In this document: positions 1 to 64,000 of the stretch, in pieces
Position numbering within the stretch: the stretch's first letter is position 1
How the letters are laid out: the number at the start of each line of letters is the position of its first letter
NCBI GenBank assembly: GCA_003154775.1
Contig: PMES01000148.1
Coordinates: 1 to 64,000, forward strand
Source of the DNA: Acidobacteriota bacterium
GTDB lineage: Bacteria > Acidobacteriota > Terriglobia > Acidiferrales > UBA7541
Length of the DNA: 64,000 nucleotides
Direction of reading: 5' to 3'
The notes under the pieces: generated by a model
Database searches by the model: none
What the model was told of the DNA's origin: nothing
The model's input: the letters and a program-made list of their open reading frames with translations, nothing else
Made by a program: the position numbers and the translations under genes

Positions 1-37
1 ACTTTCGACCGCGGAAGTCAGGTTAGGTGTGCGTTGA

Positions 38-60
38 GATCCTTCGCTTCGCTCAGGATG
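38..60. repeat. short intergenic inverted repeat (CCTTCG...CTCAGG family)
   Basis: The arms ATCCT (39-43) and AGGAT (55-59) flank TCGCTTCGCTC. This is a degenerate copy of the dispersed CCCTTCG...GCTCAGGG element seen at several other intergenic sites in the window. It lies just beyond the 3' end of the ridA-like gene and could act as a terminator or simply be a repeat copy. Confidence 0.5.
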
Positions 61-80
61 TCATATCGGCTTGCGCAGCC

Positions 81-470
81 TCAGCCCTGAACGATCGCGT
101 CGGCCTCGATTTCCACCAGCATCTCTGGCGCGATCAGCTTGCTCACTTGCACCATGCTCGTTGCCGGGCGGATGTCCTTGAAGAATTCGCCGTGCGCCCG
201 CCCGATCTTCTCCCACTCCGCGATGTTGATCACAAAGATGCGCGTGCGGATGACGTCCTCCATCGTGGCTCCGGCCCGTTGCAGCGCCGCCTCGATATTG
301 CGAAGCGTCTGGAGCGTCTGCATGTAGGCATCGCCGGCGCCCACAATCTTTCCATCGGGGCCCGTGGCTGTCGTGCCCGATACGCTGATGTGATTGCCAA
401 TGCGCACGGCCCGGGAATAGCCCACGATGGGTTCCCAGGGCGTTCCGCTGGAGATGTTTTGCCTTGGCAT
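81..470 (-). CDS. RidA/YjgF/UK114 family protein
   Basis: A 129-residue protein of the RidA family, whose members hydrolyse reactive enamine/imine intermediates released by PLP enzymes. In the sequence, the core [11 protein letters not shown], the helix with TLRNIEAAL, the strand TRIFV carrying the conserved Arg, and the C-terminal EIEADAIV all match the family, and the length is normal. The ATG at 470 is chosen because AAAGGA lies about 6 nt upstream; an upstream in-frame start at 506 has no such support. It is divergent from a PLP-dependent cystathionine beta-synthase, so a link to PLP chemistry is plausible but inferred. Some RidA subgroups have other substrates. Confidence 0.86.
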
Positions 471-594
471 GGTGATTCCTTTATGAATACGCGTAAAGTC
501 GCGCATTTCCTAATGTCGCAGGGCCGCATGCTAAACTGAAGGAAAGTATGGCACAGGCGCGATGAAGTGTCTGTGCCGGCAATGAGACGATCGC

Positions 595-1983
595 ATGCGC
601 TGCAACAACATTCTCGAAGCGGTGGGAAGCACGCCGCTCATCCGCCTGAACCGCATCGCCAAGGACCTGAAGCCGCAAATCTGGGTCAAGGCCGAAATGC
701 TCAACCCCGGCGGCTCCGTGAAGGACCGCATCGGCATCACCATGATTGACGACGCCGAGAAAAAGGGCTTGCTGAAACCCGGCGGCACCATTATCGAGGC
801 CACCAGCGGCAACACGGGCATGGGCTTGGCGCTGGTCGCGGCCGTGCGCGGGTACAAATGCGTCTTCACTACCAACGACAAGCAATCCCAGGAAAAGGTG
901 GATCTGCTGAAAGCGCTCGGCGCAGAAGTGATAGTCTGCCCCACTGCCGTTGAGCCCGAAGATCCTCGCAGCTTCTACAGCGTGGCGAAAAAACTGGCGC
1001 GCGAAATCCCCAATTCGTATTACCCCAATCAGTACGACAACCCCAGCAATCCCGAGGCGCATTACCGCACCACAGGCCCGGAAATCTGGGAAGACAGCGA
1101 AGGCAAGATTACCCATTTTGTGTGCGGCATGGGGACCGGTGGCACGATCAGCGGCGTCGCCAAGCTTCTCAAGGAGAAAAATCCCAAAGTCAAGATTGTC
1201 GGAGTCGATCCGGAAGGCTCGCTCTTTTACGACTTTCACAAAACCGGGAAAGTCACCAAAGCGCGCACCTACGTCGTGGAAGGCATCGGCGAGGATTTCT
1301 TTCCTACCACGCTGGACATGCAGATTCTGGACGATGTAATCCAGGTTAATGACGAAGAGTGCTTCGTTGTGGCGCGCCGCCTGGCCAAGCTCGAAGGGCT
1401 CTTCGCCGGTGGTTCCGGCGGCGGCTGCCTCTCTGCCGCCCTGAGGCTCGCCAAGGATCTGGGCCCGCAGGATTTCGTCGTCGCGCTGTTGCCGGATACC
1501 GGCATGCGCTACCTCAGCAAAGTCTTCAATGACGAGTGGATGCGCGAGCGCGGCTACACCGAAGCAACCGTGGCGATCACCGCCACGGAAATCGTCACCG
1601 CCAAACGGCAGGCGGGCAAGGTCCGTGAACTGGTGATTGCCCGGCCCTACCAGACCGTCTTCCATGCGCTGAAAACCATGCAGGAGCAGGACATCTCGCA
1701 GATTCCCATTTTTGAGGAAAATGTGCCCATCGGCACCGTGTATGAAGACCAGATCCTGACGCTCGCGCTGCAGGGCAAAGACCTGCGCAAGCTCGTCGTG
1801 CGCGAAGTGATGAGCAAGCCGCTGCCGCTGGTTCCCAGGTCGGCTCCCGTCGAACGCATCACCTATATTCTGAGCCACGAAACCCCCGCGATCTTCGTGG
1901 AAATGGAAGAATCCAAGTTCGAGATTCTCACCAAGTACGATTTGATGAGTATCGTCGCCAGTCTGATGGAACAAAAACGCTGA
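595..1983 (+). CDS. cystathionine beta-synthase-type PLP enzyme with C-terminal CBS domain pair
   Basis: Fold-type II PLP enzyme of 462 residues that should condense serine (or O-acetylserine) with homocysteine or sulfide. Visible signatures are the PLP lysine K43 in GGSVKDR, the substrate loop TSGNTG (residues 70-75) and the phosphate-binding GMGTGGTISG loop near residues 178-187. The region after about residue 330 looks like a CBS domain pair (VMSKPLPLV, TKYDLMS), the regulatory module that can bind adenosyl ligands. The gene lies 45 bp upstream of a homocysteine methyltransferase/MTHFR in the same orientation, giving both the transsulfuration and the remethylation fate of homocysteine. A cysteine synthase activity cannot be excluded from sequence alone. 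Confidence 0.9.
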   Translation: MRCNNILEAVGSTPLIRLNRIAKDLKPQIWVKAEMLNPGGSVKDRIGITMIDDAEKKGLLKPGGTIIEATSGNTGMGLALVAAVRGYKCVFTTNDKQSQEKVDLLKALGAEVIVCPTAVEPEDPRSFYSVAKKLAREIPNSYYPNQYDNPSNPEAHYRTTGPEIWEDSEGKITHFVCGMGTGGTISGVAKLLKEKNPKVKIVGVDPEGSLFYDFHKTGKVTKARTYVVEGIGEDFFPTTLDMQILDDVIQVNDEECFVVARRLAKLEGLFAGGSGGGCLSAALRLAKDLGPQDFVVALLPDTGMRYLSKVFNDEWMRERGYTEATVAITATEIVTAKRQAGKVRELVIARPYQTVFHALKTMQEQDISQIPIFEENVPIGTVYEDQILTLALQGKDLRKLVVREVMSKPLPLVPRSAPVERITYILSHETPAIFVEMEESKFEILTKYDLMSIVASLMEQKR

Positions 1984-2028
1984 CCGGCTTGCCCGTGCCA
2001 CGAATTCAGTGAACAGGACACACGATTC

Positions 2029-3858
2029 ATGAAAATTCAGGATTTCAACGAACGGCTGAAGGATTCCATTCTTATTGCGGACGGCGCGATGGGCTCCCTG
2101 CTGCACGAAATCGTCGGCGCGGTGCGTTGCTTCGACGAACTCAACACCTCCGAGCCGGAAGCGGTTTTCCGCGTCCACCAAAGCTACATCGAAGCGGGCG
2201 CGCAGATCATCGAAACCAATACCTTCGGTGCAAACCGCTTTAAGCTCGCTCCCCTCGGCCTTGGCGACGATGTGCAGCGCCTCAACAGCCGCGGGGTGAA
2301 GATTGCCCGGGAAGCGCGGGAAGCCGCCGCTCGCGAGGTCCTCATCGCCGGCTCGATCGGGCCTCTCGGCATCGGCGTGCAAGCGCGCCATCCCGAACCC
2401 GATTTCATTCTTTCCATTTTTCACGAACAGGCGCTGGCCCTCGAGGAGCGCGGCGTCGATCTTTTCATCCTCGAAACGTTTTCCTATATCGAGGAGCTAT
2501 TGCTGGCGATTGATGCCATCCGCTCCTTCTCCGGCCTGCCCATCATCGCGCAGCTCACCTATTCGGAGGAGGGCACCACCTACGGCGATGTGCGGCCATT
2601 CCTCGCCGCGGCGATGTTGAAAGACAAAAACGTTCAGGTGATTGGCGCCAACTGCACCCTGGGCCCGCAATCGCTCCTCCCGATCCTCCACGAACTCACC
2701 AATGTGGGAGACATCCGCGTCAGCGGCATGCCCAACGCCGGCTTTCCCAAGCGCGAGGGCGACCGCATCGTCTACCCGAAATCCTCGCCTGAATATTTTG
2801 CGCGATTCGCCAGGGAAGCCGCCGAACTCGGCGTGCGCATCCTGGGCGGGTGTTGCGGCACCACGCCCGCGCACATCCGCGCCATGGCCGAAGCGGTAAA
2901 GTCGCTGCATCCCGGGAAAACTCATGCGGCGGCGTCTGTCGTGAAAACTGCGGAACACGCCGCGGCGGCACAGCACAGGGAGCCGGAGAGCAAGTTCTGG
3001 AAAAAACTGCAGAAGAAGGAATTCGCCGTTTGCGTGGAGATCGATCCGCCCAAGGGCCTTTCGCTCGACCGCATCTACGAACAGGTTGACAAAGTGATGG
3101 CTTCCAAAAAGGTGGACGCCATCGACATCAACAGCGGCGCGATGGCTCGCGTTGGCATGGACGCGCTCGTTGTCGCCGGCGCTCTGGAAGCCAGGGGCGT
3201 CGAAACCGTGCCGCACCTCACCACGCGCGATCAGAACATCATCGGTTTGCAGGCCATGCTCCTGGGCGCGTGGACCGTGGGCGGCGTGCGCAACGTCCTC
3301 GCGATTACCGGCGATCCGCCTTCCGTCGGCGATTATCCGGAAACCAGCGGCGTGTACGAAGTGGATTCCGTTGGCTTGGTGAAAATCCTGAATCGCCTGA
3401 ACCAGGGCACGGACTGGGCCGGGAAAACGCTCGGTGGCCAGACGAATTTCACCATCGGCGTCGCGCTGAACCCGGTTGCCGACGATCTCGACAATGAAAT
3501 CGCGCGCTTCCACGCGAAAGTGGAGGCCGGCGCGCACTTCGCGATGACCCAGCCGCTCTTCGATCCTGAGCACTGGCACGGCTTCTTGAAAAAGCTGGGC
3601 GGCAAGCCCGCCATCCCCGTGCTGATCGGCGTGTGGCCGTTGAACAGTTACAAACAGGCGCTGCGCCTGAACAACGAAGTGCCCGGCATTATGATTCCGG
3701 AGCCGCTCTTGAAATCCATGGAAGCTGCCGGGGCTGCCGCGCGCGACCGGGGTTTCGAGGTGGCCCGCGAAATGCTCGCCTGGGCGCGCACGGAATTGGC
3801 GGGCGCATACCTCATTCCGCCCTTCAAGCGCTACGAAGAAATCCTCGAAATCCTCTGA
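2029..3858 (+). CDS. bifunctional homocysteine S-methyltransferase / 5,10-methylenetetrahydrofolate reductase
   Basis: A 609-residue fusion. Residues about 10-290 form a homocysteine S-methyltransferase barrel: it starts with ADGAMGS, and the zinc ligands are visible as C209 (GANC) and C275/C276 (GGCCGTTP). Residues about 325-609 are an MTHFR-type flavoprotein barrel (VEIDPPKG, NVLAITGDPP, GAHFAMTQPLFD). The same architecture occurs in Bacillus YitJ. The protein would make methyl-THF and pass the methyl group toward methionine. It probably shares a transcript with the cystathionine beta-synthase just upstream (45-bp gap). The gene ends before a 27-bp perfect palindrome that could terminate transcription. 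Confidence 0.92.
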   Translation: MKIQDFNERLKDSILIADGAMGSLLHEIVGAVRCFDELNTSEPEAVFRVHQSYIEAGAQIIETNTFGANRFKLAPLGLGDDVQRLNSRGVKIAREAREAAAREVLIAGSIGPLGIGVQARHPEPDFILSIFHEQALALEERGVDLFILETFSYIEELLLAIDAIRSFSGLPIIAQLTYSEEGTTYGDVRPFLAAAMLKDKNVQVIGANCTLGPQSLLPILHELTNVGDIRVSGMPNAGFPKREGDRIVYPKSSPEYFARFAREAAELGVRILGGCCGTTPAHIRAMAEAVKSLHPGKTHAAASVVKTAEHAAAAQHREPESKFWKKLQKKEFAVCVEIDPPKGLSLDRIYEQVDKVMASKKVDAIDINSGAMARVGMDALVVAGALEARGVETVPHLTTRDQNIIGLQAMLLGAWTVGGVRNVLAITGDPPSVGDYPETSGVYEVDSVGLVKILNRLNQGTDWAGKTLGGQTNFTIGVALNPVADDLDNEIARFHAKVEAGAHFAMTQPLFDPEHWHGFLKKLGGKPAIPVLIGVWPLNSYKQALRLNNEVPGIMIPEPLLKSMEAAGAAARDRGFEVAREMLAWARTELAGAYLIPPFKRYEEILEIL

Positions 3859-3922
3859 GCCAAGCTGCCGCGGCAACCGAACCTCCGGGTATTCAGCGAG
3901 CGCGACACGCACGAGTCCCTTG

Positions 3923-3949
3923 TTGGGGCGCAGGATTCCTGCGCCCCAA
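3923..3949. terminator. perfect 27-bp palindrome between convergent genes, candidate bidirectional terminator
   Basis: The arms TTGGGGCGCAGGA (3923-3935) and TCCTGCGCCCCAA (3937-3949) are exact reverse complements around one T. It sits between the end of the methyltransferase/MTHFR gene (+) and the end of the DUF2062 gene (-). No clear U-tract follows on either strand, so it may be a repeat rather than a classical Rho-independent terminator. Confidence 0.45.
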
Positions 3950-4063
3950 TCGCCCAGGCCTCAACTTTAGCCAATCTGTAGTGCAGTGCGATCCACTTGT
4001 TGCCGCCGTCACACCGCCACAACTCAGCACGCGCCAGCAGCAAAGGAAGAGTTCGCGCGACCC

Positions 4064-4564
4064 TCAGGCCGCTTCAGCCTCCACCGTCGGCTGGGAGGCA
4101 CCGATGCGCTGGGCCACGCGGCGGAACACCGGCAGGAGGACATAGTAGAGCAGCACTGTAGACAGCGGCGCAAGAACAGCCCAAACCACCATCGCGTGCC
4201 ACGTCGTGCTCCACAGGAACTTGATGGCGCCCCAAAGGTTGGCGTGGGCCATTCGGTAGATGTGGGGAATGGAGATCGGCAGATGCGGCGCCCGGAATAC
4301 CTTTTCGCCGAGCCGGAAAAAAGGCAGCAAGAGCGCGATCTGCGCCGGGTACATGAAATAGTTGATCAATTGGATGGCCGGAAGATTCAGGCGAAAAATC
4401 AGCGCGGCCAGTGCGCAAAGCGTGGTGGTCCAGCCCACCGCTGGAAACACACTGAGGACCAGGCCGAGCGCCAAGCTCAACGCCAACTTCTCCGGCGTGA
4501 CGCCTTGCCGCAGCAGTTCCAGGATCGGGCGAATCAACCGGCGATAGATGAAGCTTTCTTTCAT
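4064..4564 (-). CDS. DUF2062 domain membrane protein
   Basis: About 166 residues starting at the ATG at 4564 (MKESFIYRR). It has the DUF2062 pattern: an amphipathic N-terminus (RRLIRPILELLRQGVTPEKL), two hydrophobic hairpins (LALGLVLSVFPAVGWTT and IQLINYFMYPAQIALLLPFF) and further membrane segments near the C-terminus. The domain is common in small integral membrane proteins of unknown biochemical role, sometimes next to glycosyltransferases. A TTG-initiated form beginning at 4636 is possible but less likely, because the family consensus begins near the ATG. Neighbours give no functional hint. Confidence 0.8.
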   Translation of the reverse strand: MKESFIYRRLIRPILELLRQGVTPEKLALSLALGLVLSVFPAVGWTTTLCALAALIFRLNLPAIQLINYFMYPAQIALLLPFFRLGEKVFRAPHLPISIPHIYRMAHANLWGAIKFLWSTTWHAMVVWAVLAPLSTVLLYYVLLPVFRRVAQRIGASQPTVEAEAA

Positions 4565-4872
4565 GCGGCGTTCTGGCGGAACATTGGGGAAACCGGTTCT
4601 TTCGTTTTCAGCCCGAAAAGTTGCAGCAACACACAATGAATCTTCTGATTCACCGTTTCCTCTATTCCATCATTTGCCGGGGCGGGGGGAACTTCGATGG
4701 ATGCGGCAACCTAATGAGGATACGCCATGCGTATTACAACAGGATGTATAAAATACTGCAAAGTCACATAAAGACGATTTTCCGCAGGGTGAAATGTCGC
4801 GCCAATGGTTTCCCTCTTAGTAAGTAGCCCCATTACTATGGCGGACCAGGAACTCAGCAAGTTCCGCCAGCG
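4565..4872. other. intergenic region, AT-rich centre with a 15-bp palindrome
   Basis: This 308-bp gap separates two leftward genes. I see no credible gene. The stretch 4735-4780 is distinctly AT-rich, with TATAAAATA at about 4745-4753. An operator-like palindrome ATACGC-CAT-GCGTAT lies at 4720-4734, about 155 bp upstream of the DUF2062 start. Promoter or operator function is inference only. Confidence 0.4.
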
Positions 4873-5361
4873 CTATTCTGCCTTTGTTTTGACCAGACTC
4901 GTATGGTCGTGCACGATTCTCCAGCCCTCCGGCATCCGCTGGAACACCAAGCTAAACACTCCACCGATATCGCCAGAGCCCCGGTGAAGATGCCACTGTC
5001 CCAGCACCAGCGCCGCATCCGGCCCCAGGAATCGCACTTCCACATCCGAGAAATTCACCTGCCCCATGGCCGCCTGATCCGGGTATTCCCGCTTATAGCG
5101 AGCGCGCACCGACTCCCAGCCACGCGCAATCCCGCCGCTCCCGGCAAAGGTCAGCTCCGGCGAATTCCAATAGCCGCGCATGAAGCTTGTGACGTCCCCG
5201 TTGTTCCAGGAGCTTTGCTGTTCCCCAATGATCTTCAGGATCGCCGCGCGATCATGTTCCGGCGATGCGCTAGTCTGCTCCTTGCTTCGGGCGTCATGAC
5301 TCAGGAACATTCCCAAAAACGCAGCCGTCAGCAACAGCGGCAGCACAGCTTTTTTGGACAC
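4873..5361 (-). CDS. secreted SnoaL/DUF4440-like protein (NTF2-like fold)
   Basis: The GTG at 5361 is chosen because GGGAGGAAAG lies immediately upstream. It gives a 162-residue protein with an N-terminal hydrophobic segment (KKAVLPLLLTAAFLGMFL) that looks like a signal peptide or anchor. The remainder fits an NTF2-like/DUF4440 domain: the helix AAILKIIGEQQSSWNNGDV, then YWNSPELTF, the RYKREYPD helix, and C-terminal strands ending GWRIVHDHTSL. Such domains include steroid isomerase-like enzymes, polyketide cyclases and many proteins of unknown function. No catalytic residue pattern can be assigned with confidence here. It is divergent from a small membrane protein gene at 5564. Confidence 0.75.
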   Translation of the reverse strand: MSKKAVLPLLLTAAFLGMFLSHDARSKEQTSASPEHDRAAILKIIGEQQSSWNNGDVTSFMRGYWNSPELTFAGSGGIARGWESVRARYKREYPDQAAMGQVNFSDVEVRFLGPDAALVLGQWHLHRGSGDIGGVFSLVFQRMPEGWRIVHDHTSLVKTKAE

Positions 5362-5458
5362 GGTTCTTTCCTCCCATGGAATCAGGCTGTGCGGAGCATA
5401 CGCAGGAAGTCCTTTCCAGACAAGGGGTTCCGGCCGCCCCACCTGGCCGGGTGCTGCC

Positions 5459-5511
5459 CGCTGGTACCCAAAGGTAACGCCTCCCCGGGGACTATCGAGG
5501 TAGTACCAGCG
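5459..5511. other. candidate structured RNA / inverted-repeat element in divergent promoter region
   Basis: A perfect 9-bp inverted repeat, CGCTGGTAC (5459-5467) and GTACCAGCG (5503-5511), encloses two smaller hairpins: TACC-CAAA-GGTA (5465-5476) and the self-complementary CCCCGGGG (5483-5490). It lies 53 nt upstream of the gene at 5564 (+) and about 100 nt upstream of the gene starting at 5361 (-). It may be an RNA structure or an operator. No known riboswitch consensus could be matched by eye. Confidence 0.3.
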
Positions 5512-5563
5512 AGCTATTGGGCGCGGCAGCGTTTCGCCACATACTGTGCATGGAGGTTGAGGG

Positions 5564-5968
5564 ATGTTCGCCGCCATGATATTTGCGATTGCGATCGTTG
5601 CGCTATTCCAGTTCGCGCTGTATTACTGGCGCGCCGTGCTGACTGGCGTGGCGTCGCAAACCGTCTCCAACCAGGTCCTGGAAGCCGCGCAGGTAGCGGA
5701 GTCCAGCCTCTGCGGCGCCGACTTCAAGAAGCTGGCCAGCCTGCACGAACTCACCCTCGAACTCAAGAGCGACCACAGCGGCCTGGGTTTTGTGCGCGCC
5801 TATTATGAAACCGTTCACGGCCTGCAAACGCTGTTCGGCCGCGTGTCGCCCGCGGTTGCCAACTGGGGCGAGCGCGAAATGGCCCTCTGCGCGCGTTATG
5901 CGGCCGTGCAAATCGAGCGCCGGCTCCAAGCCAACCTAGCGCAAGCCGCTTCCATCCGCTCCTGCTAA
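5564..5968 (+). CDS. small membrane-anchored hypothetical protein
   Basis: A 134-residue protein with one N-terminal transmembrane segment (residues about 3-21, IFAIAIVALFQFALYYW) followed by a mostly helical soluble region containing two cysteines (SSLCGADFK and MALCARYAA). GGAGGTTGAGGG directly precedes the ATG, a strong ribosome-binding site that supports this start. I do not recognise the family. The spacing and the strong RBS suggest a genuine gene that is transcribed alone, divergent from the SnoaL-like gene and convergent with fabH. Function is unknown. Confidence 0.62.
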   Translation: MFAAMIFAIAIVALFQFALYYWRAVLTGVASQTVSNQVLEAAQVAESSLCGADFKKLASLHELTLELKSDHSGLGFVRAYYETVHGLQTLFGRVSPAVANWGEREMALCARYAAVQIERRLQANLAQAASIRSC

Positions 5969-6036
5969 CCTCGCCCCAAGTGAACGATTGATCTCTGCTG
6001 TTTTCTGTTTGCCAGTCGCCGGCGAATTCGCCTGCG

Positions 6037-7032
6037 CTAATACGCCCAGCGCAAAAGCGTTGCGCCGGAGGTGAATCCCGCACCCACGGCGGCCAGCAGC
6101 ACAAGGTCACCCTTCTTCAGTTTTTTCCCCTCCAGCGCTGTTTGCATGGCCAGCGGAATCGTCCCCGCCGTCGTATTGCCATATTGCTCGATGTTGATAA
6201 TCACTTTGTCCAGGGGCATCCCCAGGCGTTCCGCGGTGGCCGTGATGATGCGGCGATTGGCCTGGTGCGCGATGAAGCAGTCCACATCCTTGCCCGTCAT
6301 CCCATTCTTCGCCAGAACGCGTTCGGTCATCTCCGCCATTTTCTTGATCGCGTACTTAAACACGTTCTTCCCATCTTGATGGATGTAGTGCATTTTCTGA
6401 TCTACCGTCGCGTGCGAAGCGGGGTTCAAGCTGCCCCCACCCGGCATGTAGAGGAATTGTCCGCCCACGCCCTCGATCTGGGCGACACTGTCGATGATGC
6501 CGTCTTCGCCTGCTCCTGCGGGTTCCAGTAATACGGCGCCCGCGCCATCGCCAAAGATGATGCACACCGCGCGATCCGTGTAATCGGTCATGGACGAATT
6601 CACGTCCGAGCCGATCACCAGAACTTTCTTGTATTGTCCCGATTCCACGAACTTCACCCCCGTGTTCAGCGCGTACAGGAAACCCGAACACCCCGCGGAA
6701 ACGTCGAAGCCCCAGGTGTTCGCAATTCCCAGTTTGTGCTGCACCAGGCACGCCGTGGAGGGATACATCATGTCCGGCGTGACCGTGCCCACCACGATCA
6801 GATCCACCGTCTGCAAATCGAAGGGATGCGCCGCAACGAGCTTCTTCACCGCTTCCACGGCCAGGTCGCTCGCGGCCACTCCTTTATCGGCCAGATGCCG
6901 TTCGCGTATGCCCACGCGTTCCATGATCCATTCGTCCGTGGTGTCCACCATCTTTTCCAGGTCGGCGTTGGTCAGCAAGCGGGGCGGCACGTAGCCGGCT
7001 ACACCCGTGATTTTTGCGGCGAGGCGAGACAT
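6037..7032 (-). CDS. fabH: beta-ketoacyl-ACP synthase III
   Basis: A 331-residue FabH that condenses acetyl-CoA (or a branched acyl-CoA) with malonyl-ACP to start fatty acid synthesis. The catalytic triad is visible as C115 in [12 protein letters not shown]256 in [10 protein letters not shown] and N286 in [10 protein letters not shown], with the usual family length. AAGGAG sits 5 nt before the ATG at 7032. No other fab genes are in the window, so the gene is isolated from a type II FAS cluster. Primer preference cannot be judged from the sequence. Confidence 0.95.
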
Positions 7033-7147
7033 GAGGCTCCTTGATAAAACCAGATGTGGCGCAAAGAATTATTGATTGTATGCGAGGAACTTTGCTGGAA
7101 ACAAGCGCGGCGGGCAGCGTTCCCGTGCGTCCGCCGCGGCCCCGCCT

Positions 7148-7558
7148 TCATTTCGCCGGGAGTAGCTCATACCGCCAGCTTACCTTGGCTGTTTTCTGCA
7201 GCATGGCCGCCACGGAGCAGTATTTCTCCTCGCTCAGCGCGATGGCGTGCTTCACCGCGCCTTCGTCCAGCGCGCCGCGCAGGCGATAGACAATCTCCAA
7301 CGTTTTCCACACCGTTGGAGGTTCGCTGGTTCGCTCGCCGGAGCACACCACTTCCAGCGACTCCAGCTTCTGCCGCTTTTTCCCCAGGATGATCACGATG
7401 TCCGTGGCGGTGCAGGCTCCCAAGGCCATCAGCACCAGCTCCATCGGCCCCGGCGCCTTGTTCGATTCGCGGTCCGAATCGATAAGCACGCCGTGCCCCG
7501 AAGGGCTCGTGGCCAGGAATCTCTGTTCGCCAATCCATTGCACGCTTGCCGTTTGCAT
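7148..7558 (-). CDS. OsmC family thiol peroxidase-like protein
   Basis: A 136-residue protein with the two-cysteine OsmC/Ohr signature: C49 in MALGACTATD and C114 in EEKYCSVAAML. In the family these form the redox pair that reduces organic or lipid hydroperoxides. The spacing and the N-terminal SDRESNKAPGPMELVLMAL are typical of the YhfA-like OsmC subgroup rather than Ohr. The subgroup call is inference. The gene follows fabH on the same strand with 115 bp between the two; co-transcription is not evident. Confidence 0.86.
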   Translation of the reverse strand: MQTASVQWIGEQRFLATSPSGHGVLIDSDRESNKAPGPMELVLMALGACTATDIVIILGKKRQKLESLEVVCSGERTSEPPTVWKTLEIVYRLRGALDEGAVKHAIALSEEKYCSVAAMLQKTAKVSWRYELLPAK

Positions 7559-7929
7559 AAGTGTCCCCAGGTGAAGAGTATTTCCTCCAATGTAGCAGAA
7601 GCAGACAGCGGCGAGTTGACTGTCGACAGTTCAAAGTCCGGAGTCTGCCTTTGCAGGGCCCGACATTGTCATGCCCGTCTTGGGCTTGCCAGCGCTCCAC
7701 CTGCCCGCTGAATGCGTTTTTCGGGGCCTTCAACCGGGTCTGGATAGCCGGGGAACTTTTCCGTCGTCTCCTGGGAATACCTATTAGGCCGAACGGCGGT
7801 ATTCTATATGGGTGCCGTACGCGGGGAATGCCTCGCGTATCGCGCTGTCGATTCCGAAAAAACTGGAACGCGAGTCGTCGCAGTGGCGGAAGAACGACAC
7901 GGGCCAATTCAGACTTCAGGGGAGACTCC
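7559..7929. other. divergent intergenic region upstream of the lipoprotein gene
   Basis: This 371-bp region separates the divergent OsmC gene (-) and the lipoprotein gene (+). I see no credible gene in it. It contains a 12-bp perfect palindrome ACTGTCGACAGT at 7619-7630 and a TATTCTATAT stretch at about 7799-7808 that could be a -10 region for the rightward gene. An open frame in phase with the lipoprotein runs through it, but its translation is arginine-rich and not protein-like. Confidence 0.4.
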
Positions 7930-10137
7930 ATGCGCGGTGGTTACCGTTGTGCCTTCATTCTTGCTGTGCTGTTCGCCTGCATGCAAACGACGGGTTGCCA
8001 CAGCAGCGCTTCCACTCGCCTCGCGGTCACGACCACTTCTCTCCCGAACGGCGTCATCGGAACGCCCTATGTAGCATCACTCACGGCAACGGGAGGAACT
8101 CCTGGCTACACCTGGTCGCAAACTTCCGGCGGCACCATGCCGGGTGGCGTGTCGCTGGGAAGCTCCGGCATTTTCAACGGAACGCCGACGACGGCCGGCA
8201 CGTTTGGTCCTTACGTTTTCGAGGTGACGGATTCATTAGGTGCGACCGCATCATCAACGAGCCTGAGCATTACGGTAACGACCAGCGCGCCTGCCGTCGC
8301 TACCAGCGCGTTGCCGCAAGGAATTGTCAACTCGGCCTACTCCGTCACACTCGCGGCCAGCGGCGGCACTCCTCCTTATACCTGGACAGAAACTTCCGGT
8401 GCCGTGCTGCCGCCGGGCCTCGCGAACGTCACCAGCGCCGGAGTAATTGCGGGAACGCCGACGACGGCCGGCACCTACGGCCCCTACGTCTTCACCGTCA
8501 CCGACTCCACCAACAAAACGGCCGCCTCCGTAAGCCTGGCCCTCACGACCAACTCGCCGACAGCCGCATCGTGCGCACCGCTCGGCAACGAGGCCGCATT
8601 GACGCCCGCGACCCCTTACGCGTTCCTGGTCAAGGGCACCGACGGAAGCGATAACCCGATCGACATTGCCGGCAGCTTCACGCCGAATGGCAGCGGCGGC
8701 ATCACGAATGCCACCGTGGACTACAACGGATTCACCAACGGCCCCGAACAGTTGCAGGTAGATCTGGCCTCAAGTTCGTATTCGTTCGGTTCGTCCACGC
8801 TGGGCTGTTTATCGCTGGCCTTCTCCGGTCCTATTGCGGGCGCAGTCAGCGCAAAGCATGCGGGAGCGACGCCCCACTTTGCGCATGGCGCAGGGGTTCG
8901 AGCCAGGAACGGCAAAGCACGCACCGCTGCGGCCTCCGCGGTTTCCAGCGTGCAGTTCACCTTCAGTCTGGGTGGATTTGATGCAACGCTGTATCACACC
9001 GGAAGAATCATTGAATCCGACAACACAGGCGGCGGTACAAACGCCTCGGGTTTCATTCACGCGCAGGTTCCGAGCACCTTTTCGCTCACTTCCCTGCAAC
9101 CGAACTATGCGTTTGGTGTGGATGGATGGACCGCGGAGTCTAGCGGCTATTTCCGCACCGTCATTGCGGGAACCTTTACGAATTCTTCCGGCGCGCTTTC
9201 CGCGGGATATGCGGACCTGAATGCAGGGGGAACGCCATCGGGCGAGCTGACCGGAGGGACCGGAACGCTGAACTCCGCGATCGACGCAACCACGGGCCGC
9301 GGGACGGGCACCTATACCATTCCGGCTACCGGCGGGAATCTCACGTTCGACTTTGCGTTCTACATCCTGAACGGATCGGATTTCATTTTACTTTCGACCG
9401 ATTCGCCTGTGACGGCAGGCTCTGCCCCGTTGCTTTCCGGGCGCGCCCTGGCTTCGAGCGCGAGGTATGCGGCAGGTGCGCTGAACGGTTACTACCTGCT
9501 GGCGTCGCAAGGACTCGAAGTGAGCGGGGGCAACATTGGAAATCTTGCGGAAATCGGCACGTTGAACGCCACCAGCGCGGGAACGATTCCCACGGCGATC
9601 CTTTACGTGAATGATGCGGGAACCTACTCCAACACACCGTACTCGAAGGGCAGCTACGCGGTAGAGGCTGCTTCGGGACGCGTCTCCATTACCGGGCTCA
9701 CGGCAACGCCGCCGGTGGTCTATCTCACCGCTGCCAGCACGACCGACGATGATATTGCAGGCTTCCTGGTTGGGTCGGACACCGAGGCGAGTTCCGGGGT
9801 TGTCGTTAGTCAATCCACCCGCGCGCCTGGCTATGCCTTCTCCAATATTTCCGGTAATTACGCCGCAAGTTCGCAAGAAGATGTGGACGGGCTCAACGGA
9901 GCATCCCTTGGCGCGTTTTCGTTCACCGGCACAGGTCAATATATCGCCACGCAGATAACCGCCGGCGCGGTTCGCAATCTGCCGAGTTCTGGATTGATCG
10001 TCATCAATTCGGACGGATCGGGCAGACTGAATGGAGGAAACTTTCCGCTGGTGACCAACGGCGCGGTGATCTTCGCTATTCCCGACACGGGCGATCCCCT
10101 GATCTACGTCTTCACGGCAGGCACGCTCCCCAACTGA
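7930..10137 (+). CDS. large secreted lipoprotein with two putative Ig-like (He_PIG-type) repeats
   Basis: The ATG at 7930 follows AGGGGAGA and opens a 735-residue protein with a signal peptide and probable lipobox ending TTGC (C23). Residues about 28-115 and 117-205 are two homologous repeats with the He_PIG pattern (YxxxLxAxGGTPxYTWxxxSG ... GxPTTAGTxGPYxFxVTDS). The remaining 520 residues are Ser/Thr/Gly-rich and beta-prone with several GTFT/GTYTI-type segments, suggesting an extracellular beta structure. Proteins of this build are frequent in Acidobacteria and usually unannotated. Cell-surface location is inferred from the signal; adhesion or matrix binding is only a possibility. The longer in-frame extension upstream looks non-coding. 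Confidence 0.76.
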   Translation: MRGGYRCAFILAVLFACMQTTGCHSSASTRLAVTTTSLPNGVIGTPYVASLTATGGTPGYTWSQTSGGTMPGGVSLGSSGIFNGTPTTAGTFGPYVFEVTDSLGATASSTSLSITVTTSAPAVATSALPQGIVNSAYSVTLAASGGTPPYTWTETSGAVLPPGLANVTSAGVIAGTPTTAGTYGPYVFTVTDSTNKTAASVSLALTTNSPTAASCAPLGNEAALTPATPYAFLVKGTDGSDNPIDIAGSFTPNGSGGITNATVDYNGFTNGPEQLQVDLASSSYSFGSSTLGCLSLAFSGPIAGAVSAKHAGATPHFAHGAGVRARNGKARTAAASAVSSVQFTFSLGGFDATLYHTGRIIESDNTGGGTNASGFIHAQVPSTFSLTSLQPNYAFGVDGWTAESSGYFRTVIAGTFTNSSGALSAGYADLNAGGTPSGELTGGTGTLNSAIDATTGRGTGTYTIPATGGNLTFDFAFYILNGSDFILLSTDSPVTAGSAPLLSGRALASSARYAAGALNGYYLLASQGLEVSGGNIGNLAEIGTLNATSAGTIPTAILYVNDAGTYSNTPYSKGSYAVEAASGRVSITGLTATPPVVYLTAASTTDDDIAGFLVGSDTEASSGVVVSQSTRAPGYAFSNISGNYAASSQEDVDGLNGASLGAFSFTGTGQYIATQITAGAVRNLPSSGLIVINSDGSGRLNGGNFPLVTNGAVIFAIPDTGDPLIYVFTAGTLPN

Positions 10138-10244
10138 CAGGCCGGATAGCCCGGCCAGCACCGCGCCGCCGCCCGCGGCGCCAAACTCAACAGCACCAAG
10201 CCACCCGCCGCGATCCCTACGATGCTCATCCTGGCGAGCCACAT
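10104..10244 (-). CDS. possible small membrane/secreted peptide (46 aa)
   Basis: An open frame beginning at the ATG at 10244, directly preceded by GGAGGTGAG, encodes one hydrophobic segment (MSIVGIAAGGLVLLSLAP) followed by a short Cys-containing tail (CWPGYPACQ). It overlaps the 3' end of the lipoprotein gene by 34 bp on the opposite strand. The strong RBS and the signal-like N-terminus favour a real gene. The short length, and the hairpin GGCCGG-ATAGC-CCGGCC (10140-10156) within it, leave it doubtful. No family is recognised. Confidence 0.33.
   Translation of the reverse strand: MWLARMSIVGIAAGGLVLLSLAPRAAARCWPGYPACQLGSVPAVKT
10140..10156 (+). terminator. stem-loop after the lipoprotein gene
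   Basis: GGCCGG (10140-10145), loop ATAGC and CCGGCC (10151-10156) begin 2 nt after the lipoprotein stop codon. There is no T-run after it, so terminator function is tentative. The sequence also falls inside the possible small leftward gene. Confidence 0.3.
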
Positions 10245-10416
10245 CGTCTCACCTCCGCTTCGCTCATTCTGAACTTCCCGCCGCCGGGTGCGCGCCATTT
10301 TACATGAAAGAATTGCCGCCCGATCACGCCGCACGTAAGGATTCAAATGAAGGAAGCATGCGGCAGCCGAATCACGCCAAGGGGTCTCGGGCCTGCGCCT
10401 CTCCAGAGCGTCTCAA

Positions 10417-11037
10417 TCAGGACCGGACGCGCGCAAGTAAGTCGCGAAAGAAGTGCGAGTCTGGGAGGCGAGCGTGGTCGATAAGTGCAATCAAGAACTG
10501 CTCAAGAATTTGGGGTTTGAAAAAGGGTGAAGTCTTGCTTGAATGTTCTCGAAGGTACCACGCCAGTACACTTGAGAAATCATGGCCCCGAATAAACATT
10601 CGTCGGTCGCCCTTCAGCTTTGCGCTAATCTCACCTAGCCTTTGGATAAACCGTTGCTTCGTTTCAAGCTGCGCATTCTTTCCCAAATAACGGGTCACAA
10701 AATCGTCCTCATTGAACTCGATAGAGTGGCCTTTTATGCTACAGCTCTTTTCGAACGAATCCAGCCACTTCAGACCTAATTGAAGGTCGATGTTAGTCGC
10801 TCGGATAGCAAAAAGGCGATGGAGAAGAGGAGTCAACCCGGCCATGACGGTCTCACCATCCTTCGGAAAAGATGGCGCTACAGATCGCAGAAGCCCATCA
10901 AGAACGTCCGAATTGAAGCAGTACATTTCCATGCAGCAGTGATCCATAAACAGCAGGAAAGGTGAATCATACTGTCTTCCGAGGACCACATCGTAGTCGC
11001 GGTCGGCAACACAGGTAACCGCGGGTGGCGCAGGCAT
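10417..11037 (-). pseudogene. N-terminally truncated DUF4435-like protein
   Basis: About 206 residues remain from an ATG at 11037. The part TCVADRDYDVV ... LFMDHCCMEMYCFNSDVLDGLL resembles the middle of DUF4435 proteins, whose ID/D-RD and HD-x-EM motifs recall TOPRIM-like nucleases and which are often paired with AAA ATPases in mobile defence-type loci. The usual N-terminal third (the 'VEGxxD' part) is missing. Upstream, the frame runs straight into a 25-bp palindromic element at 11066-11090, so the gene appears broken there. The DNA is visibly less GC-rich than its neighbours, which suggests acquisition by transfer. No partner ATPase is present. The family assignment is by eye and moderate. 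Confidence 0.45.
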
Positions 11038-11065
11038 AACGTGCTTAGACAACTTCGGGTGGCCT

Positions 11066-11090
11066 ACCCTTTGCGCTTTACGCAAAGGGT
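11066..11090. repeat. perfect 10-bp stem, 5-nt loop palindrome at the break point of the DUF4435-like gene
   Basis: ACCCTTTGCG (11066-11075), loop CTTTA, CGCAAAGGGT (11081-11090). It lies where homology of the truncated DUF4435-like frame stops, so it probably marks an insertion or rearrangement joint. It could also act as a terminator or a REP-like element. Confidence 0.55.
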
Positions 11091-11212
11091 GGGTCCGCTC
11101 TTGCTTGTCCTGCTTGCCCTGAGCTGCGAAGGGAGCCTCGAAGGGCTCTTCGTTCCTCCATGCCCAACCCTCCCTCGCACCAGTTTCGAAACTAGTACCT
11201 ACTAAATAATAG

Positions 11213-11241
11213 TTGACAAGTGATAAATAATGTGCTACCCT
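11213..11241 (+). promoter_or_regulatory. sigma70-like promoter candidate without an obvious downstream gene
   Basis: TTGACA (11213-11218) is followed after 17 nt by an extended -10-like TGC-TACCCT (11233-11241), inside the most AT-rich stretch of this part of the window. The -35 is perfect; the -10 matches only at the key positions. No credible rightward gene follows, so it may drive a short RNA or be the remnant of a lost gene. Confidence 0.35.
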
Positions 11242-11320
11242 GCCTAAGTCATGCTACGAGGACACTGCTCTTGTGCCATTTCGGGTTGCCCCGCAACCTC
11301 ATCCGCATCGGATAGTCCCC

Positions 11321-11380
11321 TAAGTCCTTTGTTTCCCCTACATCCAAGAAATTCTCCTGTAACTCCTTTGTTTCCCCTAC
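11321..11380. repeat. pair of 21-bp direct repeats sharing CTTTGTTTCCCCTAC
   Basis: The copies at 11321-11341 and 11360-11380 differ at one position (TAAGTC versus TAACTC at the start) and have a 39-bp period. They could be binding sites, or part of an intergenic repeat unit that begins at the promoter-like block just upstream. Confidence 0.55.
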
Positions 11381-11676
11381 TTACGCAAAAACAGGGGGGT
11401 GGGGGCGTAGCAGATCCCTCCAAAGAGATGATTTTCCCAACAGTTTCATCCCGTCAATCCAATCCCGGAGGTTCCAACCGGTTGGCGGACTCCGCTCCGA
11501 ACTGTGAACTTTCAACTGTGGACTGTAAACCCTCGCCCCTATGTCCAATCATTCCCGCACATACGCAGAACACGGGAGGACATCCATTACTGCATAGTAA
11601 CGTATCATTGTCGGCGGACCGACATTCCCATTTCGGGAGCCTTGTTCGCGCGGGACGAGCACGATGGTTCGCGCCC

Positions 11677-12057
11677 CTACGCCTTCGGGTGATATTGCCA
11701 AAGACAGATTTCGTTTCCTTCGGGGTCTTCAAACGAGCCGAGCACGCCGCTGCCTTTGTCCACGGCCGCACCCGTGCGCACGCCCTGGGCTTGCAGATCG
11801 TTCAGCGCCTGCTCGACATTTTCCACGCGCAGGCAGAGTCGCGCGTTTCCCGGAGCGAGCAGGCTGCCCTTGGCGGGAGCAGGCACGAGTTCAAACAGAA
11901 CGCCGTCAATATCGAAGCGCGCCACAACGTCGCGCGAAATGAGCTTGAAACCAAGTATGTCGCGATAGAAGCGGATCGCCAGGTCCATGTGGGAGACGTA
12001 GTGAAACACGCAATCGAAGTGGAATTCCGGCTGGCGGGGATCGGAATGCGTGGACAT
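11677..12057 (-). CDS. VOC superfamily (glyoxalase/bleomycin resistance-like) protein
   Basis: A 126-residue single-module VOC protein. It shows the paired beta-alpha-beta pattern: FHYVSHMDLAIRFYRDILGFKLI at the start, the acidic strand VLFELVPAP, then LCLRVENVEQALNDLQAQGV and the closing GSFEDPEGNEICLWQ with the typical metal-ligand Glu. Substrates in the superfamily range from methylglyoxal adducts to antibiotics and aromatic diols, so no reaction is assigned. It lies 198 bp upstream of (not co-directional in operon terms with) the hydrogenase genes, and a nested cruciform lies in the gap. Confidence 0.85.
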   Translation of the reverse strand: MSTHSDPRQPEFHFDCVFHYVSHMDLAIRFYRDILGFKLISRDVVARFDIDGVLFELVPAPAKGSLLAPGNARLCLRVENVEQALNDLQAQGVRTGAAVDKGSGVLGSFEDPEGNEICLWQYHPKA

Positions 12058-12105
12058 GGCAGACGCGAGAAGAATAGCACTTCAATGGTTTCAGCAGATG
12101 TGTCG

Positions 12106-12211
12106 AGGGGCACGCCTCCTGTATTTACAGGCGTGTGCTGCGCCTACGGCGCTTCGGGGAACAACCAGGGCACGATCCCGACGGGAGTCGGGACAGGTGT
12201 ATCGTGCCCCT
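12106..12211. repeat. nested cruciform / competing inverted repeats
   Basis: The outer arms GGGCACGAT (12168-12176) and ATCGTGCCC (12201-12209) enclose an inner stem CCCGAC (12177-12182), loop GGGA, GTCGGG (12187-12192). A further AGGGGCACG at 12106-12114 can pair with CGTGCCCCT (12203-12211), so two alternative folds compete. It sits between the VOC gene start and the end of hyaD and could terminate the hya transcript on the minus strand, or be a mobile palindromic repeat. Confidence 0.6.
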
Positions 12212-12255
12212 ACGAACGGGAAAGGGCCGGCGGGGCAACAACGCGAAGATGAGAA

Positions 12256-12756
12256 TTAGCAGAGTTGCGTGAGGAGCTGGTTGACTTCCTTGGAGGCTTC
12301 GGGGAGGGCGCGCTTGACGGGAGCGGAAAGGCCGTAGCCAGTGGCGATTTTCTTGGGTTCGACGCCGACAACGAACAAGCGATCAGGAAGTTCGTCGACG
12401 AGTTGCGCAGCGGCGAGGAGCTCGCCGGCGTTGCCTTCGTGCGCGGAACCACGACGGCCAGGATTGGCGCCGCGGAGTTCGCCGAGAGTCATGCGATGGA
12501 CAGTGCCTGGAGGCGCGCCGGTCTTCACGGCATCCACAATGATGAGTGCCTTGCGGCCGCTGAGGCGTCCGAGGAGCGCGAGGCCTTGCGTGCCGCCATC
12601 CATGAACTCAACCTGGCCTTCCCAGCGCTGGGCGGAGCTGGAGAGTTGATCGAGAAGCGCGGGGCCAACGCCATCATCGCTAAGCAGGGTGTTGCCTAGG
12701 CCGAGCACGAGAATAGGCGCGGGCTCGCGCAGGAAATCAAGATAACCATTCATCAT
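12256..12756 (-). CDS. hyaD: [NiFe] hydrogenase maturation protease
   Basis: A 166-residue endopeptidase of the HyaD/HybD family, which removes the C-terminal tail of the hydrogenase large subunit after nickel insertion. It has the family start VLGLGNTLLSDDGVGPALL with the Ni-sensing acidic residue (DDGVG), and the second acidic/histidine region FMDGGTQGLALL. The gene overlaps the end of hyaC by 20 bp and is the last gene of the hyaABCD operon. The large-subunit substrate is encoded two genes upstream and still carries a cleavable 16-residue tail. The start is the first of two adjacent ATGs. Confidence 0.92.
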   Translation of the reverse strand: MMNGYLDFLREPAPILVLGLGNTLLSDDGVGPALLDQLSSSAQRWEGQVEFMDGGTQGLALLGRLSGRKALIIVDAVKTGAPPGTVHRMTLGELRGANPGRRGSAHEGNAGELLAAAQLVDELPDRLFVVGVEPKKIATGYGLSAPVKRALPEASKEVNQLLTQLC

Positions 12757-13474
12757 TGCGGATGTCTCCCTGACGATAGAACTTGTAGCCTGAAATGATG
12801 GAAGTGATCAGGCCATTGCCGTATTGCGTTGAATCGTAGGTGACGATGTAGATGTGCAATAGAGCGAAGATGGGGAAAGCCCACGCCACCAGGTGATGAA
12901 TCATGTGGGTCCTGTAGGAATTGCCGAGCAAAGGAATGACCCAGCCAAAGAGCTTGTTGAGTGTGCCGGCGGGATTCGTCTCCGAGTAAAGAGCGAGGCC
13001 GGTGAAGATCTGCACCCAACCGAGGAAGATGACGAAGAAAGTGTAAGCGGATCCGCCCAGGGCGTTGTGGCCAAGATGGACGTGGCCGCGCTCGAGCTTC
13101 AGATAGTCGGTGGCCTGGCGGAAAAGATCGCGCCACCAACTGGCGCGCCACACAAATGGGAAACCGGAGCGGGCGTAATTGTTGCCGGCCCAGAACCAGT
13201 AGATGCGCACAAGAAAGCTGATGACGAAGATTATGCCCGCGGCAAAGTGGATCTGACGGATGCGGCCCATGACGAAGTGGTGCGCGGGCTCGCCGCTGGG
13301 AGCGAGGATGGGCGAAGCAATGTACAGGCCCGTCAGGAAAAGCACGGTGACGCAAAGCGCGTTGACCCAATGCGTGAGGCGAACGGGCACTTGCCAGACG
13401 TAGGCGCGGCGGAAATATGCCTCCGGATGGGCGACGACATCTTTTGGATCGAACGGCTGAATGACTTTTGCCAT
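12737..13474 (-). CDS. hyaC: hydrogenase cytochrome b subunit
   Basis: A 245-residue integral membrane diheme cytochrome b of the HyaC/HupC type, which accepts electrons from the small subunit and passes them to quinone. Four hydrophobic helices are visible, with heme-ligand histidines in RLTHWVNALCV, GRIRQIHFAAGI, HMIHHLVAWAF and ALLHIYIVTY. AGGAGG lies upstream of the ATG at 13474, which is 9 nt after the hyaB stop, and the 3' end overlaps hyaD. Its presence marks this as a respiratory, membrane-bound uptake hydrogenase rather than a soluble or bidirectional one. Confidence 0.92.
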   Translation of the reverse strand: MAKVIQPFDPKDVVAHPEAYFRRAYVWQVPVRLTHWVNALCVTVLFLTGLYIASPILAPSGEPAHHFVMGRIRQIHFAAGIIFVISFLVRIYWFWAGNNYARSGFPFVWRASWWRDLFRQATDYLKLERGHVHLGHNALGGSAYTFFVIFLGWVQIFTGLALYSETNPAGTLNKLFGWVIPLLGNSYRTHMIHHLVAWAFPIFALLHIYIVTYDSTQYGNGLITSIISGYKFYRQGDIRNDEWLS

Positions 13475-13483
13475 AGCCGCCTC

Positions 13484-15208
13484 CTAGACGCGAATCAAAA
13501 ATTCGGAAAGCTTGCGGCCATCCTTGCCAATGACGTGCGAAGCGCAGGCCAGGCAAGGATCAAAGGAGTGAATGGTGCGCAAGATTTCCAGTGGACGCTT
13601 GGGGTCAGCCATGGGTGTGCCGAGCAAGGCGGATTCGTACGCGCCGTGCTGGCCCTTGGCATCCTTGGGCGAAGCGTTCCAGGTGGATGGCACGACGATC
13701 TGGTAATTGGCGATTTTGGTGTCCTTGATGTGGATCCAGTGGCAGAGCGCGCCGCGGGGAGCTTCCGTGAAGCCGTAGCCCTTGGCTTCGGCAGGCCAGG
13801 TGGAGGGTTCCCACTTGGAGGTGTCCGCGGTGGTGGAATCGCCGGCCTTGAGATTGGCGATGAGGTTATCGAACTCATCCTTGAGCCACTGAACCGCGAG
13901 TTGCGTTTCGAGGCTGCGGGCGGCGGTGCGGCCCAGGGTGGAGAAGAGCGCGGCAGCGGGAATCTTCAGAGCGCCGAGCGCGGCGGCGACCACTTCCTTG
14001 AAGTCGCTGTGCCCGCTGGCGAAGCCGATGAGGACGCGGGCGAGCGGGCCCACTTCCATGGCGTTGCCCTTCCAGCGCGGCGTCTTCAGCCAGGTGTACT
14101 TGGCGTTTTCATCGAGCTGGGTGTAGGGCGGCTTCGGACCCGTGTACTTGGGAGAAGTTTCGCCATCCCAGGGATGAAGAGCCGTCTTGCCACCGGAATA
14201 CTCGTACCACGAATGGGTGATCTCTTCCTGGACCTGGCCGGCGTCGGCGGGATCGACAGGAAGAACCTCGGCGAGATTCTTGTTGAGAATGGCGCCGCGG
14301 GGGAACTTGAAACTGGCAACATCGCTGATGCCGTGCTGCGGGATGTCGCCGTAGGCGAGGTAGTTGCCGAGGCCGCCGCCGATCTGCGTCCATTCGCGGT
14401 AGAAGGAAGCGACGGCGAGCAGGTCGGGGATGTAGAGCGTGTCCACGATTTGCTTGGCTTGCGTGATGAGGTCCTTGACCATGTTGAGGCGTTCGATGTT
14501 GATCGCGCTGTCGCCTTGCAGGTTGATGGCGGAAGCCATGCCACCGACGAGATAGTTCGGGTGGGGATTCTTGCCGCCGAAGACGGTGTGAATCTTGATG
14601 ATTTCCTTTTGCCACTTGAGGGCTTCGAGGTAGTGGGCAACGGCCATCAGGTTAGCTTCGGGAGGAAGCTTGTAGGCGGGATGCCCCCAGTAGGCATTGT
14701 CGAAGAGGCCAAGCTGGCCGGAGTCCACATACTTTTTGAGGGTGGTGGCGATGTCGCGGAAGTAGCCGGGGCTGGCTTTTTCCGCGCTGGGGGAAACTTT
14801 TTGCGCGAGAGCGGCGGTGGCCACGGGATCGGCCTTCAGCGCGGAGACGATGTCCACCCAGTCGAGAGCGTGCAGGTGATAGAAGTGGATGACGTGATCC
14901 TGCACCATCTGGGTGAGGAACATGATATTGCGAATGATTTCGGCGTTTTTGGGAACCTTGATGCCGAGGGCATTTTCGACGCTGCGCACGGAGGCGAGCG
15001 CGTGGACGGTGGTGCAGACGCCGCAGATGCGTTCGCAGAAAGCCCAGGCGTCGCGGGGATCGCGGCCCTGGAGGATGACCTCCAGGCCGCGCCACATGGT
15101 GCCGGAAGACATGGCATCGCCGACGTGGCCGGAGTCATTGAGCATGGCCTCGATGCGGAGATGGCCTTCGATACGCGTTACGGGATCAACAACGACGCGA
15201 GTTGTCAT
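13484..15208 (-). CDS. hyaB: [NiFe] hydrogenase large (catalytic) subunit
   Basis: A 574-residue large subunit carrying the NiFe(CN)2CO site. The four Ni/Fe-ligating cysteines are C62 and C65 (RICGVCTTVHALASV, the L1 motif) and C552 and C555 (DPCLACASH, the L2 motif). Cleavage by HyaD is expected after H558, removing a 16-residue tail. The internal motif NPHPNYLVGGMASAINL is typical of group 1 membrane-bound uptake hydrogenases. It is located between hyaA and hyaC with 9-nt gaps on both sides. It has no signal of its own and would be exported by the Tat signal of HyaA. Confidence 0.97.
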   Translation of the reverse strand: MTTRVVVDPVTRIEGHLRIEAMLNDSGHVGDAMSSGTMWRGLEVILQGRDPRDAWAFCERICGVCTTVHALASVRSVENALGIKVPKNAEIIRNIMFLTQMVQDHVIHFYHLHALDWVDIVSALKADPVATAALAQKVSPSAEKASPGYFRDIATTLKKYVDSGQLGLFDNAYWGHPAYKLPPEANLMAVAHYLEALKWQKEIIKIHTVFGGKNPHPNYLVGGMASAINLQGDSAINIERLNMVKDLITQAKQIVDTLYIPDLLAVASFYREWTQIGGGLGNYLAYGDIPQHGISDVASFKFPRGAILNKNLAEVLPVDPADAGQVQEEITHSWYEYSGGKTALHPWDGETSPKYTGPKPPYTQLDENAKYTWLKTPRWKGNAMEVGPLARVLIGFASGHSDFKEVVAAALGALKIPAAALFSTLGRTAARSLETQLAVQWLKDEFDNLIANLKAGDSTTADTSKWEPSTWPAEAKGYGFTEAPRGALCHWIHIKDTKIANYQIVVPSTWNASPKDAKGQHGAYESALLGTPMADPKRPLEILRTIHSFDPCLACASHVIGKDGRKLSEFLIRV

Positions 15209-15217
15209 AGGGCACCT

Positions 15218-16330
15218 TTATTCGCCTTTGCTGTCCGCGGGCGGTGTGTCGTCCACATGAATCTTGCGGGCATTCTGGCGGACGACGGTTGAAACGAGGT
15301 GGGAACCCACGCCAATGACGGCGGCGGCACCCAGGACTTCGCCGATCGTATTGGGAGTGGCATCAATACCGGGAACCACGACGTTGGACAGGCGCTGGTA
15401 GAACGGGCCGTTGTCCCAGAACCCGGCTTCGCTGCAACCGATGCAGCCGTGGCCAGAGCCGATGGGGAAGGACACGCCGTTGTTCCATTTGAAGGTGGAG
15501 CAGGAATTGTAAGTTGTTGGACCGCGGCAGCCCATTTTGTAGAGGCACCAGCCCTTTCGTGCGCCGTCGTCGTCCCAAGACTCGACGAACTGGCCGGCAT
15601 CGAAGAAGGCGCGGCGGTAGCACTTATCGTGGATGCGCTGGCCATAGAACATTTTCGGGCGGCCGATGCGATCGAGTTCGGGCAAGGCGTCGAAGATGAG
15701 AATGTAGGTGAGGACGCCGGTCATGACCTCGGCGATGGGCGGGCAGCCGGGCACATTGATGATGGGCTTGTCCGTGATGAGCTTGTGGACGGGCATGGCG
15801 CCGGTGGGATTGGGATGAGCGGCCTGGACACAGCCATTGGAGGCGCAGGAGCCCCAGGCGACGATGGCTTTGGCGTGTTCGGCGGTTTCCTTGAGGACGT
15901 TCAAGAAGGTGTCGCCGCCGACGGTGCAATAGACGCCACCATCCTTGGTGGGAGCATTGCCTTCAACGGCAAGGAGATAGCCGCCGGGGTGATCCTTGAT
16001 GAGTTTCTTGCGAATTGCTTCGACCTGGAAACCGGCAGCCGCCTGGAGGGTATCGTCGTAATCGAGGGAGATCATGTTGAGGATGATGTCCTGGGCGATG
16101 GGGTGGGAGGAGCGGATAAAGGATTCGCTGCAACAGGTGCATTCGAGGCCATGGAGCCAGATGACGGGGATGCGGGGCTTGGTCTCCATCGCGGCGACGA
16201 CCGTGGGAACCATGGAGGCTTCCAGGCCCATGGCCGCGGCGGTGGTGACACAGAAGCGGAGAAAGTCCCTGCGATCGACGCCATGCTGACGCAGGACATC
16301 GTAAGTGGACAGAGAAGATAGGTTGTTCAC
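15218..16330 (-). CDS. hyaA: [NiFe] hydrogenase small subunit, Tat-exported, with O2-tolerance cysteine set
   Basis: A 370-residue Fe-S subunit starting at the GTG at 16330 (AGGGGG upstream). A GTG at 16381 would add 17 residues and lacks an RBS. The Tat motif DRRDFLRF is at residues 19-26. The proximal cluster region shows C64-T-C66-C67 (LECTCCSES), C162 and C167 (WGSCASNGC) and C196 (VPGCPP), the six-Cys pattern of the [4Fe-3S] cluster in E. coli Hyd-1. The distal cluster ligands H234/C237/C262/C268 and the medial cluster C277/C296/C299 follow, then a C-terminal membrane anchor ([17 protein letters not shown]). It is the first gene of hyaABCD. An O2-tolerant, group 1d-like class is inferred from these residues. 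Confidence 0.95.
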
Positions 16331-16758
16331 GGGAGAACCCCCTGGTGCGGACCGTTCAAAAGAGGAGAACGGACGGGGCACTATCGTTCCAAGCTAAACA
16401 TCCGGTCAGTGACGCAGCGCACATAGCCGCGTGAGGTTCGACCGAGGGCTGTGGGAAGGCAGTCTTGGCGGCGAAAAGCTAGGTGGAAAGGTGACGAGAG
16501 AGAAGGGCGGCGATGCCGCAGCAACTAAGAATGAACAGTTGCCCCAAGGGTAGGGGAGTGTGGGCCGAAATCGAGTAGGATCAGACCCGCTCTCGAGAAA
16601 ACGACAGACGCAAATGGCGCGCGCCCTTACAAACCGAAGTGTGCGACACGCGGCAATAAGGAAGGAAAGGAACTCAAGAACACAGCGATTGCGCGGAGAC
16701 CGCGGACGGGGGAGGAATTACAGTTGGTCGGCGGGGCATGCAGCGGCAAAAGCGGCGG

Positions 16759-16868
16759 CCCTTCGAAGCTCAGGGTAAACAAGCCGCCGCACTCCAAAAT
16801 AGCCGAGGCGCCTAAACGCGGAGATTGTGCGGACATAGGGCGCAGCCCCTTCAAAGCTCAGGGTAAAC
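16759..16868. repeat. two direct copies of the CCCTTCG...GCTCAGGG palindrome
   Basis: The copies at 16759-16780 and 16847-16868 match at 21 of 22 positions (G versus A at the seventh base), including the trailing TAAAC, with an 88-bp period. Each can form a short hairpin through CCCT/AGGG pairing. Related, more diverged copies occur at 38-60, 11117-11133, 33045-33083 and 48990-49008. Confidence 0.6.
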
Positions 16869-16889
16869 GTGCTGCACCCCTACAAAGGC

Positions 16890-16922
16890 AAGAGAAAAGC
16901 CTCAGGCCAAAAGGCCTGAGCT
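16890..16922 (-). terminator. Rho-independent terminator of the GGDEF/HD-GYP gene
   Basis: The hairpin CTCAGGCC (16901-16908), loop of four, GGCCTGAG (16913-16920) is followed on the minus strand by GCTTTTCTCTT, giving a T-rich tail. It lies about 95 nt downstream of the leftward GGDEF/HD-GYP stop codon and would also insulate the hydrogenase operon from read-through. Confidence 0.6.
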
Positions 16923-17015
16923 ACAGGGTAGAACTTAGAGAAAGGCCGCGGGGCTCCTGCCAGAAACCGGCGGGCGGGTGGAGCGCCCAGAATCGCCCTA
17001 CGCAGCAGGAGCGGG

Positions 17016-20000
17016 TCAGGGATTGCGGGAGAGGAGAGAGGCGGCTTCAATGATGGGGTTGGGGAGGAGGCGCATGGCGCAGACGAAGGCTGCGATTAGG
17101 CGCTGATCGAATTGCGTGCCGGCGCAGCGCTCGAGTTCGGCGAGAGCTTCTTCGGCGGTGCGGCCTTTCTTGTAGCTGCGGTCGCTGGTGATGGTGTCGT
17201 AGGAGTCGGCGATGGTGATGATGCGCGCGCCAATGGGGATGTTTTCGCCGGAGAGGGCGTTGGGATAGCCGGAACCATCGAAGAATTCGTGGTGGTGCAA
17301 GACCATGAGGCGGATGCGTGCGAGTTGCGGGAGAGGCTCGAGGAGTCTCGCGGCGAAAGTCACGTGGGTCTTCATGGTGTCCCATTCTTCGGGGTTGAGC
17401 GGGCCATTCTTGTTGAGGATGTGTTCGGGGATGCCGACTTTGCCGACATCGTGGAGGATGGCGGCCAGACGAATCTCCTCGACTTCGGCTTCGGACAAGC
17501 TGAGAGACTCCGCGAGCAAAGCGGCGTAAGCGGAAACCTTTTGGGAGTGGCCCTGGGTGTACTGATCCTTGGCATCGATGGCGTAGGCGAGGGAAGTGAC
17601 GGTATCGAGAATGGATTGGGGTAGAGAGGCGGGGCCGTCCGCGGAGGGGGCGGTAGAAGCTTCGGAAGCCGGGAGAGACTCTGTGAACTGGCAAAGGCGC
17701 TGGTGAATCTCGTTGAAGGAATCGGGGCCGGTGGCGAAAAGACGCTTGAGGGTGACACCGAGATAAGCTTCGAGAACGTCGCGCTTCCAGCGGCGGGCGT
17801 CCTTGGGGTCGATGTGGTCGGCGGTGGAGACGGTGTTGCCGCCCTGATGCTTGGAGAGATACATGGAAGCGTCGGCGACCTGAATGAGTTCCTGAGGCAT
17901 GGAGCCGTGCAGGGGATAGCAGGCGATGCCGAAGCTGGCGGTGATGTTCTTTTCGCGGAGAAGTGGATCGGCGGAAACCCAGCCGCGCAGCTTGGAGGCA
18001 AGCTGGCGGGCCTGCTCCATGGAGGTTTCCGGCATGAGGATGACGAATTCGTCGCCGCCGTAGCGGGCGACGACATCCGAGCGGCGGCAGTTGCCTTCGA
18101 GGATTTGTCCGACGCGCTGGAGGACCAGATCGCCTTCGAGGTGGCCGTAGAAATCGTTGACGAATTTGAAGCGGTCCAAGTCCATGAGGACGAGAGCGAA
18201 GGAACGCCCGGCGCGGGAGGAGCGCTTCCATTCGGAAGAGAGAGCTTCCATGAAAAAGCGGTGGGTTTTGACGCCGGTGAGGCCATCGGTGATGGCCTGC
18301 TCCTGGGCTTTCTGGAAGGTGAGGGCGTTGTGCAGCGCGCCGGAGATCAAGTCGGCGAGGGTGCTGAGGAGGAGCGATTCTTCCTCGGAGAATTCGATGC
18401 GGTCAGCGGTTTCGACGTAAAGAACGCCGTGCAGGTAATCGGCGTAAAAGATCGGCAGGGCCATGGCGGTAAGGGAATCGGCGAGGACGGGCCTGGGGCC
18501 ATTCTGAGAGCTGGGGAGGGAACGGAACGTGGCGGCTTTGCCGGTGCGCGCGACCTGGCCGATGAGGCCGGTGTCCAGAGGAAGACGAAGTCCGGCGGCG
18601 CCGCGGCGCTTGCCGCCCTCGGCCTGGATGTGCAGCTCGCGCGTGGTGTAATCGAGAATCGCGATGCCGATATGGTCGTAGGTGAGGCCGTTTTCGAGTT
18701 GCTCGGCGATCTTGGCCAGCACTTCATCGGGGTTGAGCGTGGCGATGGCGTCGCGGGAGATGAGATTCAATAGATTGAGATGGCGCGCCTTGGTGCGCTC
18801 TTCCTGGAAGAGGCGGGCGTTTTCAATGGCGATGCTGGCTTCGCTGGCGAGCACGCGAAGAAGCTCGAGGTGGCCTTCGTCGAAGGCGCGATCTTCATCG
18901 GAGAAGATGCACAGCGCGCCAATGGCGTGATCGTAGGCGACCAGCGGAACACCACAGAAAGAGCCCGCGGTGCGTAGAGGATCGACGCCGAGCTTACGGA
19001 CTTCGGTGACAAAGTTTTCGCGAATGAGAACGGGCTGGCGGGTGCGCAGGATGTACTCGGTGAGGTAATTGCCGGCGGGACGCGAGCGTTTCGGCATACG
19101 CACGCCATCGATCATTTCCAGTTCAAACTGGATGGCGTCGCGCAGGGAATCGGGGGCGGCGAGATAGAGATTGTCCACATCGAAGAGGCGGCGCAGCTCT
19201 TCCCAGATTTTGCGGAGGAGATCCTCTCGATTGAGGGTGGAGCTGAGGACGCGGCCGATTTCATTAAGAACGTGGAGTTCCTCGGAACGGCGCGAAGTCT
19301 GCTGGATGAGGTAACTGTTTTCGACGGCCATGCCGATCTGGTGGCCGAGGGCGAGGAGCAAACGCAATTCGGCGGGGGTAAAGCGGCGATTGTCCGGGGT
19401 GCCGAGAAGGAGGAGGCCAAAGGCTTGCTCCTTGGCTTGCAGGCTGATGACCACGATGCTGCGCAAGCCATGTTTGAGAGCGAGTTCGCGGAAATTGCGA
19501 ATGGGATCGTCTTTTTCGAGTGCGGTGAGATTGTCGTCGCGGAGATCGCGGAAACCGAGCAAACCGCCGAGGCGGGAGACGAGGCCGACGAGATAATCGT
19601 CGAGCCCCTGCTCCTGTGCGACGCGGCAGAACTCATCGGGAATGCCGGCAGAGACGACGGAGGTGGGCCCGGTGGGGTCGCCGTGATGCAGGAAAAGCGC
19701 GCCGGCGGGAAGGCGAACGACGCCGAGAACGCGGTCCAGGGCCTGAGCGAGCATGCGCTGAATTTCGCCGCCGCCGAAGCTGGAAGTGGCGAGGTTGAGG
19801 TTGGAGAGGGCGAGCATGTTGCGCTCGACGCGGCGCTTCTCTTCCTCGTAAACGGACATGATCAGGAGCATGGAGACAAAGGCGGTGGGAACTGCGGTGA
19901 TGGGACGGGCCGTCTGGCCTACCACTTCGGGAGTGAAGTGCAGGATGTGAAAGGCAAGAAAGACGAGGCCCCAGGCTGCGAAGGAAAGACTAAGGAGGCG

Positions 20001-20432
20001 ATCGGCAAGAGTTTCGTGATGCTGGCTTTCCCGCCAGAAGAGGAAGCCGACGTAAACGTAGATGAGGGAGGCGGGCACGTAGGAAGAAAAGGGCAGGAGT
20101 TGCAGCGCGTTGGCGGCGGACCAGATTGTGAGAACCACGGCGGCGACGATGGCGGGAACAACCCACAGCTTCTTGCGTGTATAGAGCTGCGTGCCGAGAA
20201 GGAAACAGATGCCTGCAAATCCGAAGAGGGCGTGATTGAGGGAGGTCAGCAGCGGATTTTCGCCGATCCAGGGCGAAAGGCCCGGGCAGAGATAGTGCAG
20301 GCCGTAGAAGACCCAGGCAGCGGTCCAATAGAGAAGATACGGCTGGCGCTTGAGGGAGTAGACGTAGGCGAAAAACACTCCGACGAGGAGAGTTCCGATC
20401 AGGAAACTGAGCGCAATAATGCTTTGAACCAT
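17016..20432 (-). CDS. membrane GAF(x3)-GGDEF-HD-GYP c-di-GMP turnover protein
   Basis: About 1138 residues from the ATG at 20432. A GTG at 20549 would add 39 residues, but the first helix begins at this ATG. The N-terminal ~200 residues form about seven membrane helices. Three GAF-like sensor domains follow (about 230-380, 400-560, 580-740). A GGDEF domain (YGGDEF near 790) retains the inhibitory site RRSD five residues before it. The C-terminal HD-GYP domain has HDVGK near 992 and HHEFFDGSGYP near 1050. It could both make c-di-GMP and hydrolyse it in response to a signal. It is monocistronic, with a terminator-like hairpin downstream. Which activity dominates cannot be read from the sequence. 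Confidence 0.93.
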   Translation of the reverse strand: MVQSIIALSFLIGTLLVGVFFAYVYSLKRQPYLLYWTAAWVFYGLHYLCPGLSPWIGENPLLTSLNHALFGFAGICFLLGTQLYTRKKLWVVPAIVAAVVLTIWSAANALQLLPFSSYVPASLIYVYVGFLFWRESQHHETLADRLLSLSFAAWGLVFLAFHILHFTPEVVGQTARPITAVPTAFVSMLLIMSVYEEEKRRVERNMLALSNLNLATSSFGGGEIQRMLAQALDRVLGVVRLPAGALFLHHGDPTGPTSVVSAGIPDEFCRVAQEQGLDDYLVGLVSRLGGLLGFRDLRDDNLTALEKDDPIRNFRELALKHGLRSIVVISLQAKEQAFGLLLLGTPDNRRFTPAELRLLLALGHQIGMAVENSYLIQQTSRRSEELHVLNEIGRVLSSTLNREDLLRKIWEELRRLFDVDNLYLAAPDSLRDAIQFELEMIDGVRMPKRSRPAGNYLTEYILRTRQPVLIRENFVTEVRKLGVDPLRTAGSFCGVPLVAYDHAIGALCIFSDEDRAFDEGHLELLRVLASEASIAIENARLFQEERTKARHLNLLNLISRDAIATLNPDEVLAKIAEQLENGLTYDHIGIAILDYTTRELHIQAEGGKRRGAAGLRLPLDTGLIGQVARTGKAATFRSLPSSQNGPRPVLADSLTAMALPIFYADYLHGVLYVETADRIEFSEEESLLLSTLADLISGALHNALTFQKAQEQAITDGLTGVKTHRFFMEALSSEWKRSSRAGRSFALVLMDLDRFKFVNDFYGHLEGDLVLQRVGQILEGNCRRSDVVARYGGDEFVILMPETSMEQARQLASKLRGWVSADPLLREKNITASFGIACYPLHGSMPQELIQVADASMYLSKHQGGNTVSTADHIDPKDARRWKRDVLEAYLGVTLKRLFATGPDSFNEIHQRLCQFTESLPASEASTAPSADGPASLPQSILDTVTSLAYAIDAKDQYTQGHSQKVSAYAALLAESLSLSEAEVEEIRLAAILHDVGKVGIPEHILNKNGPLNPEEWDTMKTHVTFAARLLEPLPQLARIRLMVLHHHEFFDGSGYPNALSGENIPIGARIITIADSYDTITSDRSYKKGRTAEEALAELERCAGTQFDQRLIAAFVCAMRLLPNPIIEAASLLSRNP

Positions 20433-20818
20433 CGACGAGCCCAAAGGCGCCACCTGTTGTGCGAGGGCGGCAACGGCGAACGGACTTAGCAAAGGATCAA
20501 CGGAATGCACCGGGAGACACCAAGGACGAACTACATCCCGAGAAAACACCCCTGCTGGCCGTCACCAAGGAGCCCAACCACACACAAAACGATTCACATG
20601 CGATTATGAGGCAGGGGAAAAAGGAGGAGCAGGGGGAAGGGAGAAGTGGTGGCGAAAGAGGTAGTAGGGGGTGGGGCACGGAGGGAAGGGATGGGGGGCC
20701 TGGCTTTAGACGAATTGCGAACTTGGAAGTGTTCAGGTTCTGAAGCGGCGCGTTGGACGGCCCCCGGAGGTTCCGGTAGACTGAAGTTTTCCGAGAAGAG
20801 AGCGAGAAGCAACCTACC
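20433..20818. other. divergent region between the c-di-GMP gene and gltX
   Basis: 386 bp holding both promoters. I see no gene, except that the c-di-GMP gene might begin at the GTG at 20549. A purine-rich run (about 20610-20700, AGGAGGAGCAGGGGGAAGGG and similar) lies in the middle. Nothing else stands out. Confidence 0.4.
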
Positions 20819-22294
20819 ATGACAGACGCGAGCGCGACACAAAAGGGAAGCGTGCGGGTGCGATTTGCGCCTTCGCCGACAGGGTATTTGCACGTGGGCG
20901 GAGCGCGAACGGCGCTGTTTAACTGGCTGTTTGCGCGCAAAGAGCGCGGCACGATGATCCTGCGGATCGAGGATACGGACGCGGAGCGGAACAAGCCGGA
21001 GTTGGTGACGGGAATTATCGAGGGGCTGAAGTGGCTGGGCGTGAGTTGGGACGAGGGGCCGTACTACCAGTCGCAGCGGACGGAGTTGTACCGCGAGATG
21101 GCCAAGAAATGCCTGGCGAATGGGAGCGCGTTCCGGTGCTACTGCCCGCCGGAAAAATATGTGGGCGGGGACCACGCGGAAGAAGGAGCGGAAGACGCAA
21201 AAGTGCGGAGGGTGGCGCGATGCACCTGCCGGGACGGCAAGCCGTCGTCGCCAGAGACGAAGCCGGCGCTGCGCTTCAAGGTACCGGCGGGGGGAACGAC
21301 GAAGTTTTTTGATGCGGTGTTTGGCGGGCGGGAATTCTCCAACGACGAGATCAAGGATTTTGTGCTGCTGCGCTCGGGGAAAGAGGGAGAAGAATTCGGA
21401 CAGGCAATGTACCAGATGAGCGTGGTGGCGGACGATATCGACATGCGGATCACGCACGTGATTCGCGGCGCGGACCACATTTCCAATACGCCGAAGCAGG
21501 TGTTGCTGTACCGCGCGCTGGGAGCGGAGCCGCCGGTGTTTGCGCACGTGCCGTTGATTCTGGGGCCGGACAAGTCGCGGCTGTCGAAGAGGCACGGGGC
21601 CACGGACGTGAACGTGTACCGGCGGGAAGGGTTTTTGCCGGAAGCGTTCCGGAATTTCCTGGCACTGCTGGGCTGGGCGGCGGGCGGGGATGAGGAGTTT
21701 TTCAGGACGAAGGAGTTGGTGGAAAAGTTTTCGCTGGATGGGGTAAGCCGGACGAACGGAGTGTTTGACCGGGCGAAACTGGAATGGTTCAACACGCAAT
21801 ATCTGCAGAAGCTGCCGATTGAGGACCTGTTGCCGCAGGTTGAGGAGCAATTGAAGCAAGACGGGCTGTGGAAGGAAGAATGGGCAGCGGGAGCGGGGCG
21901 CGAATGGTTTTCGAGGACGGTGGATTTGTTGCGGCCGCGGGTACGGCTGCTGCCGGATTTTGGCAGTTGGTCGCGCGCGTTTTTCAGCGACGAGTTCACG
22001 ATCGATCCGGCGGCGAAAGCGAAATTCTGGAAAGACGAAAAGGTGCCAATCCTGCTGGCAAAGCTGGCGGAGGCGCTGGCGGGATTGACGGAGTGGAATC
22101 ATGACGCGTGCGATCACGCTTCCCGGAAGGTGGCGGAAGAGGCCGGGGTGAAGGCGGGATTGCTGATCAATGCGACGCGCGTGGCGATCGTGGGGCAAGC
22201 GGTGGCGCCGCCGCTGTTCGACACGATGGTGGTGCTGGGGCAGGAACGCGTGGTGCGAAGGTTGCGGGCGGTGGTGATTGGATTCGCCAAGTAG
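20819..22294 (+). CDS. gltX: glutamyl-tRNA synthetase
   Basis: A 491-residue class I synthetase that charges tRNA-Glu. The HIGH-type motif is seen as PSPTGYLHVGGART (residues 18-31) and the KMSKS-type loop as LSKRHG (residues 255-260). A zinc-knuckle-like C-Y-C ... C-T-C pattern is present in the insertion (FRCYCPPEKY ... ARCTCRDG). Length and ends are normal. The gene is convergent with the AsmA-like gene, whose stop lies only 22 bp away. Whether it is discriminating or also charges tRNA-Gln (with GatCAB, not in this window) is not known. Confidence 0.97.
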   Translation: MTDASATQKGSVRVRFAPSPTGYLHVGGARTALFNWLFARKERGTMILRIEDTDAERNKPELVTGIIEGLKWLGVSWDEGPYYQSQRTELYREMAKKCLANGSAFRCYCPPEKYVGGDHAEEGAEDAKVRRVARCTCRDGKPSSPETKPALRFKVPAGGTTKFFDAVFGGREFSNDEIKDFVLLRSGKEGEEFGQAMYQMSVVADDIDMRITHVIRGADHISNTPKQVLLYRALGAEPPVFAHVPLILGPDKSRLSKRHGATDVNVYRREGFLPEAFRNFLALLGWAAGGDEEFFRTKELVEKFSLDGVSRTNGVFDRAKLEWFNTQYLQKLPIEDLLPQVEEQLKQDGLWKEEWAAGAGREWFSRTVDLLRPRVRLLPDFGSWSRAFFSDEFTIDPAAKAKFWKDEKVPILLAKLAEALAGLTEWNHDACDHASRKVAEEAGVKAGLLINATRVAIVGQAVAPPLFDTMVVLGQERVVRRLRAVVIGFAK

Positions 22295-22316
22295 CCGCGC
22301 GCACGTTTGCGAAGCG

Positions 22317-23915
22317 CTATTTCTTTTCCTTTGCAGCCGAGTCTTCCCCGGGCTGCTTTTTGATCGTTTTGTGAAAAACGGAGAGGCTAAAGACTGGGTT
22401 TTCGCGCGTTCCAGTGATAGTGATCGGGATTGCGGCGCCAGCGCCCTGCTTTTTGAAAAACGGGTCGAATGGCTTCAGGAAGACCGATTTCACCCCGCCT
22501 ACAGCTTGCGAGAGCCCCGCCTTCAGACGAAGCTGACCGCGGAAGTTCAGTTGACCGCCATTCAGATCGTAGGAGCCGTCCAGAAGGACGGTGGCTCCTT
22601 CCACACTAAACTGTAGATGAGTGAACGTGGCGACGCCATTTTCCACGTGGTAGTGGCCCTGCAGGTCAGTCGCAGCGCTGCCCGCGTCTTCCTGGTTGGG
22701 TTCGCCGAGGCCGTGACGGCTGAGGGAAGCAAGCTGGGAACGGATCTCCGGATCGGTGAAGCGGGCATCCTCGACGCCAAAATCGCCATCGAGGAGAAGT
22801 TTGTCGAGGGCTTTTTCTTTGCCGGGCGGGAGGACAAGCTTGGTCTTCAACTTGATGGTGCCAACCATGAGCGGTTTTTGCGATTTAACGGCGAGGGCGA
22901 GGACGTCTTGCAAGCGAGCTTGCGGGGCGATGACATCCAGGGTGATGAGATGCCCCTGCTTTTCGGGAACGCGAACGACACTGCCATTGGCGATGAAGAG
23001 CGATTGGCCGAGAACGGCGCGCACGGGATGAAGATAGGTTTCGCCATCGGTGCCGTCGACGGTGGCGGAAAAAGTGGTGCGCAAGGGTACGCCGCGTCCT
23101 ATAGGATCGATGGAGAACGCCGGCGTGTCGGTTTCACCCTGGACTTCAATCTTGTCGAGCTGGCCCAGGTATTTTCCAGTGGAAGAGAGAATGCCCGCGA
23201 TGCCGGGTAGCGGGCCAAGATCTGCGTCCGTGAATGTGTAGGAGCCGGAGACCGGGGTGTTGCCGGGTTCTTCTATATCCCACGGCCCGAAGCTGCCGCT
23301 GGTGGCGATTTCGCCCTTGGGTTTTGCGTTGGTGAGATTACCGTCAAAGGTGAGAGGTTTATCGAGGGAGACTTTCTGAAGGTCCAAGTCATGAATCTTG
23401 AAATCGAGAGGTTCCTTGCCTTCTTTTCTCGAAACGATGATCAGTTCGGCGTTTTTGCAGAGTACTCCATCAAAGACCAGAGACGCTGGGGCAGACGGAG
23501 TTTTAGGGAGAGGAACGGCTTCGGGCTGGCCGGGTTTGCGGTGCGAGATGGTGATGACCATGTTGTCCAAGACGACCCTGGAGACGTGGTGAGGTTTACG
23601 GAGAAGTCCAAAAAAGCCGGGGCGAGAAGAAAATCTTTCGATGGAGATGAGGGGAGGCACGTCCAACCGATTGTGGAAGTGGATGGTGAGGCCTTCGCCG
23701 GTGACGCTGAGGCGCGGCCAGAAACGAAGGCTCAGAGTGCGGAGTTCGACCTGGCTATCGAAGCGGCGGCTAAGGTCCTGCACGATCACGGCGCGGAGGT
23801 GTTCTTCGATGCTGCGCGTGCGCGTGACGACAAAGAGGAAGAACGCGGCAACCAGAGTGGAAACGATAGCCGCAAGAAAAAGCCAGAAGCGTTTGCCGCG
23901 AGGAAAGGGGGCCAT
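22317..23915 (-). CDS. AsmA-like membrane-anchored protein
   Basis: A 532-residue protein from the ATG at 23915 (MAPFPRGKRFWLF). One N-terminal transmembrane helix (FWLFLAAIVSTLVAAFFLFVV) is followed by a long periplasmic part. The arrangement LRAVIVQDLSRRFDSQVELRTLSLRFWPRLSVTGEGLTI is the hallmark start of AsmA/DUF748-type proteins, and the C-terminal half (KLKTKLVLPPG ... LDGSYDLNGGQLNFRGQL ... ITITGTRENPVFSL) matches their repetitive beta-groove region. Such proteins are linked to lipid transport to the outer membrane or outer-membrane homeostasis. The start overlaps nothing, and the dsbD-alpha-like gene ends 39 bp upstream, so it is probably the last gene of that operon. Confidence 0.72.
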   Translation of the reverse strand: MAPFPRGKRFWLFLAAIVSTLVAAFFLFVVTRTRSIEEHLRAVIVQDLSRRFDSQVELRTLSLRFWPRLSVTGEGLTIHFHNRLDVPPLISIERFSSRPGFFGLLRKPHHVSRVVLDNMVITISHRKPGQPEAVPLPKTPSAPASLVFDGVLCKNAELIIVSRKEGKEPLDFKIHDLDLQKVSLDKPLTFDGNLTNAKPKGEIATSGSFGPWDIEEPGNTPVSGSYTFTDADLGPLPGIAGILSSTGKYLGQLDKIEVQGETDTPAFSIDPIGRGVPLRTTFSATVDGTDGETYLHPVRAVLGQSLFIANGSVVRVPEKQGHLITLDVIAPQARLQDVLALAVKSQKPLMVGTIKLKTKLVLPPGKEKALDKLLLDGDFGVEDARFTDPEIRSQLASLSRHGLGEPNQEDAGSAATDLQGHYHVENGVATFTHLQFSVEGATVLLDGSYDLNGGQLNFRGQLRLKAGLSQAVGGVKSVFLKPFDPFFKKQGAGAAIPITITGTRENPVFSLSVFHKTIKKQPGEDSAAKEKK

Positions 23916-23953
23916 GGCTTCTTCATTCTTTCTGAAACGCGGCTGCGATGCAA

Positions 23954-24496
23954 TCAGCGGGGGGGTGGGAAGAGGTCGGGATTCGAAGATTTTGCGGAAG
24001 AGCGGTCGGCGACGACATTCAGGGTAAGTTCGACGTCTCTGGTTACCGGCGGCAGGCAAATTTCAGTGCTGCAGGCCTGATAGCGGAGTTTCATGGCGAG
24101 ATGCTGAGGGCCAAGCGGCGCGTCCGGCAGGACGGCGAGCGGCAAGCGCAGAATCACCGTGTCCGTGTACACATTCAGCTTTTTGTCCTTTGAGAAGACG
24201 AAGGTCTGCAGGGTTCCCTTGGGATAAATCACGTTGTCGAGTTTGAAGCCGGCGGGAACATCCGCGCGCAGATCGGTGGGGATCAGATAATCGAAGGTGA
24301 CTTCGCGGGCGTTGACGTGAAAGCCGGGGCGAATCTTGAGGACGACGGCGACCTGGAAGGCCATGCCGCGCGCGACGGGCTCGTAGGAGGCGAAAGCGGT
24401 GGGAGCGACGACGTCCTTGGCGGAGGGCGTCTGCGAAATCGCCGCGAGCGGGAAAAGGAAAAGAGCAACGAAGAGAGCAGTAAGGAAATGTTTCAC
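23954..24496 (-). CDS. secreted DsbD alpha-domain-like protein
   Basis: A 180-residue protein with a signal peptide (HFLTALFVALFLFPLAAISQ) and an Ig-like domain matching the periplasmic N-terminal domain of DsbD. The redox pair is C142 and C147 in RYQACSTEICLPP. In DsbD this domain receives electrons from the membrane domain and reduces client proteins. The GTG start overlaps the cyaY-like stop by 4 bp (GTGA), a sign of translational coupling, and AGGTGA lies upstream. Its usual partner domains are encoded separately by tlpA- and ccdA-like genes just upstream, so the three likely work as one reductant relay. This is inference from family roles. Confidence 0.78.
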   Translation of the reverse strand: MKHFLTALFVALFLFPLAAISQTPSAKDVVAPTAFASYEPVARGMAFQVAVVLKIRPGFHVNAREVTFDYLIPTDLRADVPAGFKLDNVIYPKGTLQTFVFSKDKKLNVYTDTVILRLPLAVLPDAPLGPQHLAMKLRYQACSTEICLPPVTRDVELTLNVVADRSSAKSSNPDLFPPPR

Positions 24497-24825
24497 ACGG
24501 TCACCTGAGTTCCCAGTTGTTGCGAGATCACGCGGCTCATGACGCCGTAGAGATCTTCGCCGGTTTTTTCGAGGATGAAGGCGCTGCGGGGCTCGGACCA
24601 GGCGAGTTTGAAACTCGTGGAGAGAGCGGAAACCCAGATTTCGCGAATGGGTGAGTTGGGCGAGATCACGAATCTGGCGGGTTCGGGCTCCTCAAAGATG
24701 ACCTCGAGCTTGCCGCTTTCGCCTTCAACGTCGAACTCGTGTTCATCGCCAAGGTTCAGCAGGCGCTTCTTCAAATCCTCGAAGAGGGCGTCAGCTTTTT
24801 TCTGGAAGTCGTGTTCAGCAAGCAT
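24493..24825 (-). CDS. cyaY: frataxin (CyaY) family protein
   Basis: A 110-residue protein with the frataxin layout: an N-terminal acidic helix (DFQKKADALFEDLKKRLLNLGDE), the strand EFDVEGESGKLEVIFEEP, a conserved PIREIWVSALSTSFKLAWSE core with the family Trp, and a closing helix DLYGVMSRVISQQLG. CyaY binds iron and modulates Fe-S cluster assembly with IscS/IscU. It lies between thioredoxin-like and DsbD-alpha-like genes, 11 nt after the tlpA-like stop and overlapping the next gene by 4 bp. That placement in a thiol-redox operon is unusual. No isc or suf genes are in the window. Confidence 0.77.
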   Translation of the reverse strand: MLAEHDFQKKADALFEDLKKRLLNLGDEHEFDVEGESGKLEVIFEEPEPARFVISPNSPIREIWVSALSTSFKLAWSEPRSAFILEKTGEDLYGVMSRVISQQLGTQVTV

Positions 24826-24836
24826 AGTAGATTCGG

Positions 24837-25406
24837 TTAGAGCTGCGCTTCGATGGCTTTGAGCAGTTCGTCGCTGCTCTTGAGGCCCTGGAATTTGGTG
24901 ACGACCTTGCCGTCGCGGGAAATCAGGAAGCTGGTGGGGTAGCCGAGGATGCCGCCAAACTTGTCCGCGGCTTCGTCGGTGCCAAGCAGGATGGGATAGC
25001 CCATAGGAAGTTGCTGGCCGTTGACGTCGAAGCGCTCCTTGGCAATGAAGGGAGCGACGACGCTTTTGCCTTCCTCGTCCATGGCCACGCCGACGACGGT
25101 GAAACCGCGCGCAGCGTATTTGGCTTGCATATCAATGAGCCAGGGAATTTCCACGAGGCAGGGATCGCACCAAGTGGCCCAGAAATTCAGGAAGACGACT
25201 TTACCCTTGTAATCGGCGAGGGAGACATCCTTGCCGTCGAGGTCCTTGAGCTTCAAGTCTGGCTCGGGCTTTCCTGCAACGCTGGAAGCGGGATTCGAAG
25301 CGGGATTTGCTGCCGGTTGTCCCTTGAGGCGTGTGGCCTTATCGGCATACCAGGTGAGGAGGATGAGGACTGCGACGGTACCGACGATGATCAAAATCTT
25401 TTTCAT
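24837..25406 (-). CDS. membrane-anchored TlpA/ResA-like thioredoxin
   Basis: A 189-residue protein from the ATG at 25406 (MKKILIIVGTVAVLILLTWY, an N-terminal anchor). The thioredoxin-like domain has the redox motif WC80-D-P-C83 in FLNFWATWCDPCLVEIP and the later cis-proline region GYPTSFLISRDGK. TlpA/ResA proteins reduce apocytochrome or copper-binding thiols on the outside of the membrane. Here it is placed directly after a CcdA-type transporter, the usual source of electrons for such proteins, with a DsbD-alpha-like gene two positions downstream. Substrate not determined. Confidence 0.9.
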   Translation of the reverse strand: MKKILIIVGTVAVLILLTWYADKATRLKGQPAANPASNPASSVAGKPEPDLKLKDLDGKDVSLADYKGKVVFLNFWATWCDPCLVEIPWLIDMQAKYAARGFTVVGVAMDEEGKSVVAPFIAKERFDVNGQQLPMGYPILLGTDEAADKFGGILGYPTSFLISRDGKVVTKFQGLKSSDELLKAIEAQL

Positions 25407-25432
25407 AACAATTCCATCCACCTACAAGAATC

Positions 25433-26299
25433 TTACATCGAGAAGCGATTCAAGAATGTGAGTTTTCCCGAGAGCCAAGTCAGCTTGTTGAAGAAGATTA
25501 GGAAGCCGATGAACAGCAGCAGGGCTCCGCTTAGTAACTCCACAACGTGAAGATGTTTGCAGAAATTCTTGTAGAAACGCATGAACTGGCTGAAAAGGAG
25601 CGCGGTCAGCAAAAAGGGCACGGCGAGTCCCGCGGAATAGACGGCCAGAAGAAGGATGCCACGGGCGACGGTGTTGCTGGCCGCGGCCAGCACGAGCACC
25701 GCGGAAAGGATCGGGCCGATGCAGGGCGTCCAGCCGAAAGCAAAGGCGAAGCCAAGAAGGAAGCCGCTGAGGATGCCGGGCTTTGTATCGGTGTTGCGAA
25801 GGCGCACGTCCTGATTCAACCAGCGAGCCAGAAGAGGCCCAAAGAAACCGATGATGGAGAGCGAGAAGAAATGGACGGCGCCAAGGCCGAGGAAAAGCGG
25901 CCCGCCGTGAAGAAGTGTGGCCACGCCCAAGGCCACCAGAATGGCCCCTAGGACGATGCCGGCGCGCACGTTCATCTTGATGAGGCCGCCCAGAAGATGG
26001 AGACCGAAGAGCAGAATCAGCGCCCCGGCGATTGGTGTCAGTAAATTTTTGTGCTGCTGCAGGAAACCGCCCACGGCGCTGGCGGAAGCGCCGAAGCCGA
26101 TAAACACCACGGAAAAGCCGACGACGAAAGAGAGCGCGGAAGAGAAAAGCCCGCCTTTGGGCTGCTCGCCCTGGCGGAGTTGTTCCACGCCGATTCCGGA
26201 AAGCATGGAGATGTAGCCGGGAACGAGCGGGAGGACGCAGGGAGAGAGGAAAGAGATCAATCCTGCGATAAAAGCGCCGGCTAAAGAGACATCGGTCAT
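25433..26299 (-). CDS. ccdA: CcdA/DsbD-beta type transmembrane thiol-electron transporter
   Basis: A 288-residue integral membrane protein from the ATG at 26299 (MTDVSLAGAF); an ATG at 26335 is also in frame. The two transmembrane redox cysteines are visible in LSPCVLPLVPGYISML (C21) and FGWTPCIGPILS, both characteristic of CcdA and the DsbD membrane domain, and about seven to eight helices can be drawn. It moves reducing equivalents from cytoplasmic thioredoxin to periplasmic acceptors. It is the first gene of the run ccdA-tlpA-cyaY-dsbD-alpha-asmA, with a 26-bp gap to the TlpA-like gene. Confidence 0.91.
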   Translation of the reverse strand: MTDVSLAGAFIAGLISFLSPCVLPLVPGYISMLSGIGVEQLRQGEQPKGGLFSSALSFVVGFSVVFIGFGASASAVGGFLQQHKNLLTPIAGALILLFGLHLLGGLIKMNVRAGIVLGAILVALGVATLLHGGPLFLGLGAVHFFSLSIIGFFGPLLARWLNQDVRLRNTDTKPGILSGFLLGFAFAFGWTPCIGPILSAVLVLAAASNTVARGILLLAVYSAGLAVPFLLTALLFSQFMRFYKNFCKHLHVVELLSGALLLFIGFLIFFNKLTWLSGKLTFLNRFSM

Positions 26300-26624
26300 T
26301 TCGTAAAGGTCCTCACAACCTGCTGCATTGAGCATGCCGAAATATGGAGCGGCGTTCGCTTGCGCATGATCGGGAAATTCCTGCGACCCAGCAAACTATT
26401 CTCGCACAAAACTACGCAGTGGGTGGTGCTCCGGAGGAACGCCGACCGGAAATGAATTCGTGTTTCCCAGGCCCGCGTAGACGGGAGCTATTCCCGCGCA
26501 AGTGGATTAGACGCGGAGAATCGCGGGAGAGGCACAAGGCAAGGAAAGAAAGACAGGTGGCGGGAAAGGCTGGCAGCGAAGAGGATTCAGGAGTTTTGCT
26601 CGGCCTGCAAGGTGCTGAACGGGA
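26300..26624. other. divergent region between ccdA and the lipid operon
   Basis: 325 bp with presumably both promoters. A 29-codon reading frame from 26367 was seen but resembles nothing. No clear repeats or RNA elements were noticed. Confidence 0.4.
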
Positions 26625-27370
26625 ATGAGTTGTTTGCGCGGGAGATGGCAAGGGCCTTGCATTGCGGATGGCGTGCGGAGCATCGGGCGAGTGCCAATGG
26701 TTTGGACACCGAACAAAGTGACGCTGTTGCGCGTCTAGTGGGATTTGCGGCGGTGAGTCTGTTTGGCCACGGCGCGTGGATGAATTTGCTGGCGGTGGTG
26801 CTGACGGTGACGTCCATCGCGCTGGATGCGCTGGACGGACACCTGGTGCGAACGCGGAAGATGGCCACGCCGGTGGGCGCGCAGATTGACATTCTGGGGG
26901 ACCGCGTCATCGAGAACATGTACTTCACGTACTTTGCGGTGGTGGGAATGGTGTCGTTGTGGCTGCCGATGTTGTTCTTTGCGCGCGGAGCGGTGACGGA
27001 TTTTCTGCGCGGGCTGGCGATGAGGGCGGGGCATTCGGGGTGGGGCGCGAACGCGATGCTGCAAACGTGGTGGGGGCGCGCGCTGGTGGGGTCGCGATGG
27101 AGCCGCGGAGTGTATGCGGCGCTGAAGTGCGCGTGCTTCTGCTACCTGGGATTGGAGTTGGCGTTAACGCGAGGCCCGGTGCTGCTGGTGGGGCCGATGA
27201 CGGTGGACGCGCACGCGGCGATTCGCGTGGGGGCGCATGTGCTGGCGTGGCTGACAGGAGGATTTTGCGTTGTGCGCGGGCTGCCGGTGCTGCTGGCGGG
27301 CTGGAAGTTTTTTGCGGGGAGCCTGGCCGGCGGGAACTCGGGAAGAGTCACGCGAGGAAACGCGGCATGA
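26625..27370 (+). CDS. CDP-alcohol phosphatidyltransferase, frameshifted near its start
   Basis: An integral membrane enzyme that would transfer a phosphatidyl group from CDP-diacylglycerol to an alcohol (glycerol-3-P, inositol-P or similar). The signature D-x2-D-G-x2-V-R-x8-G-x3-D-x3-D is present as DALDGHLVRTRK...GAQIDILGD (the usual Ala before Arg is Val). The family-typical start MVWTPNKVTLLRV is encoded in a different frame (from 26625, 26691 or 26697) and hits TAG at 26736. The hydrophobic continuation LVGFAAVSLFG is in the -1 frame from 26735. The gene is therefore interrupted by an indel or a read error. Its stop overlaps the next ATG (ATGA). Confidence 0.7.
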
Positions 27371-28119
27371 GCGAAGAAGGCGCGGGGACGCAAGGGATTG
27401 CGGCGTTTTTCGACGTGGACGGCACGCTGATCCCGGAGCCGTCGCTGGAGCGGCGATTCTTCCGCGCGGTGCGGCAGAGCGGCGCGATTCCGGTCGGAAA
27501 TTACTTTCTCTGGGCTCAAGAGGCATTGCGATTGCTGCCCAGGGGAATTGCGGCGACGCTGCACGGCAACAAACGGCACTGGAGCGGGGTGCGGTGCGAT
27601 CAGGTATTGCAACAGATGGAGGCAATTATCTTTTTCGAGGAAGGGATGGAGCGAACGGCGTGGCATGCGCGGCAAGGGCACAGGATCGTGCTGGTCAGCG
27701 GAATGCCGGAGGCGCTGGCGCGGATGGTGGCGCAGGCCGTGGAGTGCGAATTGGAATTCCGAAAGATCGGCAGCCAGGTGCTTGTGTGTGCCACGCGGAT
27801 GGAAGTACGAGACGGAAGGTGGACGGGGCGCTTGCTGGGAGAAGCGATGTATGGCGAAGAAAAGTTTCGCGCGGTAAAGAGCATCGCGCAGGAACAGCGG
27901 ATTGACTTGCGAGGTTCGCACGCGTACGGCAACACACTGCTCGACCGGGCGATGCTTGCGGCGGTGGGACACGTGCATGTGGTGAATCCGGGCAGGGACC
28001 TGGCGGCGGTGGCGAATCAGTGCGACTGGGAGATTTGGCACTGGGTTGTGGAGAAGTCGATGGGGCAGAGCCTGCCTTTGGACGAAACAGTTATGCGAGG
28101 CGGGGAGAGCCGGGCATGA
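27367..28119 (+). CDS. HAD superfamily (IB-type) phosphatase
   Basis: A 250-residue HAD hydrolase with motif I FFDVDGTLI (nucleophile D16, acid/base D18), motif II VLVSGMPEAL, and a C-terminal motif region HAYGNTLLDRAMLAAVGHVHVVNP, where the usual GDSxxD acidic pair is altered to GNTLLD. HAD-IB members include phosphoserine phosphatase and the phosphatidylglycerophosphate phosphatase PgpC. The ATG overlaps the stop of the CDP-alcohol transferase gene by 4 bp, and its own stop overlaps the next ATG, so it is translated with membrane-lipid enzymes. A role in removing the phosphate of a phosphatidyl-alcohol phosphate is the best inference. Confidence 0.8.
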   Translation: MSEEGAGTQGIAAFFDVDGTLIPEPSLERRFFRAVRQSGAIPVGNYFLWAQEALRLLPRGIAATLHGNKRHWSGVRCDQVLQQMEAIIFFEEGMERTAWHARQGHRIVLVSGMPEALARMVAQAVECELEFRKIGSQVLVCATRMEVRDGRWTGRLLGEAMYGEEKFRAVKSIAQEQRIDLRGSHAYGNTLLDRAMLAAVGHVHVVNPGRDLAAVANQCDWEIWHWVVEKSMGQSLPLDETVMRGGESRA

Positions 28120-29201
28120 GCATGAAAAAGGTGCGGAGAGTGGAATCGGCGGCAATCGCTGCGGCCTGGCAGGGGCCGGGCCGCGCGAGCGAGGGCGATG
28201 CCTTCCTGAGAGATGCGGAGCCCGTTGTCGGCAAAGCGCTGAAGCGGATTCACGCGGAAGCTGCTGAGGCGTGGGCGGGGAGTGGCGCCTATGAGCGTGT
28301 GGCGCTGAGCTACCTGGGCATTTCGAGCGCGCTGATTGCCTACTTTGCGAAGAACCTGCAGCACCCAGTTCTGTTGCTGGGCGTGCAAACCGGAGCGGCG
28401 CTGGTGCTGATGCTGCTGTGCTGGGTGGGAACGAGAGCCGCGGCGAAGGAGGCGCGGTTCGGCGTGTCGTTTGGCACGCAATGGTGGCATTTCTGGCGGC
28501 ACTGGTATCCGCACCTGTTTTTCCTGTTTTGTTTCGAGGAACTGGCGCACCTGATGACGCTGTTCTCACCCGAATGGCAAGACGCCAAATTACTGGCGTT
28601 CGATCACTGGTTGACGGGCGTCCAACCGACCATCTGGCTGGAACAGTTCGCCACGCCGCTGCGGAACGACGGCATGCAGTTCTTTTATCTGACGTACTTC
28701 ACCTATCTGCTGATTCTTGGTGGCATTTTGTATTACCGGCGGGAGTGGCAAGCGTACTGGTCGGTGATGACCTACTCGATGGTGGGGTACATGTGCGGAT
28801 ATCTGATCGCGATGTTTTTCCCGATTGAGAGCCCGTGGTTTGCCCTGGCGGGATCGTGGAAGGCGCCGCTGGCTGGCGGGCCGTTCACGGCGACGATTAA
28901 TTTCATCGAGCACTTCGGAAGGGTGAGGGGCGCGGCGTTTCCTTCGGAGCACGTCGCGGGAGCAACGGCGGCAGTGTGGGGCGCGTGGAAGTTTCGACGG
29001 TGGTTGTTCTGGGTGATGCTGCCGTGTTTCTTCCTCATGTGCGTTTCGACGATCTGGGGACGGTACCACTATGTTGCGGACATTTTTGGCGGAATGACGA
29101 CGGGGACGCTGGGGTACGTGATGGGCGATCGGATCATGAAGTGGAAGGGCGCGGTGGCGACGCTGCCGCGGAATGCGAAAGGACAAATGTGGCGCAGTTA
29201 A
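28116..29201 (+). CDS. PAP2/Aur1-like multi-pass membrane enzyme
   Basis: A 361-residue protein with six or more membrane helices. The catalytic pattern of the PAP2 superfamily is seen as FPSEHVAG (residues 275-282, with H279) and STIWGRYHYVADIFGG (311-326, with H318 and D322). The PSEHVAG spelling and the length resemble the PAP2_3/Aur1 inositolphosphotransferase branch more than PgpB. The ~55-residue cytoplasmic N-terminus is not recognised. The start overlaps the HAD phosphatase stop by 4 bp, so the three lipid genes form one coupled unit. The activity is either lipid phosphate hydrolysis or head-group transfer to another lipid; the sequence does not decide. Confidence 0.78.
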   Translation: MSMKKVRRVESAAIAAAWQGPGRASEGDAFLRDAEPVVGKALKRIHAEAAEAWAGSGAYERVALSYLGISSALIAYFAKNLQHPVLLLGVQTGAALVLMLLCWVGTRAAAKEARFGVSFGTQWWHFWRHWYPHLFFLFCFEELAHLMTLFSPEWQDAKLLAFDHWLTGVQPTIWLEQFATPLRNDGMQFFYLTYFTYLLILGGILYYRREWQAYWSVMTYSMVGYMCGYLIAMFFPIESPWFALAGSWKAPLAGGPFTATINFIEHFGRVRGAAFPSEHVAGATAAVWGAWKFRRWLFWVMLPCFFLMCVSTIWGRYHYVADIFGGMTTGTLGYVMGDRIMKWKGAVATLPRNAKGQMWRS

Positions 29202-30625
29202 TCGAGAACGGGGCGGGCGTCCAAGGGAGAGGCTTGCTCGAAGTCGCGGGCAAGTTCGAGGAGTAGCGGTTCATCGGTGACTGCGGCGATGAATTGCAGG
29301 CCGATAGGCAGGCCGTGTTCGCTGAGGCCGCAGGGAACGGAAATGGCGGGGACACCGGCGAGATTTGCCGGGCGGTTCAGGCGCAACAGAAGAGCACGCG
29401 TGGGGTGAAGGGTTGCGCTAATGGAGGTGGATTCTTCGCCGATGGGCGGGGCGGCGATGGGGGTGGTGGGGACAACGAGGGCGTCAATGTCCGCATCTTC
29501 CAGAGCAAGATGAAGCGCAGAGATGAATTTTTCGCGCGTTTGTAAGGCTTTCAGGTAAGAAACGGCAGAAACCTTCGTGCCCAGCTCGAGGCGCGAGCGC
29601 ACGTCTTCGCCGTAGTCCGCGGAGCGATCCGGGAACCAGCCGGCTTGTTGATGATAGAGGGTGGCTTCGGCCCAGGTGATTTGATTGCCGGCTTCCTCGG
29701 TTTCCGGCAAAAGCGGCAGAGAGAGTTTCTTTATCGAAGCACCGCCCTTTTTGAGAATGCTGATGGCGCGATCGAACGCGCGCTGGACATCCGGACTCAC
29801 GACATCGAAAAAGAATTCTTTGGGAATGCCCAATTTCGCGCGGCGCGCGCGGGGAGACGGGAATTTCCCGGGGAGAAGAGTTCGTTCATTCGCACCACGG
29901 GTGAGAATCGGCTCGAGAAGAAGCGCGGCATCTTCGACCGAACGGGCGAGCGGGCCGACAAAATCGAGGGTGGGAGAAAGAGGGATGACGTCTTCTGTGC
30001 TGACGCGGCCCAAGCCCGGCTTTAAGCCCACAACGCCGCAGAGGGAAGCAGGGATGCGGATGGAGCCGCCGGTATCCGTGCCAATGCTGCCAAAGCAGAG
30101 GCCGGCGGCAAGCGCGGCTGCGGAGCCACCACTGGAGCCGCCTGCGATGCGAGTTTCATCCCAAGGATTTCGCACCGGGCCGTAATGCGGATTGTTACTG
30201 GTGGTGCCGTAGGCGAATTCATGCATGTTTGTTTTGCCGAGGATGATGGCGCCAGCCTTTTTGAGGGCGGTGACAACCGGGGCGTCGCGCAAGGGAACGA
30301 AGTCGTGCAGAATCTTGGAGCCCGCGGTGGTGCGAATGCCGGCGGAGTAAATGTTGTCTTTCAGAGAGATGGGGATGCCGTGGAGAGGGCTGAGGTGCCG
30401 GGCACTCTTGCCGCGGCGTTTGCCAGGAAGCGCCGATTCCGCACGAACGGCCTGCTCCAGGGTCTGCTCCTCGCAAACGGTCAGGTAGGCGTTGAGGCGG
30501 GGATTCAGCCTGGCGATGCGATCAAGCAGGAAGCGCGTGAGTTCGACGGGAGAGAGCTTGCCACGGCGGTAGAGGCTGGCAATTTCAGCGATCGAGGCGA
30601 AGGCGAGCTGGACATCCGACGGCAT
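29198..30625 (-). CDS. amidase signature family enzyme (GatA-like)
   Basis: 475 residues with the Ser-cisSer-Lys triad of the amidase signature family: K89 in SLKDNIYSAG, S164 in AGGSSGGSAAALAAG and S188 in GTDTGGSIR. The spacing K-75-S-24-S equals that of GatA of the tRNA amidotransferase. No gatB or gatC lies nearby, and the sequence diverges from GatA in the C-terminal third, so it may be a free amidase. Its ATG shares one base with the lptD stop (TGATG), implying reinitiation coupling. It ends 4 bp inside the tail of the convergent PAP2-like gene. Confidence 0.9.
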   Translation of the reverse strand: MPSDVQLAFASIAEIASLYRRGKLSPVELTRFLLDRIARLNPRLNAYLTVCEEQTLEQAVRAESALPGKRRGKSARHLSPLHGIPISLKDNIYSAGIRTTAGSKILHDFVPLRDAPVVTALKKAGAIILGKTNMHEFAYGTTSNNPHYGPVRNPWDETRIAGGSSGGSAAALAAGLCFGSIGTDTGGSIRIPASLCGVVGLKPGLGRVSTEDVIPLSPTLDFVGPLARSVEDAALLLEPILTRGANERTLLPGKFPSPRARRAKLGIPKEFFFDVVSPDVQRAFDRAISILKKGGASIKKLSLPLLPETEEAGNQITWAEATLYHQQAGWFPDRSADYGEDVRSRLELGTKVSAVSYLKALQTREKFISALHLALEDADIDALVVPTTPIAAPPIGEESTSISATLHPTRALLLRLNRPANLAGVPAISVPCGLSEHGLPIGLQFIAAVTDEPLLLELARDFEQASPLDARPVLD

Positions 30626-32910
30626 CAGTAGATTTTTTCCTGGCGGCGCAGGTTGCCAAAGGTGCCGATGTTGGCGATGACCAGCGCGACGCGGAACTGG
30701 TTTTCGGTGCGGACGGTGCCAAGTTCGAGGCGGCGATATTCGAGGGCCAAACCGCAGCAGCCACCGTTATAGTTCACTTGCGCGAACTCGTTCTGCATGG
30801 TGCCGGTGACGAAATCATAGCTGATGCCGGTGGAAACATTGAAGCCCTTGCGGGTGAGATCGCCATAGCCGACGATGGTACGAATCTGGTTGGAAGGCGG
30901 CTGGACCAGGGGATCGCCCTGCAAACGGAACTCAGCGATGGTGAAGTAAAATTCGCTGTAGGGCTTCATTTTGAGGAGGGTGCCGATGGTCGTGACTTTA
31001 CTCAGCTGCGGGTCGTACTCCAGGATCTGCTCGGCGTCATAACGGCCGCCGGGCGTGAGCCGGAGATCGCTGACGATAGGCGACCAGTTGCGAGGCGTAG
31101 AAGCGAAGGCAAAGGGAGTGATGGAATCGAGAGCCTGAAAGACGTTGCGCTGGCCGGTGACGAGGGCGCCGCCAAACGTGGAATCGAAATAATGCTTCTG
31201 GACGACGTTCCAGGAGAGGAAATCGACGGGCTGGTCGTCGCCGTTTTTGACGTAGAGATGCTGGGTGAAGCCGTATTCGAGTTCGTTGGTGTCGGTGAGG
31301 GTGGAGTTGCTGTCGAAGCGAATGAAATCGGCGAAGTTGTTCACGCCGGTGACGTAGCGATAGGTGACGGTCGGCTCGATGGTGTGTTTGTAGCGGTGGC
31401 GCGTGCGCGGGCGGTCGAAAAAACGCTCCAGCGTGGGCGGGCGCAGCTCGACCGCAAATTCGCCGGTGTTGCGGGTGATGGATTCACCGCTGAGGGTAGA
31501 GACCGAGCTTAGAGAATCGCCATAGAAGGTTGTGCGGAAGGTTGCGGAGGTGGTGACACCGAGCCAATCGCCGAAATGGAGAGGCACAGTGACCTTGGGA
31601 GCGAATTCGGTGCGGGCGACGAAGTTCGGGGTGACCAGGAACTCATCCTCGCGATGGACGGCGCCGGCGAAAGTATCGAATGAAAAATAGATGGGGAGAT
31701 TCCGCAAAGGGGCTTGTTCAACGGAGCTGAAATGAACTTCGGGAGCGCTGCGCAGAAAGACGCTTTGGGGCGGGCTGAGCTGGAGGAAACTGCGATCATC
31801 CAGGCTGGCGACATTGAAACTGAAGCCGCGGAAATTGTTGGAGAGGAAGATGGAGCTGCGGATTTCGGAGTTGATGGCATCACCGTAGTTATCCGCGAAG
31901 GCCAACCGGAAAGTCAGCGAAGTGAGATCGTTCACATCGGCGACGAAGCGCCAGCCATGGTTCCAGAGAGATTGCACCTCGAGTTGCTGCTGATGGCCCC
32001 CCTGCTTGACCAACGTGCCGTCGGGACCCGCGATGCCGCGATCGACAACGCCGAAATAGGTGTATTTGATCGACGTGTCCTCAAAAGGACGGGCGCGAAA
32101 CTCGCCACGCTGGGACCAACCGCGGAGGCTGAAGTATTCAAGCCCAAGCATGGCATCCAGCCAGGGTTTTGGGGCCCAGTAGAAAGCATCGCCGCCGATG
32201 AAGCCTTTGGTATTGCTGTCGCCGACGACGGGCACGAGAAAACCGGTTTGCCGAACATGCTCGCCTGCCGGAACGGTGGAATAAGGCAACCAGAGAAGCG
32301 GGACACGATAGAGGCGGAAGTTGGAGTTGACCAGGGCAACGCTTTTTTCGAGAGTCACCTTCGCTTCCGGAGCATAGAACTGCCAGGTGGGTTGTGCGGG
32401 ATCGCAAATGGTGAACCAGGCGTGGCGGACGATGTAAACATCGGCGGAAATGCGCTCGACTTCGCGAGCTTCGAAGTAGAGAGGGTTCCGAGTGATCAGG
32501 AGAGCGGGATTGGGGCTACGTTCGAGCTTGATCGTACCGTGAACGTTGTGAAAGGTGCCGTGTCCCGTGGCGACATTGAGAACGGCATCGTCGCCCTCGA
32601 GATGCTGATTTTCAAAGTCGAAGAGAACGTGCCCGTGGACAGCCGCCTCCGAGGTGGCATTGTTGTACTGGGCGTGGTCGGCTCGCAAGCGCATGCCGGA
32701 ATAGATGATGTCCACATCGCCATCGGCGATAAAGAGGTCGCCTTGCCGCTGTTGCGGGCCGCTGGAGGAAATTTCCGCGATGCCGCCGGAAGGAGTGGGG
32801 AGACGTACCTGTTGGGCGGAAGCGGGGATTAGGACTGCGAAAAATGCAAGGAGGAGGAGAGGAAGGCAGCGCCTTGCAGGCGGGGCGGAGATTGATGGAT
32901 GGATGATCAC
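30625..32910 (-). CDS. lptD: LPS-assembly outer membrane protein LptD
   Basis: An outer-membrane beta-barrel that inserts LPS with LptE. The GTG at 32910 gives about 761 residues beginning with a signal peptide (RRCLPLLLLAFFAVLIPASAQQ). In-frame upstream starts (33000, 33090) lack an RBS and precede non-protein-like sequence. An OstA/LptA-like periplasmic jellyroll follows (DLFIADGDVDIIYSGMRLRADHAQYN ... GHVLFDFENQHLEGD), then a long barrel with alternating aromatic strands. The C-terminus IANIGTFGNLRRQEKIY is consistent with a terminal strand region. It indicates a didermic, LPS-bearing cell. The amidase gene follows with a 1-bp overlap. Confidence 0.9.
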   Translation of the reverse strand: MIIHPSISAPPARRCLPLLLLAFFAVLIPASAQQVRLPTPSGGIAEISSSGPQQRQGDLFIADGDVDIIYSGMRLRADHAQYNNATSEAAVHGHVLFDFENQHLEGDDAVLNVATGHGTFHNVHGTIKLERSPNPALLITRNPLYFEAREVERISADVYIVRHAWFTICDPAQPTWQFYAPEAKVTLEKSVALVNSNFRLYRVPLLWLPYSTVPAGEHVRQTGFLVPVVGDSNTKGFIGGDAFYWAPKPWLDAMLGLEYFSLRGWSQRGEFRARPFEDTSIKYTYFGVVDRGIAGPDGTLVKQGGHQQQLEVQSLWNHGWRFVADVNDLTSLTFRLAFADNYGDAINSEIRSSIFLSNNFRGFSFNVASLDDRSFLQLSPPQSVFLRSAPEVHFSSVEQAPLRNLPIYFSFDTFAGAVHREDEFLVTPNFVARTEFAPKVTVPLHFGDWLGVTTSATFRTTFYGDSLSSVSTLSGESITRNTGEFAVELRPPTLERFFDRPRTRHRYKHTIEPTVTYRYVTGVNNFADFIRFDSNSTLTDTNELEYGFTQHLYVKNGDDQPVDFLSWNVVQKHYFDSTFGGALVTGQRNVFQALDSITPFAFASTPRNWSPIVSDLRLTPGGRYDAEQILEYDPQLSKVTTIGTLLKMKPYSEFYFTIAEFRLQGDPLVQPPSNQIRTIVGYGDLTRKGFNVSTGISYDFVTGTMQNEFAQVNYNGGCCGLALEYRRLELGTVRTENQFRVALVIANIGTFGNLRRQEKIY

Positions 32911-33044
32911 GCGGCTAATGAGCTCAGAGAGTCGAAGAGTTAGCCTAGCACGCGCTTGGGCGGAATTGTAGCGGAGCGTGGAGCAGGGATGGAGGGACAT
33001 GTGCAAGGAATGATGAGATAGGCGTCCGGCGGGTTGTTCGGAGA

Positions 33045-33083
33045 GATCCTTCGACTCGCCCGCCGCGGCGGGCCCGCTCAGGG
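33045..33083. repeat. CCTTCG...GCTCAGGG element enclosing a 16-bp palindrome
   Basis: GATCCTTCGACTCG (33045-33058) and GCTCAGGG (33076-33083) match the dispersed family. Between them, GCCCGCCG/CGGCGGGC (33058-33073) is a perfect 16-bp palindrome. It lies about 26 bp beyond the 3' end of the leftward epimerase gene and may serve as its terminator. Confidence 0.5.
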
Positions 33084-33108
33084 CGCGCATCCTTCGCCGG
33101 ATGCCCGG

Positions 33109-34059
33109 TTAGTGCGGGGCTTCCCTGGTGTGGTGGGTTCGATACCACTCGTAGGTCCGCCGGAGGCCCTCCTCGAAGAAAACGGTTGGCTCGTAGCCGA
33201 GGATTTCCCGCGCGCGGCGGATTTCCGCTTGGGAGTCGCGGATGTCGCCATCGCGCGGGGGTTCGTATTTGGCCAGAAGATTTTCCCCGGAGATTTTTCG
33301 CAGCAGGTCGAGAATATGGTTGAGCGAAACACGGGAGCCGGTGCCAACGTTAAAGACTTTTCCGAACGCGCCGGGGGCTTCGCAGGCGAGGAGATTGGCC
33401 TGGACGGCGTTTTCGACGAAGGTGAAGTCGCGGGTCTGCTCGCCGTCGCCATAGACGACCGGCTGACCGTCCTGTAGGAACGCGGTAGCGAAGCGGGAAA
33501 GTACGCCGGAATAGGGAGAATCCGGGTCTTGCCGCGGGCCGAAGATGTTGAAGTACCGGAGAGAGACGCACTCGAGGCCGTAACAGCGCTGGAAAGCCTG
33601 CGCGTAAAGCTCGCCCACGTATTTCGAGACGCCATAGGGAGAGATAGGGGAGGGCTGCATGTCTTCCGTCTTGGGAAGCGTGGGGGTCTCGCCGTAGGCA
33701 GAAGAGGAGGCGGCGAAGACGACGCGCTTGACTTTATTGTCGCGGGCGGCGAGGAGGACGTTCAAGGTGCCGTCAACGTTGATGCGGTTGGTTTCGAGAG
33801 GATCCTTGACCGAGCGCGGAACAGAAGTGCGGGCGGCCAGGTGGATCACAAATTCGGCTTGCAGCATGGCCTTCTGGACGGTCTCCAAATCGGTGATGGA
33901 GCCCTTCATGAAGGTGATCTTGTTGCGGATATCGGCGAGATTTTCCTCCTTGCCGGAAGAGAGATCGTCAAGCACGACGACGCCGTGACCTCGCCGGACA
34001 AGCTCGTCCACCGTGTTTGAGCCGATAAATCCGGCGCCCCCCGTGACCAGGTAGCGCAT
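33109..34059 (-). CDS. NAD-dependent nucleotide-sugar epimerase (UDP-hexose 4-epimerase-like SDR)
   Basis: A 316-residue extended SDR enzyme. The NAD-binding TGGAGFIGSN is at residues 6-15. The catalytic YxxxK is visible as SPYGVSKYVGELYA with the preceding Ser in FAASSSAYG. The sequence is close to UDP-GlcNAc/UDP-glucose 4-epimerases of the WbpP type (SSAYGETPTLPKTEDM, YFNIFGPRQDPDSPYSGV). GGGAGG precedes the ATG. The neighbourhood contains further nucleotide-sugar enzymes, supporting a role in polysaccharide precursor supply. The exact sugar epimerised is not fixed by the motifs. Confidence 0.9.
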   Translation of the reverse strand: MRYLVTGGAGFIGSNTVDELVRRGHGVVVLDDLSSGKEENLADIRNKITFMKGSITDLETVQKAMLQAEFVIHLAARTSVPRSVKDPLETNRINVDGTLNVLLAARDNKVKRVVFAASSSAYGETPTLPKTEDMQPSPISPYGVSKYVGELYAQAFQRCYGLECVSLRYFNIFGPRQDPDSPYSGVLSRFATAFLQDGQPVVYGDGEQTRDFTFVENAVQANLLACEAPGAFGKVFNVGTGSRVSLNHILDLLRKISGENLLAKYEPPRDGDIRDSQAEIRRAREILGYEPTVFFEEGLRRTYEWYRTHHTREAPH

Positions 34060-34152
34060 GTCTGGATGCCTCCCGCTGGCAAAGCTAACTTATTGTACGA
34101 TGATTGGAAGGAAATCAAGGGAGAGGATTGACGAGGGCGTCACAAAAAGCGC

Positions 34153-35055
34153 ATGGGCAAAAAAGTAGCACTGGTTGTGGCGATCATGGCTCTGCTGCTG
34201 GTGGCGGCGGGATTGCTCTATTGGAGAGTAGTGCATCCGGGGCCAGGAATCGCCGTATGGCCTGCGAATCCGGTGGCACCGGCCCCAGCGGGCCCGGAGC
34301 GCGGATTCGGAAACGCGGAACCTGGAACGCCCACGGCTGCGCCCTCGGTGGAGACCAACGAAAAGAAGGGCCGTACGCACGCGGAACCCGGGTTCACGCT
34401 GCGCCCGGGTGAATCGCTGGAGTTTGCGGCGAATGTGACCAAGCTGAACAGCACGATCGCGAACCTGAAGATCGTCACCGCCGAGAGAAGGAATTTCTAC
34501 GGCAAGAACAGCTGGCACCTGCAGGCATTCGCGCGCACGGAGAACCCGTACCGGATGGTGTTTGAGCTGGACGACCAGTTCGACTCGTACAGCGAAGCTG
34601 GCAACTTTGCCAGCCAGCAATATGAGATGCACCTGAGCGAGCGGGGACAAAAAGTGGATTCGGTGCAGCGGATGGTGTCTTCACCGGAGGATCCGGCGCC
34701 CGCGGATGCGACCGCGGCGCGCGTTCCCGCCGGCACACGGGATCCCTTGGGACTTTTGCAGTACCTGCGCGGCATCGATTGGGACAAAACCCCGGAGATC
34801 AATAGCCCGGTCTACGACGGACGAAAGTTCTATGAAGTGCGCGCCGTGCTCCTGAGCAAGGCCGAAGCGGTGAATGTTCCGGCGGGAAATTACACGGCGA
34901 CCAAGATCGCCATCCACGTGTACGAGGGCGGAGCAGAGATGAAGGACGCGCACTTCCTGCTGTATCTCTCGAACGACGCCGCGCGCCTTCCCGTCCTGCT
35001 GGAAGCCGTGCTGCCAGTAGCCACGGCGCGCGTGGAACTGACCAAAGCAAAATAG
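34153..35055 (+). CDS. DUF3108 domain secreted/membrane-anchored protein
   Basis: A 300-residue protein with an N-terminal helix (ALVVAIMALLLVAAGLLYW), a Pro/Ala-rich linker (residues about 30-75) and a domain matching DUF3108: LRPGESLEFAANV, QAFARTENPYRMVFELDDQFDSY, YLRGIDWDKTPEINSPVYDG, and C-terminal AGNYTATKIAIHV ... DAHFLLYLSNDAARLPVLLEAVLPV. DUF3108 proteins are periplasmic, of unknown function and often sit near outer-membrane assembly or sugar genes. The gene is divergent from the epimerase. Confidence 0.77.
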   Translation: MGKKVALVVAIMALLLVAAGLLYWRVVHPGPGIAVWPANPVAPAPAGPERGFGNAEPGTPTAAPSVETNEKKGRTHAEPGFTLRPGESLEFAANVTKLNSTIANLKIVTAERRNFYGKNSWHLQAFARTENPYRMVFELDDQFDSYSEAGNFASQQYEMHLSERGQKVDSVQRMVSSPEDPAPADATAARVPAGTRDPLGLLQYLRGIDWDKTPEINSPVYDGRKFYEVRAVLLSKAEAVNVPAGNYTATKIAIHVYEGGAEMKDAHFLLYLSNDAARLPVLLEAVLPVATARVELTKAK

Positions 35056-35073
35056 AGCAGAACGGCTGGCGTT

Positions 35074-36429
35074 TTAGCAGTGAACGATGCGCTCGCGGTG
35101 GCGAACGACGCGGCGGGTGGCGTTGCGCGTATCCACCACGAGTTTCGCGCTTTCAACTATAGCCGCATAGTCATAGCTGGAATGATCGGTGGCAATGACC
35201 ACGGCATCGTAGTTCCCGAGTGTCTGCGGGTTCAGCGGCACGGACTTCATGTGCGAGAAATCGTAGTGACGCATTTTGTGCAGGTGCGGGAAGTAGGGGT
35301 CGTTGTAATCGAAGTCGGCGCCGCGTTTCTGGAGAATCTCCATGATCTTAAGGGTGGGGGACTCGCGCAGGTCGTCGACGTCCTTTTTGTAAGCCACGCC
35401 AAGAATCAAGATCTTGGAGCCCTTGAGACTCTTCTTGTGATCGTTCAAGGCCGCGGCAATGGAATCCACGACGTGGTAGGGCATGGCGGTGTTGACTTCG
35501 CCGGCCAGTTCGATGAAGCGCGTGGAGAAATCGTATTCGCGGGCTTTCCATGAGAGATAGAAGGGGTCCACCGGAATGCAGTGGCCGCCCAAGCCGGGCC
35601 CGGGGTAGAAGGGCATGAAGCCGAAGGGCTTGGAAGAGGCGGCCTCGATCACTTCCCAGACGTCCACGCCCATGCGCAAGCAGAGCATTTTGAGTTCGTT
35701 GACGAGGGCGATGTTGACGCAGCGGAAGATATTTTCGAGGAGCTTGGTCATTTCCGCGGCGCGGGTCGAGCTCACGGGGATGACTTTCGCGACAACTTGC
35801 GCGTAGAGGGCCTGGGCGGCACGGCCGCTGGGCGGGTTCACGCCGCCAACGACTTTGGGGATTTGGGCGAGACCAAACTGTTTGTTCCCGGGATCTTCGC
35901 GTTCCGGTGAAAACGCCAGGAAGAAATCTCCCGGCACATTTTCATTTTCGGGGCCGGCAGCAATGGGGCAGCGCAAGCCGCTCTTTTCGAGGATCGGCAG
36001 GAGCAATTCTTCGGTCGTGCCGGGATAAGTGGTGGATTCGAGAACGACCAACTGGCCCTTTTGCAAGTGGGGTTGAATGGATTTGGCGGTGGATTCGACG
36101 TAGCTCAGATCGGGTTCGCGGTACTCGTTTAGCGGGGTGGGCACGCAGATAATGATGGTGTCGGCTTCCTTGAGTTTGCTGAAATCCGTGGTGGCGTGGA
36201 AATGGCGGCTGTTCACATATTGCTGAATCTTGGTTTGCTGAATGTGTTCGATGTACGACTTGCCGGCATTCAGGAGTTTTACCTTTTCAGGATCGGTATC
36301 AAACCCGACAACTTTGTGGCCGGCCTCGGCGAAACGCAAGGCGAGGGGAAGACCGACGTAACCGCAGCCCATAATGGCCACTTTGAGAGTGGCCCCTTTG
36401 AAGAATTCAGGTTTTCTGTCCATTGCCAT
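35074..36429 (-). CDS. UDP-N-acetylhexosamine 6-dehydrogenase-type nucleotide-sugar dehydrogenase
   Basis: A 451-residue NAD-dependent four-electron dehydrogenase of the UDP-glucose/GDP-mannose family. The Rossmann start VAIMGCGYVGLPLALRFAE, the catalytic cysteine C284 in GPGLGGHCIPVDPFYLSW, and the C-terminal VAYKKDVDDLRESPTLKIMEIL place it with WbpA-like UDP-GlcNAc dehydrogenases rather than UDP-Glc dehydrogenase. The product would be UDP-N-acetylhexosaminuronate for surface polysaccharide. It starts at ATG 36429 (a second ATG two codons later), with GAGGAG a little far upstream. It is convergent with the DUF3108 gene. Confidence 0.9.
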   Translation of the reverse strand: MAMDRKPEFFKGATLKVAIMGCGYVGLPLALRFAEAGHKVVGFDTDPEKVKLLNAGKSYIEHIQQTKIQQYVNSRHFHATTDFSKLKEADTIIICVPTPLNEYREPDLSYVESTAKSIQPHLQKGQLVVLESTTYPGTTEELLLPILEKSGLRCPIAAGPENENVPGDFFLAFSPEREDPGNKQFGLAQIPKVVGGVNPPSGRAAQALYAQVVAKVIPVSSTRAAEMTKLLENIFRCVNIALVNELKMLCLRMGVDVWEVIEAASSKPFGFMPFYPGPGLGGHCIPVDPFYLSWKAREYDFSTRFIELAGEVNTAMPYHVVDSIAAALNDHKKSLKGSKILILGVAYKKDVDDLRESPTLKIMEILQKRGADFDYNDPYFPHLHKMRHYDFSHMKSVPLNPQTLGNYDAVVIATDHSSYDYAAIVESAKLVVDTRNATRRVVRHRERIVHC

Positions 36430-36682
36430 GAGAGGGAAAATGCTCCTCTTCGGATGTTGCGCGCGACACAGGCTCTAAGGCCAGGGAGATAAACGACATG
36501 GAAACTATAACAGTTTCGGGAGCCTGGCTTGAAGAGGAGCCTGTGGATGTTTCCAAGATTTCACATTCCGAGATGGCGGAGTAGGCTGGAACTGCGTTGC
36601 GTTTCCGCAGATGCGGGGTGAAGATAAGCGCAATGCAAACGGCTGAGTTACTTCGATTAGGCGGTTCTCCCGCCGGCGCGAC

Positions 36683-37459
36683 ATGACACTCGTAGTTCTG
36701 GTGCTGGGGCTCGTCGTTGGAGTACTGGTGGGACTTCTGGGCATTGGCGGAGGCGTGGTGCTGGTGCCCGCGATAGTTTACCTGCTGCATTACGACCAGC
36801 ACCTTGCCCAGGGAACGTCTCTCTTCATTCTCCTGCCTCCGACTGGACTGGGCGCGCTGCTGCAGTATTGGAAAAACAAACAGGTGGACTTGCGCGCTGG
36901 AATTTACTGCGCGGTGGGCTTTCTCCTGGGAGGTTATGGAGGAGGGCGTGTTGCCGTGCCCATGCCTTCGCGGGACCTGCAGGGGATATTCGGATTTTTT
37001 CTGATGCTGTCAGCGGTGCTGCTATGGAAAAAGACGCGCGAAACGTCAACGCCGCCGAGCGAAGCAAGCAGCGTAACCGCGCAGAATCGCCTGAGGAGTT
37101 TTGGAATTTTTCTGGTCGCGGCGTTTTGCGGGCTGGCGGCAGGGATTGTGGGAATTGGCGGAGGGGCGTTGCTGGTGCCGCTGCTGGGATTGCTGTTTGG
37201 CTTCAGCCAGCACCGGGCGCAAGGGACGAGCCTGGTGGCGCTGATTCCGCCGACAGGGTTGCTGGCCTTTCTGGCGTACGCGCAGGCGGGTGATGTTTCC
37301 TGGAAGACGGGGCTGCTGCTGATCCCGGGCGTTTTTGTGGGCGGGATCCTCGGCGGAAAACTGGCGCGCCAGTTGAATGCCGCGCGGATGCGCCAGGTGT
37401 TTGCGGCGCTGATGTTTCTGCTGGGCGTGTGGCAGCTCTTCTCTGCGTGGCGAAGGTGA
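36683..37459 (+). CDS. TauE/SafE family sulfite/anion exporter-like protein
   Basis: A 258-residue membrane protein made of two homologous halves, each beginning with the family motif: VGVLVGLLGIGGGVVLVPAIVYL ... QGTSLFILLPPTG and AAGIVGIGGGALLVPLLGLLFG ... AQGTSLVALIPPTG. TauE/SafE members export sulfite, sulfoacetate or related organosulfur anions, though most are uncharacterised. It lies 16 bp upstream of the CpsB-like gene in the same direction, so the two may be co-transcribed, but a common function is not obvious. Confidence 0.87.
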   Translation: MTLVVLVLGLVVGVLVGLLGIGGGVVLVPAIVYLLHYDQHLAQGTSLFILLPPTGLGALLQYWKNKQVDLRAGIYCAVGFLLGGYGGGRVAVPMPSRDLQGIFGFFLMLSAVLLWKKTRETSTPPSEASSVTAQNRLRSFGIFLVAAFCGLAAGIVGIGGGALLVPLLGLLFGFSQHRAQGTSLVALIPPTGLLAFLAYAQAGDVSWKTGLLLIPGVFVGGILGGKLARQLNAARMRQVFAALMFLLGVWQLFSAWRR

Positions 37460-37475
37460 CGCATACTGGAGGGAA

Positions 37476-38246
37476 ATGGTCGACCTTCATTCGCATATTC
37501 TTCCCGGGCTCGATGACGGAGCAAACTCCATCGAAGATGCGCTGGCCATGGCGGAAGACGCCATCGCCGATGGCATCACGCATGTGGTGGGAACGCCGCA
37601 TGCCAGTTCCAACTACACATTCAATTTTGCGAAAGTGCGCGAGGCCCGGGATGCGCTGAGCGAGAAGCTCGCGGGCCGTATCACCCTGGCGACGGGCTGC
37701 GATTTCCATCTCAATCCGGAAAATCTGACGGCCATTCGAGCGGATGCAGCGCCGTTTTGCATCAATCAAAAGGATTATCTACTGGTGGAGTTCAACGAGT
37801 TCTCCATTCCTCCGTCGATGGACCAGCGGCTGCACGAACTGCAGCTTGCCGGCTTGCGCCCGGTGATCACGCACCCGGAACGCAACGGTATTCTGCGGGC
37901 GCAACCGGAACGATTGTTGCGCTGGGTCAGCTTGGGCTGCTACGCGCAAATCACGGCGGGATCGCTGACCGGCGTATTTGGCCCGGGCGCGCAGGAAGAT
38001 GCGTGGACGTGGATTGGGCGAGGACTGGTGCACTTCATTGCCAGCGATGCGCACAATACGGCGCGGCGCCCGCTGAAGCTGAGATTTGCCTACGAGGCGG
38101 TTGCGGAACGCTTCGGCGAAGAAATAGCACGGGCCCTGCTGAGGGAGAATCCGCTGGCTGCGTTTGAGGGGAGACCTCTTCCCTATGTTCCGGAGGTTTC
38201 CACCGATCCATTGCGCGCAAAACGCAAGCGGTTCATTTTTTTCTAA
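37476..38246 (+). CDS. PHP-family tyrosine phosphatase (CpsB/YwqE-like)
   Basis: A 256-residue PHP-domain metal-dependent phosphatase. The metal ligands are seen in MVDLHSHILPGLDDG (H5, H7), the mid histidine of VVGTPHAS, ITHPERN and HFIASDAHNT. In capsule systems CpsB dephosphorylates the tyrosine kinase that controls chain length. Here GGAGGG directly precedes the ATG, and surrounding genes make nucleotide sugars. No bacterial tyrosine kinase or Wzc-like gene is in the window, so the substrate is unknown. Confidence 0.89.
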   Translation: MVDLHSHILPGLDDGANSIEDALAMAEDAIADGITHVVGTPHASSNYTFNFAKVREARDALSEKLAGRITLATGCDFHLNPENLTAIRADAAPFCINQKDYLLVEFNEFSIPPSMDQRLHELQLAGLRPVITHPERNGILRAQPERLLRWVSLGCYAQITAGSLTGVFGPGAQEDAWTWIGRGLVHFIASDAHNTARRPLKLRFAYEAVAERFGEEIARALLRENPLAAFEGRPLPYVPEVSTDPLRAKRKRFIFF

Positions 38247-38272
38247 AGGGCTTTTCTAATGGCGCGGCAGAT

Positions 38273-38938
38273 TTATGCAGCGGGCCGCAAGGGCAATCCG
38301 GCCCAGGCGTTGAACAGGCCGAGCACTTCTCTTACGACATCCAGGGCATCGCCGGTATTTCGCCACCAGTGATCGGCATCGAAGGGGTCGTCCGAAACAC
38401 CGTGGACGATGGCCTCGCCGTTGGCGCCCGAAAGTTGTTTCCAGAGGGTGCGTGTGCGGCGGGTGTGGACTTTAGAGGTCACCAGGATCACGCGGCGCGG
38501 GTTTGCGCTGGAAAGAGCCTGGCCGATGGCGGCCATTTCATCGGCGGTATTAACGATGGGCGGCTCCAGGACACGAATTGCGGATTCGGGGACGCCTTCG
38601 TGGATAAGGATGAGCTTGTCGTAGGCGTCTTCCCCCTGGTAGGGCACGGAAAGTTTCGCGAGCGTTGCCCCGGGCTCCGTGGAATGGGTCAACCAAACCT
38701 GCGGCGCGTATCCCTGCTTGTACACTTTGGCGGCTTCCAAAGCCCGGCTGGGCATGCGGCCGCTCAAGACCGCGATGGCGGCCGCGTTTTGCAGGGGATC
38801 TTCGGCGATAAGCCAGCGACCCAGATGGAAGAAAGCGAAGAAACAAGCACTGATCAGGCAGAGGGCCAGAAAAGGCCAAACACGCGGCTTGCGGGCAGGC
38901 TCCGTTGGGAGCAGCGTTGCAATCAGCAAATTCCCCAT
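38273..38938 (-). CDS. DUF218 (YdcF/ElyC-like) membrane-anchored protein
   Basis: A 221-residue protein with one N-terminal transmembrane helix ([18 protein letters not shown]) and a DUF218 domain: [34 protein letters not shown], then [14 protein letters not shown] and [14 protein letters not shown]. ElyC in E. coli affects undecaprenyl-phosphate or ECA metabolism and envelope integrity; YdcF binds S-adenosylmethionine. Its place in a polysaccharide locus agrees with an envelope role. The usual Gly/Glu-rich motif of YdcF is only partly kept. Confidence 0.78.
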
Positions 38939-39065
38939 GGCAGCGCATCGTAACGTGCAAGGTGTTGCAGGTCAAACGTCCATCGCAATAGCCAGCGGGG
39001 GATTCGTTGGCCAATTTCCCAGGTCACGCGTTAGACTTGGTGATTCCCATTTACACGGAGGACGC

Positions 39066-40016
39066 ATGCGAGCAGTGGTAACAGGCGGTGCGGGGTTCCT
39101 GGGATCGCATTTTTGCGACCGCTTGCTGGCTGAAGGCTGGGAAGTGCTGGCGCTCGACAACCTGGTGACGGGGGACGCACAAAATCTCGCGCATTTGAAA
39201 GGGAACCGCAAGTTTCAGTTCGATCGCCAAAACGTGACCGAGCCATTCCTGGTGGACGGGGAAGTCGGCTATGTATTCCACCTCGCGTCCCCCGCGAGTC
39301 CCCCGGATTATCTGAAACACCCGATCGAGACGCTGAAGGTGGGGTCGATCGCGACGATGCGCACGCTGGATCTGGCGATGACGAAGAGGGCGAAGTATCT
39401 GCTGGCGTCCACCAGCGAGTGCTACGGCGATCCAGAGGTCTCGCCGCAGAGCGAGAGTTACTGGGGCCACGTGAATCCAGTGGGGCCGCGCAGCGTTTAC
39501 GACGAGGCGAAGCGTTTTGCGGAAGCCACCACCATGGCGTACCACCGGTATCACGGCGTGGATACGCACATCGCGCGCATCTTCAACACGTATGGGCCGA
39601 GGATGCGTTTGAACGATGGCCGGGCGCTGCCGAATTTTGTGTTTCAGGCGCTCAGCGGGCAGACGCTGACGGTGTATGGAGATGGAAAGCAGACGCGGAG
39701 TTTCTGCTATGTTTCCGATTTGATCGAGGGGATCTACCGGCTCAGCCAGTCCGATGAGCACTACCCCACGAACATCGGAAATCCGAATGAAATGAGCATT
39801 TACGAATTCGCGGAACGCATTCGTGCGCACTTCCCGAACGCGCCGGCGATCGTTCACAAACCCCTGCCGGAAGACGATCCCAAGCAGCGTTGTCCGGACA
39901 TCACGAAAGCGAAGAAGTTGCTGGGCTGGGAGCCCAAGGTGAGTCTTGAGGATGGACTGCGGCTGACGCTGGAGTTCTTTAAGGTGCAATTCGGCAAGAT
40001 GACAGCGAGCCGCTGA
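39066..40016 (+). CDS. UDP-glucuronate decarboxylase (UDP-xylose synthase)
   Basis: A 316-residue extended SDR. The ATG at 39066 follows GGAGG, and the NAD motif [13 protein letters not shown] starts at residue 5. The UXS-diagnostic segment [23 protein letters not shown], the catalytic YDEAKRFAE (YxxxK) and [16 protein letters not shown] are all present. It converts UDP-glucuronate to UDP-xylose. The gene converges (29-bp gap) with ugd, which makes its substrate, so the two supply UDP-GlcA and UDP-Xyl. The long upstream in-frame extension is antisense to the DUF218 gene and is not part of the protein. Confidence 0.94.
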
Positions 40017-40045
40017 ACTTGGGGCGAAGACGTCCCTGGCCGGGA

Positions 40046-41395
40046 TCAGGCTCGGCCAAACGAGTGATACTCGAAACCCAGTTCCTGCATTTTCCTTGGG
40101 GAATAGAGATTCCTGCCGTCAATCACCAGGCGGCGGGCCATGAGCTGACCGGCACGTTCCCAATCGAGCTTGCGGAAAATTTGCCATTCTGTACAAACCA
40201 GCGCGGCATCGGCCTGCTGGAGAGCGTCGTAGGGATCTTCGTGATAGACCACCTGCGGGAAGATGGGCTTGGTGCGGGCAATGGCTTCCGGATCGCTGGC
40301 GTGAACGATGGCGCCTTCTTCCAGGAGCTTGCGAATCACTTCCAGCGCGGGGGCAAAACGGATGTCGTCGGTGTTGGCCTTAAAGGCTAGTCCGAGCACG
40401 GCAACGCGTTTGCCCTTGATGACCCACAAAGCGCGGTGGATTTTCTCGAAGAAGCGTTCGAGGCGCTGCTTGTTGACGCGCTCAGCGGCCTTGAGCATTT
40501 CAAAGTCAACCCCAACAGAAGCGGCGAGGTGAATGAAGGCCTGAATGTCCTTCGGGAAGCAGAAGCCGCCGAAGCCCAGACCTGCCTTCAAGAATTGAGT
40601 TCCGATGCGGGGATCGAGCCCCATGGCGTGAGTCACTTCCTCGACATCGGCGCCAATGCGCTCGCAGAGATCGGAGATTACGTTGGCATAGCTGATCTTC
40701 AGGGCCAGGAAGGAATTCGAAGCATGCTTGATCAGTTCGGCGCTGTTGATGGTGGTGACGAGCAATACCCCGGCCGGTTCCTTGGGGCACCCGCCCGCGT
40801 GGATGGGGCAGTGGAATTTCCTTTCGAGAATCGGCTGGTAGATTTCGCGGAGCTTGGCCGCGGAGGCGGTGTCTTCCACACCCACGACGATGCGGTCCGG
40901 ATGAAAGAAATCGCCAACGGCCGTGCCTTCGCGGAGAAACTCGGGATTTGAAGCGACCTGGAATTTCGGCCCGCTTCCGGGGGAATAGGCGGCCAGAGCT
41001 TTCTGAAGCTGCACACCGGTGAGCGCGGGGACGGTGCTCTTCTCGACCACAAGTTTCGGAGAGCGTGCCTCGGTGGCGACTTGGCGAGCGACGTGGTCGA
41101 TGGCGGAAAGGTCGGCCTCGCCGGATTCTTTCGGCGGTGTGCCGACACAAATGAAAATGACGTCACCGGCACGGATAGCCTCACCAGCGTTAGAGGTATA
41201 AGAGATTTTCTTCTCGGCCACGGCGCGCCGGAGCACTTCGTCGAGATGCTCCTCGTAAATGGGGACCTTGCCCGCTTTGAGCTGGTCGATGCGCTTTTCG
41301 TCGATGTCCGTGCAGATAACTTCATGACCCGCCGCCGCGAGGCAGGCTCCGGTGACCAGGCCAACGTAGCCACAGCCAATTACCGTGAGACGCAC
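40046..41395 (-). CDS. ugd: UDP-glucose 6-dehydrogenase
   Basis: A 449-residue NAD-dependent dehydrogenase oxidising UDP-glucose to UDP-glucuronate. The Rossmann motif VIGCGYVGLVTGACLA is at the N-terminus. The catalytic cysteine is C279 in GLGFGGFCFPKDIQAF, and GLAFKANTDDIRFAPAL begins the C-terminal domain. Compared with common Ugd proteins, a short insertion HAGGCPKEPAG is seen near residues 199-209. It converges with the UDP-glucuronate decarboxylase gene, the next step of the pathway. Confidence 0.95.
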   Translation of the reverse strand: MRLTVIGCGYVGLVTGACLAAAGHEVICTDIDEKRIDQLKAGKVPIYEEHLDEVLRRAVAEKKISYTSNAGEAIRAGDVIFICVGTPPKESGEADLSAIDHVARQVATEARSPKLVVEKSTVPALTGVQLQKALAAYSPGSGPKFQVASNPEFLREGTAVGDFFHPDRIVVGVEDTASAAKLREIYQPILERKFHCPIHAGGCPKEPAGVLLVTTINSAELIKHASNSFLALKISYANVISDLCERIGADVEEVTHAMGLDPRIGTQFLKAGLGFGGFCFPKDIQAFIHLAASVGVDFEMLKAAERVNKQRLERFFEKIHRALWVIKGKRVAVLGLAFKANTDDIRFAPALEVIRKLLEEGAIVHASDPEAIARTKPIFPQVVYHEDPYDALQQADAALVCTEWQIFRKLDWERAGQLMARRLVIDGRNLYSPRKMQELGFEYHSFGRA

Positions 41396-41514
41396 TGTAG
41401 TTGCTCCGTTTCCAGGAATAGCACCTTAAATTGAGGAGGGAAGGAATGTTCCCGCCCGATTGCTACCGCGCCACAAAGATCATCCAACAGATTATCCAAT
41501 ACCCGGGCTGGAAC

Positions 41515-42675
41515 CTACCTCTTTCCGAGAAGGAGGCCGCGAAGCCCTAACAGGACGAGGCGGGGCTGGCGGCGAACCAGATTCCAGAGCAGGCGAGTAG
41601 ACTCATCCCGATTGATCTCGCCGAGCGATTCCCGGGTGGAGACGTTGAGCAAGTCCACCAGGCGCGAATAATCTTCCTGCTGGAAGTAATGCAGGGTCCG
41701 CCGGATGAGCCAATGGGTGCTCAATTCGCGGCGCAAGGCCCGCAATTCGTGGCTGCCTTTTTGCAGGATGGCATCGGCCACGCCGCGCGCGCCGCGAAAT
41801 CCCGTGACAATGCCGCCAATCGTCGAGACTTTGACTTGCGCGGCCGCATCGCCGACAAGGTACACGTCGCCGCTGCCAACACGCCGCTGCACGGGAATCC
41901 AGCGCTTGTATACGGGAATGCGTGCTCCCTGCCACTCGAGCGGGTCGAAACCCTTCTTTTGCAGGAAGCGGTCAAAGCAGCGTTTGGTGGCTTGACCGTG
42001 CTCTCCGATAACACCCACGGCGGCGCGTTCCGGCGATTCCGGGATGAGCCAATAAAAATAGGGGGTGTCGTCCGGAACGAACCAGACGCGCGTGGTATCG
42101 GGAGGACAGTCCTTGGGGAGCTTTACGACTGCTTGCATCAGCGGGACGGTATCGACGGGAGGCCACCCGGCGGCCTTGGCCACACGGCTGACGGCTCCGT
42201 CGGCGCCGACAAGACTCGCGGCGTGCAATTCCTTGCGCTGGCCCCCGCGATCAATTTCGACGCGCAAACCGTGCCCGTTGGGAGAGAGTCCCAGAAAGCG
42301 GGTGTCATAGTCGATTGAAGCGCCGGCCGCTTGGGCTTCCTGGGCGAGCGCGGGGATCAGGCGGGAACGCTCAATGATGAGGTCCGGCCGACGCAGGGAA
42401 ACGACAGCGGAGCGCCCGTCGGTGAAGAGTTCGAAGCGGCGAATTTCGTTCAGGATGCTGGCACGCGCGGACTGGCCGATCTGGTTTCTAAAGTGGTCGG
42501 TGACAATCAGGGTGCGGGATGTGGGGTCCAAAGTCGGCTTGGATTCCAGCACGCGCACAGATCGACCGCCACGTGCGACGTGGGTTGCGGTATAGAAGCC
42601 CGCCGCGGAGCCGCCAACGACGACAACATCACCGGCGTTCCGGTCCTGCCGGATCTCGTTTTCTACTTTTTTCAC
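41515..42675 (-). CDS. FAD-dependent oxidoreductase, geranylgeranyl-reductase-like
   Basis: About 386 residues from a GTG at 42675; GTG/ATG codons at 42741-42747 would add 22-24 residues, and the choice is uncertain. The FAD-binding DVVVVGGSAAGFYTATHVARGG is near the N-terminus, DPTSRTLIV follows, and the second FAD motif GDVYLVGDAAAQVKVSTIGGIVTGFRGAR is typical of the geranylgeranyl reductase/halogenase group. Substrates in this group are isoprenoid lipids or aromatic compounds. It sits in the polysaccharide locus next to a polyprenyl-phosphate transferase, so saturation of a polyprenyl carrier is a possible but unproven role. Confidence 0.82.
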   Translation of the reverse strand: MKKVENEIRQDRNAGDVVVVGGSAAGFYTATHVARGGRSVRVLESKPTLDPTSRTLIVTDHFRNQIGQSARASILNEIRRFELFTDGRSAVVSLRRPDLIIERSRLIPALAQEAQAAGASIDYDTRFLGLSPNGHGLRVEIDRGGQRKELHAASLVGADGAVSRVAKAAGWPPVDTVPLMQAVVKLPKDCPPDTTRVWFVPDDTPYFYWLIPESPERAAVGVIGEHGQATKRCFDRFLQKKGFDPLEWQGARIPVYKRWIPVQRRVGSGDVYLVGDAAAQVKVSTIGGIVTGFRGARGVADAILQKGSHELRALRRELSTHWLIRRTLHYFQQEDYSRLVDLLNVSTRESLGEINRDESTRLLWNLVRRQPRLVLLGLRGLLLGKR

Positions 42676-42864
42676 CGTTTCGGCTTCACCCTGCTGACGG
42701 AATGCACCGTTGCGCGCCCTGCCACCGCGGCGGATTCGCATCACCACCTGGGGGCCCCATCGTCTTGCGAACAGACTGCGTCAGAAAGTATAGCGAATCC
42801 TATGTCCCGGTCCAAACCGGTGGCAGGGCCATAATTCTTACATTCGGGGACAACTCCAGAGGCT

Positions 42865-43911
42865 TTAGGCGGCGGTCTTGTCCAACTGGCGCTCGTAGGG
42901 AGCCCGCTCCAGCCAAGCGACGGCGGGCAGCATGGAAATTATGACCAGGGCACCGATCAGGATCGCACCTGAAGAGGACAAGTAGGTTACCAGGACGGCT
43001 GCGCTTCCACAGACGGCACCCGCCAAATACATGGCGAGAACGGCGCCGCGCTGTCCTAAACCAAGATTGGCCAGGCGGTGGGCGGAGTGATCTTTGCCCG
43101 GAGTGGCAAAAGGGAGCAACCCGCGACGCGAACGGGAGATGGTGACGAGCGTGGTGTCGAAAATCGTCGCGCACAAGATGAGGACCGGAGCGAGCCAACT
43201 GGCGGCCGTGGTGGCATGTTCGAGCCGGAGTTTCAGCGCAAGCGTAGCCATCAGAAATCCGAGGAACATCGCGCCGCCATCGCCCATGAAGATCTTGGCG
43301 GGCTTAAAATTCCAGCGCAGGAATCCCGCGGCTGCCCCCAGAATCGCCGCCGCAAGCGTGGTGACGAGCGTTTGGCCGTTCAGATAAGCGATGAGGGCGA
43401 AGAAGATGGAGGCCATGGCCGCGACGCCGGCGCACAAGCCATCCATGTGGTCCAGGATGCTGAATGACGCGGTGATGCCCACGACCCAGAGAATGGTGAG
43501 TGCAGCATCCAGCCACTGGCCGGGACGTCCACGGAGTAAAACGCTGAAGACCTGCGCGTGGATGCCGGTTGCAAGGAGAAACACAGCGGCCAAGGGCATT
43601 CCGACGAAGAGTTTGACCTGGTGATGCAGCCAGCCGCGGTCGTCCAGGAAACCGACGATGGCAACAAGGGTGGCGCCGGTGACGATGCCGAAGCTTTGCG
43701 CCCGCGCGGCGCCGTCGAAGGCGATCAGTATGGCCAGCATCACGCCGCCATACATCGCCAGACCACCCAGCAGGGGAATGGGTTTGAGATGAACCTTACG
43801 TGGGCCTGGCAAATCCACCATGCCCACACGAATAGCCAACGCGCGCACTGGCACCGTTAGTACCAGCGATGCTGACAAGGCGATTAGAAACGCCAGCAGG
43901 CCCGCACTCAT
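42865..43911 (-). CDS. polyprenyl-phosphate N-acetylhexosamine-1-phosphate transferase (MraY/WecA family)
   Basis: A 348-residue protein with about ten membrane helices, the initiating PNPT enzyme that loads a sugar phosphate on undecaprenyl phosphate. Family motifs: RKVHLKPIPLLGG, the Mg site GFLDDRG (D90, D91), LDHMDGL (D154, D157), KIFMGDGGAMFLGF (D211) and the histidine loop GKDHSAHRL. The asparagine that usually precedes the second acidic motif (NAxNLxDGxDG) is replaced (TASFSILDHMDG). It probably primes O-antigen, capsule or exopolysaccharide synthesis with the following GT4 enzyme. Confidence 0.89.
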   Translation of the reverse strand: MSAGLLAFLIALSASLVLTVPVRALAIRVGMVDLPGPRKVHLKPIPLLGGLAMYGGVMLAILIAFDGAARAQSFGIVTGATLVAIVGFLDDRGWLHHQVKLFVGMPLAAVFLLATGIHAQVFSVLLRGRPGQWLDAALTILWVVGITASFSILDHMDGLCAGVAAMASIFFALIAYLNGQTLVTTLAAAILGAAAGFLRWNFKPAKIFMGDGGAMFLGFLMATLALKLRLEHATTAASWLAPVLILCATIFDTTLVTISRSRRGLLPFATPGKDHSAHRLANLGLGQRGAVLAMYLAGAVCGSAAVLVTYLSSSGAILIGALVIISMLPAVAWLERAPYERQLDKTAA

Positions 43912-44231
43912 ACACCCTCGTCACTCGTTCTGGCGAAACTAGCCCGGGCGAGATGGCCAGACGTTCACAGAGACGATGCCGGTTTGGGTTCCGGCTCCCA
44001 AGTCAACGCAAAGACGGCGGCTGAGAGAAAGCCTCCGTTGCTGCCCCACGCAGCCAGAACACCATAGCGCGAAATGGGAACGAATGCCAGAACAATTGCA
44101 ACGGTAGGCCGGTTAATTTATCTTATAACAATTGATAATTTATCGTGAGGTAATATGACTCACATGACTTGTGGGCGAGTCTGCCGGCCAGCTAGGCGCG
44201 GAAGTCTGCTGGCGCAGGAAAGCTCCGAGGG
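43912..44231. other. AT-rich intergenic region upstream of the PNPT gene
   Basis: 320 bp between two leftward genes. The segment 44112-44156 is strongly AT-rich (TTATAACAATTGATAATTT) and probably carries the leftward PNPT promoter. The same AT-rich block precedes a GAGGTAAT-ATG at 44155 that could open a short rightward reading frame. Nothing else stands out. Confidence 0.45.
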
Positions 44232-44373
44232 TCAGGCTTGGGCGGCTGCGGAGACGATTTCCACCAATTTGGTGAGTTCCTTGTTTCTCTCGTACTCGGG
44301 CGCAGCCGCGGCTGCCGATGCACCCATGCTTCGGAGAAGATCCGGGTTGCGGGAGATGCGCCTGACCGCTTGA
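44155..44373 (+). CDS. doubtful small open frame with good RBS, antisense to the GT4 3' end
   Basis: 72 codons starting at ATG 44155, preceded by GTGAGGTAAT and an AT-rich promoter-like block. The first ~25 residues are free of overlap; the rest lies antisense to the end of the glycosyltransferase gene and looks compositionally like its shadow (Ala/Ser/Arg-rich). It may be the start of a gene whose body has been replaced. No family is recognised. Confidence 0.18.
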   Translation: MTHMTCGRVCRPARRGSLLAQESSEGQAWAAAETISTNLVSSLFLSYSGAAAAADAPMLRRRSGLREMRLTA

Positions 44374-45434
44374 ACGAGTTGCGCGGGATCATCGGGGTTT
44401 GCCGCGACGGAGAAACCTTTCCGGGCGCCGATGGAGACGACATCACATTCCTCGGGCGCAACCGCCACGACCGGCTTCCCGGCGGCGAGGATGCTGTACA
44501 TCTTGCTGGGGACGACAACGCCTTCGAGGCCGCGCTTTACGGTAATGATGTGGGCATCGGCGGCGGCAAGAACCGAAGGAATCTTACTGCTGGGGAAGAA
44601 CGGGAGGAAGCGGACATTGGGAAGTCCGGCGGCGGCGGCCTGCAGGCGCTCGCGCTGCGCGCCATCACCGACGAAGACCATGGAGATGCCGTCTTGCGCG
44701 AGTTCCCGTGCGGCGGTGAGCAGCGTGTCCCATGCGCCATAGAAGCCGAGATTGCCGGCATGCAGGAGAACAAATTGGGAATTGCCTCGAATGGCCTGGA
44801 TGACCTGCGGATCGAAGGACGGGGTGGATCCTTGAGGCGGGAGTTCCGCGCCATCGCGAACAACGACGACACGCTCAGCTTCGACGCCTTTGGCGAGGAT
44901 GCGGTTGCGCATGTCGTCGCCGAGCACGACAACGCGAGTGGCGCGGCGCAGTGCCCAGCGATGCAGCTTTTCCCAGAAACGGGCCAGCAATCCGGGGGGA
45001 ACGATGGAACCGCCCAGAGCCATATCGGGATACAAGTCTCGGATGTTGTAGATGTAAGGCTTGCGTTTCAGGAGGGCGACGAAGGCCCCGACGATGCCCT
45101 CGAAGGGCGGGTCGGTCATGGCCAGAATGACGTCGCACGGAAGAACGAGGGCCTGCGGAACAGCCAGGAAAACGTAAGTCAGGTAATTGAACACGCGTTT
45201 TTTCATTTGCAGGCGGGGGAAATCCGTGGAGCCGGCGCGGATGATCCGCGTGCGCCCGGAATTCTCGGACTGATAGGGACGCCAAGGCCGGCGTTCAGTG
45301 GGATCGTACGAAGGGCGGCCGCAGAGAACCGTGACGTCATGCTTTTCGGCAAGGGCATTGACAACGGTCTGCCCCATTTTCGCGGTCGCAGAGGTGTCCG
45401 GCGGATAATAGAGGTTCAAGAGCAGAACGCGCAC
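44232..45434 (-). CDS. GT4-family glycosyltransferase (WbuB-like)
   Basis: About 400 residues from the GTG at 45434 (RVLLLNLYYPPDTSATAKMGQ), which is where homology to GT4 proteins normally begins; the 105-residue open extension upstream looks non-coding. The donor-binding half contains VLLHAGNLGFYGAWDTLL, MVFVGDGAQRERLQ and the acidic motif KRGLEGVVVPSKMYSILAAGKPVVAVAPEE. These are WbuB/WbpH-type features, usually transferring a deoxy- or aminosugar onto a polyprenyl-PP-linked acceptor. It lies 320 bp upstream of the PNPT gene on the same strand. There is no RBS; TACAAT lies about 10 nt before the GTG, so a leaderless transcript is possible. Confidence 0.89.
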   Translation of the reverse strand: MRVLLLNLYYPPDTSATAKMGQTVVNALAEKHDVTVLCGRPSYDPTERRPWRPYQSENSGRTRIIRAGSTDFPRLQMKKRVFNYLTYVFLAVPQALVLPCDVILAMTDPPFEGIVGAFVALLKRKPYIYNIRDLYPDMALGGSIVPPGLLARFWEKLHRWALRRATRVVVLGDDMRNRILAKGVEAERVVVVRDGAELPPQGSTPSFDPQVIQAIRGNSQFVLLHAGNLGFYGAWDTLLTAARELAQDGISMVFVGDGAQRERLQAAAAGLPNVRFLPFFPSSKIPSVLAAADAHIITVKRGLEGVVVPSKMYSILAAGKPVVAVAPEECDVVSIGARKGFSVAANPDDPAQLVQAVRRISRNPDLLRSMGASAAAAAPEYERNKELTKLVEIVSAAAQA

Positions 45435-45735
45435 GGAGAGATTGTACAAGGAGAAATGGGGGGGGTGAAGGAGCAGAGGCGGGGAGGTGACTGGCGGGGT
45501 CGCGAGGTACGACCACGAGGATAAACACAAACAACGTGAGAGAGACAGAAAGCACGAACGGCTTTGTGAAAAAGGGGACAGTTGGACTATTACCGTTCCT
45601 TGGGACAGTTCCGCGGGTTGCCGCGAGCCTCTACCGTAGCAAAACCCGGGAAAGGGTTTGCAGGAAGGCGTGTGGAAGAAACGCGCTTCGCGAAACCAAT
45701 GTTCCGGAAAGAACAGCCGATACCGGGAGGGTAGA
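45435..45735. other. divergent intergenic region
   Basis: 301 bp between the GT4 gene (-) and a small secreted-protein gene (+). A -10-like TACAAT lies at about 45441-45446 on the minus strand. No gene, clear repeat or RNA element was recognised. Confidence 0.35.
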
Positions 45736-46227
45736 ATGCAGGGGAACAATCGCTCCAGGAAAGTGCATCTTCTGTTTGTGATTCTCTTGTGCGCGTGCGC
45801 GCTACGACTGGCGGCTCAGCCTACAAACCTGCCGGAGGCCGTGACCAACGCGCATACCGTCTTCCTTGTGAACGAGACGGGATTCCCGGAGTTGCAGTAC
45901 ACGGCGGTGCTGGAGCTGAACAAATGGGGACATTTTGAAATTGCCGAGAGCCGCGAGAAGGCCGACCTGGTGCTTTCGCTGAGCAGCGGGACACATGTTC
46001 GAGCGTTGCCCGACGGACAATACTCCCGACCCACGGGACTGAACGCGTTCACAGAAGAGGCGGTGCCAAAGGGACACACCCGCGTGGCGCTGCTGGATCC
46101 GAAGACGGGAGCGACGCTGTGGTCCGACCTGCGCAAGACGGAAGGCGGCAAGGTGAAGAACGGTCACCTGCTGGATGGATTGCGCGAAGCCTTCGATACT
46201 TATGAGAAGAGCAGGGGCCGGAAGTAG
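45736..46227 (+). CDS. secreted hypothetical protein (163 aa)
   Basis: The ATG at 45736 has GGGAGG upstream. The protein begins with a clear signal peptide (KVHLLFVILLCACALRLAAQ) and then a compact domain: AHTVFLVNETGFPELQYTAVLELNKWGHFEIAESREKADLVLSL, later HTRVALLDPKTGATLWSD. The pattern 'NxxGxPxLxxxxxxxLxKWGxFxxxxxxxxADLVL' followed by 'DPxTGxxLW' is seen in small Acidobacterial secreted proteins of unknown function. Export to the periplasm is the only supported statement. Confidence 0.58.
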   Translation: MQGNNRSRKVHLLFVILLCACALRLAAQPTNLPEAVTNAHTVFLVNETGFPELQYTAVLELNKWGHFEIAESREKADLVLSLSSGTHVRALPDGQYSRPTGLNAFTEEAVPKGHTRVALLDPKTGATLWSDLRKTEGGKVKNGHLLDGLREAFDTYEKSRGRK

Positions 46228-46401
46228 GAGTACGGGCCGTACTCTTTTTGCGGTGTTGCGGCTTGAAGGATGTTATGAGATTTGAGTTCTCAGTAGGCTG
46301 CTGAAAAGGGCCAGAAAAGACTTTCTTCAGGGGTTAGAGAGCCTGTATGAGAACTACAACCCGCGATCAGTGCAGGTGTCTCCAACGAGGGTCTTCGCCG
46401 G

Positions 46402-46989
46402 TTAGCTGCCCTTCTTCAATTCCGCGAGCACCATCTTCGCCAGGTCCTTCAGCGTTTCAAACACGCCCTGCCCGTTAGTCGCCACGGATTCAATCACCGG
46501 CTCGCCCTTCTTCTGCAAATGCTTCGTCAGATCTTCCAAGCTCAGCACATTCGGCAGGTCGCGCTTGTTCAATTGCAGCACGTACGGAATCGTCGCGAAA
46601 TTCAGGTTGTGCGCTCTCAGGTGTTCTTGCAGGTTGTCCAGCGTCTCGAAGTTTGCGTCCAGCCGCTCTTCCTGGGAATCCGCGACAAACACCACGCCGT
46701 CAGCACCTTTCAGGATCAGCTTCCGGCTCGCTTCGTAAAACACCTGCCCAGGCACCGTATACAGGTGAAAGCGCGTCTTAAATCCGCGCACCGTTCCCAA
46801 ATCCAGTGGCAGAAAATCGAAGAACAGCGTCCGGTCCGTCTCCGTGGCCAGCGACACCATCTTCCCCTTCAGGTTTTGGCCCGTATGGTCGTAGATCCAC
46901 TGCAAGTTAGCGGTCTTCCCGCCGAGGCCCGGACCGTAGTACACCAGCTTGCAGTTAATTTCGCGCGCAGGAAAATTGATGAAAGGCAC
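46402..46989 (-). CDS. mglA: MglA-type small Ras-like GTPase
   Basis: A 195-residue GTPase. The P-loop is GPGLGGKT (residues 19-26), the switch II region [10 protein letters not shown] has the MglA-typical Thr in place of the DxxG Asp, and base recognition is via LNKRDLP. In Myxococcus MglA sets polarity for motility and is regulated by the GAP MglB. GTG start at 46989 with AGGT upstream. No mglB/roadblock gene is adjacent, and a leftward orientation isolates it from the TPR gene. Role in polarity, motility or protein targeting in this organism is unknown. Confidence 0.91.
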
Positions 46990-47225
46990 GAGTCGTCAAC
47001 CTGAATACCATCTGAAACTTATAGCATACGCACGCAGGGCAGGCCAACGTCGTTCTTGCGTGCCCGTCTCTATAAAAGCTGTTCCAAGTGTCACGGAGAA
47101 GCACCTTCTTGGGAAAAGTTATTTTCGCACATGCTGCCGGTCGGTAAAGACTATCTAATCTGGTACTCCCCTCCCCCATCTGACTTCCGTTGACGACGGC
47201 ACAACCCTCTGCTAGCATTCGCGTC

Positions 47226-47858
47226 ATGGCGAAGGTGCAGAAGTTTTCCTCGGGCTCAGCCGGGCGGGCCAAATCCCCGTCCAGTGCCCCGTCTAAGCTT
47301 AAGAAAAAGAATAACTTACCAGCCCCTCCCCCGCAGCGTGGTGGCGTCGAGATGGTTGACCCGCGCGTGCAGGCCCAGATGAAAGTCTACGAAGAGGCCA
47401 TGGCTCTCTTCCACCAGCAGAAATTCCAGCGTGCCAAACAGGAACTGGAAAAGGTCCTCGAGGGGCCCAGCAAGGAACTTGCCGATCGCGCGCGCACCCA
47501 TCTCCGCATCACCGAACAGCGCATGAAACCCCTCTCCGAGCAAAATCCTAAATCGCCCGAAGAGCACTACCAGCGTGGCGTCGCCATGATGAATCTCGGC
47601 CGCTGGGATGAAGCCCGCGAAAGCCTCGACAAGGCGCGCAAACTCGCCCCTAAAGCCGATCACATCCACTACGCTCTGGCTGCGCTCGACTGCCTTACCG
47701 GCGAAGCCGATTCCGCCATGGCCAACCTCAAGGTGGCCATTGAGCTGCGCCCCTCCAACCGGTACCACGCGCGTAACGACGAGGACTTTGCGTTCCTCCA
47801 GGAAGACCCCCGCTTCACGGAATTGCTGTATCCTGAAAAGGACGGCTACACGGGATAG
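47226..47858 (+). CDS. TPR-repeat protein
   Basis: A 210-residue protein. Residues 1-45 are a basic, Ser/Pro/Lys-rich tail (KLKKKNNLPAPPPQRGG). Residues about 50-190 are helical repeats with the TPR spacing: AMALFHQQKFQRAKQELEKVLE and EEHYQRGVAMMNLGRWDEARESLDKARKLAPKADH, then a third partial unit. The C-terminal RNDEDFAFLQEDPRFTELLY is a frequent end in Acidobacterial TPR proteins. Likely a cytoplasmic scaffold. It is directly upstream of yvcK (55-bp gap) and divergent from mglA. Confidence 0.81.
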   Translation: MAKVQKFSSGSAGRAKSPSSAPSKLKKKNNLPAPPPQRGGVEMVDPRVQAQMKVYEEAMALFHQQKFQRAKQELEKVLEGPSKELADRARTHLRITEQRMKPLSEQNPKSPEEHYQRGVAMMNLGRWDEARESLDKARKLAPKADHIHYALAALDCLTGEADSAMANLKVAIELRPSNRYHARNDEDFAFLQEDPRFTELLYPEKDGYTG

Positions 47859-47913
47859 TCTCTCCCGAAGTGGATCGCCGCCTCGCTCGCGTCAATCGGA
47901 AGCTGAGCCTCAC

Positions 47914-48951
47914 GTGAACAGGTCTCGACGCAAAAAAACCCTGCAATCCCGCGGTCTACGCGTCGTCGCACTCGGTGGCGGCACGGGCCTTTCCGCACTG
48001 CTTCGTGGTTTGAAAGAGCACGTCGTCCGCCGCACGGACCGCCACGCTTCCCGCGAGCGTCCCATCGCCGACCTTGCCGCGATTGTCACCGTCACCGACG
48101 ATGGCGGCAGCTCCGGCCGGCTTCGCCGCGAAAATCGCATGCTACCTCCCGGGGACATTCGCAACTGCATGGTGGCCCTTTCGAAGGATGAAGCGCTGCT
48201 CGGCCGCCTCTTCCAGTACCGTTTTCATGCCGGCCGCGGCCTCGTTGGCCATAATTTTGGCAACCTGTTCCTTGCCGCCCTCACCCACGTGACCGGCGAT
48301 TTCGCCGAAGCCGTTCGCGTCTCCAGTAAAGTTCTCGCCATACGCGGCCGCATCTTTCCCTCCACCGTCTCCAACGTGCATCTCACCGCGACGCTCGCCA
48401 ATGGCCAGCACGTTAGCGGCGAAACGAAAATCTCCCGCAGCCGCGTGCCCATCCGACAGATCCAGCTCGTGCCTCGCCGCGTTCGTGCCCTCCCCAAAGC
48501 CATTGATGCCATTCAAAAAGCCGACCTGATCCTTATGGGTCCCGGCTCTCTCTACACCAGCGTCATTCCCAATCTCCTCATCCCGGAAATTGCCCAGGCC
48601 ATTGCGCGTTCCAAAGCCCCGCGCGTTTATATCGCCAATCTCATGACCCAACCCGGCGAAACCACCCACTACTCTCTCAGTGAACATTTGCACGCCATTC
48701 AGCTCCATGTCGGCAAGCGCGTCATTGACTGGGTTGTCGCCAATCGCCAGCCCGTCTCCGCCGACGTCGCGCGCCGTTATCGCGCCGAAGGTGCCGAGGC
48801 CGTCGTCGTTGACACCGATAAACTCCTCAAACTCAAGGTCAAGCTTGTGCTCGACAATCTCCTCGAAGAACACGGCCTCATCCGCCACAATTCTCCGCGC
48901 CTCGCCCGCCTCCTCGTCGACGAATTCCTCCTCCGCTCCTCCCGCCGCTAG
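47914..48951 (+). CDS. yvcK: YvcK/CofD-like gluconeogenesis factor
   Basis: A 345-residue protein of the YvcK branch of the CofD-like fold, which binds UDP-sugars and is needed for growth on gluconeogenic carbon sources and for normal cell shape. It shows VVALGGGTGLSALLRGLK, IVTVTDDGGSSGRLR, the hallmark LPPGDIRNCMVALS, and HNFGNLFLAAL. The GTG at 47914 starts just before this domain. It is not fused or linked to rapZ or whiA here. Confidence 0.91.
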   Translation: MNRSRRKKTLQSRGLRVVALGGGTGLSALLRGLKEHVVRRTDRHASRERPIADLAAIVTVTDDGGSSGRLRRENRMLPPGDIRNCMVALSKDEALLGRLFQYRFHAGRGLVGHNFGNLFLAALTHVTGDFAEAVRVSSKVLAIRGRIFPSTVSNVHLTATLANGQHVSGETKISRSRVPIRQIQLVPRRVRALPKAIDAIQKADLILMGPGSLYTSVIPNLLIPEIAQAIARSKAPRVYIANLMTQPGETTHYSLSEHLHAIQLHVGKRVIDWVVANRQPVSADVARRYRAEGAEAVVVDTDKLLKLKVKLVLDNLLEEHGLIRHNSPRLARLLVDEFLLRSSRR

Positions 48952-48973
48952 TCTCCACGCCTCTTTCTTGTGT

Positions 48974-49022
48974 ACGGCCCGCCTTTTTGCCCTGAGCAGG
49001 GCGAAGGGCCGAGGCGGGCCGT
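48974..49022. repeat. 11-bp inverted repeat enclosing a CCCTGAGC/CGAAGGG hairpin
   Basis: ACGGCCCGCCT (48974-48984) and AGGCGGGCCGT (49012-49022) are perfect reverse complements. Inside lie GCCCT-GAGC-AGGGC (48989-49002) and CGAAGGG (49002-49008), an inverse copy of the dispersed element. It is located 22 bp after yvcK and may terminate its transcript. Confidence 0.6.
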
Positions 49023-49030
49023 CCGCGTAG

Positions 49031-49051
49031 GGGTCGAGCATCGCTCGACCC
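49031..49051. repeat. 9-bp perfect stem with ATC loop
   Basis: GGGTCGAGC (49031-49039), ATC, GCTCGACCC (49043-49051). It leads directly into a 38-bp segment (49047-49084) with a close relative at 56269-56304, so it is part of a larger interspersed repeat. Confidence 0.6.
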
Positions 49052-49084
49052 ATTTCGGCAGCACGTAGCCACTCTTGTCATTCC
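49047..49084. repeat. interspersed repeat, copy 1
   Basis: It begins GACCCATTTCGGCAGC and ends TTGTCATTCC. The copy at 56269-56304 shares 15 of the first 16 bases and all ten last bases, with a slightly different middle. Confidence 0.5.
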
Positions 49085-49164
49085 CAGCGCAGCGACCCGA
49101 CTTCCTCTTCCGCGCCCTTCCTCTCATTGACACCGCCAATCCACGTCCCCGATACTGGCTTCCT

Positions 49165-49668
49165 ATGAACACTCTTCCATTCGCACTGCTCCTGCTTCTC
49201 TCCCATCCATTCGTCCCGGCCCTCGCTCCATCCTCTGCCTCCGCGGCCCGGCCTCAAGCTCTCCAGAAAAAAGAGCTCTATCCCGCCTCCGCCGACGCCA
49301 AGAAGGAAATCGATGAAGCGCTCCACTCCGCCTCGCCCGCGCACAAACGTGTTCTTGTCGTTTTCGGCGCCAATTGGTGCTTTGACTGCCACGCCCTCGA
49401 CGAAGCCTTTCACAGCCCCGAAATCGTCCCCACCCTCGAAAAATATTTCGTAGTCGTCCACGTGGACATCGGCCGTGGCGACAAAAATCTCGATCTCGCC
49501 AAAAAGTACGATGTGCCCCTTAATCGCGGTATTCCCGCCATCGCCGTGCTCGATTCCGCCGGCAAACTCCTCTTCAGCCAGAAACACGGCGAGTTTGAAG
49601 CCGCCCGCTCCCTGGCCACCGCCGACATCCTCGCCTTCCTCAATAAGTGGAAACCCGCTTCGCCCTGA
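49165..49668 (+). CDS. secreted thioredoxin-like protein
   Basis: A 167-residue protein from ATG 49165 with a signal peptide (LPFALLLLLSHPFVPALA). The thioredoxin-like domain has the redox motif W-C72-F-D-C75 in FGANWCFDCHALDEAF and the cis-Pro region NRGIPAIAVLDSAGK. This WCFDCH variant is common in DUF255/thioredoxin_7-like secreted proteins. Substrate unknown. It lies 49 bp upstream of ruvA in the same direction; functional linkage is not expected. Confidence 0.82.
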   Translation: MNTLPFALLLLLSHPFVPALAPSSASAARPQALQKKELYPASADAKKEIDEALHSASPAHKRVLVVFGANWCFDCHALDEAFHSPEIVPTLEKYFVVVHVDIGRGDKNLDLAKKYDVPLNRGIPAIAVLDSAGKLLFSQKHGEFEAARSLATADILAFLNKWKPASP

Positions 49669-49717
49669 TCGGCCCCCGCGTTGACAGCCGCCTCCTTCAC
49701 AGCAATACTCGTGAGCG

Positions 49718-50323
49718 ATGATTGGACTCTTGCGCGGCCGCCTCCTGGAAAAGCGGCCCAATCAGATCATTCTGGACGTTGGCGGCGTCGGCTATCTCGT
49801 CGCCGTGCCCCTCTCCACTTTCGCCGCTCTCGGCGAACTCCACGCCGAAGTCACGCTGCTCATCCACACGCACGTTCGCGAAGATGCCCTCTCTCTCTAC
49901 GGCTTTCTTTCCGCCCGCGAAAAGCATCTCTTCGAGCTGCTCCTCGGCGCTTCCGGTGTCGGCCCCACCCTCGCCCTCAAAATTCTCTCTGGCATGAACG
50001 TCGAGGAACTCGTGCCTGCCATTCGCGGCGGCGATCTCGCACGCCTCACGAAAATTCCCGGCGTCGGCCGCAAAACCGCCGAACGCATGGTCGTCGAGCT
50101 GAAGGACAAGCTTGCAGCCATCGCCGCCGAAGCCGAAAAGCCCGCCGCCGCTTCCCCCGCCGGCGTCGAAGCGGACGTCAAGTCCGCCCTCGTCAATCTG
50201 GGCTACGACGAACGTACCGCCGAAGCCGCCGTCGCCGAAGCCCGTCGCCGCACCGGACCTTCCGGCTTCGAACAACTTCTCCGTGTTACTCTGTCAGCTC
50301 TAAGCGGCTCGCAGACAAGATGA
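49718..50323 (+). CDS. ruvA: Holliday junction branch migration protein RuvA
   Basis: 201 residues with the three RuvA domains: the OB-fold (MIGLLRGRLLEKRPNQIILDVGGVGYLV), the helix-hairpin-helix pair (LLGASGVGPTLALKILSGM and LTKIPGVGRKTAERMVVELKDKL), and the C-terminal RuvB-binding UBA-like helix bundle (VKSALVNLGYDERTAEAAVAE). It binds four-way junctions and loads RuvB, whose gene follows after 182 bp. RuvC is not in the window. Confidence 0.96.
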   Translation: MIGLLRGRLLEKRPNQIILDVGGVGYLVAVPLSTFAALGELHAEVTLLIHTHVREDALSLYGFLSAREKHLFELLLGASGVGPTLALKILSGMNVEELVPAIRGGDLARLTKIPGVGRKTAERMVVELKDKLAAIAAEAEKPAAASPAGVEADVKSALVNLGYDERTAEAAVAEARRRTGPSGFEQLLRVTLSALSGSQTR

Positions 50324-50380
50324 CCGCATGGTGTCCACGCAAGGAGAACGTGAGGATAAACAATAGAGATTGGAATCCAG

Positions 50381-50488
50381 ATATCAGTTATCAGAAATCA
50401 GGAACCATCCACGACAAACGCTTTCTTGATTCCTGATCGCTGATCGCCGGTTGCTGATCGCCGCCTCCTGATCTCTGATCGCTGATAT
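50381..50488. repeat. long imperfect inverted repeat built of CTGAT/ATCAG units, upstream of ruvB
   Basis: The left arm at 50381-50403 contains three ATCAG units. The right arm at 50466-50488 is its reverse complement at 20 of 23 positions. Between and around them CTGAT occurs seven times from about 50443 to 50490. The arms are separated by 62 nt, so the ruvA-ruvB intergenic transcript could form a long hairpin ending 17 nt before the ruvB ATG. Confidence 0.65.
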
Positions 50489-50505
50489 CTGATATCTTCT
50501 TGACC

Positions 50506-51576
50506 ATGCCCGACTTCGCACCCAAGAAATCTCTCGCCCCTGGCGCCGACGGTCCCGCGCGCCCCTCGCGCATCGTCTCCGGCGCCGTCATTGACGATGA
50601 TGCCCGCCTCGACGCCAGCGTCCGCCCCAAGCGCCTCGACGAATACATCGGCCAGAAACGCGTCAAGGAAAACATCGCCATCGCCATCGAAGCCGCGCGC
50701 TCCCGCGGCGAAGCCCTCGATCATGTTCTTCTCTATGGTCCGCCGGGCCTCGGCAAAACCACGCTCGCCCAGATCATCGCCAACGAACTCAATGTTCCCA
50801 TCAAGACCAGCGCTGGCCCGCTGCTCGATCGCAAAGGCGACCTCACCGCCATCCTCACCGCCCTCGAAAAAAAGGAAGTTTTCTTCCTTGACGAAATCCA
50901 TCGCCTGCAGGCCGCCGTAGAGGAAGTCCTCTATCCCGCCATGGAAGATTTTCGCGTTGACCTTGTCATCGGCCAGGGCCCCGGCGCGCGCATTCATCCT
51001 TTCCACCTCAACCATTTCACTCTCATCGGCGCCACCACCCGCGCCGGACTCATCACCGCGCCCCTGCGCTCCCGCTTCGGCATTGTCCATCGCCTCGAGT
51101 TCTACGAGCCTGCGGACCTGCTCATCATTCTTCATCGCTCCGCCAAAATCCTGAATATCCAGATGGATGAGGGTGGCGCCGTGGAAATCGCCGGCCGCTG
51201 CCGTGGCACGCCGCGCGTCGCCAATCGCTTGCTCCGCCGCGCCCGCGATTTCGCCGAAGTCCGCGCCGCGGGCCGCATCACCCGCGAAGTCGCTCAGGAC
51301 TCTCTGCGCATGCTCGGCGTGGATGAACGCGGCCTCGACGAAGTGGACCGCAATCTTCTCCTCGCCCTACTCGACAAGTACAATGGCGGTCCTGTCGGCG
51401 TGGGCACTCTCGCCGCCGCACTCAGCGAAGAAGAAGACGCCATCGAAGAAATGTATGAGCCCTATCTCATGCAGATCGGCATGCTCGACCGCACCCCTCG
51501 CGGGCGCGTCGCCACTCCTCGCGCCTACGAATACTTCGGCCGCGATCTGCCCAAGCGCCAGCCCCGCCTGTTCTGA
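50506..51576 (+). CDS. ruvB: Holliday junction DNA helicase RuvB
   Basis: A 356-residue AAA+ motor. Walker A GPPGLGKT (residues 78-85), Walker B FLDEIHRL, sensor 1 GATTRAG, arginine finger region APLRSRFGI and the C-terminal winged helix ([35 protein letters not shown]) are all present. With RuvA it drives branch migration. The ATG at 50506 is used; a TTG two codons earlier is less likely. A hairpin-forming repeat lies just upstream and may affect its expression. Confidence 0.97.
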
Positions 51577-51627
51577 TCTTTCCCCTCGGCCCCTGTAGGT
51601 GCCTGGCTTCAGCCGGGCAGGTTTTCC

Positions 51628-52593
51628 TCAATTGTGTTTCATGAATTGCCCTTTGTTTCCCGTCAGCGAGTTATAAAGAGTTTCGATGAACTTGTCGCTA
51701 TCAATAAACCCTCCCGACCATTTCTTCCATGGCTCCAGGATTTTCTCCTGTTTCATCTGTTCCAGTGTCTTGTGTTCGTTCAGCGCTTTTTGCACGGCCG
51801 CGGACGTCTCTTTCAGCATCTTCACGAATTCCCGCACGTCATCCAGGTTGGAAAGCGCTCCGTGTCCGGGAATGACCTTCACGTCCGCCGGCAATAGCGC
51901 CGAGGCCTTCTCCATCGCGTCAATCATCCCCTGCACGCTGCCGCCGCTCGCCACGTCGATAAAAGGAAATCCATAGCGCACAAAATCGTCGCCCATGTGC
52001 ACCACGTTGTTCTTCGGAAAGAAAATCACCGCATCGCCGTCCGTGTGCCCGGCCGGGAAGTGCAGCGCCCGGATATCCTCGCCGTTCAGGTGCACCGTCA
52101 CGTCATGCTCGAACGTAATCACCGGCAGCGCCGCCTTCGGCGCGGCCTTATAGTCCATCTTCATTGAACTCCCGTTGCCCCCGGTCCCGCCGGTCTCCAA
52201 CCGCTTCCGCACGTTGTCCTGCGCAATCACCGTGGACCCCGTGTTTGCAAACGGCGCGTTCCCGCCCGTGTGATCTCCGTGATAATGCGTGTTGATCACG
52301 AACCGCACCGGTTTGTCCGTGATCCCCAGGTTCTTCAGCGCCGCCTGAATCTTCTCTGCCAGCGGCGCAAACTGGTCATCCACAAGCACGATCCCGTCTT
52401 CGCCCACCGACGCCGCAATGTTTCCGCCTTCGCCCTCCAGCATGTAAATGTTCCCGGAAACTTTCGTCACCTTGATTTGCACCTTCGAAAAATCAGTGTC
52501 CTGCTGCGCCTTCGCTGTCTGCCCAAACGCCATCATTCCCGCCAGCAGCACCGCGCAAATTCCCAGCCGTCGCATCCAGCCCGTCCTCCTCAT
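51628..52593 (-). CDS. secreted metallo-beta-lactamase-fold hydrolase
   Basis: 321 residues from ATG 52593 (AAGGAGG upstream), with a signal peptide (LGICAVLLAGMMAFGQTAKAQ). The zinc site is complete: H103-x-H105-x-D107-H108 in NTHYHGDHTGGN, the histidine of FPAGHTDGDAV, the Asp of HMGDDFV and the last histidine in VIPGHGAL. The overall spacing resembles quinoprotein relay/B-type MBL-fold proteins. Beta-lactamase activity cannot be concluded from the fold; many such proteins act on other esters or lactones. Confidence 0.89.
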   Translation of the reverse strand: MRRTGWMRRLGICAVLLAGMMAFGQTAKAQQDTDFSKVQIKVTKVSGNIYMLEGEGGNIAASVGEDGIVLVDDQFAPLAEKIQAALKNLGITDKPVRFVINTHYHGDHTGGNAPFANTGSTVIAQDNVRKRLETGGTGGNGSSMKMDYKAAPKAALPVITFEHDVTVHLNGEDIRALHFPAGHTDGDAVIFFPKNNVVHMGDDFVRYGFPFIDVASGGSVQGMIDAMEKASALLPADVKVIPGHGALSNLDDVREFVKMLKETSAAVQKALNEHKTLEQMKQEKILEPWKKWSGGFIDSDKFIETLYNSLTGNKGQFMKHN

Positions 52594-52754
52594 AGTTCCT
52601 CCTTGCAATTCGCGTCGCATTCTACCACCTCCCCTGCCAAAGTAACTTCACGTCACACCTTGCCAATTCGCTTCCAAACAACCAGCGCTAGTACGATATC
52701 TTCAATCTACAGAGCCGCGCCAAGCTTTCTGTTCGCGCTCGCCTGGGAAATTCT

Positions 52755-54356
52755 GTGACCGACTCTTCCGCCACCAAACCCCAACCAGCCAGCTCGCGAC
52801 GCTTCGCCTTTCTCGTTGGTGCCGGCATTTTCCTCAGCCGCGTCGCCGGACTCATCCGCGACCGAGTGTTCGCCCACTACTTCGGCAATTCCGACGCCGC
52901 CGACGTGTTCAAGGCCGCCTTCCGTATTCCCAATTTCCTGCAAAATCTTTTTGGCGAAGGCGTGCTCTCCGCTTCCTTCATTCCCGTCTACGCCAGCCTG
53001 CTCGCGCGCAACGACAAGGAAGAAGCGCGCAAAACCGCCGGTGCCGTCGCCGCGCTGCTCGCACTCAGCACTTCGCTCCTTGTGCTTCTCGGCGTCCTCG
53101 CCGCTCCGTGGCTGATTGACGCCATCGCCCCCGGCTTCCACGGCGAAAAGCGCCAGCTCACCATCCTCCTCGTGCGCATCCTCTTTCCCGGCGCGGGCCT
53201 GCTCGTCGGCTCCGCATGGTGCCTCGGCGTCCTGAACAGCCACCGCAAATTTTTCATCTCCTACACCGCCCCGGTTCTTTGGAACATCGCCATGATCGCC
53301 GGCATGATCGCTTTCGGTGCCGGCCGCGCGCAAAACTCCCTCGTCGTCATCACCGCTTGGGCTTCCGTCGTCGGCAGCGCGCTGCAAGTCGCCGTGCAGC
53401 TCCCCATGGTGCTCAAGCTTCTTGGGGGTTTAAAACTTTCCCTCGCTCACCAAGCCGAAAATGTGCGCACCGTCATCCGCAATTTCTTTCCCGTCTTCAT
53501 CAGCCGCGGCGTCGTGCAGATCAGCGCTTACATTGACGCTTTCCTCGCCAGCTTCCTTCCCACCGGCGCCGTCTCCGCTCTCGCCTACGCGCAAACGCTT
53601 TACACACTTCCTGTCAGCCTCTTCGGCATGTCCGTCTCTGCGGCGGAATTACCGGTGATGAGCGGCGCCATTGGCGAAGCCGGCGAAGTTGCCAAAATCC
53701 TCAGCGGCCGCTTGAATGCAGGCCTCCGCCAGATTACTTTTCTCGTCGTTCCCTCGGTTGTCGGCTTCCTCGTGCTCGGCGACGTCATCGTCGCGGCCAT
53801 CTACCAGTCCGGCCGCTTCACCCACGCTGATGCGCTCTACGTCTGGGGCATTCTGGCTGGCTCGACGGTCGGTCTGCTCGCGTCCACTCTTGGCCGCCTC
53901 TACTCTTCGGGTTTTTACGCCTTGCGCGACACGCGCACGCCTCTGCGCTTCGCCATCGTCCGCGTCCTGCTCACCACGATTCTTGGATACCTGAGTGCTC
54001 TTCCGCTTCCGCGCCTCCTGGGTATTGAGCCACGCTGGGGCGTTGCGGGCTTAACGATTTCCGCGGGCATCGCCTCCTGGGTCGAATTCACTTTGTTGCA
54101 GCGTGGCATCCGTCGCCGCATTGGCCAAGTCGGCGTACCTCTCGCGTTTCTTGCGCAAGTCTGGTTCGCCGCGCTGCTCGCCGCTGCGGTCTCTCGCAGC
54201 TTGCTTTACACCCTCGGCCCGCGCGGCCCCATTCTTCTCGCCGTTCTTGTCCTTGGCGTCTACGGCCTAGTTTTCTTTGCGGTGAGCCTCGCGTTGAAAT
54301 TGCCTGAAGCGCAATCGATGATCGGGATGATTGGCCGGCGCTTTGGCGTGAAGTAA
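52755..54356 (+). CDS. murJ: lipid II flippase MurJ (MviN)
   Basis: A 533-residue MOP-family transporter that moves lipid II across the membrane for peptidoglycan synthesis. The N-terminal RRFAFLVGAGIFLSRVAGLIRDRVFAHYFG and FGEGVLSASFIPVYASLL are canonical, and about 14 helices can be traced. It starts at GTG 52755. folK follows 39 bp downstream. The two are probably transcribed together, although functionally unrelated. Confidence 0.94.
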   Translation: MTDSSATKPQPASSRRFAFLVGAGIFLSRVAGLIRDRVFAHYFGNSDAADVFKAAFRIPNFLQNLFGEGVLSASFIPVYASLLARNDKEEARKTAGAVAALLALSTSLLVLLGVLAAPWLIDAIAPGFHGEKRQLTILLVRILFPGAGLLVGSAWCLGVLNSHRKFFISYTAPVLWNIAMIAGMIAFGAGRAQNSLVVITAWASVVGSALQVAVQLPMVLKLLGGLKLSLAHQAENVRTVIRNFFPVFISRGVVQISAYIDAFLASFLPTGAVSALAYAQTLYTLPVSLFGMSVSAAELPVMSGAIGEAGEVAKILSGRLNAGLRQITFLVVPSVVGFLVLGDVIVAAIYQSGRFTHADALYVWGILAGSTVGLLASTLGRLYSSGFYALRDTRTPLRFAIVRVLLTTILGYLSALPLPRLLGIEPRWGVAGLTISAGIASWVEFTLLQRGIRRRIGQVGVPLAFLAQVWFAALLAAAVSRSLLYTLGPRGPILLAVLVLGVYGLVFFAVSLALKLPEAQSMIGMIGRRFGVK

Positions 54357-54395
54357 GATCTGGGCTCACCGCAGGGAAGTCCAAGAAGGTTCGGC

Positions 54396-54884
54396 ATGAC
54401 CACGGTTTACATTGCGCTGGGAACCAACGTCGGCGACCGCGAACGCAACCTGCGCGAAGCGCTCCGCCTTCTCGTCGAAGCCGGCATCCGCATCCTGAAA
54501 ATCTCCAGCATCTACGAAACCGAGCCCGTGGACTATCTCGAGCAAGCCTGGTTTCTCAACGCCGCACTCGAAGCGCAAACCGATTTGCCCGCCCGCGACC
54601 TATTGCAGAGTCTCCGCGCCATCGAATCGGCCATAGGCAGCAAGAAACCCTTCGCCAAAGGTCCGCGCCTGATCGATCTGGACCTTCTCCTTTACGGCAC
54701 CGACACCATCGCGACTCCCGAACTGCAGGTTCCGCACCCCCGCATGTTAGAGCGCCGCTTCGTCCTCGTTCCCTTAGCCGAAATCGCTCCGCATCTCCGC
54801 CATCCCTCCTGGCCCGCCACGGCGCAGCAACTCCTAGCCGCACTCAAAGACTCCAGCGTCGTCCGCCTCACGTCTTCGTTTTAA
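54396..54884 (+). CDS. folK: 2-amino-4-hydroxy-6-hydroxymethyldihydropteridine pyrophosphokinase
   Basis: A 162-residue HPPK, which transfers pyrophosphate from ATP to hydroxymethyldihydropterin in folate synthesis. Signatures: VYIALGTNVGDRERNLREAL, SSIYETEPV, FLNAALEAQTDLPARDLL and the Mg/ATP motif GPRLIDLDLLLYG. Length is typical. Other folate genes are not nearby. Confidence 0.94.
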   Translation: MTTVYIALGTNVGDRERNLREALRLLVEAGIRILKISSIYETEPVDYLEQAWFLNAALEAQTDLPARDLLQSLRAIESAIGSKKPFAKGPRLIDLDLLLYGTDTIATPELQVPHPRMLERRFVLVPLAEIAPHLRHPSWPATAQQLLAALKDSSVVRLTSSF

Positions 54885-54940
54885 TTTGTCTTTGTAGGGG
54901 CGCAGCACCGCTCTGCGTCTTGCCTCGGCCAATATGGAGT

Positions 54941-54962
54941 GCGGCGGCTTGACGCCGCTTTT
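54941..54962 (+). terminator. Rho-independent terminator downstream of folK
   Basis: The stem GCGGCG (54941-54946), loop GCTTGA and CGCCGC (54953-54958) are followed by TTTT. The part 54931-54950 is shared in inverse orientation with 16781-16800 (16 contiguous identical bases), so the terminator is embedded in a repeated element. Confidence 0.6.
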
Positions 54963-55023
54963 ACGACTGCAAGCTCCGCGACCAACCGCAATTCCTCCCC
55001 CTCCTGCCGTCCCCGTACATCAC

Positions 55024-56157
55024 TCAACTCGTCCGCCGCACCACCAGCCGGTGCAACGTCATCAGCTTCGGCTGCAGCGCATCCAGCTCGATCTGCGAAA
55101 GGCCGCCCTCGCTGGTTTCCCGCCAGCGGTACACGCCGGGCTCGGATTCCGTCTCCTCGTGCCCGTCCAATCGCCGCAAGAATTCGCGTGCATCGCCAGT
55201 CGACGCCTTCTCCCGCAAACTCGGCCGTGCCACCGCCTCCACCGCGTAGCTGCGCAGCAGTTTGTTCCAGTACGCATCGAAGAGCTCGCTCGACGCGAAG
55301 ATGTCGCTCCAGGCCACTTCTCCGCCGTACGCGACCACCACCCCCACCACCCGCTCGCACTTCAATCCGGACGTCTCCCTGCGGAAACGCCGCTGCATTT
55401 CCGCAACCACGGCATCCACCGAACTCCCCACGCGCCGCGATTCGTAAATCTTCGTGTACGACTGCGTCTGCGCCTCCACGGTCACCGTTTCACTGATGTC
55501 CGCCGAACTCACACGCGGAGGAGCTGCCGCCGGGCTGCTCGCGTCGGCGGAAACGTTTGATCCACCGGCAACAGCCGCCCACACCTCGCTCTGCTTCTGT
55601 TTGATGGCCGCATTTTCGCGCACGCTTGGATGCACAATCGTCTTAGCTTCATTGAACTCGGATCCCGCGGACCACCGCCCGTGCTCCACGCAGAACACAT
55701 CAAGCGGCAAAGGGTCGCCAAACGGCGCCACAATGCGGTCCTTCGCAATGATGCGATCCTGCTTTCCGCCGCTCACCAGTTCGCCCGCAAGCAACAGCAA
55801 CGGCCGCTTGCTGTGATTGATCAGCACCAGTTGATTCACGGACGGGCCGCTGTAACCCGGCGGGATGGGCCGCCCGTTGCCGCGATTGCGGATCAATGTC
55901 TCGGCCCCCTGTTCCCGGACGGTGACTTCGCCCCGCGACAACCCTTCTTCCAATGTCAGGAAGGCGCTGGTGTCATAGCCCGACGAGCTGACCACCGGAA
56001 ACACGGTGAGGTTTTCGTAGGTAATCGGTTCCAGCAGCCGCCAATCGCTTTCCGGTTTCCCCGGCTGTGCCGGAGAACCGGGCGATGAGCAGGCAAAACC
56101 CAGTGCAGAGATGCCAAGGAGACCACTTCCCAATAACGTGAAGAACGAACGGTCCAT
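55024..56157 (-). CDS. DUF6569 (ARPP-1-like) lipoprotein/secreted protein
   Basis: 377 residues from ATG 56157, directly preceded by AGGAGG. The N-terminal SFFTLLGSGLLGISALGFACSS looks like a lipoprotein signal with the modified Cys in GFAC. The domain ITYENLTVFPVVSS ... AFLTLEEGLSRGEVTVREQG ... HSKRPLLLLAGELVSGGKQDRIIAKDRIVAP is the conserved core of the ARPP-1/DUF6569 family, whose biochemical role is unknown. A Ser/Ala-rich linker (residues about 195-220) separates it from a second region (RRFRRETSGLKCERVVGVVVAYGGEVAWSDIF). No partner gene is apparent. Confidence 0.77.
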   Translation of the reverse strand: MDRSFFTLLGSGLLGISALGFACSSPGSPAQPGKPESDWRLLEPITYENLTVFPVVSSSGYDTSAFLTLEEGLSRGEVTVREQGAETLIRNRGNGRPIPPGYSGPSVNQLVLINHSKRPLLLLAGELVSGGKQDRIIAKDRIVAPFGDPLPLDVFCVEHGRWSAGSEFNEAKTIVHPSVRENAAIKQKQSEVWAAVAGGSNVSADASSPAAAPPRVSSADISETVTVEAQTQSYTKIYESRRVGSSVDAVVAEMQRRFRRETSGLKCERVVGVVVAYGGEVAWSDIFASSELFDAYWNKLLRSYAVEAVARPSLREKASTGDAREFLRRLDGHEETESEPGVYRWRETSEGGLSQIELDALQPKLMTLHRLVVRRTS

Positions 56158-56268
56158 ACGATCCTCCTGTGCGTGCGGCGTGAGCACGTTCTGGAGTTAG
56201 AACGGACCAGCGGGGATTTCTTGCAGGCGAGATTTTCCGTGTAGGGATGATCCCTCAAGGCGGCGTCG

Positions 56269-56304
56269 GACCCATCTCGGCAGCCCATATAGCCTTGTCA
56301 TTCC
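56269..56304. repeat. interspersed repeat, copy 2
   Basis: It begins GACCCATCTCGGCAGC and ends TTGTCATTCC; the partner copy is at 49047-49084. It lies in the 274-bp gap between the DUF6569 gene and the receiver-like gene. Confidence 0.5.
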
Positions 56305-56431
56305 GAACGGAGTCCGCGGAGCGCTGGTTTTGCGCCCCGTACGCTTCGTCGGGGTGAGGAATCTCTCTTCTCCATCAAGCATTTTTCGCGCGATGAAGCA
56401 GCATTTTTCTTGCTTTCTTGCGGGTAAAAAT

Positions 56432-57055
56432 TCAGGAGCGCGGGTCGCCCAGGTTGGTGCGCGGCTTGCTCCGCCGGCTGCGCGAAGCTTCCGATTCCGC
56501 CCGTTCATACTCGGCGATTTCCTCTTCCGTATAGGAATAGGAGTCGCGCGAAGCAAACATGGACGTCGTGCGGCTGGCCGCCTTCTTCTTTTTGCGCGCT
56601 TCCCCGAATTCGTAGCGCGTCATGCGTAGCGGCCCTTCGATGACCTTTATCTCCACCAGCAGGTCGCTCACCTTTTCCAGGAAATCGTGCAAGTGGAACG
56701 GCCGCACCACGTACGGAAGGTGCGAGATCTCCAAATGGCCCACGAGCTGGCTGCCCGATATTTCCGGCACGACGAACAGGATGCGGAGCCGCCCGCCCTC
56801 TTCCGCCGCCACCCCTGCAAGTTCCCGCAACACCTGAAATGTCGGGGATTCCACCCCAATCAGCGCGATGTTGGCAATTAGCAGCGAGTACTCCCCGGTT
56901 TTCAGCTCGGCGTGCAGCATCGGCACATCCGGCACAATGCGCACACGCCAGCCCTCGGAATCCAGTATCTGCTTCAGTGCTCCGGAGTTTTGGGGATCGT
57001 CTTCCAGGACAAGGATTCCGACCTGCGGCACTGCCGCGTTGGGGAGCGTCGCCAT
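56432..57055 (-). CDS. degenerate response-regulator receiver protein
   Basis: About 207 residues from ATG 57055; a GTG at 57088 is also in frame. Residues 12-132 have a CheY-like fold: ILVLEDDPQN with the acidic pair, then GEYSLLIANIALIG where the phospho-accepting Asp should be (here Ala-Asn), and PYVVRPFHL where the conserved Lys is Arg. It therefore probably cannot be phosphorylated normally. The C-terminal part is basic and low-complexity (ARKKKKAASRTT, SEASRSRRSKPRTN) and has no DNA-binding domain I recognise. TATACT lies about 10 nt before the ATG, so a leaderless start is possible. Confidence 0.72.
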   Translation of the reverse strand: MATLPNAAVPQVGILVLEDDPQNSGALKQILDSEGWRVRIVPDVPMLHAELKTGEYSLLIANIALIGVESPTFQVLRELAGVAAEEGGRLRILFVVPEISGSQLVGHLEISHLPYVVRPFHLHDFLEKVSDLLVEIKVIEGPLRMTRYEFGEARKKKKAASRTTSMFASRDSYSYTEEEIAEYERAESEASRSRRSKPRTNLGDPRS

Positions 57056-57225
57056 TGGAAAAGTATAGGGCTCCGCGACGGAAGGCACATCGGCCGCCTG
57101 GACACGGATTCGTAATGGGCACCTGTCCCGACGGACGGGCGGAAGCTCAATGCTGTTTTGGCGTCGACTTGGGTGCTCGGTGCAAGTTCAGTTCCACTCT
57201 CACGATTCCAGGCGCAAGGGATAAT

Positions 57226-58641
57226 TCATTGGCCGACCGTCAGATCGCTCGCGCCTTCATAGCGGCGCGATCCCGTGCCATCCCAGAAGATCCGGCTGTT
57301 CTGGAATGCCTTGGGAGGCACCAGCCGCGAGAAAAACACCTGCAAGCCGTCCCGCGACCATTCCGCGGAACGTCCCCAGGTGTCCGTCGGGCACAGCACC
57401 ACACGCCGCTTCGCGCGTATCTCATACAGGAAAAACGAAGCATTCAGCCCTATGGAATCCACTGGAGTTCCGGCCGGCGCGTTTGTGTAATACGCCGAAA
57501 TCAGCAGCAGACCGGAATTGAGAGGATGCACCCGCAGCGTATCGCTGTTCATGACCTGAAAAGTCTCGCCGTAGATCTCCTTCAGCGGGATCGTCTGCGC
57601 GGGTTTATCCTCGCTGATCCAATAGGCATTCTGCAGGTCCGTCGCGAGCACCGTTGTCGCGCTCGCCCAGCCCTGCAGCGCCACAACATTTTCCGGATAA
57701 AACACCGCTGCTTTCTCCGGCGCGCCCGCGGGAAAAGTCCACACCTGCCACTTCTGGTCCTGAAAGTTCAGAAACGCGACGCGCGAATCATTCGGCGACC
57801 AGAACGCCTGCCGCACATTGCCATGCAGCAAATCTTTCGCGCGGCCGGAATCCCAATCGTAGAGCACAATCGTGCGCTCCGGCCCGGTCTTGGAATCCGA
57901 TCTCGTGTACAGCAGCTTTTTCCCGTCATGCGAAAGAGACATCGCCGCGCCGGACGCCGCCACCGTCCTCTTGATTGCGCCGCGGCTCAGGATCACGCGC
58001 CCCGCGGCATCGAGATACGCAACCGCCACCGGTGGCTTGAAGTTGGTTATGGGCTCGAGGACCGTCTTCTTGTCTTTATCTTTATCCTTGTCCTTATCCT
58101 TGTCTTTGTCCTTCGCGTCCGGATTGTCGTCTGGATTAAGCTGATTCTTCTTGCGAAATTCCGGAAATTGTTCGGGCATGCTCTGGCCGCAGCCATTCAG
58201 CGTGCCGATCTGCGCGTGGTCCACGACGACGCGAAAGGTGTACTTGATCTCCGCCGCCGCGTCCGAACACGCTTCCCGAAAGAGTTTCACGCTCACATCC
58301 GCGCCCGTGGCCGTGTCTTTCGCATGGTACGTCCAGGCTTTCCCGGGATCATCGGCCGAAGTTTCGCCCGGGTCCAGCACGATGGGCGGGTAGTTTGCGC
58401 GATCCAGGCGTTCCGGACCCTTCATGCCTAGGCGAAGACTCCAGACAGGCTCGTTGCCATGAGCGATCACCAGGATTGGATAGTGTTTGGAAACCGGCGC
58501 GGCTGGCACCGGCACCGTGTCCGGAGCTTTCGGGGGAGTTTTTGCCGCAGGCTGTTGAGCGGGCGCCTGGGCCAGAAGCGCTCCATCTGGGGCGGTCAAA
58601 TGGAAAAGCGCGAAAGCCAAAGCAAAAAGAAAGATGCGCAC
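57226..58641 (-). CDS. secreted TolB/PD40-like beta-propeller protein with N-terminal COG3650-like domain
   Basis: About 471 residues from GTG 58641 (GAGGA upstream; ATG 58662 is an alternative). A signal peptide (IFLFALAFALFHLTAPDGALLAQ) and a Pro/Ala linker lead into HGNEPVWSLRLGMKG ... FREACSDAAAEIKYTFRVVV ... IGTLNGCGQS, resembling the COG3650/lysozyme-inhibitor-like 'GxEPFW ... C-D ... L-x-GC' domain. Then comes a (KD)n run, encoded at about 58068-58114, and a beta-propeller with PD40/WD-type repeats (MSLSHDGKKLLYTRSD, AFWSPNDSRVAFLNF, WSRDGLQVFFSRL). Probably periplasmic. Function unknown. Confidence 0.66.
   Translation of the reverse strand: MRIFLFALAFALFHLTAPDGALLAQAPAQQPAAKTPPKAPDTVPVPAAPVSKHYPILVIAHGNEPVWSLRLGMKGPERLDRANYPPIVLDPGETSADDPGKAWTYHAKDTATGADVSVKLFREACSDAAAEIKYTFRVVVDHAQIGTLNGCGQSMPEQFPEFRKKNQLNPDDNPDAKDKDKDKDKDKDKDKKTVLEPITNFKPPVAVAYLDAAGRVILSRGAIKRTVAASGAAMSLSHDGKKLLYTRSDSKTGPERTIVLYDWDSGRAKDLLHGNVRQAFWSPNDSRVAFLNFQDQKWQVWTFPAGAPEKAAVFYPENVVALQGWASATTVLATDLQNAYWISEDKPAQTIPLKEIYGETFQVMNSDTLRVHPLNSGLLLISAYYTNAPAGTPVDSIGLNASFFLYEIRAKRRVVLCPTDTWGRSAEWSRDGLQVFFSRLVPPKAFQNSRIFWDGTGSRRYEGASDLTVGQ
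58068..58114. repeat. hexanucleotide-type tandem repeat encoding (Lys-Asp)n
   Basis: On the minus strand the codons alternate GAC/GAT and AAG/AAA for about eight Asp-Lys pairs within the beta-propeller protein gene. Such a microsatellite-like tract can vary in length by slippage in 6-bp steps without breaking the frame. Confidence 0.7.
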
Positions 58642-58875
58642 GTGAACCGTCCTCGGAACCATCGTCACACGCAAAAAACCGACGGCACAGCATACATCGA
58701 CGAAATTAGAACAGAGCCAGGATGCACGGCGCAAGCGAAAGAAATCGCGTGCAGCCCAAGAGAAACAGCCCTGAAAGTACCCCTAACCGGAGATTGACCA
58801 TTACCCGGGCCTCTGCAAAAGATCTTGACAAGGCGAAGAAAAAGCGAAATACTGGGCACCGCTTCGAGATGAGCT

Positions 58876-60141
58876 ATGTCCCCAGTTCTTCCCCAGTCGG
58901 CGCCAATCTTCACCACCCGGCGCCGCCCCGTTCGTCGCCCCGCTGTTTCCTTCCTTCCTTTTAGCCCTGTTGAACCAAACCCAAGACCAGAGGCCGGCGC
59001 CCTTGCCCAGGGTGAACCCGGCGGGTGCAAGGGAAATCTGGACAGCCCTACGGCGGATTGCCCCCCGCCTCAGCTCCAGATTCCCCGTGCGCCACTGGTG
59101 GGCATTGCTCGCCTCGCTGCGCAATCGGCGGCGGCGGAAACGAAACGCCAGTCGGCGGAGAAGCCGGAGTATTTTCTGCTGCCGGTGAAATCCATCCTCA
59201 ACCGCTGCGATTCCAACCGCGTGCCCTTTGAATGGACCATCAATCCCTACCGGGGTTGCGAGTTTGCCTGCAAGTATTGCTACGCGCGGTACACCCACGA
59301 ATACATGGAAATCGATGGCGGGGACTTCGAGAAGAAGATTTTCATGAAACAGGATGCCGCCGCGCTGCTGGCGCGCGACGTCTCGCAAAAGTATTCCTAC
59401 GAATCGAAAGCTTTGGGTTACACGAAAGCCGAACACATCGCCATCGGCACGGCCACCGACCCCTACCAGCCCGCGGAGCGTGAGTATGGCGTCACGCGCG
59501 CCTGCCTGGAAGAACTGGCGAAGCGCGACGGTTTGAGCATCTCCGTCATCACCAAGTCCAACCAGATTGTGCGCGACATCGACATCCTGAAGGTCATCGC
59601 CTCCAAATCCGCTTTGGCGATCAACATCACGGTCACGACGCTGAAGCCGCGCCTGGCTCACCTGCTGGAGCCGTGCGCCCCGCGGCCCGATTTGCGACTC
59701 AGCGCGATGAAGGAATTGCGCGAGGCGGGATTGCATGTGGGTGTATCGGCTTCGCCGGTGCTTCCAGGGATCACGGACGGCGAAGGGGAATTGGAGCGCG
59801 TCGCGGAAGCGGCAAAAGCGGCGGGCGCGGAGTGGTTCTTTTCTGGCGTGCTGTTCCTGATGCCCGCGTCGGCGAAGCAGTTCCTGCCGTTCGTGCGCGA
59901 GAAATTCCCGGGGCTGGCCAAACAATACGACGATTGGTACCGCCGCAACGGCTATGCCCCCGAGGAGTACCGGCGCAAGGTTTCCGAGCGCGTCCTGCGC
60001 ATCCGTCAGAAATGCGGATTCGCGGCGAGGCCATGGGAAGGCATTCGTCCCACGGCAGGGCGCGCGCAGTTAACGCTCGGTTGGGATGCCGTGGCGATCA
60101 GCGGGGAATTGGAGCGCACGCGATCGTGCGCCGCAGGATAG
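58876..60141 (+). CDS. radical SAM protein of the PA0069/SplB-like family
   Basis: 421 residues. The [4Fe-4S]-SAM motif is C128-x3-C132-x2-C135 in NPYRGCEFACKYCYARYTHEYM, and the flanking EWTINPYRGC and GTATDPYQPAEREYGVTR are characteristic of the PA0069-type radical SAM family, related to spore photoproduct lyase. The C-terminal half completes the barrel (ITVTTLKPRLAHLLEP, GVSASPVLPGITD). The first ~75 residues are low-complexity, so translation may begin further downstream. The reaction is unknown; DNA-related roles are suggested for some relatives. Convergent with lysC. Confidence 0.89.
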   Translation: MSPVLPQSAPIFTTRRRPVRRPAVSFLPFSPVEPNPRPEAGALAQGEPGGCKGNLDSPTADCPPPQLQIPRAPLVGIARLAAQSAAAETKRQSAEKPEYFLLPVKSILNRCDSNRVPFEWTINPYRGCEFACKYCYARYTHEYMEIDGGDFEKKIFMKQDAAALLARDVSQKYSYESKALGYTKAEHIAIGTATDPYQPAEREYGVTRACLEELAKRDGLSISVITKSNQIVRDIDILKVIASKSALAINITVTTLKPRLAHLLEPCAPRPDLRLSAMKELREAGLHVGVSASPVLPGITDGEGELERVAEAAKAAGAEWFFSGVLFLMPASAKQFLPFVREKFPGLAKQYDDWYRRNGYAPEEYRRKVSERVLRIRQKCGFAARPWEGIRPTAGRAQLTLGWDAVAISGELERTRSCAAG

Positions 60142-60144
60142 GCC

Positions 60145-60175
60145 GCCGGCCAACTGCGGCACTCAACTGGCCGGC
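60145..60175. terminator. 8-bp inverted repeat at the junction of convergent genes
   Basis: GCCGGCCA (60145-60152) and TGGCCGGC (60168-60175) flank the stop codon of the aspartate kinase gene, just after the radical SAM gene. No T-run follows. Possible bidirectional terminator. Confidence 0.3.
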
Positions 60176-61584
60176 CCGTCCAGGCCAAATTCGCGGTGGG
60201 CTGTCAGCAGAGCCGTTTTCACATCTTTTTCTTCAATCACGAAGGAAATGTTGGATTCCGACGAACCCTGCGCGATGGCGATGATGTTCACATTCTGATT
60301 GCCGAGCAGGCTAAAGGTTTTCCCCGCGATGCCGGGGATGCCGCGCATGTTTTCGCCGACAACGGCAACGATGGCGATGGTGGGATCCACGTTGATGTGT
60401 TCCACCTTTTGATGAGCCAGGTCCTGGGAGAACTCCTTGCGCAGCGCTTCCACGGTGCGTTGCGCGTCCGCGGAGGAGACGATGAAGCAAATATCGTTTT
60501 GTGAAGACGATTGCGAAATCAGCAACACGTTGGCGCGCACATCCGCCGTCGTCGAAAACGTGCGCCCCACCACGTCCGGCAGGCCGACAATGCCGGGGCC
60601 CCCAAGACTGATCAGCGTCACATCGCGGATCGCGGTCAGCGCCTTCACGCCGCCTCCCGTGCTTTGCCCTTCCGGAGTGATTTTCGTGCCCAGTCGCTCG
60701 GGGGCGTAGCTGTTGCGGATCCACACGGGGATCGCCGCTTGCACCACGGGCTTCAATGTTTTCGGATGCAGGACTTTCGCGCCGAAATAAGCAAGTTCCG
60801 CGGCTTCGCGATAGGAAATGACCGGAATGGTGCGGGCCTGTGGCACCAGGCGCGGGTCGGCCGTCAGCACACCGTCCACATCCGTCCAGATAATCACTTC
60901 CTCAGCGTCCAGGGCCGCGCCGAGAATCGTCGCGGAATAGTCGGAGCCGCCGCGACCTAACGTGGTGAGCTGTCCGGCGGGAGTGGCGCCGATGAAGCCG
61001 GTGACGATGGGAACCACGCCGGCGTCAAGCAGAGGGCGCAAGCGGGCTTGCGAAGCCTCGCGCGTCAACGCCATATCCGGCTCGGCGCCGCCGTGAAACC
61101 CATCGGTGATGATCAATTGCGTGGCTTCCACGGCCTCGCTCTGCAAGCCCAGTTCGCGAACGGCCCCCGCCACCATGGGAGCCGAAAGGCGTTCGCCGAG
61201 ACTCGAGATGGCATCCAGCGCGCGCGGCGTGAGTTCGCGGAGCAGGGCCGTGCCCTCGCAGAGGCGGCGTCCCTCGGCAAAAACCTCTTCCATGCGCTGG
61301 CGAATGGGTAGCCGCAGCTCCTCGTTAGGAATAAGCGAATTCAGGGCAGCGTCGTGCTGTGCCCGAAGCTGATCGAAAACGGCGAAGGCGGCGCCATGGT
61401 CGCCAGACTGCGCGGCTTTGGCGGCTTCGATGAGGCGGTTGGTCACGCCGCTCATGGCCGAAACGACCGCGACGCAGGGCGTATTCCGTGCGGCTGCCGC
61501 GACGATTTGCGCCGCTCTGGCAATGCACGAAGCGTCGCCCACCGAGGTACCGCCAAATTTCATGACCTGTAAATGCGATTTCAT
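60163..61584 (-). CDS. lysC: aspartate kinase
   Basis: A 473-residue aspartokinase, first enzyme of the lysine/threonine/methionine pathway. The ATG at 61584 has GGAG upstream. Motifs: VMKFGGTSVGDASCI at the N-terminus, FIGATPAGQLTTLGRGGSDYSAT and the catalytic IIWTDVDGVLTADPRLVP. Two ACT domains follow (about residues 310-390 and 395-470), the usual sites of feedback by lysine or threonine. There is no fused homoserine dehydrogenase. With the methionine enzymes at the left end of the window it belongs to amino acid biosynthesis, but is not linked to them. Confidence 0.96.
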   Translation of the reverse strand: MKSHLQVMKFGGTSVGDASCIARAAQIVAAAARNTPCVAVVSAMSGVTNRLIEAAKAAQSGDHGAAFAVFDQLRAQHDAALNSLIPNEELRLPIRQRMEEVFAEGRRLCEGTALLRELTPRALDAISSLGERLSAPMVAGAVRELGLQSEAVEATQLIITDGFHGGAEPDMALTREASQARLRPLLDAGVVPIVTGFIGATPAGQLTTLGRGGSDYSATILGAALDAEEVIIWTDVDGVLTADPRLVPQARTIPVISYREAAELAYFGAKVLHPKTLKPVVQAAIPVWIRNSYAPERLGTKITPEGQSTGGGVKALTAIRDVTLISLGGPGIVGLPDVVGRTFSTTADVRANVLLISQSSSQNDICFIVSSADAQRTVEALRKEFSQDLAHQKVEHINVDPTIAIVAVVGENMRGIPGIAGKTFSLLGNQNVNIIAIAQGSSESNISFVIEEKDVKTALLTAHREFGLDGPAS

Positions 61585-61716
61585 GACACTCCGTCCGGCC
61601 GCCGATGGATTGAGCAATTTTCAGCAGAGCGCCCGGCCTTTCATTGTAAGGCTTTGCCACGGCAGGTGTGCAGGAAGGCGCACCCGCCGCAGCGTATCTG
61701 CAAAGAGAGAAAACGC

Positions 61717-62352
61717 TCAAGGAACGATGATGCGGGACTCCTCGCGCTTCAATTCCTGCGCGCCCGGGAATTGGCCGCGGAGAAATTCAATGAAGCGGCG
61801 CGAACGGGAACGCCCGCTGGTGCGCAGAATTCCCATTCGGAACAGAAACACGAGCAACTGAAAAATGTCGCCATCCTTGATGGAACCAATAGAAGCTTGC
61901 TCGGGCTGCTGCTTCGCTTCGGTGAAAAACGCGGCAAGCGAATCATAAAGTTCGTGCTGGAGAGCCGGAACGGGAGGCTGCTCGTAAACGATGCCGGCGA
62001 TGAGCGTTTTGTACGATTCGGCCAGGGCCTGAAGCGCGGCGAGGACGTCCGGATCGGTCGTGGCAGGCTGTGCCGCGCAAAATTTGGCGATGGTGAACGC
62101 CATCGCGGAAAGAAGCTGCGGCTGCCGGTGAACCATGTCCGAGGAAAGCCGGACGTCGAGGAGCGCTGCGTTCGCGGGAAGCGTGCGCGGATGCCGCTCT
62201 TCGTAGCGCTGCGCGGAAAGCAGGTAGGCGCAGTCCGCGGGGCAGTCGATGCTGACTTCACGTTCCGTGCCGCAACACACCGCGCAGATTTTTTCCGCTT
62301 TGGCTGGGCAAAAGCGGCCCGCCTTGCGTTTCTGACAAATTGGACAAGACAC
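61717..62352 (-). CDS. Cys8 N-terminal metal-binding-motif protein, unknown function
   Basis: A 211-residue protein from GTG 62352 (AGGGGA upstream). The first 45 residues carry eight cysteines (C3, C6, C15, C23, C26, C27, C37, C41) in the pattern CPxC ... FCPA ... CAVCC ... IDCPADCAYL, suitable for two zinc ions or an Fe-S cluster. The rest is helical (DPDVLAALQALAESYKTLI, LYDSLAAFFTEAKQQ, IFQLLVFLFRMGI). I know no named family; similar CxxC...CCGTxR...DCPxDCxYL starts occur in uncharacterised proteins. It follows the ABC exporter genes on the same strand with a 32-bp gap and may be co-transcribed. Confidence 0.62.
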   Translation of the reverse strand: MSCPICQKRKAGRFCPAKAEKICAVCCGTEREVSIDCPADCAYLLSAQRYEERHPRTLPANAALLDVRLSSDMVHRQPQLLSAMAFTIAKFCAAQPATTDPDVLAALQALAESYKTLIAGIVYEQPPVPALQHELYDSLAAFFTEAKQQPEQASIGSIKDGDIFQLLVFLFRMGILRTSGRSRSRRFIEFLRGQFPGAQELKREESRIIVP

Positions 62353-62384
62353 GAATGATCCCCTGGAGTGAGAAATTCAGGATA

Positions 62385-63509
62385 TCACGCCATGATGATT
62401 TTGTTGTGGAAGCGGCGGGCCGCGATGATTAGCAGGGCCGCACCCATCAGGAAAAGTATCAGGGCGTCCGACCAGAGATGCACCCAGCCGGCGCCGCGCA
62501 GGATGATGCCGCGAGTGATGTTGATGTAATAAGCGGCGGGCACAAGATAACTGAGGTAATAGAAAAACTTGGGCATCGTTTCGCGGGGAAAGATGTAACC
62601 GGAGAAAAAGATGCTCGGGAGGATGGTAAGAAACGCGAGTTGCATGGCGTGAGCCTGGGACGTGGCTTTGCTGGAAATCAGGATACCCAGCGACAACGAA
62701 ACGAAGAGGTACGGCAGCGAGAGAAACGCGAGCAGCAGGACATTGCCATGTATAGGCACGTCAAAAAGGAATCGCATCGCTACCAGCAGCATGCTCAGCT
62801 CGAAGAAACCTATCACCAGATACGGAAGCAGCTTGCCGAGCAACAGTCCCATGGGGCGGACGGGAGTGACGAAGAGCTGCTCAAGCGTGCCGCGTTCCTT
62901 TTCCCGCACGATGGAAAACGCGGTGAGAAAGGTCGTCACGTTTAACAGCAGAACCGCCACCAAACCGGGCAAAAAGAAATTGGGCGAACGCGAATCGGGA
63001 TTAAACAGAATTTTCGGGCGCATCTCCACCGGGAAAGCGGCATCGCTGTTGGCCAGGACGCGCCGCAACGATTCATCCAGTCCGATGGCGGTGGTGACAT
63101 TGATCGCCTGGCCCGCCACCGACGAATCGGAGCCGTCAATCAGCACCAGGACTTGCGCGCCGGTCTGGTGCAGCAACCGGTCGGAGTAATCCACGGGAAT
63201 CTTGACGCCCACGCGGCACTTGCCGGAAATGATCGCGTCATTCAGGTCCCGGTCGTTGTTGACATACCGGATGAGGTGGAAGGTGTCGGAATTCGTCAGC
63301 CGGTCGAGGAGTTCGCGGCTCTCGCGGTGCCCATCGGCATTGTAAACGACCGTGTTGATCTGGCGGATGTTCGTGTCGATGGCATAGCCAAGAAGGAACA
63401 TCTGCAGAATCGGAATGATCAGGGAAAAGAACAGCGTGGAGAAATCGCGGCGGATATGCAGGGATTCTTTGTAAAAGACGGCGCTGAATCCGCGGAAGAC
63501 GTTATTCAC
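62385..63509 (-). CDS. ABC-2 type transporter permease
   Basis: A 374-residue permease of the YhhJ/YbhR type. One N-terminal helix ([23 protein letters not shown]), a large extracytoplasmic domain (about residues 55-190), then five helices with the conserved [33 protein letters not shown] loop that contacts the ATPase. GTG 63509 is preceded by AGGAGG and overlaps the ATPase stop by 8 bp. Such exporters move drugs or envelope components, often with an HlyD-type adaptor, which is not in the window. Confidence 0.91.
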
Positions 63510-64000
63510 GGGAGGCCTCCTGCTGCGCCTGGTGCTTGCTGGTGAGCTCGACGAAAACATCTTCCAGGCTCGGAGCCAGCGGGCGAATCTCCGCGACGAC
63601 GATGTTTCTTTTCAGGAGTTCTTCGCGCAGCCCGTTCAGATCGTAGTGATCGTCAACCAGCGCGTGAATGGATTGCCCGTAAATGGTGGCGTTGCGCACG
63701 CCGGGAATTTCCCGCGCAAGACGCAGCGCGCGCGTTACCTGTGGCGTGGTGATCTCGATGCGCAGGGTGCCGGCGGGTTGCACATCGGGAAGCTCACGAA
63801 GCGAGTCGGGCGTCCCGTCGGCGATAAGTTTGCCGAAATAAATGTAGGCGACATGGCTGCAGCGCTCCGCTTCGTCCATGTAGTGCGTGGTGACGAAAAA
63901 GGTGATGCCATGGCCGGAGAGGTCGAAGAGCAGGTCCCAGAGCTGGCGGCGCGCCACCGGGTCAATGCCCGCCGTGGGCTCATCCAGAAAAACCAGCTTG
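63502..64000 (-). CDS. ABC transporter ATP-binding protein (3' part; continues beyond the window)
   Basis: The visible 165 residues are the C-terminal part of an ABC ATPase, in frame to the last base of the window. The Walker B/D-loop [13 protein letters not shown] is encoded at about 63958-63993, followed by the H-loop [17 protein letters not shown] and a C-terminal domain ending [13 protein letters not shown], typical of drug/lipid exporters of the CcmA/YbhF type. Walker A and the signature motif lie outside. It is translationally coupled to the permease by an 8-bp overlap. Confidence 0.92.

Follow-up and report, generated by a model that had tools for sequence, protein, structure and literature searches.

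Three tightly coupled genes in the genome of a soil acidobacterium raise the question of which lipid head group they might build. The first-pass annotation took them for a coupled operon that could make an unusual phospholipid or phosphoceramide head group, suggested a pathway like those for phosphatidylinositol (PI) or inositol phosphorylceramide (IPC), and named PgsA-PgpC-PgpB, for phosphatidylglycerol (PG), as the plain alternative. By the window we mean the whole stretch of DNA that was analysed, 64,000 nucleotides in length; it comes from an Acidobacteriota MAG (G000) that is 98% complete and has Candidatus Acidiferrum typicum UBA7541 as a named relative.

Three coupled genes and a frame break

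A profile search of the window recovers the three families that had been claimed, in order and on the forward strand: a CDP-alcohol phosphotransferase (PF01066, 1.2e-09), a HAD phosphatase (PF12710, 1.9e-25) and a PAP2_3 protein (PF14378, 1.6e-15). We call the genes T, H and P; the features are as follows.

26612..27370, + strand: T, CDP-alcohol phosphotransferase, in the frame of the catalytic motif; this frame lacks the conserved N-terminus
26697..26738, + strand: conserved start of T in the other frame (ATG at 26697, MVWTPNKVTLLRV, then TAG at 26736-26738)
27367..28119, + strand: H, HAD-IB phosphatase, with an ATGA overlap with T
28116..29201, + strand: P, Aur1-like PAP2_3 membrane protein with PSEH and GRYHYVAD, and an ATGA overlap with H

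The two 4-bp ATGA overlaps are found as described (T/H at 27367-27370, H/P at 28116-28119), and both of the Aur1-like motifs reported for P, PSEHVAG and GRYHYVADIFGG, are there. Chance is excluded as the source of this layout, since three named relatives share the gene order and the overlaps. H belongs to the HAD-IB family (TIGR01490, 113 bits against a cut-off of 98.3, with DxDGT in the alignment) and P to PAP2_3 (PF14378, 57.9 bits against a gathering cut-off of 27, with the PSxH and HxxxD residues aligned). The match of P to the phosphoinositol dihydroceramide synthase model NF052609 is weak (14.6-19.1 bits, E 0.017 at 14.6, cut-off 480), which leaves P outside that family. A PADLOC run returned nothing, and literature searches found no description of the T-H-P triad.

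The one structural claim that fails is that of a first gene open from 26625, as this frame stops at the TAG of 26736-26738. The catalytic part of T is read in frame with the GTG at 26612, and the start encoding MVWTPNKVTLLRV belongs to the frame from 26625. Relative to L011, L012 and L013, in which T is an intact protein of 224 amino acids, the window's T is 1 base short. Measured against the nearest relative, dN/dS is 0.074 for T after the break, 0.23 for H and 0.15 for P. T is thus under strong purifying selection past the break, which implies that it was under selection until recently at least. The missing base could have been lost in assembly, or the gene could truly have broken not long ago; the former is possible because another transferase of the same MAG, on contig C49, is interrupted too and contains a residue that cannot be read.

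The motif of T, read from the sequence as DALDGHLVRx8GAQIDILGD, corresponds to the class I CDP-alcohol phosphotransferase motif DxxDGxxARx8GxxxDxxxD. Its aspartates, glycines and arginine are present in T and in all relatives, and the alanine before the arginine, kept in other relatives, is valine in the window and in L068. Six basic residues are invariant in the T family (R70, R97, R105, R137, K144 and R194), which would fit a phosphorylated acceptor. ColabFold models, each built on a four-row alignment, have a mean pLDDT of 43 for T and 42 for P.

Conservation of the unit

T occurs in 43 of the 95 genomes of the order, mostly within the same genus, and in 6 of 247 genomes across the phylum. 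The three genes stand on one strand and in the same order at 27 of the 29 other readable loci of the order, and the remaining two (L072 and L088) are cut by contig ends; the unit is kept, that is, in 27/27 loci not so cut. A distant genome, G235, also carries T-H-P. In family f7 (L053-L056, genomes of about 1.9 Mb) T and H adjoin with neither P beside them nor MIPS in the genome, and at two loci T and H are fused into one open reading frame (L077, 1441-2985 on the + strand; L078, 643-2166 on the - strand). The linkage of the three genes, the T-H pair of f7 and the fusions speak for T and H acting one after the other.

The f7 loci L053-L056 also have a membrane-like protein just upstream of T-H. 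Beside distant PAP2_3 homologues, profiles detected no CDP-alcohol transferase or HAD partner except in G235. In other Acidobacteriota, PAP2_3 homologues have HpnA-like NAD-dependent epimerases immediately upstream (L024, 315-1337; L025, 269-1291), an observation that is uninformative for the operon.

Placement of the transferase

If T were a canonical PgsA, it should group with PgsA in a phylogeny. In a tree of 67 rows, whose long branches limit its reading, T falls together with the f7 transferases in a group of moderate support (80/89), outside the branch of PgsA plus PgsA2 (98/98); the position of this group between PgsA and the PIP synthases (PIPS) has weak support (79/76). Joint clades are marginally disfavoured in each case (p-AU 0.033 for T with PgsA, 0.015 with PgsA2, 0.047 with PIPS). 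T scores 38-49 bits on the PgsA model TIGR00560, for which the cut-off is 109.1, and falls far below the cut-offs of three PIP synthase models (NF045883, 26 against 170; NF040950, 53 against 180; NF052561, 17 against 350 bits). The closest solved relative of T is nonetheless the PgsA of S. aureus (E 5e-4), and profile comparison with hhalign places PgsA nearest, at a score of 100.7 against 83.7 for PIPS, with the AR...LR of TM4 included in the match.

The residues of T are likewise mixed. Along with the PgsA-like AR...LR in TM4 it has DRxxE after the motif, an RxxR-like stretch and then a C-terminal arginine, features that have been discussed for PIP synthase (PMC4634129, PMC6506517). The RxxR-like stretch reads SPxxR in f7, and the alignment of TM5-6 is uncertain. 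We count the T-H-P system in none of the PgsA, PIPS and IPC synthase families.

The same genome holds a separate, canonical PgsA (C130, 154.9 bits against the cut-off of 109.1), as do the seven other genomes examined. PgpA (C35) is apart from the operon, as is PssA, which lies beside a psd-like gene. A second PgsA-like protein is found at L002 (G000:C51); its nearest model is the CDP-alcohol-type cardiolipin synthase, at 124 bits against a cut-off of 240. The T-H-P pathway is probably additional to the genome's own genes for PG, PE and PI.

Inositol and sphingolipid genes

An inositol or ceramide product would call for genes elsewhere in the genome: MIPS is present (C134, 1.5e-99) but unlinked to and independent of the operon, and serine palmitoyltransferase (SPT) is absent from the genome, with no match over the SPT cut-offs. 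The alpha-oxoamine synthases of the genome are limited to Kbl, which lies next to Tdh and passes the PRK06939 cut-off, and BioF, part of a biotin operon; there is therefore no SPT and no obvious ceramide. We rejected the IPC reading on this ground. In f7, two alpha-oxoamine synthases (G004:C13:4384-5553 and G047:C2:141275-142444) score 537-539 bits on the SPT model, whose cut-off is 640, and by this resemblance the genomes that carry them are possible sphingolipid makers.

The distribution of MIPS does not follow T. Across 247 genomes we find no association between the two: MIPS occurs in 26/26 sampled genomes of the same class without T, and it is missing from 4/6 sampled T-bearing genomes, although the window's own genome has it. 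MIPS instead tracks a PIPS-like transferase found in G000 on C49, at about 68694-69289 (L004, L019), whose closest solved relatives are the mycobacterial and Renibacterium PIP synthases. Among the 247 genomes 117 have both genes, 10 and 22 have one only, and 98 have neither (odds ratio 52, Fisher p about 1e-34 without correction for kinship). In six genomes (G178, G186, G209, G224, G232 and G015) the C49-type transferase abuts MIPS, within 0.9 kb. MIPS together with this transferase is the probable PI pathway of Acidobacteriota, and the report of a little phosphatidylinositol in a Terriglobales strain (PMC12935467) fits such a route. The phylogenetic profile and the better PIPS candidate on C49 led us to reject the PI reading of T.

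A proposed accessory head-group pathway and its rivals

What, then, does the operon make? The best explanation, to which we give about an even chance, is an accessory phospholipid head-group pathway. T, assigned to class I by its motif and family, would join a phosphorylated polyol to CDP-diacylglycerol, the polyol phosphate more likely being glycerol 3-phosphate or a related phosphate than inositol phosphate. H would take the terminal phosphate off the product of T, as its family, its coupling and its fusion to T suggest, although its substrate could be another phosphate. P, the weakest step, may pass the phospho-head group on to a different membrane alcohol or act as a lipid phosphatase; its role as a transferase is suggested by family resemblance. 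The linkage, the T-H fusions and the separate PgsA, PgpA and PssA uphold the general idea of an operon for an extra head group, the specific PI/IPC assignment having fallen. Against the accessory pathway stand the frame break of T in this genome, the moderate support for the group of T in the tree and the weak support for where that group is placed.

It is possible, if doubtful, that the operon is a second route to phosphatidylglycerol, in which T would form PGP from glycerol 3-phosphate, with H as a PgpC-like and P as a PgpB-like phosphatase. This would be chemically ordinary, and it agrees with the S. aureus relative and the hhalign result; but T lies outside the PgsA plus PgsA2 branch and below the TIGR00560 cut-off, canonical PgsA is already at hand, and P is a PAP2_3 protein, not a PgpB-type PAP2. 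The plain alternative survives only as such a second, non-housekeeping route. We regard as quite improbable a PI or IPC pathway like that of Bacteroides BT_1522-1526, with T as PIP synthase, H as PIP phosphatase and P as an IPC-type synthase. The genome's MIPS, the resemblance of DRxxE and the RxxR-like stretch to the PIPS pocket (PMC6506517) and the weak NF052609 match of P speak for it, but they are set against the missing SPT, the disfavoured clade of T with PIPS, a MIPS that tracks the C49-type gene, and T-H in f7 genomes that lack MIPS.

The products might also serve a non-bulk role, for example by donating the phospho-head group to LPS or to a polymer of the envelope, P then being the envelope transferase. 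Some enzymes in the family of P shift phosphoalcohol groups from one lipid to another, and LptD-like and CcdA/TlpA-like genes lie near the operon; these neighbours, however, are on the other strand, none was seen in the 1.5 kb flanks of the G235 operon, and we hold this role to be very unlikely.

Under the accessory pathway, T would represent a CDP-alcohol phosphotransferase subfamily that has yet to be characterised and that comes with a phosphatase of its own. The phylum is abundant in soil and its lipids are little understood; the T-H-P system would be set apart from its likely PI pathway. A more specific proposal, which we think rather unlikely, is that P puts the T-H head group on a membrane alcohol other than ceramide. 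The resulting phospholipid class would be undescribed in Acidobacteriota, and if this is true, an Aur1-like enzyme would be at work here without sphingolipids.

Comparison with known systems

The PGP phosphatase PgpC of E. coli is a HAD enzyme, and T-H resembles E. coli PgsA and PgpC in pairing a CDP-alcohol phosphotransferase, whose best solved relative is a PgsA, with a HAD phosphatase. It differs in that T forms a separate group with its own TM5-6 features, is operonic and is fused with H in two genomes, and in that the operon has a PAP2_3 partner in a genome that also encodes canonical PgsA and PgpA. P shares the PSxH and HxxxD motifs and PF14378 with yeast Aur1 and the PAP2_3 family, whereas its genome has no ceramide source, and a search of solved structures by sequence found no relative of P. 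T is like the mycobacterial and Renibacterium PIP synthases (5D91, 6H53, 6H5A) in enzyme family, motif and the arginine after the last motif aspartate, yet the PIPS-like gene of this genome is that on C49 (L004). The cluster BT_1522-BT_1526 of Bacteroides thetaiotaomicron (PMC9246714) likewise unites a CDP-alcohol phosphotransferase, a phosphatase and an Aur1-like protein; there the phosphatase is of PgpA type, MIPS is in the cluster and ceramide comes from SPT, whereas T-H-P has a HAD-IB phosphatase, an unlinked MIPS, no SPT and a T that does not group with PIPS. We file T-H-P as a variant of the bacterial phospholipid head-group pathways.
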